From Fidelibacterota bacterium (lineage in GTDB: Bacteria; Fidelibacterota; Marinisomatia; Marinisomatales; UBA1611), in NCBI GenBank assembly GCA_029936885.1, contig JAPYRR010000004.1:3224-50173 (forward strand): a stretch of 46,950 nucleotides of DNA, written 5' to 3'. Under the pieces are notes generated by a model that worked only from the letters and a program-made list of their open reading frames with translations, was not told where the DNA came from and searched no databases. A program made the position numbers and the translations under genes. Positions within the stretch are counted from its first letter, which is position 1. Each line of letters begins with the position of its first letter. Shown one piece after another: positions 1-46,950 of the stretch.

Positions 1-2
1 TA

Positions 3-2303
3 ACGAAGGATGGAGACTATTCAAGGTTCTCTGGAAATTTATCTGCTAGTGGCGGGAGCTTTTTATCAAACGGTAAAATGGTAGATGTGACAACGGTTGC
101 GTCTCTTGGTGGGGTGGATACATCTGCCACAAATATATTTCCTCAATTAAATTCCTTTAATCTAGGAAATATCTCTGACCTGAAATTCAACATAGATGGT
201 CCCATACTGCCTGGAAAAATCTCCTTTTTTGCTTCCGGAAGATTTAAGAAACATGATGGCCATTTATACGGGCAACGGATCTTTCATCCAAATTCATTTG
301 TCTGGGTAGATAGCCTTAATGATTATAGGATTGATGAATCAGTCGGTTTAGGGAATGGGTTTCTACCATCCGCAGATGATTCCTTAGATTTTTTCATTGA
401 TAGTTTAAAGGATGCAAACGCATTTGATTGGGTTCCCATGGATTGGAGTGAGCAGGTCTCAGGTCAAGTAAAGGTGAGTTGGCGAGTAACACCCTATATC
501 AAAATGACTTATAACCGATTGTACAGCGATACAAAATCTCAGGATTATTCTCATGCATTTCGCTGGAACCCCGAAGGGAGAAGCCATTCATTTAATACCC
601 GGACAGGTGATTTAATCAGGATGGATCTATCTTTGAATAAATCCACATTTGCCAATGCCATGTATTCCCGTGCGATAAACCACTACAGGAGCCATTTAAG
701 TCCTGATCCCGATTTTTTCGAGTTAATTGTTGACGATTATAAAGAAACAGGTTATTCAACCAATACACTTGAATCGAGCATTTATTATGTAGATCCTAAA
801 ATATTTAATTATGCCTTCGGGAACAACTTTTATGTCAGCGGTCAGGATATGGATGTTTATAGCCGAAAATCAATTATAAACACCTATAAAGCTGAGATCA
901 CAAGCCAGGTAAATTCAAAGCATCAGGTAAAAGCAGGCGCAGAAGCGAGAAAAACCGAGATCTCCTTGGTTGACCTAACAGTTCAATTGAATCCGAATAC
1001 GGATTTCAAAGCCCTCTATTTAAACCCTCTCATTTCACCGATGCATGATACTTTTGGTGGTGATGGAAGAAATCCCATTGAAGTATCTGCCTATATACAG
1101 GATAAACTGGAATCGGATGAAATGGTGGTCAATATTGGTTTAAGATTTGACCACTTCAATCCGGATTGGAAAGTGTTAAATGATTCAGAAGATCCCAATT
1201 ATCTTTCACCTTTAAAACCAATCAATACCTGGTTTGACACTGATGGAGATGGATCCATTTCAATCAGTGAAATGGATGATAGTAATCTTAAATCAGATCA
1301 AGACAGGCTTAAATCCAACGCAAATGGAGATTCCTGGTTCAGGACCGTTGATCCAAAAACACAAATTAGTCCCAGGTTCGCACTAGCGTTCCCGATAACA
1401 GAAAGCGGATATATGCATTTTTCCTACGGGCATTTTTTCCAAAATCCGAGTTTCAGTTACATTTATGATAATCCTGAATTTGAAGTTCCAGCAGCTTCAG
1501 GAATTAGTTCCACCATGGGGAATGCGGATATGGAACCCCAAAGGACAACCCAGTACGAGGTTGGTTTTTCTCAGCAGATCGGGAGAGATATCGGTGTGGA
1601 AATCACCGGATATTTTAAAGATATCCGAAATTTGAATTCGTCGGAGATCAAAAAGTCCTTTATTGCGGGAGATCGGTACGGTTTGTATGTGAATAAGGAT
1701 CATGCAAACTCTCGTGGCATCACAATTGCAATATCGAAACGATCTCTCCAGGACTTCTCTGGAAATTTGGATTACACCTACTCTATTTCTGAGGGGAACG
1801 CTTCCGACCCAACCGCAGCATTTTACGATGAGGAATCGAATATTGAACCCGAAAAAATGCTCGTACCCTTGGACTGGGATCAACGCCATACTATCAACGG
1901 AACCATGACCTATCACCCCACAAATGTTTCCGGTGTAAGTTTGGTTTTTAATTATGGAAGCGGATTTCCATACACAACCCAATTTGCTGATACAAGAACC
2001 GCATTTGAGAATAATGCCTTGAAACCAGCTACTTATAACATGGATATGAGAGGCTATTACAATTTTGTATTATTTAAGGATTTAATTGTGTCAACTCATA
2101 TCAATATTTATAACCTGTTTGATGTCCGGAATGAGTTAACCGTTTATAATGATACGGGTAGGTCGACCTATTCATTGGTTCCAAACTATACACCCCAGTT
2201 TAGTGGATCACGGTTGAATTCTTTAGATCAATATCTTGTTCGACCAGATTATTATTCCACTCCGAGACAGATCAAAATTGGCGTTTCCGTCTCAATAAAA
2301 TAA
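3..2303 (+). CDS. TonB-dependent receptor, C-terminal part (5' truncated by window edge)
   Basis: Frame is open upstream of the listed ATG (78) to the window start (TKDGDYSRFSGNLSASGGSFLSNGK-MVD). Outer-membrane beta-barrel composition; C-terminal TBDR-like features (INIYNLFDVRNE, terminal RQIKIGVSVSIK). Confidence 0.85.
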   Translation, partial: TKDGDYSRFSGNLSASGGSFLSNGKMVDVTTVASLGGVDTSATNIFPQLNSFNLGNISDLKFNIDGPILPGKISFFASGRFKKHDGHLYGQRIFHPNSFVWVDSLNDYRIDESVGLGNGFLPSADDSLDFFIDSLKDANAFDWVPMDWSEQVSGQVKVSWRVTPYIKMTYNRLYSDTKSQDYSHAFRWNPEGRSHSFNTRTGDLIRMDLSLNKSTFANAMYSRAINHYRSHLSPDPDFFELIVDDYKETGYSTNTLESSIYYVDPKIFNYAFGNNFYVSGQDMDVYSRKSIINTYKAEITSQVNSKHQVKAGAEARKTEISLVDLTVQLNPNTDFKALYLNPLISPMHDTFGGDGRNPIEVSAYIQDKLESDEMVVNIGLRFDHFNPDWKVLNDSEDPNYLSPLKPINTWFDTDGDGSISISEMDDSNLKSDQDRLKSNANGDSWFRTVDPKTQISPRFALAFPITESGYMHFSYGHFFQNPSFSYIYDNPEFEVPAASGISSTMGNADMEPQRTTQYEVGFSQQIGRDIGVEITGYFKDIRNLNSSEIKKSFIAGDRYGLYVNKDHANSRGITIAISKRSLQDFSGNLDYTYSISEGNASDPTAAFYDEESNIEPEKMLVPLDWDQRHTINGTMTYHPTNVSGVSLVFNYGSGFPYTTQFADTRTAFENNALKPATYNMDMRGYYNFVLFKDLIVSTHINIYNLFDVRNELTVYNDTGRSTYSLVPNYTPQFSGSRLNSLDQYLVRPDYYSTPRQIKIGVSVSIK

Positions 2304-2307
2304 TTTC

Positions 2308-5300
2308 ATGAAGACGAAAAAAATACTGATCTTCTTCATCCTGTTCTCTCTTGTGCTTGCCCAGGATGATCCATTAGATAAATATCAAAGATCTACCGGT
2401 TCTGCTGCCAAGGTTACCTCTAATATAGACCGAAAATATGCGGATCATTCAGGAAATCGGGTCTTATGCCGTTTTTACAATTTTGGCGGGATCGGTGACG
2501 CAGGCGGTAGTTTTTCTGGTGTATATCCCATTGGGTCTGGCCATGCCTATTTTTATGAATTTACACCCGTCGTAGCTGCCAGTGTGGTGGATACAAATGG
2601 AATTCGGAGGCATATAGTTTCGGATGGTGCCGTTGCACCCGCTCTCATAGATAATTCGCCGGAAGGAACTCCATGGGGTTTTGAACCCCTACCCGGATAT
2701 GCTAATCCAAACCAGGAATACCTTGCTATGAGTGATAATGAGGATGCCTGGCCGGAATCGTGGCCCAACCGGGAAGATGATTGGGATGGATATTGGAACG
2801 GCCAATATGGGAAATATACCCGAGCCGATCAGGAATCATATTATGTTATAGATGATTTTGATAATGATGAATTTGCATTTTTCCCTGATTCCAGTGATGC
2901 AGATCAAATCAATAGAAGAGCCGGACTTGGTATAGAAATGGAAGTTAGGGGATATCAATGGAATCACCCAGCTGCGGAAGATATTATCATAATAACCTAC
3001 TGGATCACCAATGTAGGGTCGAGCACACTGGATAGTGTTGTTTTCGGGATGTATGGGGATGCAGATGTGGGGGGATCATCAGATTTCTCAGATGATGATG
3101 CCTGGTTCGATACAGAAAATGATATGGTATTCCAATGGGATCATAATGGCTGGAGTAATTCTTATGGTGGATTTAAACCGGTGTATTTTGGCTGGAGCTT
3201 TTTAGAATCCCCGGGCAATCCTTATGACGGAATTGATAATGACGATGATGGAATGGTGGACGAAAGCCAGTTTGATGGTATAGATAATGACGGGGATTGG
3301 GACATTGATCGGGATGATATTGGCGCAGATGGATTAGCAGTTTATCATGTAAATTATCCTGGACCTGATGAAGATGGGACCGAAGGAAATGGCGTACCGG
3401 ATATAGGTGAACCTAATTTTGAGATTACGGATAATGATGAATCAGATCAGATTGGCCTCACCAGTTTTTACGCATCTCCCTACCCAAGTATTAATCTCTA
3501 TAATGATGAAGTCATGTGGAATCAACTTACCCCGGGAACACTACAAACACCGAACCAAAACCTTGACCAAACATTTCTTTATGGTTCAGGATATATTACT
3601 CTAGCACCTGGAGAGAAAAAGAAATTTTCTGTTGCCATGGTTTTTGGTGAAAATATGGCGGACATTATTCGAAATGCAAATACCATGCAAAATATTTATG
3701 ACAATGATTATAATTTTGCTAAACCACCTTTGAAACCTTCTATGACGGCAGTTCCGGGAGATAAAAAAGTCACATTATATTGGGACGATTTTTCTGAAAT
3801 TTCTATCGATCCTATTTATGGTAACGATTTTGAAGGTTATCGTATTTATCGTAGTACAGATCCAGGATTCATTGATTCTTATACAATTACAGATGCATAT
3901 GGGAATATTACTTTTAAGGAACCTATTGCAATATTTGATTTCGACGATGGGCTAAAAGGGCCACACCCGATCGCTTTCAATGGTGTCCAATTTGATATGG
4001 GAGAGGATTCAGGATTGCAGTATGAATTTGTTGATTCCCAAAATGTAATCAATGGTCTAAAGTATTATTATGCAGTTACTGCCTACGATAAAGGGTATGA
4101 CCTTGAATTTTTTGATAAAGGATATTCAGATAGAGAAAATTTACAACCAATTGCACCATCTGAGTGCTCAGTTACCTTAGACTTGGATTATAAAGGCAAT
4201 GTAGTGAGCCTAAGTAAGAATGCCGCAATTGTTACAGCCAATGCAGCTGCAATTGGTTACGTTGCTCCTAATACAGTGCCGGATGGGGAAGAGTTCCTGA
4301 AACATTTAAAAGGGTATGGCTCAGGTATCATAGATATCAGTGTTGTTGATCCTTATGCCGTCCTTGATAATATTGAGTACAATATTGTTTTTGATACACT
4401 TGAAACTGCAGAAGACGTTGTGTTTAGCGTTAGAAAACAGGAATGGGTATTGGAAACGTTGGCAATTAAAGACAGTATTGCCCGAGCTTCTCACGTAAAT
4501 ATTCATTCAATGATCGTTGATGCTACCGATACGATACTTATTTTCATTGATGGAACAGACACTGTCTTCACGGATACAACTTTGCTGGATACCACATATC
4601 CGGTTCAGGTTACAAATGCTTCCGGTTCTATTGAATATCAATATGGAACCGATTTCAGTGTTGACCCTGAAATCGGCTTTTTTAATATCATAAACGAAGA
4701 TCTCCTATTTGCAGATGAAGCCACAGTCAGCTACAGATATTTTCCACTTTATCATTTGAATGATATGTCTGGTGGAATAAATAACCCTGTCTTTGAAGGG
4801 ATGAAAATTGTGGTAATGGATTCAGAAGTAGGCCTAAACGAAGATTCAACCCGCTGGACCATTGGGAATTCGAATTATCGACATACAATTACACCCAGCC
4901 GTTTATATCCAGCAGATTTTGAATTGCAGTTTGAAGGCAACATTGGTGATTCAATCACTGTGGATGCTTATGATACACGGGCACCTTTCAGGGTAAAAAA
5001 TGTAACCCATGGTGATGAACCACCTTTTAGGATCTCAGATTATGACCACGATGATGAATGGGATCCGGATGAACCCATCATGTTACGTCCCTATCCTGGA
5101 GAAATTTCTCCCTTGATCACCATCCGATTTTTTCAGGACTCTATCTCAGTCACGGCAACGGTAATATTTGACACGGTTGAAACAGATTCTGGGCTAATTA
5201 TTTCTGATACAACTCTCTATGATACCACCTGGTTAGATGTGATAGATCCGGTACAGGGTGATGTATTCAGGCTGGCAATTAGCCGACCCTTCTCTATTGA

Positions 5301-5676
5301 TGATGTATACAGTTTTACATCAATCGCATCCAAGATAAATCAATCTAAAGCAAAAGATCAGTTAGACAAAATCGCCGTGGTACCAAATCCATATGTGGTT
5401 GCAGCGTCCTGGGAGCCCAAGCATATTTATCAATCCGGACGTGGACCCCGGAAAATCGACTTTATTAATCTGCCCAGTAAGTGTACGATTAAGATCTTTA
5501 CTCTATCCGGGTATTTAGTGGATGAAATAAAGCATGATGATGTATATGAAAATGGATCAGAATCTTGGAATTTGCTGTCAAAAGATGGGTTAGAAATTGC
5601 CCATGGTGTTTACCTGTTCCATGTGGATGCAGGGGAAATTGGTGAAACCACAGGAAAATTCGCGGTAATCAAATAA
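2308..5676 (+). CDS. Large secreted protein with Ca-binding-like Asp-rich repeats and C-terminal FlgD/T9SS-type sorting-like domain
   Basis: Signal peptide MKTKKILIFFILFSLVLAQ; DGIDNDDDGMVDESQFDGIDNDGDWDIDRDD; C-terminal VVPNPYVV...GVYLFHVDAGEIGETTGKFAVIK. Confidence 0.75.
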   Translation: MKTKKILIFFILFSLVLAQDDPLDKYQRSTGSAAKVTSNIDRKYADHSGNRVLCRFYNFGGIGDAGGSFSGVYPIGSGHAYFYEFTPVVAASVVDTNGIRRHIVSDGAVAPALIDNSPEGTPWGFEPLPGYANPNQEYLAMSDNEDAWPESWPNREDDWDGYWNGQYGKYTRADQESYYVIDDFDNDEFAFFPDSSDADQINRRAGLGIEMEVRGYQWNHPAAEDIIIITYWITNVGSSTLDSVVFGMYGDADVGGSSDFSDDDAWFDTENDMVFQWDHNGWSNSYGGFKPVYFGWSFLESPGNPYDGIDNDDDGMVDESQFDGIDNDGDWDIDRDDIGADGLAVYHVNYPGPDEDGTEGNGVPDIGEPNFEITDNDESDQIGLTSFYASPYPSINLYNDEVMWNQLTPGTLQTPNQNLDQTFLYGSGYITLAPGEKKKFSVAMVFGENMADIIRNANTMQNIYDNDYNFAKPPLKPSMTAVPGDKKVTLYWDDFSEISIDPIYGNDFEGYRIYRSTDPGFIDSYTITDAYGNITFKEPIAIFDFDDGLKGPHPIAFNGVQFDMGEDSGLQYEFVDSQNVINGLKYYYAVTAYDKGYDLEFFDKGYSDRENLQPIAPSECSVTLDLDYKGNVVSLSKNAAIVTANAAAIGYVAPNTVPDGEEFLKHLKGYGSGIIDISVVDPYAVLDNIEYNIVFDTLETAEDVVFSVRKQEWVLETLAIKDSIARASHVNIHSMIVDATDTILIFIDGTDTVFTDTTLLDTTYPVQVTNASGSIEYQYGTDFSVDPEIGFFNIINEDLLFADEATVSYRYFPLYHLNDMSGGINNPVFEGMKIVVMDSEVGLNEDSTRWTIGNSNYRHTITPSRLYPADFELQFEGNIGDSITVDAYDTRAPFRVKNVTHGDEPPFRISDYDHDDEWDPDEPIMLRPYPGEISPLITIRFFQDSISVTATVIFDTVETDSGLIISDTTLYDTTWLDVIDPVQGDVFRLAISRPFSIDDVYSFTSIASKINQSKAKDQLDKIAVVPNPYVVAASWEPKHIYQSGRGPRKIDFINLPSKCTIKIFTLSGYLVDEIKHDDVYENGSESWNLLSKDGLEIAHGVYLFHVDAGEIGETTGKFAVIK

Positions 5677-6674
5677 TGAAACAAATTCTATATATAGTTA
5701 CGCTAACGATTGGGCTATTATCAGCACAAACTAATGTGGCAACAACTTCAGCAGCTTTTCTTGAAATTGGTGCAGGCGCTCGATCCTTATCCATGGGAAG
5801 TGCTTTTGTGGCATTAGCTGATGATGTGAGCGCCCTTTATTGGAATCCTGCTGGAATCGCAGAATTGGATCAAGTCTCCACCCATGTGTATCATTCTCCC
5901 TGGCTTGTGGACACAGACTATTATCATGGTGGTGCGGTTATTCCCATGGGGAATCTTGGATCTATTGGTGTGTCTTACTCAGGAGTGACTATGGAAGAGA
6001 TGGATGTAAGAACAGTAACCTATCCGGATGGCACAGGGGAGAAATTCAGCGTGAGTAATGTTGCCATGGGACTCACTTATGCAAAACGGCTGACAGATCG
6101 ATTCACCTTTGGGGTTCAGGCTAAAATGGTCCAGGAAAAAATCTGGCAAATGCATGCCAAAGGGCTATCCATTGATATTGGTTCCCTTTTTACCACGTCA
6201 GGTGGGCTACGGATCGGGATGAGCGTATCCAATTTTGGTGGAAAATTGCAAATGGAGGGGATAAACACCCTTATTGATTATGATCCGGATGAAACAATTT
6301 ACGGGAACAATGATCGGATTGATGCCTTTCTGAATTCAGCAAAATGGCCTTTACCACTTCTGTTTAGATTTGGCGTAAGTAAATCTTATGACATCACCCT
6401 TGGACAAAAAATTACCATTGCTGTAGATGGAATTCATCCAAACAATAATGTTGAATATGTAAATGCTGGAGTTGAATATAATATAAATGATATTTTGTTT
6501 TTAAGAGCAGGGCAATCCCATGGTTTTATGGATGATGCAGAACAAGGACTTTCCTTTGGTTTTGGACTAAATTATCAAATTCCCCGTGGTCCCAAAATAC
6601 GTGTTGATTATGTTCAAACTGATTTTGGTGTTTTTGACAGTATAAAAGGCTACTCAATAAACTTTTTCTTATAA
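5676..6674 (+). CDS. PorV/PorQ-like (UPF0164-type) outer membrane protein
   Basis: Signal peptide then TSAAFLEIGAGARSLSMGSAFVALADDVSALYWNPAGIAEL, a hallmark of the PorV/UPF0164 family; ends in F-type barrel terminus. Confidence 0.85.
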   Translation: MKQILYIVTLTIGLLSAQTNVATTSAAFLEIGAGARSLSMGSAFVALADDVSALYWNPAGIAELDQVSTHVYHSPWLVDTDYYHGGAVIPMGNLGSIGVSYSGVTMEEMDVRTVTYPDGTGEKFSVSNVAMGLTYAKRLTDRFTFGVQAKMVQEKIWQMHAKGLSIDIGSLFTTSGGLRIGMSVSNFGGKLQMEGINTLIDYDPDETIYGNNDRIDAFLNSAKWPLPLLFRFGVSKSYDITLGQKITIAVDGIHPNNNVEYVNAGVEYNINDILFLRAGQSHGFMDDAEQGLSFGFGLNYQIPRGPKIRVDYVQTDFGVFDSIKGYSINFFL

Positions 6675-6819
6675 TAAAGTTGCTCGTATTTCTCGAGAGA
6701 TTTTTAATTTAAATAAGGAATAATATCCCTATTTAAAAGATTCCCGTAAGGCGAAATTCTGCAACAAAAATCATCCATCTTTTTAAGAAGTTTAAACCAC
6801 ACACTGAAAAATAATACAT

Positions 6820-8586
6820 ATGAGTACCTTTAATAATTTTGGTCTGAATATAGAGATTCTGAAAGCTATCAAAGAATTAGGATTTGAAACCCCAACACCA
6901 ATCCAAGCTGAAACTATTCCACTTTTAATGTCATCGAGTCAGGACATTATAGCAACTGCCCAAACTGGTACGGGTAAAACCGCAGCATTTGGATTGCCAG
7001 CCATCCTGTTAGTAAATCCTAATAATAAGAATACTCAAACATTAATATTATGCCCCACCCGGGAACTTTGCGTCCAAATTACTCGTGATCTAATAAGCTA
7101 TTCCAAATACATGAAGGGGATAAACGTTCTTGCTGTATATGGTGGAGCCAGGATTGATTCCCAGATAAGAGCACTTAAAAAAGGTGCGCAAATTGTTGTA
7201 GGAACGCCAGGCAGAACACGTGATTTAATCAATCGAAGAAAATTATTTGTTGAGAATATTGAAAGAGTCGTTTTAGATGAAGCTGACGAAATGCTCACCA
7301 TGGGATTCAAAGAAGAATTGGATGCCATTCTTGAGAATACTCCAGATAACAAACAAACACTTCTTTTTTCTGCAACCATGTCCAAAAAGGTTGTCTCAAT
7401 CACACGAAAATATATGAAAAAGCCAGTCGAAATTTCGGTGGCCCGGACGAACGTGGGAGCAGAAAATATAAAGCATGTAAATTATATGGTACAGGCTAAA
7501 GATCGCTACGAAGTGCTCAAACGAATCGCAGATATGAATCCAAATATTTATGGAATTGTATTTTGTCGTACCCGTCGTGAAACAAAGGAAATCGCCAATA
7601 AATTGATGCATGATGGTTATAATGCTGATGCCATCCATGGTGATCTGTCCCAATCACAACGGGATGAAGTTATGGGGAAATTCAGACGTCGCAGTTTACA
7701 AGTTTTGGTGGCCACAGATGTGGCGGCCCGTGGATTAGATGTGAATGATCTCACACACATTATCAATTATAATTTGCCTGATGATCCTGAAGTGTATGTA
7801 CATCGCAGTGGCCGAACTGGGCGAGCGGGGAAAAGTGGAATCTCCATTGCAATTATCCATACCCGTGATATTCGAAAGCTAAGAGAAATAGAAAGAATTT
7901 CTGGAATATCTTTTTCAAAAGAGTTGGTCCCCGATGGACGGGATATCTGCGAAAAACGTCTTTACGCACTCATCGATAAAATTGAAAAAGTGGAAGTTAA
8001 TGAAGAACAAATCGGACCATTTTTGGATGACATTTATGAAAAATTAGCTTCATTTGATCGTGAGAATTTGATTAAGCATTTTGTATCCGCAGAATTCAAC
8101 CGATATTTATCCTATTATAAAAATTCGCGAGATATTAATATTTCTGGTGGGAAAAATAAACGGGATTCAAGAGAGCCTCGTGATAGGAAAAGCAGATCAG
8201 AACGAAGAAAGTCTAAATTTGCTACAATTTATATTAACGTTGGGGCGAGAAATAATTTATCTCCAAACCGCCTCATGGGACTCATTAATGAGGCATTGGA
8301 TTCTAAAGATGCTGTCATTGGTAGTATTGATATCATGAAAAAATTCTCATTTTTTGAAATTGAAGAAAATCGAAAAACAGAAATTATAAATGCTTTGAAT
8401 AAGGAATCATTTGAGGATGTTTCTCTTTCTGTTGAAATTTCAAAAGAAATGCCGAACAAAGCTTCTTCCACAAAAGATGATTATTTCAAGGGAAAAAGAA
8501 AAAATAAATTTGGTCGAGATAACAAATTTCGAAGTAAAAAAGGTCGTAAGAATAAAGGATCAAAAGGTAAGTGGAATAAAGGATAA
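6820..8586 (+). CDS. deaD: DEAD-box ATP-dependent RNA helicase with DbpA-type RNA-binding domain and basic C-terminal tail
   Basis: Q motif, AQTGTGKT, PTREL, DEAD, SAT, HRSGRTGRAGK; C-terminal DbpA-like domain and Lys/Arg/Gly tail. Confidence 0.95.
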   Translation: MSTFNNFGLNIEILKAIKELGFETPTPIQAETIPLLMSSSQDIIATAQTGTGKTAAFGLPAILLVNPNNKNTQTLILCPTRELCVQITRDLISYSKYMKGINVLAVYGGARIDSQIRALKKGAQIVVGTPGRTRDLINRRKLFVENIERVVLDEADEMLTMGFKEELDAILENTPDNKQTLLFSATMSKKVVSITRKYMKKPVEISVARTNVGAENIKHVNYMVQAKDRYEVLKRIADMNPNIYGIVFCRTRRETKEIANKLMHDGYNADAIHGDLSQSQRDEVMGKFRRRSLQVLVATDVAARGLDVNDLTHIINYNLPDDPEVYVHRSGRTGRAGKSGISIAIIHTRDIRKLREIERISGISFSKELVPDGRDICEKRLYALIDKIEKVEVNEEQIGPFLDDIYEKLASFDRENLIKHFVSAEFNRYLSYYKNSRDINISGGKNKRDSREPRDRKSRSERRKSKFATIYINVGARNNLSPNRLMGLINEALDSKDAVIGSIDIMKKFSFFEIEENRKTEIINALNKESFEDVSLSVEISKEMPNKASSTKDDYFKGKRKNKFGRDNKFRSKKGRKNKGSKGKWNKG

Positions 8587-8588
8587 GA

Positions 8589-9881
8589 ATGATAGTCAAT
8601 AACAAAACTATATTAATGGGATTACTCTTTATTTCTCTGGCTTTTTCAACCGGGTTAAATAAAATTGAAAAGACAATACAAACCTATGTTGATAAGCATA
8701 CAGAAGAAGCGATAAACCTAATTGAGAAAGTGGTGAATATCAATAGTGGAACCCTCAATATTGGTGGCAATAAAGCTGTTGGAGAAATATTCCAGACCGA
8801 ATTGGATCAACTTGGATTTACCACTTACTGGGTGACTTACCCCGAAACTGTCAAACGTTCCGGACATCTTTTTGCGGAAATGCGCGGTGGTAATGGAAAA
8901 AAAATTGTTTTGATTGGTCATTTAGATACAGTATTTGAACCTGATCATCCATTTCAGAAATTTATCAGAGATGGAAATACGGCTTACGGACCCGGGGTCT
9001 CTGATATGAAAGCAGGTGATGTATCGATGATTTATATCATGAAAGCACTGGCAAATGCAGGCGTTCTGAAAAACCTTAATTTAACACTGGTGTTTATTGG
9101 TGACGAAGAAAAAACGGGTGGACCAATATCTATCGTACGCAAAGAACTAATTGAAACGGGAAAATGGGCCAATTTTGGATTAGGATTTGAGGGAGCACAC
9201 GGCCTAAATACGGGAACGGTAGCCAGACGCAGTTCTTCCTCGTGGGTGCTGACTACTACTGGCATTCAAGGCCATTCTTCACAAATATTTAAAGAAAAAT
9301 TGGGATACGGTGCTATTTTTGAAGCATCCCGAATTGTAAATACTTTTCGTGAAGAATTGGTGGGAGAGGAATATCTATCGTTTAACCCTGGCACTATTGT
9401 CGGTGGAACAGATGTAGATTATGATCCTGTAACGGCCCGTGGTACAACATTTGGTAAAACGAATGTCGTCTCCCAGGCTGCAACGGTTCATGGAGGAATC
9501 CGAGCCATATCTTCAGCACAATTAGAAACGGCTATGGCCCGTATGAAGGAAATCGCAACACAAAATTTGCCTGGAACAACAGCAAAGATAGAATTTAAAA
9601 TCAGTTACCCGCCAATGGCTCCCACAAAAAATAATTATGCACTATTAGACAAATTAGAATCTGTTAATATAGACCTGGGTTATGGAAAAATGGAGCCTCT
9701 GGATCCTGGCAAACGCGGTGCAGCAGATATTTCTTTTGTAGCACCTCATGTAGATGCTTCTTTGGCCGGTATGGGTCCAGATGGGTTCGGTGAGCACTCA
9801 GACAAAGAAGGTTTAGATTTAACATCCTTCCCAAAGACTACATCCCGTGCAGCCATTTTGATTTACCGATTAACACGTTAA
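8589..9881 (+). CDS. M20 family metallopeptidase, glutamate carboxypeptidase-like, secreted
   Basis: Signal peptide; GHLDTVF, GPGVSDMKAGD, GDEEKTGG, GAADISFVAPH motifs. Confidence 0.9.
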   Translation: MIVNNKTILMGLLFISLAFSTGLNKIEKTIQTYVDKHTEEAINLIEKVVNINSGTLNIGGNKAVGEIFQTELDQLGFTTYWVTYPETVKRSGHLFAEMRGGNGKKIVLIGHLDTVFEPDHPFQKFIRDGNTAYGPGVSDMKAGDVSMIYIMKALANAGVLKNLNLTLVFIGDEEKTGGPISIVRKELIETGKWANFGLGFEGAHGLNTGTVARRSSSSWVLTTTGIQGHSSQIFKEKLGYGAIFEASRIVNTFREELVGEEYLSFNPGTIVGGTDVDYDPVTARGTTFGKTNVVSQAATVHGGIRAISSAQLETAMARMKEIATQNLPGTTAKIEFKISYPPMAPTKNNYALLDKLESVNIDLGYGKMEPLDPGKRGAADISFVAPHVDASLAGMGPDGFGEHSDKEGLDLTSFPKTTSRAAILIYRLTR

Positions 9882-9892
9882 CTAATTATTAT

Positions 9893-10156
9893 TTAAGGTG
9901 TAGTTCTTACAATACCTTCTCGCCGTTTATCAGCAGCACCATCCAATCCTCTTGGCGTAACATTAATTAAATGGATGCCGGAGTTTTCACCGGATCTTTC
10001 TTCCACTTGATACCCTTGATTCGCTAATTCTACAGCAAGTGCTTTCCCTTCAGCATTTGCAAGTCTTGTGCCATCCGCTGGTACATTTCGAGAAAAATCA
10101 GTCATTTCATTGAAATGTTTTTTCGATTCCCTTTTCCAACCATCCATCATTCTCAA
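9893..10156 (-). pseudogene. C-terminal remnant of gamma-glutamyltransferase
   Basis: Ends SGIHLINVTPRGLDGAADKRREGIVRTTP, resembling GGT C-termini (G-ADPRREG). Only about 87 aa; no catalytic core upstream; TTG start. Confidence 0.65.
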
Positions 10157-10181
10157 TTCCGATCTCCTGATCCAAACTTTA

Positions 10182-10206
10182 CCAGACGAAACGAAGTGTA
10201 GTCTGG
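10182..10206. repeat. Imperfect palindrome CCAGAC-N13-GTCTGG
   Basis: ccagacgaaacgaagtgtagtctgg: 6-bp arms, intergenic, embedded in repeated TCCAAACT words. Confidence 0.5.
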
Positions 10207-10207
10207 C

Positions 10208-10246
10208 CTAATCCAAACTCCTACTCCAAACTCCTAATCCTAATCC
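10208..10246. repeat. Short direct repeats (TCCAAACTCCTA x2, TCCTAA x2)
   Basis: ctaatccaaactcctactccaaactcctaatcctaatcc read directly; a third TCCAAACT at 10171. Confidence 0.6.
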
Positions 10247-10334
10247 ATTATGAAATATCTCTTTATAACCCATCACTAAAGCTTGAAATTCCGTCGCTAT
10301 TTTTGCCCATAAACAACTAATTTAAGATCTAAAT

Positions 10335-12164
<1,830 letters not shown>

Positions 12165-12212
12165 TTATCACATTGCCGCCTATTTTTCACAATAATTAAC
12201 GGAACGAATAAT

Positions 12213-13991
12213 ATGAGAAAAATATACCTGGGACTTACCATCCTCATTCTTCAGATTGGTTGTGTCACGTTCAAGTTTGATTTTATAATTGAAACGGATA
12301 AAAAATCTGTTACAGAGGAATTTCATGAAATATTAGATGAACAATGGGAAAAAGGGATTGTTAACAGTCCTGAATGGGCCACCCGGCTGGGAGATAATCG
12401 ATTTAACGATAAATTGAATGATGTCTCACACAAAACGATCCTAACCAGGCAGGAAGAAACAAAAGTCCTCCTTGAAAAAGTCAGAACTATCGATCGGTCT
12501 AAATTATCGGAAGATGATCAACTGAATTATGATCTTTATCTGCATGGAATTGAAAAACGGATCGAAGGGTTTCAGTATTTGTCCTATTTAATTCCCATTG
12601 ACCAGATGGGCGGGATCCAGATCGGATTTGCAGGAATCTCAAACTATATGCCTTTTAAAAATGTGACAGATTATGAGAATTACTTGTCCCGGATGAGAGC
12701 ATTCCCAAAGAAGATAGATCAAACGATCGATCTTATGAAACGAGGGATAGAAACGGGTTGGGTTCCTCCCAAAAATGTATTGAAACCTGTCCCGAATCAA
12801 ATAAAAGTCCAATTTGAAAAACCGATCGATGAATCCCCGCTTTTTAAGCCATTCAACGAATTCCCTGAATCCATTACAATCGAAGAACAAAACCGATTAA
12901 CAGACGAAATGAAATCGGTTTTGACGGACAAAGTTTACCCGGCCTACAAATCACTTTACACCTTTTTCACTGAATCTTATCTTCCTGCGTGTCGGGAATC
13001 TATTGCCTGTGTTGATTTCCCGAATGGGGATGTTTATTACAAGTTTAAGATCAAAAGTTATACCACAACAAATCTGACTGCAGAAGAAATACATCAAATT
13101 GGTTTGGATGAAGTAGCCCGGATTCGGGCTGAAATGATGACTGTGATCCAGGATGCGGAATTCAAGGGATCCTTTGACGAATTTCTAATCTTTCTTCGCA
13201 CCGATCCCCAATTTTATTTTACCTCGGAAGATGATTTATTAAATGAGTATCGAATGATATGTAAAAAAGCAGACGCAGAATTACCTAAGTTTTTTGGATT
13301 ACTTCCAAGATTGCCTTATGGTGTTAAACCCATCCCTGATTATCAAGCACCTGCTTCACCCACGGCCTATTATTATTCAGGGTCTCAGGAAGCAGGTCGA
13401 GCCGGCTTTTTTATGGCAAATACCTATAAACTGGAGACTCGTCCAAAATATGAGATGGAAGCACTATCCATTCATGAAGCAGTCCCCGGCCATCATTTAC
13501 AGATTACTTTAGCCCAGGAGTTGGAGAATATGCCAAAATTCCGTCGATATGGTGGGTATACCGCCTTCGTGGAAGGATGGGGGCTCTATTCCGAAAAACT
13601 GGCAGAAGAGATGGGTTTTTATGATAATCCCTACAGCAAATTTGGTCAACTCACTTATGAAATGTGGCGAGCCTGCAGATTGGTTGTAGATACAGGAATG
13701 CACGCTTTTGGATGGGCACGTCAGGAAGCGATAGATTTTATGCTAGCCAATACAGCCAAAACAGAGAATGATGTTTCTGTTGAAATTGATCGATATATTG
13801 CATGGCCGGGACAGGCGCTAGCCTATAAAATCGGAGAGTTAAAGATTCGGGAACTCCGTGCCAAAGCTGAAAAATCAATGGGAGATGATTTCGATATTCG
13901 TGATTTTCATGATGTGGTTTTAGGGCACGGTGCCGTACCATTAGACATTCTGGAAAAACATGTGAATGAATACATATTGGGGAAAAAATAA
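12213..13991 (+). CDS. DUF885 family protein, predicted lipoprotein
   Basis: Lipobox-like LQIGC; HEAVPGHHLQ and EGWGLYSEKLAEEMG motifs of DUF885. Confidence 0.9.
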   Translation: MRKIYLGLTILILQIGCVTFKFDFIIETDKKSVTEEFHEILDEQWEKGIVNSPEWATRLGDNRFNDKLNDVSHKTILTRQEETKVLLEKVRTIDRSKLSEDDQLNYDLYLHGIEKRIEGFQYLSYLIPIDQMGGIQIGFAGISNYMPFKNVTDYENYLSRMRAFPKKIDQTIDLMKRGIETGWVPPKNVLKPVPNQIKVQFEKPIDESPLFKPFNEFPESITIEEQNRLTDEMKSVLTDKVYPAYKSLYTFFTESYLPACRESIACVDFPNGDVYYKFKIKSYTTTNLTAEEIHQIGLDEVARIRAEMMTVIQDAEFKGSFDEFLIFLRTDPQFYFTSEDDLLNEYRMICKKADAELPKFFGLLPRLPYGVKPIPDYQAPASPTAYYYSGSQEAGRAGFFMANTYKLETRPKYEMEALSIHEAVPGHHLQITLAQELENMPKFRRYGGYTAFVEGWGLYSEKLAEEMGFYDNPYSKFGQLTYEMWRACRLVVDTGMHAFGWARQEAIDFMLANTAKTENDVSVEIDRYIAWPGQALAYKIGELKIRELRAKAEKSMGDDFDIRDFHDVVLGHGAVPLDILEKHVNEYILGKK

Positions 13992-14041
13992 TTTCGTTTC
14001 ACTCCTTTGAATTAAAACATTTTTTCATCTAACTTCATCCC

Positions 14042-15235
14042 ATGCGCATCATTCTCCAATTTGCTATAGTTTTGGGGATTCTTTATCAACCCCTCCACGC
14101 TTGTCGCCTATGGGCAGTTTGTGCAAAATCTGGGCACACAATTTCCACCCTTTCATCACAAGAGACATCCTTTATTCTCGATGAACTCACAACTTTCTAT
14201 TATCAATCAGCCTCTATGCGAAATGGGTGGGCATTAATGGGTTATGGCCAGAATAATGGTGAACCGGTTGAACCCATTTCTAGATCTGATTCACCAGCTA
14301 CGGATGATTCTTTAACGTACTGGAATGCTGCAAATACTTTGATGGACGGTGATCATACATTGGGAATTGGTCATCTAAGGATGGCCACCTCCGGAAATAA
14401 TTCAATACCAAATCCTCACCCATGGATGTTTTACAACAACAGTATCTCTTATTCGCTCATTCATAATGGCACAGTGAATAAGATGCTGTTATATAATTTG
14501 ATTACCAATAATGGCGAGGATGAAACTTGGTTGAATCAGCATGAACCCCAGACCTTTGGCAATGGGTCTTGGAAAGAAGAAGGGTGGTCCAGCGTCGTGG
14601 ATTCAGAATTGATTCTTCTTTATATCATGCAGCAGATAATATTTAATAATCATATTATAACTGGATTGAAAATTGCTTTAACAAATATTATCGATGAAGG
14701 TGTATCGGTATCTCAGATTAATATCATTTTTTCAGATGGAACCAATTTATATGCCTATGGTGGTAATAACGCACTTTCATACATTGATTCGGATGAGCAC
14801 TTTGCAATTATGTCTCTCCCCCCATCTAATAATGATGAAGAAAGTAATTGGACTGGAATTGAGACCGGGGAAATGGTCGTTATCAATGAAAATGGACTTA
14901 CTAATTTCCCTGAATTTGTATCTACAGAAATAGATGATCCAGAATTGCCAGTTCCATACTACTTTAAAATGTACCCAGCTTATCCAAATCCATTTAATGG
15001 ATCAGTAACCATTTTAGTCGATGTTATTTCCAATGAGAATATTGATTTATCGATTTATTCTATTAAAGGTGAGCTCGTTTTTACAACGTTGGTTCATAAC
15101 GTTCACATTGGTAAAAATATGATTCAGTGGGATGCTAGATCTAATCAGAATAAAATGGTTTCATCGGGTGCTTACTTTATAAGAGTGAGTTCGCTTAGCT
15201 CAATAGAGACCCAGAAGATTGTCTTTATAAAATAA
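14042..15235 (+). CDS. Secreted class II glutamine amidotransferase-like (Ntn hydrolase) protein with T9SS-type C-terminal sorting domain
   Basis: 20-aa signal peptide followed by CRLWAVCAKSGHT; GIGHLRMATSG, NPHPW, YSLIHNGTVNKM, DSELILLYIMQ; tail YPNPFNGSVTI...GAYFIRVSS...KIVFIK. Confidence 0.85.
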   Translation: MRIILQFAIVLGILYQPLHACRLWAVCAKSGHTISTLSSQETSFILDELTTFYYQSASMRNGWALMGYGQNNGEPVEPISRSDSPATDDSLTYWNAANTLMDGDHTLGIGHLRMATSGNNSIPNPHPWMFYNNSISYSLIHNGTVNKMLLYNLITNNGEDETWLNQHEPQTFGNGSWKEEGWSSVVDSELILLYIMQQIIFNNHIITGLKIALTNIIDEGVSVSQINIIFSDGTNLYAYGGNNALSYIDSDEHFAIMSLPPSNNDEESNWTGIETGEMVVINENGLTNFPEFVSTEIDDPELPVPYYFKMYPAYPNPFNGSVTILVDVISNENIDLSIYSIKGELVFTTLVHNVHIGKNMIQWDARSNQNKMVSSGAYFIRVSSLSSIETQKIVFIK

Positions 15236-15309
15236 CTTATTGTTCCTAAATTCGCCGGCTTTATCCAAAGCCTAACAAACCATTAACTACTCATACAGGG
15301 GTCCGTGAA

Positions 15310-16251
15310 TTGGCGAAAACTAAAATAGTAAAAGAAACTGTTTCAAAAGAAAAGAAAACAGTCAAAACAAAAACGAAAAAACCTGCCGCAAAAAAACCCA
15401 TAAAAAAAATTAAACCCAGTAAAGTTTCCAGCGGTAGTATTAGCATGTATTTAGCTGAAATTGGGAAATTTAATCCTCTTCCCCCAGAACGGGAGGTTGA
15501 ACTTGCAATCCGAATTCAGGATGATGATGAAAGAGCTATCAAAGAATTGGTTGAAGCTAATCTTCGTTTTGTGGTATCGGTTGCAAAAAAATATCAAGGG
15601 AATGGCCTTTCACTTGCAGATATTATTAATGAAGGGAATATGGGGCTTATTAAAGCCGCCAAACGTTTTGACCATACCCGTGGTTTTAAATTTATATCCT
15701 ATGCAGTTTGGTGGATTCGCCAATCGATTTTGCAGGCATTAGCAGAACAATCTCGTTTAATTCGTTTACCATTAAATCGTGTTGGAACTATTACCAAAAT
15801 CACTCGCGCCGCAGAAAAGCTTGAGGCTGAAGTTGAACGACAACCTAAAGGTGAAGAAATTGGTAATCAGCTTGAAATGAGTGGGGACGAAGTTCTTATG
15901 GCAATGCAATACTCCAGACGGCATAGTTCATTAAACTCACCTTTTCAGGAAGGAGAGAATAGCAGTCTTTTGGATGTGATTGAAGATTCTGAAGCAGTAG
16001 AACCTGAAATGAAAATAATGATGGAGTCAATGAAGGAAGAAGTTGGTGGTGCATTGGGAACATTATCTGAGAGAGAAAGAGTGGTTCTTGAAATGTATTT
16101 CGGGATTAACCGTGATAGCGCAATGACCCTGAATGAAATTGGTGAAGAATTTGATTTAACACGTGAACGTGTACGTCAGATTAAAGAGAAAGCAATTCAA
16201 CGCTTACGCCATCGATCTCGGAGTAAAAACCTTCGGAGATATTTGGGATAA
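15310..16251 (+). CDS. RNA polymerase sigma factor, RpoD/SigA-like, with Lys-rich N-terminal tail
   Basis: Sigma-70 regions 2-4: ANLRFVVSVAKKYQGNGLSLADIINEGN, FISYAVWWIRQSI, REREVVLEMYFGI-like, DLTRERVRQIKEKAIQRLR. TTG start. Confidence 0.95.
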   Translation: MAKTKIVKETVSKEKKTVKTKTKKPAAKKPIKKIKPSKVSSGSISMYLAEIGKFNPLPPEREVELAIRIQDDDERAIKELVEANLRFVVSVAKKYQGNGLSLADIINEGNMGLIKAAKRFDHTRGFKFISYAVWWIRQSILQALAEQSRLIRLPLNRVGTITKITRAAEKLEAEVERQPKGEEIGNQLEMSGDEVLMAMQYSRRHSSLNSPFQEGENSSLLDVIEDSEAVEPEMKIMMESMKEEVGGALGTLSERERVVLEMYFGINRDSAMTLNEIGEEFDLTRERVRQIKEKAIQRLRHRSRSKNLRRYLG

Positions 16252-16270
16252 TTTCTCATAATTCTTTAAT

Positions 16271-16305
16271 AAAAAAAGGGGCGGAATCAGCCCCTTTTTT
16301 ATTTT
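16271..16305 (+). terminator. Rho-independent terminator after sigma factor gene
   Basis: AAAAAAAGGGGC GGAATCA GCCCCTTTTTTATTTT: GC stem flanked by A and T tracts. Confidence 0.93.
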
Positions 16306-16333
16306 CCCTATTTCTCCTGTAAGTTTTAGGAAT

Positions 16334-17167
16334 ATGATACACCCTATAATTCGTATTCAGATTGAAAATAGTATTTATGATCGCTTGGTGGCGGAATCTG
16401 TCAAATATGCTTTAATCAGTCTTCCCTACACAATCAATAGGATGAGTCTAAAAGATATCCAAGCTAGAATCACAAATATTGCTAAAGGTAAAATATCGGA
16501 AAAACTTTTTCTTCATTTCTGTGAACAGAATGAGATTCCAGTTAAAACTAAAAAATGTCAAACCTCCTTTTATTTACCGGATAAACGAGATTTTATTCTT
16601 GGTCGTGAAGAATGGGATATAAAAAATAATTATTTACGACATGAAGATGACATTCTTTCACCTGAACAATATTTTAATTTACCCGCATTGATTCCTAATC
16701 GAGGAGAATGGGACCAATGGTCCAAAAAAGATCAATGTTTTCATGCTCCAAGCACCGATACAGTATGTTATATGTTTTCTTTTATGAAGGGTTGGAAAGG
16801 TAAAATTCCATTTTTATCGATTGAATTAACAGAGGGTCAAAATGCTTTTATAATAAAATTAATTCAATCAGCTCGGAAGAAAGAAAAACCGTATGATGAA
16901 AAATGGTTTTGGTTAAAAATGACAGAATTAGGGAACGGAATTCCCTTCAAATATCATTTGAATTTTCATCCGGAATTGATTTTGTGTGGTCTGGCACAGG
17001 AAAAAGATTTTTCCCGATTTAATGACTTAAAACCACAGAATTTTCAAAATGGATTGTTTAAAACACGGATTCAGAATAAAGGGATTAAAATAAAACATTT
17101 GTCTTCATTTTTAACCTTGTACCCAAGATTAAAAGAAAAAATGGAAGGGGGCGTACTTATCGATTAA
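16334..17167 (+). CDS. Putative PD-(D/E)XK-type restriction endonuclease partner of the adjacent methyltransferase
   Basis: GKISEKLFLHFCEQ...RDFILGREEWDIKNNYL (E...D...DxK arrangement); convergent with DNA methyltransferase, 4-nt overlap of stops. Confidence 0.55.
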   Translation: MIHPIIRIQIENSIYDRLVAESVKYALISLPYTINRMSLKDIQARITNIAKGKISEKLFLHFCEQNEIPVKTKKCQTSFYLPDKRDFILGREEWDIKNNYLRHEDDILSPEQYFNLPALIPNRGEWDQWSKKDQCFHAPSTDTVCYMFSFMKGWKGKIPFLSIELTEGQNAFIIKLIQSARKKEKPYDEKWFWLKMTELGNGIPFKYHLNFHPELILCGLAQEKDFSRFNDLKPQNFQNGLFKTRIQNKGIKIKHLSSFLTLYPRLKEKMEGGVLID

Positions 17168-18492
17168 GGCTTTTGAAACGTTAAACAATAATGATGGAAT
17201 GTATTGCTTACCCACGTATGTTTATATCCGTAAGGTGCAATTTGCAAATCATCCTGGCACCAAAATCCACACTGCTTAAAATGAATAAACTCTTTTAATC
17301 TAAATGTGAGATCAAATGCCAATGGATAAAGTTTTCCCTTCTTTTTTATATTTTTCACAATAATAGTAAAATGCCCACCGCTTTTTAATTTGACAATAGT
17401 TTTTTCATAAATGTCCATCAATACGGTTACGAAATTCTCATAATCATCCAAATTACCCAAATCATTTTCATGGTCTGAATAATTGGTTTGAAGCCCTTTT
17501 GCTTTTCGGCTGGCCTGTACTTCGGCGCCTTTCATATTCAGCATATCCCAATAGGGTGGGGAAGTGATTACATAATCAATCTGTAGCAAATCAAATGTTG
17601 AAATATCCCGAGCATCACCTTGAATGATTTTATAATCGCAATTCGTGGATATGTTAGAACATCGTTTGTGAGCAATCCCGTGAAAAAGTTCGCTCAATTC
17701 AATCCCATAAGCATGTCGTTCTAGACGAAGTGACTCTACTTGGGTTGTTCCCGTTCCGGACATGGGATCAAAAACAGTGTCTCCCTTTTGGGTGAATTCT
17801 TCCACATACAATTTCACCAAATCTTCAGGGTATTTTGCAGGATGGAGTATTTCATCTTTTGAGCGAGGTTTTGGTTTTAAAATAAACCAGTTTTTAAAAG
17901 ATAAGCGTAAAGGGGATTGGAATCCCATATTTGTGGCTAAGGGTGGATTCAGATTCAGAAAAGATGGTATAGGATTTAATTGAGACTGTTCATCTTTTCG
18001 GAAATAAAGAGATGTCCAAGTTGATCCATCGGGTAAACAAATAATTTTTTCATCTTTTCTTGTGAGATGTTGGGCAAGTTGATTTGATAATTTCCATGCC
18101 AATGGAACCTTGTTGTTTGTTAATAAATCAGTTGGAACCAAAACCCATAAGAATTTTCGATAATTCAGTTTGGATGCATTTTCACCGATCCAATCAATTG
18201 CATCTTTCCATTTTGTATCGTCATTCGTTAAATCTACCGCTAGAAAATCTACCGTCTCATTTTCAAACTCATTTTCTAATTCAATGGATTGGATATGTTT
18301 TAGGACAGCAGCATTAAATATTCCCGATCCAAAAGATAGAACATTTTGTTTGGGTTCAAGAGATGGCTTGGTGAAGAAACGAAGATTACTCAAAACCAAA
18401 GAATCTAAATCATCAAATACGGTAAATGACTTTTGAAAGGGGAGCCATTCCTTTGGCCCCAGATCATTAAAATTGTTTTCGATTATTGCCAT
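17164..18492 (-). CDS. DNA methyltransferase (N4/N6 amino-MTase, SPPY type)
   Basis: FDPMSGTGTTQVESLRLERHAYGIELS (motif I) and DYVITSPPYWDMLN (motif IV). Confidence 0.9.
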   Translation of the reverse strand: MAIIENNFNDLGPKEWLPFQKSFTVFDDLDSLVLSNLRFFTKPSLEPKQNVLSFGSGIFNAAVLKHIQSIELENEFENETVDFLAVDLTNDDTKWKDAIDWIGENASKLNYRKFLWVLVPTDLLTNNKVPLAWKLSNQLAQHLTRKDEKIICLPDGSTWTSLYFRKDEQSQLNPIPSFLNLNPPLATNMGFQSPLRLSFKNWFILKPKPRSKDEILHPAKYPEDLVKLYVEEFTQKGDTVFDPMSGTGTTQVESLRLERHAYGIELSELFHGIAHKRCSNISTNCDYKIIQGDARDISTFDLLQIDYVITSPPYWDMLNMKGAEVQASRKAKGLQTNYSDHENDLGNLDDYENFVTVLMDIYEKTIVKLKSGGHFTIIVKNIKKKGKLYPLAFDLTFRLKEFIHFKQCGFWCQDDLQIAPYGYKHTWVSNTFHHYCLTFQKP

Positions 18493-18680
18493 GGATTTAA
18501 TATAAATAATAAAAATTCGGTGAATGAATATAGGTGAAAAATTTTAGTATGTAATCTTTAGATTTATAAAAATAAGATCAGACGTTAGCTTTAATTATTT
18601 TTCAAAATATCTAATCATTTTTGAGATGAAATTAAAAGATGAAATAACGTAAATTTCGGGCTGAATTTATTGAGGAAACC

Positions 18681-21152
18681 ATGAAGAATATTTTCCCATT
18701 CTTAATTATTAGTTTTTTGATCGGTGCCGATAATAAGGCGCCCAGCCAACGTACTCGCGATCGGGATGTTGATATTCATCATATCAAGATTGATGTTACT
18801 GTTAATCTTGTAGAAAAATCGGTTTCAGGACATGTGACTCATACGTTGAGCGCCTTAAATTCTTCATTAACTGAGTTTGCCTTGGATGCAGATGATATGG
18901 AGATTCGTCGTGTAAGATTGAATGGGAAAGATATTTCATTTGATCATAATGGAAATAAAGTTTATCTCACCTTAAATAAACCCATTGCTTGGGATGACAC
19001 GGTGAAAGTTCGATTGGATTATACAGCCCATCCCCGAAAAGGAACATTTTTTGTAATACCGGATGAAACCTATCCTAATAAACATTGGCAAGCATGGACC
19101 CAAGGTGAAGATATGGATAACCATTACTGGGTGCCGATTTATGATTACCCCAACGATAAAGCCACGTTTGAAGTTATTCTGACTGTGGATAAGAAATTCA
19201 CAGCCTTATCTAATGGCGAACTCATGTCAGTGAAAGATAATAAAAATGGGTCACACACTTGGCATTGGCACGAGCATTTCCCCATGGTGAGTTATCTTAT
19301 TTCTTATGTGATTGGCGAATTTGAAAAAGTGGAAGATTCATATAACAGAATTCCTGTGAATTATTGGGTGTACGAAGAAAATAAACATGAGGCACTCCGA
19401 TCATTTGGTTTAACGACGGATATGATGAAATATTTTGGTGAAGTGACTGGTATTGAATATCCATACGAAAAATATGATCAAGTTATTATTGATGATTTCA
19501 TGTTTGGCGGAATGGAAAATATTACGCTGACCCATAACACGGATAAAACCATGCATGATGAATTTGCAGCGCCAGATATAAGCAGTGTTGGTTTGGTTGC
19601 GCATGAATTAATTCATCAATGGTATGGAGATATGCTTACCACTCGGAATTGGAAAAATATGTGGTTGAATGAAGGTTTTGCCACTTTTTTTGCACGGGAT
19701 TACCGAGAGCATCATTATGGCTATGACGAAGGAGAATATATCCGATTTGGTGAAATAAATAGCTACTTGGGCGCTGATAATAAATGGCGTCGTCCTACAG
19801 TCTATTCCCAGTTTTATGAGCCCATGGACTTGTTTGATGGAAACGCCTATGCTAAGGGAAGTCTCATCCTAAATATGATGCGGGACATTTTGGGAGAAGA
19901 TGGATTTTGGCGCTCTATCAAGACGTACACGAAAGAAAACCAATTCAAAAATGTTGAAACACATGATTTAAAAAAAGCGATTGAAGAAACAACTGGACAA
20001 AATTTAGATTGGTTTTTTAGACAATGGGTTTGGGAACCCGGATATCCAGAATATGATGTAAAATGGTCATACAATCAGCGGAATAAATCTGTAAAACTGA
20101 AAGTAAAGCAAAAGCAAAATCTTAAGCACACAAACATTTTCAAAATGCCAATCCAAATCCAGATAGATGATGAACTTCAAACGGTCTGGATAGAAGATAA
20201 AGAGATGGTGTATGAAGTTCCGGCGAGTAAAAGACCCAAACTCGTTATATTTAATGCTGGAATGCGGATTCCATGTAAAGTGACTTTTACCAAATCAATT
20301 TCTGAATGGATTTTACAATTGGAAAAAGGGCCTCATATTTTAGATCGTATTGCAGCTGCCAAAGAGCTTGGCAAATTGAAAGGACGACGAAAAATTGAAA
20401 CTGCCTTGCTTAACGCTGCAAAAAATGATCCATTTTGGGGAGTTCGAAAAGAAACTGTGAATGCCTTTGCGAAATTGAAAACAAAAATATATGCAAATGA
20501 ACTCATGGAAATAGCCAAAGGGCAAGATAATCGTGTTCGGCGAGCTATTTGGAATGCGCTGAAAAATTATAAAAAAGATGAATCTGTAAGTACATTCCTG
20601 CAGAATGTGATTTCTACCGATAAAAAATATTATAGCGTTGCGGATGCATTTAAAGCATTGGTAGTTGTGGATACAGTAGCGGCTCGCCAAATGGTTGATG
20701 TTTTATTAAATACAGAGTCTCATACAGACGTAATTCGTAAAGCTGCAATCACCTATTTTGGGAGTGTTGTAACAGACAAAAATTATAATCGCTTGCAAGA
20801 TTTGGTAGCGTATGGCGGTACCACTTGGGATGCTCGCCCCGAAGCCGTGAAACAATTAGAAAAGTATGTGAAAACAAAACCCAAAACTGTTGATTTATTT
20901 GTAGAAATGCTTCAGGATAATGATCGCAGTGTAAGACGAAATGCAGTTCGAGCTCTCAAAAAACATGGCAAAAGAACGCACATTGGTGCATTGGATGTAG
21001 TCTTAGCACTAGACCCCATTCTAAGCAGGGATGTGCGGGCAGCGAAGAAAAATATTCTTTATCCACCGAAAAAATCAAAAAAGAAAGGACCGGAAAAAGA
21101 ATTAGATGAGGCGAACAAGAAATTGGGTGAGATCCGTAAATTGATAAAATAG
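18681..21152 (+). CDS. M1 family aminopeptidase with C-terminal HEAT-like repeats
   Basis: GGMENITLTH (GxMEN), HELIHQWYGDMLT (HExxHx), WLNEGFATFF; C-terminal helical repeats (DRIAAAKELGKLKGRRKIETALLNA...). Confidence 0.92.
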   Translation: MKNIFPFLIISFLIGADNKAPSQRTRDRDVDIHHIKIDVTVNLVEKSVSGHVTHTLSALNSSLTEFALDADDMEIRRVRLNGKDISFDHNGNKVYLTLNKPIAWDDTVKVRLDYTAHPRKGTFFVIPDETYPNKHWQAWTQGEDMDNHYWVPIYDYPNDKATFEVILTVDKKFTALSNGELMSVKDNKNGSHTWHWHEHFPMVSYLISYVIGEFEKVEDSYNRIPVNYWVYEENKHEALRSFGLTTDMMKYFGEVTGIEYPYEKYDQVIIDDFMFGGMENITLTHNTDKTMHDEFAAPDISSVGLVAHELIHQWYGDMLTTRNWKNMWLNEGFATFFARDYREHHYGYDEGEYIRFGEINSYLGADNKWRRPTVYSQFYEPMDLFDGNAYAKGSLILNMMRDILGEDGFWRSIKTYTKENQFKNVETHDLKKAIEETTGQNLDWFFRQWVWEPGYPEYDVKWSYNQRNKSVKLKVKQKQNLKHTNIFKMPIQIQIDDELQTVWIEDKEMVYEVPASKRPKLVIFNAGMRIPCKVTFTKSISEWILQLEKGPHILDRIAAAKELGKLKGRRKIETALLNAAKNDPFWGVRKETVNAFAKLKTKIYANELMEIAKGQDNRVRRAIWNALKNYKKDESVSTFLQNVISTDKKYYSVADAFKALVVVDTVAARQMVDVLLNTESHTDVIRKAAITYFGSVVTDKNYNRLQDLVAYGGTTWDARPEAVKQLEKYVKTKPKTVDLFVEMLQDNDRSVRRNAVRALKKHGKRTHIGALDVVLALDPILSRDVRAAKKNILYPPKKSKKKGPEKELDEANKKLGEIRKLIK

Positions 21153-21664
21153 TGACTCATCCATGGTCAGTTTGGTTGGAACCTTGTGAAAAAGATAAAA
21201 TCCAATTACAGCCTTTAATAAGCAAATATTGTGGCCAATATAATTCACCTTTTTTTGATCCACACATTACTCTATTTGGTAGGGTTGAAATAAATCCATC
21301 ATCCACTTTTTCTGTTTTTGAAAACATTGTTAAAAACTTTGACTCGATATCTTTAATAGTAATGGGTGCCAAAACAGGAAAACCACCTTGGAAATCCCTT
21401 TATCTCCAGGTAGAAAAAACTGGAATACTGGTTCAACTCCAAAAGGAAATTGATCGTTTTTTTAATGGCTATCGCCCTTATGAGTTTGATCCCCATTTGA
21501 GTTTGGCTTATGGAAATCATGAGATTATAAATTCTCATTTAGACGATATTTCTTTTCCTGAAACGATTACATTTTCTTCTGTAGCTTTGGTGCGAACTCC
21601 CAATGAAATAACCGATTGGAAAACAATAAACCACTTTAGATTGGGAGGAGGAGTTTCCCCATGA
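21152..21664 (+). CDS. 2H phosphoesterase / cyclic phosphodiesterase-like protein
   Basis: Two HxT/SL motifs: DPHITLFGRV and DPHLSLAYGN; GTG start overlapping previous stop. Confidence 0.8.
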   Translation: MTHPWSVWLEPCEKDKIQLQPLISKYCGQYNSPFFDPHITLFGRVEINPSSTFSVFENIVKNFDSISLIVMGAKTGKPPWKSLYLQVEKTGILVQLQKEIDRFFNGYRPYEFDPHLSLAYGNHEIINSHLDDISFPETITFSSVALVRTPNEITDWKTINHFRLGGGVSP

Positions 21665-22194
21665 AAAACCCATATCTTGTTGTGATTGATGTTCAGGAAA
21701 AATTGTATCCCGTTATGCATGAAAAAGAAATTTTCCTGAAAAATCTGCATATCCTTATCAAGGGATTTCAATTATTTAATCTCCCCATTCTCATAACGGA
21801 GCAAGTCCCCGATAAACTAGGACCCACCATTGAACCAATTCTGGCTTTACTCCCTGATGTTAAACCAATTATTAAAACATCATTTTCTTGCGCCGGAGAT
21901 GTAGGTTTCACGTGGCAGGCCGGAAGTCATTCCAGTTGTGATGGTGTTGTGTTGGCTGGAATTGAATCTCACGTCTGTGTTTATCAAACCGAACGAGATT
22001 TGATTCATCGTGGAGAGCATGTGGAAGTGGTGACTGATGCAGTTACATCTCGGGATCCTAATAATCATCGCATTGCTTTAGATCGAATTCTGAATAATGG
22101 AGGATTTTTAACCACTGTTGAAATGTTGCTTTTTAGTCTTCAGGAAAATGCAGAGGGAGAAACATTTAAGGAATTAATCAAGTTAGTGAAATAG
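21661..22194 (+). CDS. Isochorismatase/nicotinamidase family hydrolase
   Basis: VVIDVQEKLYPVM, LITEQVPDKLG, VVLAGIESHVCVYQTERDL; ATGA overlap with preceding gene. Confidence 0.9.
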   Translation: MKNPYLVVIDVQEKLYPVMHEKEIFLKNLHILIKGFQLFNLPILITEQVPDKLGPTIEPILALLPDVKPIIKTSFSCAGDVGFTWQAGSHSSCDGVVLAGIESHVCVYQTERDLIHRGEHVEVVTDAVTSRDPNNHRIALDRILNNGGFLTTVEMLLFSLQENAEGETFKELIKLVK

Positions 22195-22230
22195 GTCTGT
22201 TCTTATAAGGGGAAGAGAAATAGGGCAGTT

Positions 22231-22380
22231 GTGGATACTGAAATTAAACTCACCACATCGAGTGGCAGAAAAATACATAATAAAGGGCATGGTACATATT
22301 TACTCCGTTGGATAAACGGATTATGGAAAGTGGTGCATACCCAATCAGCGAGTAAACCGGCCAGTAAAAATAATCAATAA
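22231..22380 (+). pseudogene. Possible C-terminal remnant of a SnoaL/NTF2-like (DUF4440-type) protein
   Basis: GTG ORF reads VDTEIKLTTSSGRKIHNKGHGTYLLRWINGLWKVVHTQSASKPASKNNQ*, resembling the last strands of SnoaL-like domains (G-R-W-I-V-H). Stop overlaps next ATG (TAATG). Confidence 0.4.
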
Positions 22381-22913
22381 TGTTCATTCCATCTCACATC
22401 GCATCCGGATATTTACTCGGAAGAATCCTAAAATGTTCTTCATGGACAGTTTATCCCTTTATTCCAATTCTCTTATTTGCATCTATCTTACCAGATGCAG
22501 ATGGCATCTTTTCATCCACAGTGGCGGGACACCATTCTGTATTGCACACACCCATTTTTTGGATAATTATTTTTGCAGGAATGATTGTGATTCAAAAATG
22601 GAAGAAAATGGAAATATTAAAACCGATTTCGTTGGGACTATTTTTGGGGACACAAATTCACTTGATTACGGATTGGCTCACGGCAAGAACGGTAGGAATT
22701 CAATGGTTTTATCCATTCAATCAAACCGATTATTATTTATATCAAATTCGTCCGGAGGAAGGCCAAGTCACAGTTTGGGAAATGATCCAAAATCCGTATT
22801 TCTCATTCTATATGGAAAATGCTGTTTTATTTTGGGCGGAAATTGGAGTAACCTTTATCGCATTGTCATTAACCTTAAGCAATATTTTACGTAATAAATT
22901 TTCAAATAAATAA
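22380..22913 (+). CDS. YdjM/DUF457-like membrane metal-dependent hydrolase family protein
   Basis: SHIASGYLLGR...SILPDADGIFSSTVAGHHSVLHTPIFW; several TM segments. Confidence 0.75.
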   Translation: MFIPSHIASGYLLGRILKCSSWTVYPFIPILLFASILPDADGIFSSTVAGHHSVLHTPIFWIIIFAGMIVIQKWKKMEILKPISLGLFLGTQIHLITDWLTARTVGIQWFYPFNQTDYYLYQIRPEEGQVTVWEMIQNPYFSFYMENAVLFWAEIGVTFIALSLTLSNILRNKFSNK

Positions 22914-22929
22914 ACGAAAGGAATCAAAC

Positions 22930-23268
22930 ATGAAAAATATAATCATCATAATTTTCACAAGTCTTATCCTTGTACTGGTGGGATGTAGTAAGGGCGAAGC
23001 AAAACAGGCAAATATTGCCTTAACAACAATGCAATGTGGTATGTGTGAATCAACCATTGAAAAGGGAATGGCAAAGGTTAATGGCATTACAAAGTTCGAT
23101 GTAGATATGTCGGCTAAATCGGGTCATGTAACTTATAACGCATCGATTATAGATTTAGCATCTATCGAAAAAGCGGTGTCTGCATTAGGATATCAAGCCA
23201 ATAAAACTTTGGCAGATCCTGTGGCTTACGAAGCATTACCCGGATGTTGTAAAGTCGGTGGAATGTAA
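22930..23268 (+). CDS. Heavy-metal-associated (HMA) domain lipoprotein
   Basis: Lipobox LVLVGC; TTMQCGMCESTIEKGMAKVNGI (CxxC); C-terminal GCCKVGGM. Confidence 0.85.
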   Translation: MKNIIIIIFTSLILVLVGCSKGEAKQANIALTTMQCGMCESTIEKGMAKVNGITKFDVDMSAKSGHVTYNASIIDLASIEKAVSALGYQANKTLADPVAYEALPGCCKVGGM

Positions 23269-23328
23269 ATAAATGAAGGATAAAATCTTCTCTATTTCTA
23301 ATAATCCTAATCGGATGAGTGTAACTGA

Positions 23329-24525
23329 ATGAAACGTTACTTTTCATTTTTACTTTTATTATTAATAGCTGCGTGTTCGTCTCCCAAAATTGCTGAAGCA
23401 CCTTTTGGGGAAGGAAGTCGATATCCACATTTAACAAATACGGAAAATTGCGGATTACTTGTTTCTTGGTTTGAGCCTGTTGATTCAACCACTTTCGGAT
23501 TATTTTGGTCTGAATATGAAAATAAGATTTGGTCGAAAAAGAGTCTCATTTATTCTTCGACGGACTTTTTCATTAATTGGGCTGATTTTCCGTCTATTTT
23601 TGAATTAAATGAGAATACGATTGTGGCTCATTGGCCAGAAATGAGTGCTGATGGAACGTATGATTATGACGTAAGAATCTCCTATTCAAATGATCGAGGG
23701 AAGACTTGGAGCAAACCAGTCATTCCACACAGAGATGGTAAACATGCTGAACATGGGTTTGTCTCCATTTACAAAAATGAAAATCATGATTTGGGATTGG
23801 TCTGGCTAGATGGTCGTGAAATGGCTGGCGGACATGGTCATGGCAGCGCAGGAAATATGAATCTGTATTCTACATCTTTTGATTCAAATTTTAAACAAAA
23901 TGAAGATATACAGATTGATAACATGGTTTGCGAATGTTGTCCCACATCAGCCGTGCAAATTGGGAATGTCACTTTAGTCGCTTATCGCGACAGAAATGAA
24001 GCTGAAGTTCGGAATATAAATATTCTTCGAAAAGTAAACGGCAATTGGGGAAAATCTTATTCCGTTCACGATGATAATTGGATCATCTCAGGGTGTCCCG
24101 TAAATGGACCGAAATTGACTGAAAAAGATGGAAAAGTTGCCATTGCATGGTTTACGGCTCCGGAGGGTGAATCCCAAATAAATGTAGCATTCTCGAGTGA
24201 TAAAGGTAAAACTTTCTCTGACCCAATTCGAGTGGATGCGGGCAAATCCCAAGGAAGGGTCGATTTACAATGGATTGATGAAAATACCGTTTTAGCCAGT
24301 TGGTTAGAGGCTGATCAAGAAAATTCATCCATTGTTTATCGAAAAATAGCAACCAATGGAATTTTGTCTGAAATAACTTCCATAGAAACCTTGGGTGGCG
24401 GACGAGGCATTGGTTATCCTCAGATGGAAATTGCAGGAAATCAAATTTTATTTTTATGGACAAACCCTATTGGTAAAACGAGAATTGAATCAAAGTGGGT
24501 CAACAATTATCATCCAAGCAAATAA
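23329..24525 (+). CDS. Lipoprotein with BNR/sialidase-like beta-propeller and conserved Cys motifs (CECC, GCPVNGP)
   Basis: Lipobox LIAAC; BNR Asp-box motifs SNDRGKTWSKP, SSDKGKTFSDP; MVCECCPTSA. Confidence 0.75.
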   Translation: MKRYFSFLLLLLIAACSSPKIAEAPFGEGSRYPHLTNTENCGLLVSWFEPVDSTTFGLFWSEYENKIWSKKSLIYSSTDFFINWADFPSIFELNENTIVAHWPEMSADGTYDYDVRISYSNDRGKTWSKPVIPHRDGKHAEHGFVSIYKNENHDLGLVWLDGREMAGGHGHGSAGNMNLYSTSFDSNFKQNEDIQIDNMVCECCPTSAVQIGNVTLVAYRDRNEAEVRNINILRKVNGNWGKSYSVHDDNWIISGCPVNGPKLTEKDGKVAIAWFTAPEGESQINVAFSSDKGKTFSDPIRVDAGKSQGRVDLQWIDENTVLASWLEADQENSSIVYRKIATNGILSEITSIETLGGGRGIGYPQMEIAGNQILFLWTNPIGKTRIESKWVNNYHPSK

Positions 24526-24568
24526 TATTCGATTACGATTTACAATGAGTTAAAAAGGAGATAAGAAT

Positions 24569-25252
24569 ATTATAAGGATTTTAACAATTATACCGATTTG
24601 GGTATTTATCCTATTGCCAATATCCGTATTTGCACATGGTGTCACCACGGGTGATCAAGGATATATCCAAGAGATAAGTGGAATAAATTTTATTCCATTT
24701 ATGTATTTGGGTGCTAAACATATGGTAACTGGATATGATCATTTACTTTTCCTAATCGGTGTAATATTTTTTCTATATCGACTCAAAGATATTGGAATTT
24801 ATGTTAGTCTTTTTGCTCTAGGACATTCATCCACGTTATTATTGGGCGTTTTTGCTGATATTCATATTAACGCATTTATTATAGACGCAATAATTGGATT
24901 GTCTGTTGTGTATAAAGCCTTGGATAATTTGGGCGCATTTCAACGGTGGTTTGGTGTTCAACCGAATACGAAGATTTCCACATTAATTTTTGGATTATTT
25001 CATGGATTTGGTTTGGCCACAAAAATTATTGAATTTGAAATGGACTCCAATGGATTATTTACGAATTTGATTGCTTTTAATATTGGTGTCGAGATCGGTC
25101 AATTATTGGCATTATCTATGATTTTGATTCTCATGAGTTATTGGCGAAAACGGGAAAATTTCATCAAACATGCCTATTCAGCCAATGTTGTCTTGATGAC
25201 ATTAGGTTTTATGCTTACAGGATATCAACTTTTTGGATTTTTTAATTCATAA
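24569..25252 (+). CDS. HupE/UreJ family membrane protein (probable start ATT at 24569; ORF track lists TTG 24614)
   Basis: FMYLGAKHMVTGYDHLLFLIGVIFFL, FALGHSSTLLLG, LIFGLFHGFGLA. SD AAGGAG at 24555-24560; reading from ATT gives the signal peptide MIRILTIIPIWVFILLPISVFA|HG. Confidence 0.8.
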   Translation: MIRILTIIPIWVFILLPISVFAHGVTTGDQGYIQEISGINFIPFMYLGAKHMVTGYDHLLFLIGVIFFLYRLKDIGIYVSLFALGHSSTLLLGVFADIHINAFIIDAIIGLSVVYKALDNLGAFQRWFGVQPNTKISTLIFGLFHGFGLATKIIEFEMDSNGLFTNLIAFNIGVEIGQLLALSMILILMSYWRKRENFIKHAYSANVVLMTLGFMLTGYQLFGFFNS

Positions 25253-25263
25253 AATGGAAAATA

Positions 25264-25863
25264 ATGAATCATCAATATAAACCATCTGAAAGTGATTTGC
25301 CTTCATCATCACAACTTTTTAAATCTACCATTATTGCTGTTCTCGTGGCTGGTATTTTGTTACTGCTCGTTATTTTACCTGCTGAATATGGTGTTGACCC
25401 TACGGGTGTTGGCGATTTTTTGGGTTTAAAGAAAATGGGTGAAATAAAAGTCTCTCTTGAGAAAGAAGCAATAATTGAACCAGTAGTCTTTAAGGATAAT
25501 TCGGTTCAACCTGAAAAAGAAAAATCAAAATCGGTTGAAGGAAATCATGATATAACAGAAATATTAATCGCACCTGACGAAGCCATTGAAATAAAGTTAG
25601 AAATGAAAAAGGGAGCAGTTGCAAACTATCAATGGTCTACCAATAATGGAGCATTAAATTTCAATTTACATGGAGATGGTTATATTGGAATGCACAAAAC
25701 CACCACTTATAAAAAAGGGCGAATGGTAAGTTCTGACAAGGGCGAACTTATAGCTGAATTTGATGGGTTTCATGGCTGGTTTTGGCGGAATCGAAATAAC
25801 AAACCTGTTACAGTTTCTTTAGAAACCACCGGCGATTATATATCAATTAAACGAATCAAATAA
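25264..25863 (+). CDS. Transmembrane anchor protein typically linked to HupE/UreJ
   Basis: Single N-terminal TM, EYGVDPTGVGDFLGLKKMGEIK, C-terminal FHGWFWRNRNNKPVTVSLETTGDY. Confidence 0.75.
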   Translation: MNHQYKPSESDLPSSSQLFKSTIIAVLVAGILLLLVILPAEYGVDPTGVGDFLGLKKMGEIKVSLEKEAIIEPVVFKDNSVQPEKEKSKSVEGNHDITEILIAPDEAIEIKLEMKKGAVANYQWSTNNGALNFNLHGDGYIGMHKTTTYKKGRMVSSDKGELIAEFDGFHGWFWRNRNNKPVTVSLETTGDYISIKRIK

Positions 25864-25898
25864 ATGAGTTATGGATAAAAGATGAAAGATATAGTTGA

Positions 25899-26138
25899 AA
25901 TATTAGTGAGTCTAGGCCTGACGAGACCCATGATGATTACATGAATAAATCATGGAATAAGACGGATGAAAATATTGATGCAAAAATTTTAGGATTCTAT
26001 TCCACGAAACATCATGCAATTTTTACGCACCATTCCACCAATTCACATATGCATTTTTATCATGAATTATCTGGATTATTTGGACATGTGGATGAATTGG
26101 TTTTAAGTGAAAAGGTTATTCTCCAAATCCCTAAATAA
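25899..26138 (+). pseudogene. C-terminal remnant of acetolactate decarboxylase-like protein
   Basis: AKILGFYSTKHHAIFTHHSTNSHMHFYHELSGLFGHVDELVLSEKVILQIPK resembles BudA-like C-termini (GIFTHHDS..HMH....GHLDEL); N-terminal two-thirds absent. Confidence 0.65.
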
Positions 26139-26184
26139 TTTATTGGGAATTTTCAGTCCTTGTGTAAATTTCCATCGTAATTCG

Positions 26185-27861
26185 ATGAAACATTCTATCT
26201 TAAAATCCCTCACCCATTTTCTCATTTGCTTATTTTTAGTTGGATCAATCCCCTTTTCTTCTAATTCATCTGCTTCAAAGTTGTACGCAGACGAGGCAAA
26301 AAAGAAAAAGAAGAAAAAATCGTCTTCTAAGAAGTCCAAGAAAAAGAAGTCGAGTAAAGACTCAGGTAAAAAGAAAAAATCCAGCAAAAAGAAAAAGGAG
26401 AAAAAAAACCATCTTGAGCGCTTTGACAGTTTAAGTGATGAGCAGAAGATGGAAATCCTTAATTCAGCGGCCCTATTACGCAAAGAATATAAGATGCAAG
26501 GCAGTGACCGGGGCGATTTGAAACGCAATCTCGAACGGGGTCGTGATCACTCAGGAAAAAAAGCTCCACGTGTCAATGCTGCAGCTTATGCAGATGAATT
26601 ATTTAATCTGACGGGAGAACTCCAGGCTTCTAATAAAGAGATTGCTCGAGCTACAAAATATTTCCAGTTGGAAAAGCCAGTTAAAAAGGCAGTTGCTTTA
26701 GACTCAAAACCATTTTTCTCTAGAGATGATTTTGAAAAAGAAGCTCGATTAAATCCAGATAATTTATACAGTCAACGTCAGTTAGGATTACACTATGAAG
26801 CAAATGGAGATTATTCATCGGCTAAAGATGTTTATCTTCGTGAAGTAGCAAAAAAACCTGAGAACCCAGATGTCCATTATTTTCTTGGATCTTTATATGC
26901 AACTCTAGGGGAATATAAAAAATCGAAGAACGCATTTGAAGAAGCTCTTTATCTGGATCCAAACCACGGAGCAACCATAGAGGCTATGTCTATGTACGTA
27001 GGATCTAAATCTCAAAAAAAGCTAAGCAATGATATTTTGAGATTATCATCAGAAAAAGCACCTGATGGACCCGCAAGAAAGTTGACACTTATTAGGGAAA
27101 AAATGGCATCGGGGAATTATATCGAAGCTTTGAACTTATCTGATGAAGCATCTAAGCAATTCCCATCACATTCTGGGTTTATTCAACTTATGGGCGAAAA
27201 CCACTTAAAGCTGGGAAAAATTGAAAATGCAAAAAAATCATTTCAACGAGCTGTCAAACTAAATCCAAGGGAAATTCAACCTCATATTTCTCTTGCTGAT
27301 CTTTATTTTGATCAAGGAAAATTTGTATACGCTGCTTTGTCTTTTAGTGATGCAGTTTATTTAGATCCGGATAATTCAGATTATCGTTATATGCAGGGAT
27401 TGAGCTATTTTAATGCAAATGAATGGGGTCGAACTGCTGCTTCATGGGAAGATCTTCTTCATTATCGCCCAAATGACGCTATTGTTCGTAACTTGCTTCC
27501 CCAGACATATTATGTTATGGCTGTAGAATATAATAGAATCGGGAATCCTACCATGGGTCGGCAAGCTTTTAAAAATGCTCTTTCAGTGAATAATAATACT
27601 TCAGCATGGCTTTCTGGTGCAATGGGGGTATTAGGAAACTATTATAGAGAGAAGAATTTATATAGCGAATCGCTTATCGCTTTTCAAGAAGTTCTAGAAT
27701 TGAGTCCAATGGATGCCGACGCTTATATGGGCATTGGAATTACGTATTGGAAAATGGATGAAAAGCAGCTCGCAAGAGCATCTTGGGAAAAAAGTCTCAG
27801 GATCAAACCGGACCATAATGAGTCACGCGGATGGTTGATCTTATCCTCCCCAGGATCTTGA
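26185..27861 (+). CDS. TPR-repeat protein with signal peptide and poly-Lys/Ser segment
   Basis: ATG at 26185 gives MKHSILKSLTHFLICLFLVGSIPFSSNSSA signal; Lys/Ser tract; multiple TPRs (DVHYFLGSLYATLGEYKKSKNAFEEALYLDPNH). ORF track start 26107 (GTG) precedes it. Confidence 0.85.
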   Translation: MKHSILKSLTHFLICLFLVGSIPFSSNSSASKLYADEAKKKKKKKSSSKKSKKKKSSKDSGKKKKSSKKKKEKKNHLERFDSLSDEQKMEILNSAALLRKEYKMQGSDRGDLKRNLERGRDHSGKKAPRVNAAAYADELFNLTGELQASNKEIARATKYFQLEKPVKKAVALDSKPFFSRDDFEKEARLNPDNLYSQRQLGLHYEANGDYSSAKDVYLREVAKKPENPDVHYFLGSLYATLGEYKKSKNAFEEALYLDPNHGATIEAMSMYVGSKSQKKLSNDILRLSSEKAPDGPARKLTLIREKMASGNYIEALNLSDEASKQFPSHSGFIQLMGENHLKLGKIENAKKSFQRAVKLNPREIQPHISLADLYFDQGKFVYAALSFSDAVYLDPDNSDYRYMQGLSYFNANEWGRTAASWEDLLHYRPNDAIVRNLLPQTYYVMAVEYNRIGNPTMGRQAFKNALSVNNNTSAWLSGAMGVLGNYYREKNLYSESLIAFQEVLELSPMDADAYMGIGITYWKMDEKQLARASWEKSLRIKPDHNESRGWLILSSPGS

Positions 27862-27867
27862 TTTATA

Positions 27868-27892
27868 TTAATTCAAATTCCTTAATTCAAAT
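27868..27892. repeat. 11-bp perfect direct repeat TTAATTCAAAT-tcc-TTAATTCAAAT just upstream of start codon
   Basis: Read directly from sequence. Confidence 0.8.
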
Positions 27893-27896
27893 CTAA

Positions 27897-29012
27897 ATGT
27901 TCCGCGGTCTTTTTTTATTGATCTTACCTCTCTCTGTCATTTTTAGTGATGATTTTTACCCTGGGGATTCCATTGTTCATGAAGGTGTTTATGCTTTTTA
28001 TAATTATGAATTTGACAGGGGGATTTCAATATTATCGCAAGCACGGATTGATTACCCAGATCATCCTGGAGTACATCTTATTTGGGCAGCTGCGCGATGG
28101 GTGAGAAGCCAAGCTTACGATTCTGTGAATGAAACCCATATTGTGCTTGAAACTGATTTGATGGAAATAAAACCTATTTATGAAAATTTAATATCTCGCT
28201 ATCCCCAAGACCCAGTATACCAATTATACCAAGGGTCAAGTGTAGGATTAAGCGCCCGAGTTACACTTGGCCGAAAAGAATGGTTGAAAACTTTATACCG
28301 TGCTTACTCAGGATTTTCTATAATAGGAAAAGTATCAGCAGAATCTCCACATCTAAAAGATGCAAGCCTAGCCATAGGCATTGTGGAGTATTATGCGGGG
28401 ATCAGCAATATCCTTTTAAAATGGGCAGTAAATCTTTATGGACTAAACGCTTCAAGTGAAGATGGATTAAATACAATTTCTATTGCAGCAAATGAAAGTG
28501 ATTGGGCCTGGATCGAGGCGAAAGGAATTCTCAGCTTTCTTTATTTATGGGTAGAAGATGAACCTGAATTGGCTTATGAATATTCCAGTTCATTGGTGGA
28601 ACATTTTCCCAAGAATTATTATTTTAATCTTTTGTTGCTTGAGTCTATGATTCGTACAAACCATACCCATAAATCTTTAGATCAAATTAAAGAGATTGAT
28701 AATCTTACCCGAGACCTTACGGATAGACAAAAAGACTGGTATGCCCCTTATCTTGATTACGAAAAAGCACTATTAGCTTTCCACAGTGAACAATTTGCAA
28801 TTTCATTGGATTTGCTAGAAAAGGCAATTAGTTCATATTCCGCCGAGTTGGATATAATTTTGGGAAATGCATATCTCTTAAAAGGTATGACATTAGATAA
28901 AATGAATAATCGAACCGATGCAATATCTGCCTATAAAAAGTGTTTAAAGCTCGATAATTTTTCATCTGCTATGAAAAAAGCAAAACATTATTTAAACCAA
29001 CCTTACCAATAA
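27897..29012 (+). CDS. Secreted TPR-like protein of unknown function
   Basis: Signal peptide MFRGLFLLILPLSVIFS; helical repeats; C-terminal TPR (NAYLLKGMTLDKMNNRTDAISAYKKCLKL). Confidence 0.7.
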   Translation: MFRGLFLLILPLSVIFSDDFYPGDSIVHEGVYAFYNYEFDRGISILSQARIDYPDHPGVHLIWAAARWVRSQAYDSVNETHIVLETDLMEIKPIYENLISRYPQDPVYQLYQGSSVGLSARVTLGRKEWLKTLYRAYSGFSIIGKVSAESPHLKDASLAIGIVEYYAGISNILLKWAVNLYGLNASSEDGLNTISIAANESDWAWIEAKGILSFLYLWVEDEPELAYEYSSSLVEHFPKNYYFNLLLLESMIRTNHTHKSLDQIKEIDNLTRDLTDRQKDWYAPYLDYEKALLAFHSEQFAISLDLLEKAISSYSAELDIILGNAYLLKGMTLDKMNNRTDAISAYKKCLKLDNFSSAMKKAKHYLNQPYQ

Positions 29013-29017
29013 TATTA

Positions 29018-30937
29018 ATGCAAGGTTACTGTCCTAGTTTAACGAAATACCAACGATGGCAAACACGAGAAGTCATGGTTGGGAATTTAGGTGTAGGCAG
29101 CAATAATCCGATCCGAATCCAATCCATGACCACAACAGATACCATGGATACGGAAAAAACCATTGCTCAATCTATCAGAATGATTAAAGCAGGTTGTGAG
29201 ATTGTTCGAATAACGGCACCCAGCATTAAAGAAGCAGAAAATCTTCGGGCAATCCGGGATGGTTTGAGAGAGAAAGGATATGATGTCCCTTTGGTTGCTG
29301 ATATACATTTTACACCCAATGCCGCGGAAGTTGCAGCTCGAATTGTTGAAAAAGTTCGAATTAATCCAGGGAATTATGCGGATCGCAAAAAATTTGAGAT
29401 TCACGACTATAATGATGATACTTATGCTCAGAAATTGGATCGGATTCGAGACCGGTTTATTCCATTAATAGAAATTTGTAAAGAGCATGGTACAGCCATG
29501 AGGATTGGTACAAATCATGGTTCACTTTCTGATAGGATAATGAGTCGTTACGGAGATACACCTTTAGGCATGGTTGAATCTGCAATGGAATTCATTCGTA
29601 TTGCTGAAGAAATAGACTATCACGAAATTATTTTGTCTATGAAAGCCAGCAACACTCAAGTGATGGTTCAGGCATATCGATTACTCGTGAAAACAATGGT
29701 AGATGAAGGAATGAATTATCCACTTCATCTGGGCGTTACAGAAGCTGGTGAGGCAGAAGATGGACGAATTAAATCTGCTGTTGGAATTGGAACACTCATG
29801 GAAGATGGCTTGGGTGATACTATTCGTGTATCATTAACCGAAGAACCTGAAGCAGAAATTCCGGTAGCACAAGTTTTAGTTGATAGATATGATGGAAGGA
29901 AAACTCATAAACCAATTCCAGGAGTTGTTACAACTTCCTATGATCCATTTTTTCGTTCTCGAAGAGTGACAAATACTATTTTGAATTTTGGTGGAGAAGA
30001 AGTTCCTAGAATTGTGGGTGACCTTTCTGAAATAAATTCAATTCATTGGAAGGATTTATCTCGATTCGGATATTTGTATTCAAACTCTAATGATAAATGG
30101 CATATTTCAGATCAGGCTGTGGATTATATTTATATTAAAAACAATTCTATTGATTTTGAAATTCCAGGTACACTTGGCATTATTCAAAATTTTGAATCGG
30201 TGGAAGAGAAAGAAAGGCACATTCCTTTGTATTCTATTGGAAATATCAATAGTGTTCCAAAAGATCAAATTACTTTCCTAGAAATTGGCTCAAATATTCA
30301 TGGTGCCAAATTGAACGTTATTATGGAAAAGATTAAGTCCATGCCAAAAACTATTTTAATTCTTGAATCAAATAACGAACACGGATACGCGGAATTAAGG
30401 AGATTTTTTATTGATTGTCTGAATGATAATATTAAAAATCCAATTATCGTAAAAAGATCTTATCCAAATTGTTCGGTTGATGAAATGTTACTTTATTCTG
30501 CAATAGATTTAGGCGGCCTTCAACTAGATGGATTTGGGGATGGCATTTGGATCGAATCCGGTCATGATGAGGGATTTGTAAATGAAACTGCATTTGGAAT
30601 TCTCCAAGCATGTCGTTCAAGAATTTCCAAGACTGAATATATCTCCTGCCCATCTTGCGGACGAACCTTATTTGATCTTCAGGAAACAACAGCAAAAATA
30701 CGGGCTAGGACAGGTCACTTAAAAGGTCTTAAGATTGGAATTATGGGGTGTATTGTAAATGGACCCGGTGAAATGGCAGACGCAGATTATGGATATGTAG
30801 GAACGGGAGTTGGGAAGATCTCTCTGTATAAAGGTCAAGAAGTTGTTGAAAAAAATATTCCTGCTGGATCTGCAGTTGAAGCTCTTATCAGTTTAATTGA
30901 TTCTCATGGAGATTGGATTGAACCAGCAGATGTTTAG
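29018..30937 (+). CDS. ispG: 4-hydroxy-3-methylbut-2-enyl diphosphate synthase, large (three-domain) form
   Basis: NPIRIQSMTTTDTMDTEKT, LVADIHFTPNAA, CPSCGRTLFDLQ, GIMGCIVNGPGEMADADYGYVG. Confidence 0.96.
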   Translation: MQGYCPSLTKYQRWQTREVMVGNLGVGSNNPIRIQSMTTTDTMDTEKTIAQSIRMIKAGCEIVRITAPSIKEAENLRAIRDGLREKGYDVPLVADIHFTPNAAEVAARIVEKVRINPGNYADRKKFEIHDYNDDTYAQKLDRIRDRFIPLIEICKEHGTAMRIGTNHGSLSDRIMSRYGDTPLGMVESAMEFIRIAEEIDYHEIILSMKASNTQVMVQAYRLLVKTMVDEGMNYPLHLGVTEAGEAEDGRIKSAVGIGTLMEDGLGDTIRVSLTEEPEAEIPVAQVLVDRYDGRKTHKPIPGVVTTSYDPFFRSRRVTNTILNFGGEEVPRIVGDLSEINSIHWKDLSRFGYLYSNSNDKWHISDQAVDYIYIKNNSIDFEIPGTLGIIQNFESVEEKERHIPLYSIGNINSVPKDQITFLEIGSNIHGAKLNVIMEKIKSMPKTILILESNNEHGYAELRRFFIDCLNDNIKNPIIVKRSYPNCSVDEMLLYSAIDLGGLQLDGFGDGIWIESGHDEGFVNETAFGILQACRSRISKTEYISCPSCGRTLFDLQETTAKIRARTGHLKGLKIGIMGCIVNGPGEMADADYGYVGTGVGKISLYKGQEVVEKNIPAGSAVEALISLIDSHGDWIEPADV

Positions 30938-31011
30938 CATTGTCCATTTAACGTGTAAAAGCGTATTATTCGACTAGATAAATTGTACAAGAAGTTTAAT
31001 AAGAGTCTATT

Positions 31012-31446
31012 ATGAAAAAACTCATTCCATTTCTATTCATTGTAATGCTATTTGCGCAGGATGGCCCGGGGACGCTGTCCCCCGTAGTAACCTATTGGAA
31101 AACTTTATCCTCGGATGAAAAGGAGACCTTCCTCTTCTCTTACATGACTCAAGTATATGAGACGCATACAGAATTAAAAAATTCTGAAGGGTATGGAGGA
31201 ATCACGGAATGGTATTATAACAATCGAGCTGAGCTAATTTATGGCATATTTGATAAATTAGAAGAAGTCAAAATCAGTGAGATGGCAAAGTGGATCGACG
31301 AATATTATTCTCACGGCGAATATGCAAATCGTCCTTTCTTTGAAGCATTGGAATTTGCTTACCGGTTTGCAGATGCATCTGGAGCAACCATGTGGGAAAA
31401 ATATGAGAATCTTAAATTTGATAAAATAAAACCCGGAAAAAATTAA
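31012..31446 (+). CDS. Secreted protein of unknown function (144 aa)
   Basis: Signal peptide MKKLIPFLFIVMLFAQ; no family recognised. Confidence 0.65.
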   Translation: MKKLIPFLFIVMLFAQDGPGTLSPVVTYWKTLSSDEKETFLFSYMTQVYETHTELKNSEGYGGITEWYYNNRAELIYGIFDKLEEVKISEMAKWIDEYYSHGEYANRPFFEALEFAYRFADASGATMWEKYENLKFDKIKPGKN

Positions 31447-31637
31447 TGTCTTTTCGCCAGCCAGAGTTTATTGATGAATGGCTGAATATTTATAGAGAAG
31501 GTGGTTTTTCAAAACTTATAAAAGAAAAAGGGTTTGTGGTTCTTGTAACTTTCTTTTTATTTTATTTGATTCGTGATTCAATTTTATATTTATTATTGCC
31601 TTATTTAGCTTATTCAAATTTTAGTTCGTGTTTCTGA
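31446..31637 (+). CDS. Small membrane protein of unknown function (63 aa)
   Basis: One or two TM helices (GFVVLVTFFLFYLIRDSILYLLLPYLAY); overlaps previous stop by 1 nt. Confidence 0.6.
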   Translation: MSFRQPEFIDEWLNIYREGGFSKLIKEKGFVVLVTFFLFYLIRDSILYLLLPYLAYSNFSSCF

Positions 31638-31638
31638 A

Positions 31639-33180
31639 TTGAATTCTAAAGTCCTCAGCAGTGCCATTCTTGGAATCGATGCCTATGTGGTTGAGGTGGA
31701 ATGTCATATCACAGGATCTAAACTTCCCAAATTTATTACAGTTGGTTTACCGGAAGGTGCAGTAAAGGAAAGTAAAGAACGCGTTTCAGCTGCCATCCAG
31801 AATAGTGGATATAAACTTCCAGGGAAACATATCACGATCAATCTTGCGCCAGCAGATATCCGAAAAGAAGGTTCTGCTTTTGATCTTCCCATAGCAGTTG
31901 GACTTTTATCAGCCATGGGAGAAGTGAGTGATAATTATATAAATAAGATCCTTTTAATGGGTGAATTAGCATTGGATGGTTCAATTCGTCCAATCCAAGG
32001 TGTGCTTCCTATTGCGATTTGTGCTAAAAAAAATGGGATTCCAGGTATCATTGTTCCTGAAGAGAATGCCAAGGAAGCCTCTGTAGTTGAAGGTATAAAG
32101 GTTGCCAGTGCTTCATCCTTAAATGAAGTGGTTGATATCCTCAATGGCATGATTGAAAAAGATGCGATTAAAACGGATTTAAAGTCCCATTTCCAACAAC
32201 ACAGTCATTATGGAAGAGATTTTTCGGACGTGAAAGGACAGGAGCAAGTTAAGCGAGCGTTAGAAGTGGCAGCAGCCGGCGGACACAATGTAATTATGGT
32301 AGGTCCACCCGGTAGCGGAAAAACGATGCTGTCCAAAAGAATTCCCACTATCCTGCCGGACTTGACTCTTGATGAAGCGCTTGAAACAACGAAAATTCAC
32401 TCCGTAGCCGGAATATTACAAGAAAAGCATGGATTGGTAGGGATTCGGCCATTTCGATCTCCACATCATACAATTTCGGATGCAGGGCTTATTGGGGGTG
32501 GTACAATACCAAAACCGGGTGAAGTGAGTTTGGCTCACCATGGTGTTTTATTTTTAGATGAACTACCAGAATTCAAAAAAAATGTTTTGGAAGTAATGCG
32601 ACAACCTTTAGAAGATGGGGTGGTAACCATTGCTCGAGCCGCTTTGACATTGACTTATCCATCACAATTTATGTTGGTTGCAGCCATGAACCCTTGTCCC
32701 TGTGGTTACGCAACTGATCCAAAAAATGAATGTGCCTGTTCATCTCAAATGATCCAAAGATATATGAGCCGAATCTCAGGTCCCCTCATGGACAGGATTG
32801 ATATCCATATCGAAGTTCCCACAGTTGCATTTCAGGCATTAGCCAATAAGGAAGAGGGAGAACCATCAAAAGAAATCCAAAGCAGGGTTCAAAAAGCAAG
32901 AGAAGTTCAGTTAACTAGATTCAAGAAATCGAGAAATTTATTTGCCAATGCCCAAATGGAAAGTCAAGATATTAAATCCTATTGTGGTTTAGACAGTGAA
33001 TCCAGCGAACTCTTAAGAACAGCCATGGATAAATTGGGGCTTTCTGCTCGTGCTTATGATAGAATCTTAAAGGTTTCTCGAACCATTGCAGACTTGGATG
33101 GGAAAAACAAGATTGATTCCATCCATATAAGTGAAGCAATTCAATACCGAAGCTTAGATCGGCAATTATGGTTGGGATAA
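31639..33180 (+). CDS. comM: YifB/ComM family Mg-chelatase-like AAA+ ATPase
   Basis: FITVGLPEGAVKESKERVSAAIQNSGYKLP, GPPGSGKTMLSKRIPTILP, FRSPHHTISDAGLIGGG, AAMNPCPCG. TTG start. Confidence 0.95.
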   Translation: MNSKVLSSAILGIDAYVVEVECHITGSKLPKFITVGLPEGAVKESKERVSAAIQNSGYKLPGKHITINLAPADIRKEGSAFDLPIAVGLLSAMGEVSDNYINKILLMGELALDGSIRPIQGVLPIAICAKKNGIPGIIVPEENAKEASVVEGIKVASASSLNEVVDILNGMIEKDAIKTDLKSHFQQHSHYGRDFSDVKGQEQVKRALEVAAAGGHNVIMVGPPGSGKTMLSKRIPTILPDLTLDEALETTKIHSVAGILQEKHGLVGIRPFRSPHHTISDAGLIGGGTIPKPGEVSLAHHGVLFLDELPEFKKNVLEVMRQPLEDGVVTIARAALTLTYPSQFMLVAAMNPCPCGYATDPKNECACSSQMIQRYMSRISGPLMDRIDIHIEVPTVAFQALANKEEGEPSKEIQSRVQKAREVQLTRFKKSRNLFANAQMESQDIKSYCGLDSESSELLRTAMDKLGLSARAYDRILKVSRTIADLDGKNKIDSIHISEAIQYRSLDRQLWLG

Positions 33181-33259
33181 ACCCTTGAATCAAATTAATT
33201 AAAATTGTGGATCCATTTTTTGATAAGTGACATTTAATGAACTATTGTATTTTTAACCT

Positions 33260-33364
33260 ATGATTCAACCACTATTTTTCACACTTTTCGCATTTAGTTT
33301 TCTATATGGGGCGAATTGGATCAGTCATTTAAGAAAATACTTAATGGGTGAACTAAATGGATAA
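33260..33364 (+). CDS. Candidate 34-aa membrane microprotein overlapping folB start
   Basis: ATG ORF MIQPLFFTLFAFSFLYGANWISHLRKYLMGELNG*; stop overlaps folB ATG (ATGGATAA). Confidence 0.35.
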   Translation: MIQPLFFTLFAFSFLYGANWISHLRKYLMGELNG

Positions 33365-33713
33365 AGTACGCATTTTAAATCTCAAAATTCCTGCTCGTCA
33401 TGGTGTGTACGAGTTTGAAAAGGACAAAGATGGCTTGTTCGAATTGGATGTGGAGATGCATACTGATTTATCTTCGGCAGGGAAATCTGATGAATTAAAG
33501 GACACCATCAATTATGATAAAGTTGTGTCTGTTATTATAGAAGAATTCACCAAAAAAGATTATAATTTGATCGAGGCTGTAGGAGATGCTATTTGCGTAG
33601 CGTTATTGTCCGTCTTCCCGATTCGCAAGGTTATTATTAAAATTCGGAAACCTCATGCACCCATTATGGCGAACCTGAATACAGTAGAAATCGAACTGGT
33701 TCGGGAGAAATAA
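33357..33713 (+). CDS. folB: Dihydroneopterin aldolase
   Basis: RHGVYEFEKDKDGLFELDVEMHTDL, DTINYDKVV, VIIKIRKPHAPI; followed by folK. Confidence 0.92.
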   Translation: MDKVRILNLKIPARHGVYEFEKDKDGLFELDVEMHTDLSSAGKSDELKDTINYDKVVSVIIEEFTKKDYNLIEAVGDAICVALLSVFPIRKVIIKIRKPHAPIMANLNTVEIELVREK

Positions 33714-34223
33714 TTGAAACCGGTCCATGCCTATTTATCACTGGGATCCAATTTAGGAGACCGGGAATCGAATCTTGCCCAAGCGACCATGGCATTGTTG
33801 ATTAATTTTGATATATCTGATATTGAATCATCATCCTATTACGAAACAGAGCCCTTGTATAATGTGGATCAACCGGATTTTCTTAATTCTGTCGTTAAAT
33901 GCACCACGACGTTAAAACCATTTGATTTTTTAGATGTATGCAAAAGGATCGAAAAAATGTTAGGTCGTTCTGAGACTCGAGAAAAAAATAGTCCCCGAAT
34001 CATTGATATTGATATTTTATTTTATGGTGATTCGATTTTGGAAACCGATGAATTAACGATTCCTCATCCAATGTTGGGTATTAGAAGATTTGTATTAATA
34101 CCATTTGCTGAATTGGAGCCTAATTTTCAAATTCCCCATTCAAAAATCACCATTAATGATCTGCTTGATCATTGTATTGATAATTCCAATGTTATACGCC
34201 ACCGCATGGAGACACAGGCTTGA
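33714..34223 (+). CDS. folK: 2-amino-4-hydroxy-6-hydroxymethyldihydropteridine diphosphokinase
   Basis: AYLSLGSNLGDRESNL, SSYYETEPL, SPRIIDIDILFYG, PHPMLGIRRFVLIPFAEL. Confidence 0.96.
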   Translation: MKPVHAYLSLGSNLGDRESNLAQATMALLINFDISDIESSSYYETEPLYNVDQPDFLNSVVKCTTTLKPFDFLDVCKRIEKMLGRSETREKNSPRIIDIDILFYGDSILETDELTIPHPMLGIRRFVLIPFAELEPNFQIPHSKITINDLLDHCIDNSNVIRHRMETQA

Positions 34224-34861
34224 GAAATTTGTACTATATTGCAATTGAAGGACCCATTGGTGTCGGCAAAACCAGCCTTGCCAATTTAATGACAAAAGAA
34301 TTGGGTGCACGTCTTGTACTGGAAGAATTTGAAGAAAATCCTTTTTTACCCGATTTTTACAAAGATCCAGAACGTTATGCTTTTCAAACGCAACTTTTCT
34401 TTTTATTACAACGATATCGCCAACAGCAAGAACTCCGGCAAGTGGATATGTTCCAAAAATTACTCGTAACTGATTATATGTTTGTGAAGGATAGGCTCTT
34501 TGCATCTTTGAATTTAGGTGAGAAAGAAATGCAACTGTATGATACGGTTGCAAATTTATTGGAACGGAATATTATTAAACCTGATCTAGTGATATATCTT
34601 CAAGCGGATACGGATACCTTAATGAAAAATATTTCCCAACGGGGTAGAGCCATGGAAGATGAAATTACCTACGAATATATTGACGCATTGAGCCAGGTTT
34701 ATACCGAATACTTTTTCCGTTACCAAGACACGCCATTGGTCATTATTAATACAAATAACATCGATTTTGTCCATAATGAAAATGATTTGAAAGAGGTGAT
34801 CAATTATATTCGTCAACCTGTCTCAGGGACAAAATTTTTCAATCCTGTTACGGACCTATAA
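34220..34861 (+). CDS. Deoxynucleoside kinase
   Basis: IAIEGPIGVGKTSLA; DYMFVKDRLFA; YLQADTDTLMKNISQRGRAME. Confidence 0.9.
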   Translation: MRNLYYIAIEGPIGVGKTSLANLMTKELGARLVLEEFEENPFLPDFYKDPERYAFQTQLFFLLQRYRQQQELRQVDMFQKLLVTDYMFVKDRLFASLNLGEKEMQLYDTVANLLERNIIKPDLVIYLQADTDTLMKNISQRGRAMEDEITYEYIDALSQVYTEYFFRYQDTPLVIINTNNIDFVHNENDLKEVINYIRQPVSGTKFFNPVTDL

Positions 34862-35043
34862 TGATAAAATGGTTCATTTTTAGTTTAATGGGATATCTGC
34901 TTTATAAAGCATCAGGACCCTTATTGTCTCTTTTTAAGATTAAAAAATCTATTAAGGACAAACAAAGAAAATCGGAGATACGTTCAAAGGTTTTAAAAAT
35001 GGACATACAGGATGCAGAATTCGAGGAGAAAGAAAATGAATAA
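34861..35043 (+). CDS. Small membrane-anchored protein (60 aa)
   Basis: N-terminal TM and charged tail; overlaps flanking genes. Confidence 0.55.
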   Translation: MIKWFIFSLMGYLLYKASGPLLSLFKIKKSIKDKQRKSEIRSKVLKMDIQDAEFEEKENE

Positions 35044-35464
35044 ATTAAAATTACTATTAACAAATCAAGAATTAATTCCAGATAGTAAGGATTGGGCTTT
35101 GCTTATTTTAAGAGTCATTCCATCCTTTTTTTTATTTTACAATCACGGAATGGACAAAATAACGGCTGGTCCAGAAACTTGGGGATGGCTTGGTGGAGCA
35201 ATCCTATCATTGATTGGGATTTCGTTTGGACATGTTTTATTTGGATTTCTAGCAGCATTGAGTGAAGGTGTAATGACTTTACTCGTTTTAGTAGGATACA
35301 AAACCAGGCTTGCTTCTTTTTTTATAATGATGACAATGTTTCTTGCTGGCATTTATCATTTATCTGAGGGAGAAAGTCCAGAATCTGCTTTCATTTATTT
35401 TATAATTTATTTCGTTTTGTTCTTGAGAGGCTCTGGCCAATTCAGTATAGATGAAAGAATTTGA
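35036..35464 (+). CDS. DoxX family membrane protein
   Basis: LLILRVIPSFFLFYNHGMDKI, FGFLAALSEGVMTLLVLVGYKTRLASF; SD GAGGAG before ATG 35036 (ORF track start 35012). Confidence 0.85.
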   Translation: MNKLKLLLTNQELIPDSKDWALLILRVIPSFFLFYNHGMDKITAGPETWGWLGGAILSLIGISFGHVLFGFLAALSEGVMTLLVLVGYKTRLASFFIMMTMFLAGIYHLSEGESPESAFIYFIIYFVLFLRGSGQFSIDERI

Positions 35465-35467
35465 CGT

Positions 35468-36493
35468 ATGAATGCTGTACGAATCCATGACCACGGCGGG
35501 ACAAATGTCCTAAAATGGGAGAAAATACCAAAACCTAAATTGTCATCAGGACAGGTTCGTGTTGATATAAAGGCAACTTCATTGAATCATTTGGATATAT
35601 GGGTTCGGAAAGGAATTCCCGGTGTACCACTTCCCTTAGTTACAGGTAGCGATGCGTCAGGCGTAATTTCTGCTGTGGGGGAAGGCGTAGATGATTCTCG
35701 GATTGGGAAAAAGGTTATGATTCAACCTTTGGTTTATTGTGGCGACTGTAAAGCTTGTTGCACTGGGAAAGAAAATATATGTGAATCTATGTGTATTATG
35801 GGAGAGAATTCTCAGGGCGTGAATGCTGAACAAATTGTTGTAAATATAAATCAAATAGTTCCATTTCCAGATCATTTAAGTTTTGAAGAAGCAGCGTCAT
35901 TTGCATTAGTGGCCCAAACTTCATATCAAATGTTAGTAAATCGTGCAAATCTTCAAAAGAATGAAACCATTATGATTTGGGGAGCAAGTTCGGGCGTTGG
36001 GAGTATGGCTATTCAAATAGCAAAAGCAAAAGGTGCGCGAGTAATTGCCATTGCTGGGACATCTGGAAAATGTGAAAAAGCGAAGTCTCTTGGTGCCGAT
36101 GAAATAATTAATTACAGAAAAGATGATATTTTAGATAAAGTCAATTCCTTCACGAATGGAAGAGGTGCGGATGTAGTTTTTGAACATGTGGGCGAATTAA
36201 CCTGGAAAAATTCAATGAAAAGCCTAGGACGTGGCGGGAGGGTTGTTACGTGCGGATCAACCACTGGATTCAAAGCCGAAATAAATTTGACGCATTTATT
36301 TTTCAAACAGCAATCAATCTTGGGTTCGACTATGGGATCAAAATCTGCATTTAATAAAGCCTTGTCTTTATTAAACGATGGTAAAATAAAGCCGGTAGTT
36401 GACCGTATATTTCCTATATCAAAAATTCCAAATGCACATAAATATTTAGAATCCGGGAAACAGTTCGGAAAGGTAGTTTTATCCTATGAATAA
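35468..36493 (+). CDS. Zinc-binding alcohol dehydrogenase / quinone oxidoreductase family (MDR)
   Basis: GSDASGVISAVGEGV, CGDCKACCTGKENICE (structural Zn cysteines), WGASSGVGSMAIQIAKAKGARVIA. Confidence 0.93.
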   Translation: MNAVRIHDHGGTNVLKWEKIPKPKLSSGQVRVDIKATSLNHLDIWVRKGIPGVPLPLVTGSDASGVISAVGEGVDDSRIGKKVMIQPLVYCGDCKACCTGKENICESMCIMGENSQGVNAEQIVVNINQIVPFPDHLSFEEAASFALVAQTSYQMLVNRANLQKNETIMIWGASSGVGSMAIQIAKAKGARVIAIAGTSGKCEKAKSLGADEIINYRKDDILDKVNSFTNGRGADVVFEHVGELTWKNSMKSLGRGGRVVTCGSTTGFKAEINLTHLFFKQQSILGSTMGSKSAFNKALSLLNDGKIKPVVDRIFPISKIPNAHKYLESGKQFGKVVLSYE

Positions 36494-37067
36494 ATTAATT
36501 ATCATTTTATTTCCTGTTTTGGTTTTGGGTAATTTTGATTATGTCTCTAACGGGTTTGGATTGGATATTGGCTCTAGTGGTTCAGGTATTTTTATTATGA
36601 GGAACTATAGCCATAGTTCAGAACGATATTCTTTGAATGGTGAATTACGTTACTATGATATCAAAGCTGATGATGAAACGATTGTTTACGATTATTATAC
36701 AGGACAATATAAAACCTTAGGTGGTAAAAGTCTTTTTATGTTGCCAGCGTTCATTGGTGTAAATTATTATCCATTTGTGGGTAAAATTGAAAACAATTTT
36801 TCTCCCTTTATAACAGCAAAAGGAGGAATGTTGACCACAGTTGATGGTCGGGAATTTGGATCTTTTAGTGAAAGATGGAAAAATTCCGAAATCCAATTTT
36901 CACCGGGTGGATTTCTGGGAGTTGGAATTGATTTCAAAATGGTCGGCCAATCCACAGTAATGGTTATGGTTGGATTTGAATTTCTACCGTTAAAGAAAAT
37001 AGCCGATGGGAAGAATAATTATTCAGGATTCTTAATTCATCTCTCATTTAACAGAAGAGCAAAGTGA
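36486..37067 (+). CDS. Secreted/outer-membrane beta-strand-rich protein of unknown function
   Basis: Signal peptide MNKLIIILFPVLVLG; beta-rich, ends IHLSFNRRAK. Confidence 0.6.
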   Translation: MNKLIIILFPVLVLGNFDYVSNGFGLDIGSSGSGIFIMRNYSHSSERYSLNGELRYYDIKADDETIVYDYYTGQYKTLGGKSLFMLPAFIGVNYYPFVGKIENNFSPFITAKGGMLTTVDGREFGSFSERWKNSEIQFSPGGFLGVGIDFKMVGQSTVMVMVGFEFLPLKKIADGKNNYSGFLIHLSFNRRAK

Positions 37068-37768
37068 TTCCTGATAAAGCTTTTTTTGTTAATCCCAAAA
37101 TGGTGATTGGGAACGCATTTCATTTAGATAAAAACGAATCAAATCATGCCACACGAGTTCTCCGACTAAATCCTGGGGATGAAATCTGTCTCTTAGATGG
37201 TTTTGGAATGGGGTACCATGCCGTCATTGATATTGTTGGGGATAAAGTTAGCGGGACCCTAAAGAGAGAATATCTAGAGTATGGTGAGAACCCATGTTCA
37301 ATTATATTAGCATCAGCTTTGATAAAACGGGACAGGTTTGAATTATTGTTAGAAAAAGCCACAGAATTAGGTGTAACTGAGATTCAACCTATGATAATGG
37401 AACGATGTGTTAAAAGGACCTTGAATATTGAAAGATGCCAAAAGATTGTCATTTCGTCTGCGAAACAATGCCGAAGAAGTCGATTCCCTTTATTGAAAGA
37501 GCCATTGGATTTGGATACATTTTTAACACATAGGAATGGAAAAATAATTTGTGGACACATGAATTCAGAAAAAACATTATCTCAATTAAATTTAGTTTCT
37601 GATGATCATATTACTGTATTAATTGGACCGGAAGGAGATTTTACAGAAAATGAGATGGAAAAAATGAAAGATGTGGGTGTATTATTTTTTAATCTGGGGG
37701 AAAGACGTCTCCGAGCAGAAACGGCTGCATTAAATACTCTTTCCGTTTTGAATGAATTATTAAACTAG
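37064..37768 (+). CDS. rsmE: 16S rRNA (uracil1498-N3)-methyltransferase RsmE
   Basis: HATRVLRLNPGDEICLLDG, LLEKATELGV, IGPEGDFTENE, LGERRLRAETAALNTL. Confidence 0.95.
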   Translation: MIPDKAFFVNPKMVIGNAFHLDKNESNHATRVLRLNPGDEICLLDGFGMGYHAVIDIVGDKVSGTLKREYLEYGENPCSIILASALIKRDRFELLLEKATELGVTEIQPMIMERCVKRTLNIERCQKIVISSAKQCRRSRFPLLKEPLDLDTFLTHRNGKIICGHMNSEKTLSQLNLVSDDHITVLIGPEGDFTENEMEKMKDVGVLFFNLGERRLRAETAALNTLSVLNELLN

Positions 37769-37777
37769 GGAGATACC

Positions 37778-38122
37778 GTGGAAGATTGTTTATTTTGCAA
37801 AATAATTAATGGAGATATTCCAGCAGATAAAGTATTCGAGAATGAAAGACTTTTGGCATTTCGGGATATAAATCCGGCCGCACCCACCCATATTTTGATT
37901 ATTCCGAAAATTCATATTTCTACTTTGAACGATCTTCAGCCGGAACATAATGGTTTAATGGGGGAATTAGTTAGTACCGCCTCCGAAATAGCGAAACAGG
38001 AAGGAATTGCGGAAGCGGGCTATCGAACCGGATTTAATTGCAATGAAGCCGGTGGACAAACTGTATTTCATATCCATTTACATTTAATGGGCGGACGCAC
38101 ATTTTCTTGGCCACCAGGGTAA
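37778..38122 (+). CDS. HIT family protein (HinT-like)
   Basis: DCLFCKIINGDIPADKVFE, NEAGGQTVFHIHLHLMGGR (HxHxHxx). Confidence 0.96.
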   Translation: MEDCLFCKIINGDIPADKVFENERLLAFRDINPAAPTHILIIPKIHISTLNDLQPEHNGLMGELVSTASEIAKQEGIAEAGYRTGFNCNEAGGQTVFHIHLHLMGGRTFSWPPG

Positions 38123-38242
38123 TCATTTAATAAAATTTCATTCACCAATAGGCAAATTCAAAAAGACATTAGAATAGAATCCTGTGGTGGATATCCGGAC
38201 TTAAAACCTGTAATTTCCTTACCCACATTCTAACCAGCACTC

Positions 38243-41200
38243 ATGTATATATCTGAATTAAAAATGCATGGCTTCAAATCTTTTGCCAATAAGGAAGTCA
38301 TGAAACTTGGCCGAGGCATTACCACCGTAGTGGGGCCAAATGGGTGTGGTAAGACGAATATCGTTGATGCTATACGTTGGGTGTTGGGTGAGCAAAAATA
38401 TAGTGTACTCCGTAGCGGGAAAATGGAAGATGTGATTTTTAATGGTGCCCAAGGAATCAAACCACTTGGCGTTTGTGAAGTTTCCATGACTGTCCACAAT
38501 AACGCAGGAAAACTGCCTGTAGAATATAATGATATTGAAATAGCCCGCAGAGTTTATCGAAGTGGCGAATCAGAATATTACCTCAATAAAACTAAATGTC
38601 GATTGAAAGATATTATGGACCTTTTTGTAGATACGGGAATGGGATCTGATGCGTATTCAGTAATCGAATTAAAAATGATTGAACAAATTTTGTCTGAAAC
38701 AGGCGATGATCGACGGAATATGTTTGAAGAAGCTGCGGGAATTCATAAATACAGAAGTCAACGAAAAACTACGTTAAGAAAATTTGAAGCTACAAGAACT
38801 GATTTAGAAAGGATTAAAGATATTATCGCAGAAGTAGAGCAAAAGGTGAATAGTCTCGGACTTCAACTCAAGAGATTTAAGCGACATGCCTCCTTATCAG
38901 AGACGCTTGAAGTAAAGGATTTAGAGCTGGCATTTATTCAGATTCATAGATACAATTCAATTGCTGCACCCCTCCGAGTCAGAATAAAAGAATTCCAACA
39001 TTTAAGAGAATCAAAAACTTCAGAATCATCTAATCACGAAAAAGAATTAGAGCGATTTCAATCTGATTATAAAAAGCAGGAAACAGAATTGAATTCTATG
39101 CAATTAGTCATGACTGAAATGAACAAAACTCGAGAAATGATTAGGAATAAAATACTCGTTTGGACAGAACAGGGACGTGGATCAATATTAACAGTGGACC
39201 GATTAGAACGTGAACACGGAACTAACGATTCAAAGATTGAAAGTCTGAAACAATTAAGTCTCGATTTTGACAAGGAAATGACAGATCTGGATCCTACCAT
39301 TGATACCCAACTAGAGTCATATAAAAATGTAAAAGATGCATTCAATAAAATTGAAACAGCATATCAAAAAACTGTCCAAGAATTAGATAGGACTCAGAAT
39401 GATCGTTGGGAGTTGCAACGCAAACTTGCGAATGATCGATCTTTGTTTGACAGGACTGAAGCTTTAGTCGAAGATAAAGAAAATGTAATTAAAAATTTAA
39501 AAGAGCAAATCAGATTACAAAAAATTAAAGAAAAAACTAACAAGCAACTTTTGATTCAATTACGAAGTGATAGAAAAGAAGCTGACACAAATTTATCAAT
39601 TGTAAAAAAAGAATTAGAAAAATCAGAAAATATATTGATTGAATTAAAGGGCCGGCGAGAAAATATTTCTGAAGAAAAACATACTGTTTCCGCACAGATT
39701 CAATCTTTAACAGGCCAACACGAATTTTATAATGAATTAGTGGAATCGCGAGAAGGATTCCCCCAGGGAACTAGATATGTTCTAGAAAACCCGAAATCGT
39801 TTCCCGGTGTCTTAGGTACTGTGGCAGATATGTTTCAAGTTGATGAAGAATATCGTGATGCTATGGAATCTGGGCTAGGTGATTTATCCCATTGTTTAAT
39901 ATCGACTGATAAAAAAGAAGCTATTTCAACACTTGAAAAAGCAAGAGAAAACCAGGCCGGCGATTTTACTATAATTCCATTAAAAGAAGCGACATCCCTC
40001 AAGGTAAAATTGAATGAAATACCAAATAATAAATTGGTATTAGGACGCGCATCTGACTTAGTCAAAACAAGTAAAGAATTGGTTCCATTAACTGAATATT
40101 TATTAGGCAATTTGTTAATTGTAACTGATTTACAAAATTCTCTACAATCTAAGGATTTAGAAGGATGGGGATTGGTTGACCTTTCAGGAGCATACTCAGG
40201 TAGTGATTTAATCCTTAAAAGTCGGCAAGTTTCTGAACATGGTAATTTAATGGGTCGTCAGAAAAAACTGGATTCTATTTCAGACGAATTAACAAACCTT
40301 TTGGTAAGTGAAAAAGATTTAGTAAAAAAATCAAAATCGTTATTTGAAGAAATTCAATCCAACCACACCCATGTAAAAGCAAACCGTCGTTCAGTAGAAA
40401 AATGTGTTCAGATTTTGGCACCATTAGAAACAGAAGTAATCCGATGTGAATTCAAGGAATCTCAGATTTCAGAGTTAATTCAATCTGGCAAAGTGGAATT
40501 AGAAAAATCAAATTCATTATTACGTGACTCTACCCAAGCATTAAAACTGCTAAAGCCTACTATGGATAAGGCTCAAAAGTCCCTTGATTCATTTCAATCT
40601 AAAGTGGACAAAGCTAATGAAAAAATGCTGGCTGCCCGAAAAGAACGAGATGATTTTCAACAAAAGGTACAAGATCTTAGAATCAATTTAATTGAATTGG
40701 AGACAAGAAGGGATCAACTCAATTTTAAGAAATCATCAGGAGATGAATCTTGCCAAGAATTAAGCATCCGGCAAAATAAAATTAATTCAGAAGTTAAAGA
40801 ACTTGATGCTAAAAAATTAGAATTGGATGGTGATATTGAATTAGGTGAAAAAGAATTAGGTAAATTGGATGCTCAGATTCAAAAACAGCGATCTATTTTA
40901 GATTTAAAACAATCCGTTTATCGTGAAACATATCAAAATATTGAAGAAGTTCAGGCTCGAATTGCCTCCGAACAAAAAAATAGAGAACAGATTCTTGATG
41001 ATCTGAAAAGTGCAGAATTGGAAGCCACGGAAACAAATCAATTGATTCGACTGGTTCAAGAAAGAATCCGTGAACGATATAATAACCATGTTCCAAAAGA
41101 ATTAATTGTTGACGATACCGAAGAACAGTTAGAATTTGAAATCCAAAAAATTCAAAGAAGTTTGGAAAGTATTGGGCCGGTGAATATGGCAGTTCAAGAT

Positions 41201-41764
41201 GAGCATGATGAAGAAAATGAAAGATTAGAGATCTTGTCGGTTCAGAGAGATGATCTCATTGAAGCAGAAGGAAATCTAAGGGAAACAATTCGTAAGATTG
41301 ATAAAGTAGCTCGAAAAAGATTTCAGGAGACTTTTGATCTAATTAAATCAAATTTTGAGAAATTATTTCAATTATTTTTTGAAGGCGGAGTTGCTAATTT
41401 GAAATTGATCGGTGATCCAGATCCATTGGAGGCTGATATTGGAATTGAAGCACAACCTCCCGGAAAGAGGAATACATCTTTGCGTTTACTTTCCAGCGGC
41501 GAAAAAGCTCTAACAGCTATCTCACTTCTTTTTGCCATATACCAGGTTAAACCAAGTCCCTATTGTATTTTGGACGAGGTAGATGCGCCACTGGATGATG
41601 TGAATATTCATAAATTTACTCGTGTTCTATCCAAATTTTGTGACGAAACACAATTTATCATTGTAACCCATAATAAATTAACGATGGAAATCGCAGACTA
41701 TATGTATGGCGTGACCCAGGAAAAGAAAGGGATTTCACAACTCGTATCTGTGAAATTTGAATAA
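38243..41764 (+). CDS. smc: Chromosome segregation protein SMC
   Basis: FKSFANKE, VVGPNGCGKTNIVDAIRWVLGEQ, coiled coils, hinge EGFPQGTRYVLE..GVLGTVADMF, LLSSGEKALTAISLLFAIY, CILDEVDAPLDDVN. Confidence 0.97.
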   Translation: MYISELKMHGFKSFANKEVMKLGRGITTVVGPNGCGKTNIVDAIRWVLGEQKYSVLRSGKMEDVIFNGAQGIKPLGVCEVSMTVHNNAGKLPVEYNDIEIARRVYRSGESEYYLNKTKCRLKDIMDLFVDTGMGSDAYSVIELKMIEQILSETGDDRRNMFEEAAGIHKYRSQRKTTLRKFEATRTDLERIKDIIAEVEQKVNSLGLQLKRFKRHASLSETLEVKDLELAFIQIHRYNSIAAPLRVRIKEFQHLRESKTSESSNHEKELERFQSDYKKQETELNSMQLVMTEMNKTREMIRNKILVWTEQGRGSILTVDRLEREHGTNDSKIESLKQLSLDFDKEMTDLDPTIDTQLESYKNVKDAFNKIETAYQKTVQELDRTQNDRWELQRKLANDRSLFDRTEALVEDKENVIKNLKEQIRLQKIKEKTNKQLLIQLRSDRKEADTNLSIVKKELEKSENILIELKGRRENISEEKHTVSAQIQSLTGQHEFYNELVESREGFPQGTRYVLENPKSFPGVLGTVADMFQVDEEYRDAMESGLGDLSHCLISTDKKEAISTLEKARENQAGDFTIIPLKEATSLKVKLNEIPNNKLVLGRASDLVKTSKELVPLTEYLLGNLLIVTDLQNSLQSKDLEGWGLVDLSGAYSGSDLILKSRQVSEHGNLMGRQKKLDSISDELTNLLVSEKDLVKKSKSLFEEIQSNHTHVKANRRSVEKCVQILAPLETEVIRCEFKESQISELIQSGKVELEKSNSLLRDSTQALKLLKPTMDKAQKSLDSFQSKVDKANEKMLAARKERDDFQQKVQDLRINLIELETRRDQLNFKKSSGDESCQELSIRQNKINSEVKELDAKKLELDGDIELGEKELGKLDAQIQKQRSILDLKQSVYRETYQNIEEVQARIASEQKNREQILDDLKSAELEATETNQLIRLVQERIRERYNNHVPKELIVDDTEEQLEFEIQKIQRSLESIGPVNMAVQDEHDEENERLEILSVQRDDLIEAEGNLRETIRKIDKVARKRFQETFDLIKSNFEKLFQLFFEGGVANLKLIGDPDPLEADIGIEAQPPGKRNTSLRLLSSGEKALTAISLLFAIYQVKPSPYCILDEVDAPLDDVNIHKFTRVLSKFCDETQFIIVTHNKLTMEIADYMYGVTQEKKGISQLVSVKFE

Positions 41765-41765
41765 A

Positions 41766-42821
41766 ATGACATCCATTATCGAGTTTTTCCAAACCTATAA
41801 AATTTTAAGCACTTGGCTAGCTCCTAGTTTAATTGTCTCTGGTGGGATTGTGCTGGGAATGATTTTTAAACAAGTTGTTCATTCCCGACTTAAAAAGGCA
41901 GCATTAAAATCTGAATGGGAAGGAGATGATGTGATTCTCAATGCAGTGGAATCCCAAATTATCCTTTGGTTTTTCTGGGCCGCATTATCACTTGCTCTTC
42001 GAAATGTTGAAATTGTGGAACCCTTTGGACTCTATGTATCCAAATTTCTAATAATTATTCTGATTGCATCCATAACCCATGCTGCCGCGAAACTCATTGT
42101 TGGGCTTCTAGATCTATGGTCTAAGAAGCAAGGCGGCGGATTCCCATCCACAACCATGTTTACAAATTTTGTATGGGTTACGGTTTACATTATTGGTTTA
42201 CTTGTTATTTTGGATGCTTTGGATATTTCCATAGCGCCCATGCTCACTGCTTTAGGAATTGGTGGTTTGGCTGTCTCTCTAGCATTGAAAGATACCTTAA
42301 CAGATGTTTTTGCTGGTCTCCATATTTTATTAAGTAAAAAAGTACAACCGGGCGATTTCGTTAGTCTTGATTCTGGAGAAATGGGATATATCCAGAATAT
42401 TACCTGGCGGAATACCAAAATGCTGGAGCGGACAAATAATATAATTCATATTCCGAATACCAAATTATCTAAAGCTATTATCAAGAATTATGATAGTGGC
42501 GATGCGAGTTTTTCAGTAAAAATTCCAGTGGGAGTCGGCTATAATTCAGATTTAGATGTTGTAGAAAGAATCGTGATGGAAGTAGCAAATGAATTACATC
42601 AATCAATGGATGAAACAAATAAAAAGTCAGAGCCAGCGTTTAAATTTCGCGGATTTGGCGAATCTAGTATTGATTTTATGGTTTATTTCCGAGGAAATAA
42701 ATATGGTGACCAGAATCCAATCATTCATGAGTTTGTGAAAAAACTCCATAAGCGCTTCAACGAGGAAGGGATTGAGATCCCCTTCCCAATGCGGACTGTG
42801 ATTCAGCGAAACGAATCATAA
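41766..42821 (+). CDS. Mechanosensitive ion channel (MscS family)
   Basis: ALGIGGLAVSLALKDTLTDVFAGLHILLSKKVQPGDFV, ITWRNTKM, IHIPNTKLSKAIIKNYD. ORF track lists TTG 41757. Confidence 0.92.
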   Translation: MTSIIEFFQTYKILSTWLAPSLIVSGGIVLGMIFKQVVHSRLKKAALKSEWEGDDVILNAVESQIILWFFWAALSLALRNVEIVEPFGLYVSKFLIIILIASITHAAAKLIVGLLDLWSKKQGGGFPSTTMFTNFVWVTVYIIGLLVILDALDISIAPMLTALGIGGLAVSLALKDTLTDVFAGLHILLSKKVQPGDFVSLDSGEMGYIQNITWRNTKMLERTNNIIHIPNTKLSKAIIKNYDSGDASFSVKIPVGVGYNSDLDVVERIVMEVANELHQSMDETNKKSEPAFKFRGFGESSIDFMVYFRGNKYGDQNPIIHEFVKKLHKRFNEEGIEIPFPMRTVIQRNES

Positions 42822-43187
42822 ATGAAAACTTGGCTGATTGTTGGGGCATCTCTAGCTGGATTAGCCGTTTTGTTGGGCGCGTTCGGCGCCCATGGATTAA
42901 AATCTAGAGTTTCACCTGAAGACCTTCTCATATTTGAGACTGGAGTCCGATACCATATGTACCACGCGCTTGGATTATTGATCATTGGTGTAATTGGGTT
43001 TCAGGTTTCCCAAGATGTGATTCAAATTCCAGCTTATTTATTCACTGCAGGAATAATAATCTTTTCCGGTAGCCTATATTTACTTGTGTTTACTCATACC
43101 CGTTGGCTGGGTGCCATAACACCCATTGGCGGTCTTTGTTTTATTGTGGGTTGGCTGCTTCTAGCTTTTAATCTATATAAAGCCTAG
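42822..43187 (+). CDS. DUF423 family membrane protein
   Basis: GASLAGLAVLLGAFGAHGLKS, FETGVRYHMYHALGLL, SGSLYLL, ITPIGGLCFIVGW. Confidence 0.93.
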   Translation: MKTWLIVGASLAGLAVLLGAFGAHGLKSRVSPEDLLIFETGVRYHMYHALGLLIIGVIGFQVSQDVIQIPAYLFTAGIIIFSGSLYLLVFTHTRWLGAITPIGGLCFIVGWLLLAFNLYKA

Positions 43188-43198
43188 GGGACATTAAA

Positions 43199-44533
43199 AT
43201 GTCTTCGACAAAGCGTGTTCTAGGGTTATTTGACGCCACATCTATGGTGACTGGCAACATGATTGGTTCTGGCATTTTTTTACTGGCAGGATACGCTGCT
43301 GCTCCAGTCCCTAATGATTTTACCCTTATCATGGCTTGGATAGGTGGTGGATTCATGGCGCTATTAGGTGCATTTGCCATTGCCGAATTATCTACACGAT
43401 TTCCGGAAACAGGTGGAGACTTTTTGTATTTACATAAAGTTTTCGGCCCATTCCCTGCATTTTTGTATGGATGGATGAGCCTCGTTATTTTTGAGACAGG
43501 ATCTATCGCAGTATTGGCTCTTTTTTCAGCAAAATATTTTCACCAGTTTTTTCCAGGATCTATGGCACTATCTGTACCAATGTTGGCTACTTTATTGGTT
43601 TTAGGCTTTTCCGGGATTCATTGTTTAAGAGTTGAAGTTGGATCCCGATTTCAATCCGTTCTGACAGTTCTCAAAATATTAGGCATTTTTCTAATGGTAT
43701 TTCTCTTATTTGGCGGTGAGAATACAGGATTACCAATCAAAAGCATATCCACAAACACTGATAATCCATTCATCGGATTTTCTCGTGCGTTGATACCCAT
43801 CTTTTTTGCCTACACGGGTTGGAATGTAGCAGGATATATTGGTGGTGAAATACAAAATCCACGTAAAACACTCCCAATGGCATTGATTGGTGGAACACTC
43901 ATTACGACCATTATTTATGTGATTGTAAATCTATCATTTTTAAAAGCAGCTGGATTATCAGGAATTCAAGGCCAAGAAATGGCGCCTCTTATTGCTTTGA
44001 AAGCTGTTGGGGCTGAAGAATGGACAACCTTTTTATCAATATTGATTTTTGTCAGTGTATCCAGTTCTTTATCTATTACCATTCAAACGGCAGGTGCTAG
44101 GGTGATTCAAGCCATGGGAGAGCAAGGCGTCTTTTTCCAATTTACGGGTAAAGTTCATTCCAAATTTAAAACACCGGTAAATGCAATTTTGGTTCAAGCA
44201 ATTTGGACAATTGTTTTAATGTTTGCACTGGATATCGAGAGCTTGGTTGAAGCGTCTACAGTTGTGATGATCATGTTTTCTGCATTATCCATTTCAACAT
44301 TATTAAAAGTGAATAAAATAAATTCCATACAAAAAGTAAATGATGATATTTATAGAACACCGTTTTACCCTTTTGTTCCTGTGGTTTATATCTTATGTGC
44401 AATTTATATAAGTTGGGGTGTTATTCAATTTCATCTATCTCAAGGAAGTATTTTACCCTTTTGGGGCTTGGCTTTTCTTTCCATCGGTTGTGTTGTTTAT
44501 TTTATTTGGCAAAAATGGATTTTAAATAAATGA
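43199..44533 (+). CDS. APC family amino acid permease
   Basis: MVTGNMIGSGIFLLAG, ELSTRFPETGGDFLYLHKVFGPFPAFLYGW, AYTGWNVAGYIGGEIQNPRKTLP. Confidence 0.93.
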   Translation: MSSTKRVLGLFDATSMVTGNMIGSGIFLLAGYAAAPVPNDFTLIMAWIGGGFMALLGAFAIAELSTRFPETGGDFLYLHKVFGPFPAFLYGWMSLVIFETGSIAVLALFSAKYFHQFFPGSMALSVPMLATLLVLGFSGIHCLRVEVGSRFQSVLTVLKILGIFLMVFLLFGGENTGLPIKSISTNTDNPFIGFSRALIPIFFAYTGWNVAGYIGGEIQNPRKTLPMALIGGTLITTIIYVIVNLSFLKAAGLSGIQGQEMAPLIALKAVGAEEWTTFLSILIFVSVSSSLSITIQTAGARVIQAMGEQGVFFQFTGKVHSKFKTPVNAILVQAIWTIVLMFALDIESLVEASTVVMIMFSALSISTLLKVNKINSIQKVNDDIYRTPFYPFVPVVYILCAIYISWGVIQFHLSQGSILPFWGLAFLSIGCVVYFIWQKWILNK

Positions 44534-45810
44534 GTAAAGTAAAAGATCAATTATTGAGAGAAGAAGGGAAAAAAAGATTATCTTGGGCTGAAAGTAATAT
44601 GCCGATATTGGCATCTATCCGCAACCGATTTGAAAAAGAAAAACCTCTTCAGGGAATAAAAATTGGTGTAGCGCTTCATCTTGAGAAAAAGACAGGAATA
44701 CTTCTGCGAACCTTGGTAGCCGGAGGCGCACAGTTATCAGCTGCATCTTGTAATCCTCTTACTACAGATGATTCTATTGCTGAAGCGTTAGATGATGAAA
44801 TGGATGTGTTCGCATGGTCGAGCCAAACAGATGTTGAGTATTATAATTGTTTGGAATCTGTCATTGCAACCAAACCGAAAATAACAATTGATGATGGCTG
44901 CGATTTAATTTATTTATTGCATACGAAACACCAGGATGTTTTAGAGAATGTAATTGGAGGATGTGAAGAAACAACAACAGGAGTTATACGTTTGGAAGCC
45001 ATGAATCGAGATGGCGCTTTAAAAGTACCTATAATGGCCGTGAATAATGCCCACTCGAAATATTTATTCGATAATCGTTATGGAACCGGCCAAAGTGTTA
45101 TTGAAGGAATATTGTCAGCTACCAATATCTTGATTGCTGGAAAAATTGTTGTAGTTGTAGGCTATGGTTGGTGTGGCCGTGGAATTGCGAATAGGTTAAA
45201 AGGCTTGGGTGCCAAGGTCATTGTTGTTGAATCTGGTACGACCAATGAAGGAACTTCTTCAGGATACCATAGAGCATTGGAAGCATCTTATGACGGTTGT
45301 TGGGTTATGCATATGAATGATGCTGCATCGAAAGGTGATATTTTTATTACAGCAACGGGGAATAAACATGTTATCTCAGATGAACACATTTCTAAAATGA
45401 AAGATGGCGCAATTCTAGCAAATTCAGGTCATTTTAATCATGAAATTGATTTAGATGCACTTGAATCAAATTCTAGATCAAAAGAAACTATTTTAACTAA
45501 TGTAGAAAAATATGCCATGAAAAATGGGAAAAACATTATTTTATTGGCTCAAGGACGATTAGTGAATTTAGCGCAGCCAACGGGACAGGGTCATCCCATC
45601 GAAATTATGGATGGTAGCTTTGGTGTTCAGGCGCTTTGTGTGGAATATTTGGCAAAACACGGTATTGATTTAAAATCAGGTATTTATGATGTTCCTAATG
45701 ACATTGATAATGATATAGCAAGAATTGCATTGGAGTCACAAGGAATAATTTTGGACCAACCAACTGAAGAGCAGGAAAATTATTCGAGTTCATGGAATGA
45801 AGGTACCTAA
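44530..45810 (+). CDS. ahcY: Adenosylhomocysteinase (S-adenosyl-L-homocysteine hydrolase)
   Basis: DDGCDLIYLLH, GCEETTTGVIRL, SKYLFDNRYGTGQSVIEGI, VVVGYGWCGRGIA, NSGHFNHEID, QGRLVNLAQPTGQGHPIEIMDGSF. Confidence 0.95.
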   Translation: MSKVKDQLLREEGKKRLSWAESNMPILASIRNRFEKEKPLQGIKIGVALHLEKKTGILLRTLVAGGAQLSAASCNPLTTDDSIAEALDDEMDVFAWSSQTDVEYYNCLESVIATKPKITIDDGCDLIYLLHTKHQDVLENVIGGCEETTTGVIRLEAMNRDGALKVPIMAVNNAHSKYLFDNRYGTGQSVIEGILSATNILIAGKIVVVVGYGWCGRGIANRLKGLGAKVIVVESGTTNEGTSSGYHRALEASYDGCWVMHMNDAASKGDIFITATGNKHVISDEHISKMKDGAILANSGHFNHEIDLDALESNSRSKETILTNVEKYAMKNGKNIILLAQGRLVNLAQPTGQGHPIEIMDGSFGVQALCVEYLAKHGIDLKSGIYDVPNDIDNDIARIALESQGIILDQPTEEQENYSSSWNEGT

Positions 45811-45832
45811 GGATTTTATGTAAGTAAATCGG

Positions 45833-46726
45833 ATGGAAAGCACAATACCAAAAATATTAGATGGAGCTCTTGGAACAGAATTAGCAAAACGTGGTGTAAA
45901 TATCCCACTACCTCTGTGGTCAGCAGATGCAAATTTGACTCATCCCAACATTGTAAAAAATATCCATATTGATTATATCAAAGCTGGGGCTGATATCATT
46001 TCGACGAATACGTTTCGTACCACAACCTATTCATACCAAAAAGCAGGGTTTACCCAACGTCGAGCGAGAGAAAGAGCATATAATAGTTTAAGATCTGCAG
46101 TTGATATCGCCCAATCTGCCGCCGGAGAATTTGTTGAAATTATTGGTTCAATCACATCCATTAACGATTGTTATTCTCCAGAATTATTTCCCGGCAAAGG
46201 TGCTGCACAAGATACCTATGGTGAACTCATCGAATGGTTTATTGAATCAGGAATTAATCATATAATTTTTGAAACCATGGGACATATAAATGAAATTCAA
46301 ATTGCAATTGAAATAAGTCAAAAAAATAAAATGAAAACTTGGGTGAGCCTTTTGCTAAAGAATGGAAAACAGATTCGAAATGGAGATTCTTTAGAAGAGA
46401 CAGTTAATTTGATTAGGGATTATTCAGTATCATGTTTATTAATAAATTGCAATCGAATTGAAACCGTTAATAAAGGTATAGATAATTTTTTGTCGGTTTG
46501 GAGAAATGATTGGGGTGTGTATCCAAACCTGGGAAAAACTGATTTTGATAATGATTATTTTGAATTAATTAAATTTGATAATTTCAGAGATGCAATGCGA
46601 AAGTATTTGAATCTAGCTCCATCAGTAATTGGGGCGTGTTGTGGGTCAACTCCTGAACACATCAGTCTTTTAAAAACACTAATAACTAACAAAGTAAAAA
46701 ATGAAAATAAAAATCAAACCCTTTAA
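45833..46726 (+). CDS. Homocysteine S-methyltransferase family protein
   Basis: ILDGALGTELAKRGV, AGADIISTNTFRTT, LLINCN, GACCGSTPEHI (Zn-binding Cys set). Confidence 0.93.
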   Translation: MESTIPKILDGALGTELAKRGVNIPLPLWSADANLTHPNIVKNIHIDYIKAGADIISTNTFRTTTYSYQKAGFTQRRARERAYNSLRSAVDIAQSAAGEFVEIIGSITSINDCYSPELFPGKGAAQDTYGELIEWFIESGINHIIFETMGHINEIQIAIEISQKNKMKTWVSLLLKNGKQIRNGDSLEETVNLIRDYSVSCLLINCNRIETVNKGIDNFLSVWRNDWGVYPNLGKTDFDNDYFELIKFDNFRDAMRKYLNLAPSVIGACCGSTPEHISLLKTLITNKVKNENKNQTL

Positions 46727-46950
46727 TAATAGTGTTAAATCTCTCTACGAAAACCATGGCCATTTTCATAATGGCGATGCTGGAATAGACCTATTCGTGA
46801 TAGAGAACCAAACAATTGAAGCAGGAGAGACAACTCGAATTCATTTAGGTATTGCATGCGAGAATGTAGAAAATAAACCCTACCTTTTAATGCCACGATC
46901 AAGTATTGCCAAAACGCCACTACGGCTATGCAATTCTATTGGGCTCATCG
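46701..46950 (+). CDS. dut: dUTP diphosphatase (dUTPase), 3' truncated by window edge
   Basis: ATG 46701 gives MKIKIKPFNNSVKSLYENHGHFHNGDAGIDLFVIENQTIEAGETTRIHLGIACE...YLLMPRSSIAKTPLRLCNSIGLI; dUTPase motifs GDAGIDL and PRSS. Absent from the ORF track because the stop is outside the window. Confidence 0.92.
   Translation, partial: MKIKIKPFNNSVKSLYENHGHFHNGDAGIDLFVIENQTIEAGETTRIHLGIACENVENKPYLLMPRSSIAKTPLRLCNSIGLI

Follow-up and report, generated by a model that had tools for sequence, protein, structure and literature searches.

A putative secreted hydrolase of the class II amidotransferase fold in Neomarinimicrobiota, with an N-terminal nucleophile predicted to be unmasked by signal peptidase I

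In textbooks, class II amidotransferases are enzymes of the cytosol, and EgtC is no exception: it performs an intracellular step of thiol biosynthesis, its nucleophile having been exposed by removal of Met. The nearest precedent for activation on export comes from the choloylglycine hydrolases of Gram-negative bacteria, which are exported and lose their signal peptide before the Cys. Such enzymes (bile salt hydrolase, penicillin V acylase) are likewise Ntn hydrolases that lack an acceptor domain and carry a free Cys at the N-terminus (PMC8066178), but they form a separate Ntn family, absent from the Pfam matches and the listed Foldseek matches of the protein described here.

That protein is encoded in the window (the whole stretch of DNA analysed, 46,950 nucleotides), which is part of a Neomarinimicrobiota (SAR406) genome. 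Its ORF, 14042-15235 on the plus strand (ATG at 14042, stop codon ending at 15235), specifies 397 aa, in which a 20-aa Sec-like signal peptide is followed by a class II GATase (Ntn) domain that begins at Cys21 and then by a sorting tail of T9SS type. The coordinates and motifs given in the initial annotation (the PLHA end of the signal peptide, the Cys21 codon at 14102-14104, GHLRMATSG, NPHPW, IHNGT and DSE) were all recovered. The features are as follows, active-site residue numbers (R93, N122, D167, etc.) here and below being those of the mature chain:

14042..14101, plus strand: Sec-type signal peptide, residues 1-20 (MRIILQFAIVLGILYQPLHA), with a predicted SPase I cut after Ala20
14102..14104, plus strand: codon of Cys21, predicted to be the nucleophile at the N-terminus of the mature enzyme; the 68 homologues have either Cys or Ser here
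14102..14935, plus strand: class II GATase-like (GATase_4/EgtC-like) Ntn-hydrolase domain, mature residues 1-278, from PF13230, Foldseek and hhalign
14372..14380, plus strand: H91-L-R93, invariant; aligned with GlmS HTR, the Arg with GlmS Arg73
14462..14470, plus strand: H121-N122-G123, oxyanion-hole motif, aligned with GlmS Asn98-Gly99
14480..14596, plus strand: insertion specific to the family, located between HNG and DSE, in which W143, P149, T151, W157, G161 and W162 are invariant; a gap in YafJ
14600..14608, plus strand: D167-S168-E169, with D167 and S168 invariant; aligned with GlmS DTE, the Asp with Asp123
14981..15223, plus strand: T9SS type A C-terminal sorting domain, from PF18962, TIGR04183 and Foldseek matches to PorU/PorZ

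Fold and active site

The assignment to the glutamine amidotransferases was upheld by a profile search, in which Pfam GATase_4 (PF13230) matched at 32.5 bits against a curated cut-off of 23 (E 5.7e-8), and no other protein of the window's genome matched this family over the cut-off. YafJ (GATase_4; structures 1te5 and 3mdn) belongs to the same Pfam family, from which the window protein is set apart by its predicted export and by the insertion that its own family has between HNG and DSE. An hhalign comparison of the family with E. coli YafJ (probability 96-97) aligned H-x-R, N-x-HP, HNG, DSE and SDG; Cys21 falls on the catalytic Cys2 of YafJ in the global alignment, while the local alignment begins only at residue 23, and it is position, fold and conservation, not local sequence similarity, that pair the two Cys residues. 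Against E. coli GlmS, for which hhalign was successful in its local mode and not in its global mode, H91-L-R93, H121-N122-G123 and D167-S168-E169 correspond to H-T-R73, H-N98-G99 and D123-T-E. In GlmS, Arg73 and Asp123 are the ligands of the glutamine alpha-carboxylate and alpha-amino group, respectively. The glutaminase domains of GlmS and PurF have the N-terminal Cys fold and the equivalents of Arg73, Asn98-Gly99 and Asp123 in common with the window protein, but they are parts of cytosolic two-domain transferases that hand ammonia to a synthase domain (PMC9140057), a domain that the window protein does not have.

Residues invariant in the family alignments include C1 (Cys21, the first residue after the predicted cut), G42, W43, R61, H91, R93, S97, G98, P105, H106 and P107, and further along the catalytic domain H121, G123, K127, W143, P149, T151, W157, G161, W162, D167 and S168. 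The oxyanion Asn is absent from only two close relatives, L003 (HHG) and L016 (HGG), both of which keep Cys1.

A search of solved structures with the single sequence produced a best E of 0.045, which is weak, and a profile search was significant. An AlphaFold model of the mature chain, computed with 36 homologues as input, had a pLDDT of 87.9 overall and of ~96 over the first 30 residues. Its first Foldseek match was EgtC (4zfk, E 3e-10, TM 0.75 normalised to EgtC), followed among PDB entries by PurF and GlmS, with the tail matching structures of PorU and PorZ. EgtC (PDB 4zfj/4zfk/4zfl), the best structural match both to the window protein and to a relative with Ser at its mature N-terminus, shares the single-domain class II GATase fold, and it is a hydrolase rather than a transferase: in ergothioneine biosynthesis it acts as an amidohydrolase that removes a gamma-glutamyl group (PMC9103826). 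The window protein differs from it in having a signal peptide and a T9SS tail, identity is only 16-19%, and the score against the EgtC equivalog model (TIGR03442) is 30.8 bits vs a cut-off of 218.65. The initial annotation had staked its case on Cys21 lining up with the family nucleophile, and its case is supported: Cys21 is the N-terminal residue of a modelled class II GATase fold that matches EgtC, it falls on Cys2 of YafJ in the global alignment, and the R, N-G and D motifs agree with YafJ and GlmS. In short, model and alignments together show a class II GATase fold with the first residue of the predicted mature chain at the nucleophile position and a T9SS tail behind it.

The residue after the cut and the peptidase that would expose it

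The signal peptide was called by inspection (Arg2 in the n-region, a hydrophobic core, Pro at -4, His at -2 and Ala at -1), and its predicted cut position is kept across the family. The type of peptidase was judged from 68 homologues with a readable N-terminus. At +1 these have Cys (60/68) or Ser (8/68) and nothing else, and every same-family homologue whose N-terminus is available has Cys as the residue that follows the signal peptide. Another common Cys, at +8, is freely exchanged for I, V, M, L, S, N or Q. The eight Ser members (L070, L074, L112, L113, L114_15, L120, L122 and L130) have signal peptides with Ala or Gly directly ahead of the Ser, and they keep H-x-R and HNG, and also D-S-E where it has been sequenced (L130 ends before it). 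Several Ser codons are in use at this position (AGT, AGC, TCA and TCC), so it is not the product of one sequencing error.

On a tree built without the +1 column from seven of the Ser sequences (L130, a fragment, was omitted) and their relatives, Ser requires six changes, five of them forced by well-supported branches, and a single origin of Ser was rejected (AU test p = 1.4e-5). It was a quick tree with one model and some long branches, and the Ser group was named after the sequences had been seen, though before the tree was made. Judged from these sequences, Ser at +1 would have arisen about five times or more, separately. The domain model of one Ser member, L074, reached a pLDDT of 90 and a pTM of 0.90, and EgtC was again its first match. 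The L114 contig (G241:C171) carries both a Cys1 and a Ser1 paralogue.

A lipid anchor requires Cys, whereas an Ntn nucleophile can be Cys, Ser or Thr. This distinction bears directly on the alternative raised in the initial annotation, that LHAC is a lipobox. On that reading Lgt and SPase II would act there, leaving a lipidated Cys21 that is no nucleophile and a domain that is a binding protein or inactive. A Cys at +1 after Leu-x-Ala does look like a lipobox, and the strict pattern [LVI][ASTVI][GAS]C is found in 9/68 members and a PS00013-type pattern in 8/68, two of these being among the 26 members of the window's family. The pattern is not conserved, however, and in eight members, through some five or more separate changes, the position is occupied by Ser, which cannot be lipidated and yet can serve as an Ntn nucleophile, with the other active-site motifs kept. 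In addition, the residues that follow the Cys are the conserved first strand of the family and not a linker, and a lipid anchor would be redundant given the T9SS tail. For the family as a whole we reject lipidation on the strength of the Ser variants and the non-lipobox residues, and regard it as very improbable for the window protein, with the proviso that single members such as those with L-S-A-C are not decidable on their own.

The residues ahead of the cut point the same way. The -3/-1 rule of SPase I is obeyed by all 26 members of the window's family. Among the 68 homologues, H, N, K, R, E, D, F or Y frequently stands at -2 and Pro at -4, as against a typical lipobox of L-[AS]-[GA]-C (PMC9360617). 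Varied residues at -2 are compatible with SPase I because that position, being solvent-exposed, is disregarded by the enzyme (PMC9360617), and the residues at -2 and -4 fit SPase I and not a lipobox.

There are members that an exact cut by SPase I does not account for. Pro stands at -1 in 11/68 (ten in one clade, plus L078), where close relatives have Ala or Ser, and this too is foreign to a lipobox. Three divergent members have an acidic residue between signal peptide and Cys: L029 (RAD|C), L082 (DE|C) and L124 (SE|C). As regards the former, Pro was reportedly among the residues tolerated at -1 in mutagenesis of M13 procoat. The same fold and the same secretion could also be combined with a nucleophile exposed by self-cleavage of a PurF-type propeptide, at least in the clade with Pro at -1 and the members with an acidic residue, since autocatalytic removal of a few residues before the Cys is common in class II amidotransferases (PMC9140057). 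By analogy with those enzymes, self-cleavage is possible in L029, L082 and L124; as an account of the family it seems to us quite improbable, as in 26 of 26 cases the Cys of the window's own family comes right after Ala or Gly, the residue at -3 is suitable and there is no propeptide. Cleavage by SPase I is the reading that we carry forward.

Export and the proposed reaction

The sorting tail reported in the initial annotation (YPNPFNG...GAYFIRVSS) was borne out by two profiles, Por_Secre_tail (PF18962; 36 bits vs a cut-off of 27, E 8.9e-9) and NCBIfam TIGR04183 (E 1.3e-9, likewise over its cut-off). The window's own genome encodes SprA (E 6e-162) and PorU (E 8.1e-187), both over their cut-offs, and has 40 matches to YPNPF(N/K)-type tails as compared with none in a reversed control, so that a type IX route is available in the host. 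Found together, then, are the attributes of a T9SS type A cargo: a sorting domain, a signal peptide (by inspection), and SprA and PorU in the host.

We consider it probable that the protein is an amidohydrolase with a single function and the class II GATase fold, secreted via T9SS with Cys21 unmasked by SPase I, and likely acting on gamma-glutamyl amides. The precursor would be exported by Sec, and the SPase I cut after Ala20 would by itself produce a Cys21 with a free alpha-amino group, which would act as the nucleophile with its own amino group as the base. The C-terminal domain would then carry the enzyme via T9SS to the surface or the medium, where, outside the cell, it would hydrolyse a gamma-glutamyl amide, either free glutamine or a gamma-glutamyl compound, of which glutathione is an example.

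Hydrolysis rather than ammonia transfer is the natural reading, since the Ntn domain is followed by the sorting tail only, with no synthase or other acceptor domain, and since a neighbourhood comparison of related loci found no neighbour gene conserved across the whole family that might be a partner or hint at a substrate. With the acceptor domain absent and the glutamine-holding Arg and Asp of GlmS-type enzymes invariant, an extracellular gamma-glutamyl-amide hydrolase is the most likely identity, the substrate, as read from the conserved pocket, being the weakest step of the proposal. The Trp-rich insertion between HNG and DSE, beside the active site, may be a substrate lid that sets or changes specificity, and for that reason an active secreted Ntn hydrolase with a different substrate (another amide, an acyl-amide or a peptidoglycan amide) has to be weighed, the more so as further Ntn families whose Cys is free at the N-terminus act on acyl-amides (PMC8066178). 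We think this unlikely, given the invariance here of the Arg and Asp to which the alpha-carboxylate and alpha-amino group bind in GlmS-type enzymes, and given that the closest structure, EgtC, removes a gamma-glutamyl group.

Distribution and neighbouring genes

The initial annotation had proposed a search for other secreted homologues with the same fusion, and such homologues exist: all 36 aligned members match GATase_4, and 35 of the 36 also match Por_Secre_tail. Full-length homologues (38-65% identity) are present in nearly all genomes of the window's bacterial family, and the conserved Cys and the domain matches among them argue that the family is not a product of chance. Over the phylum its occurrence is patchy. 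Scanning the species genomes of GTDB turned up 52 loci. Nearly all belong to Neomarinimicrobiota, and Delongbacteria, Cloacimonadota and Electryonea each contributed a lone distant one; the search for secreted forms in other phyla used peptide patterns only. An open-access literature search turned up no paper on a secreted or T9SS-tailed class II amidotransferase, an absence that is weak evidence.

To our knowledge, the class II amidotransferase fold has so far been known with a Cys nucleophile. The fold itself is familiar, and what would be new, going by sequences and models, are the location, an activation that is fused with export, and the recurrent exchange of Cys for Ser. In some lineages Ser could be a replacement nucleophile. 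The broadest claim, of phylum-wide extracellular class II hydrolases that are activated by SPase I on export and in which Cys was exchanged for Ser several times with activity kept, we hold to be evenly balanced between true and false. If true, it would mean naturally Ser-based members of the class II amidotransferase fold, and an extracellular nitrogen- or gamma-glutamyl-scavenging step in ocean heterotrophy by the abundant, largely uncultured SAR406. Activation by an export protease would be a simple means of masking the nucleophile in the cytosol until export, and the repeated exchange would provide matched natural pairs, some of them in one genome, for the study of an N-terminal Ser in the active site.

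Some relatives are longer (600-1100 aa), with an uncharacterised region ahead of the tail, and one Ser1 member (L070:5869-9042) has a dockerin type I-like end (E 6.9e-5) instead of the T9SS tail. A locus labelled Opitutia/Verrucomicrobiota (L040, PAZC01000053.1) lies within the Neomarinimicrobiota branch of the tree, beside an rpoD-like gene; its contig is probably mis-binned, with horizontal transfer as the alternative.

Most of the 27 loci in which the cluster of an rpoD-like sigma factor is present have this gene directly downstream of the amidase gene, and DUF885 or PorV-like genes are also found nearby in relatives, the latter upstream in about 12 of them. Encoded within 78-6674 of the window are a protein that by eye resembles a TonB receptor, one of 1122 aa that lacks a Pfam match and ends in what looks like a sorting tail, and a PorV-like one (PF19572, E 8.2e-7). 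A glutathione pair of the Dug2/Dug3 kind, formed with the M20 peptidase at 8589-9881, was considered and rejected, the M20 gene not being conserved beside the amidase gene. Further along, a 277-aa protein with no Pfam or PADLOC match (16334-17167, plus strand) is encoded convergently with an N6/N4 DNA methylase (17164-18492, minus strand; PF01555, E 2.8e-21; a type II MTase by PADLOC), and the two are a candidate restriction-modification pair, each present in only six related loci.
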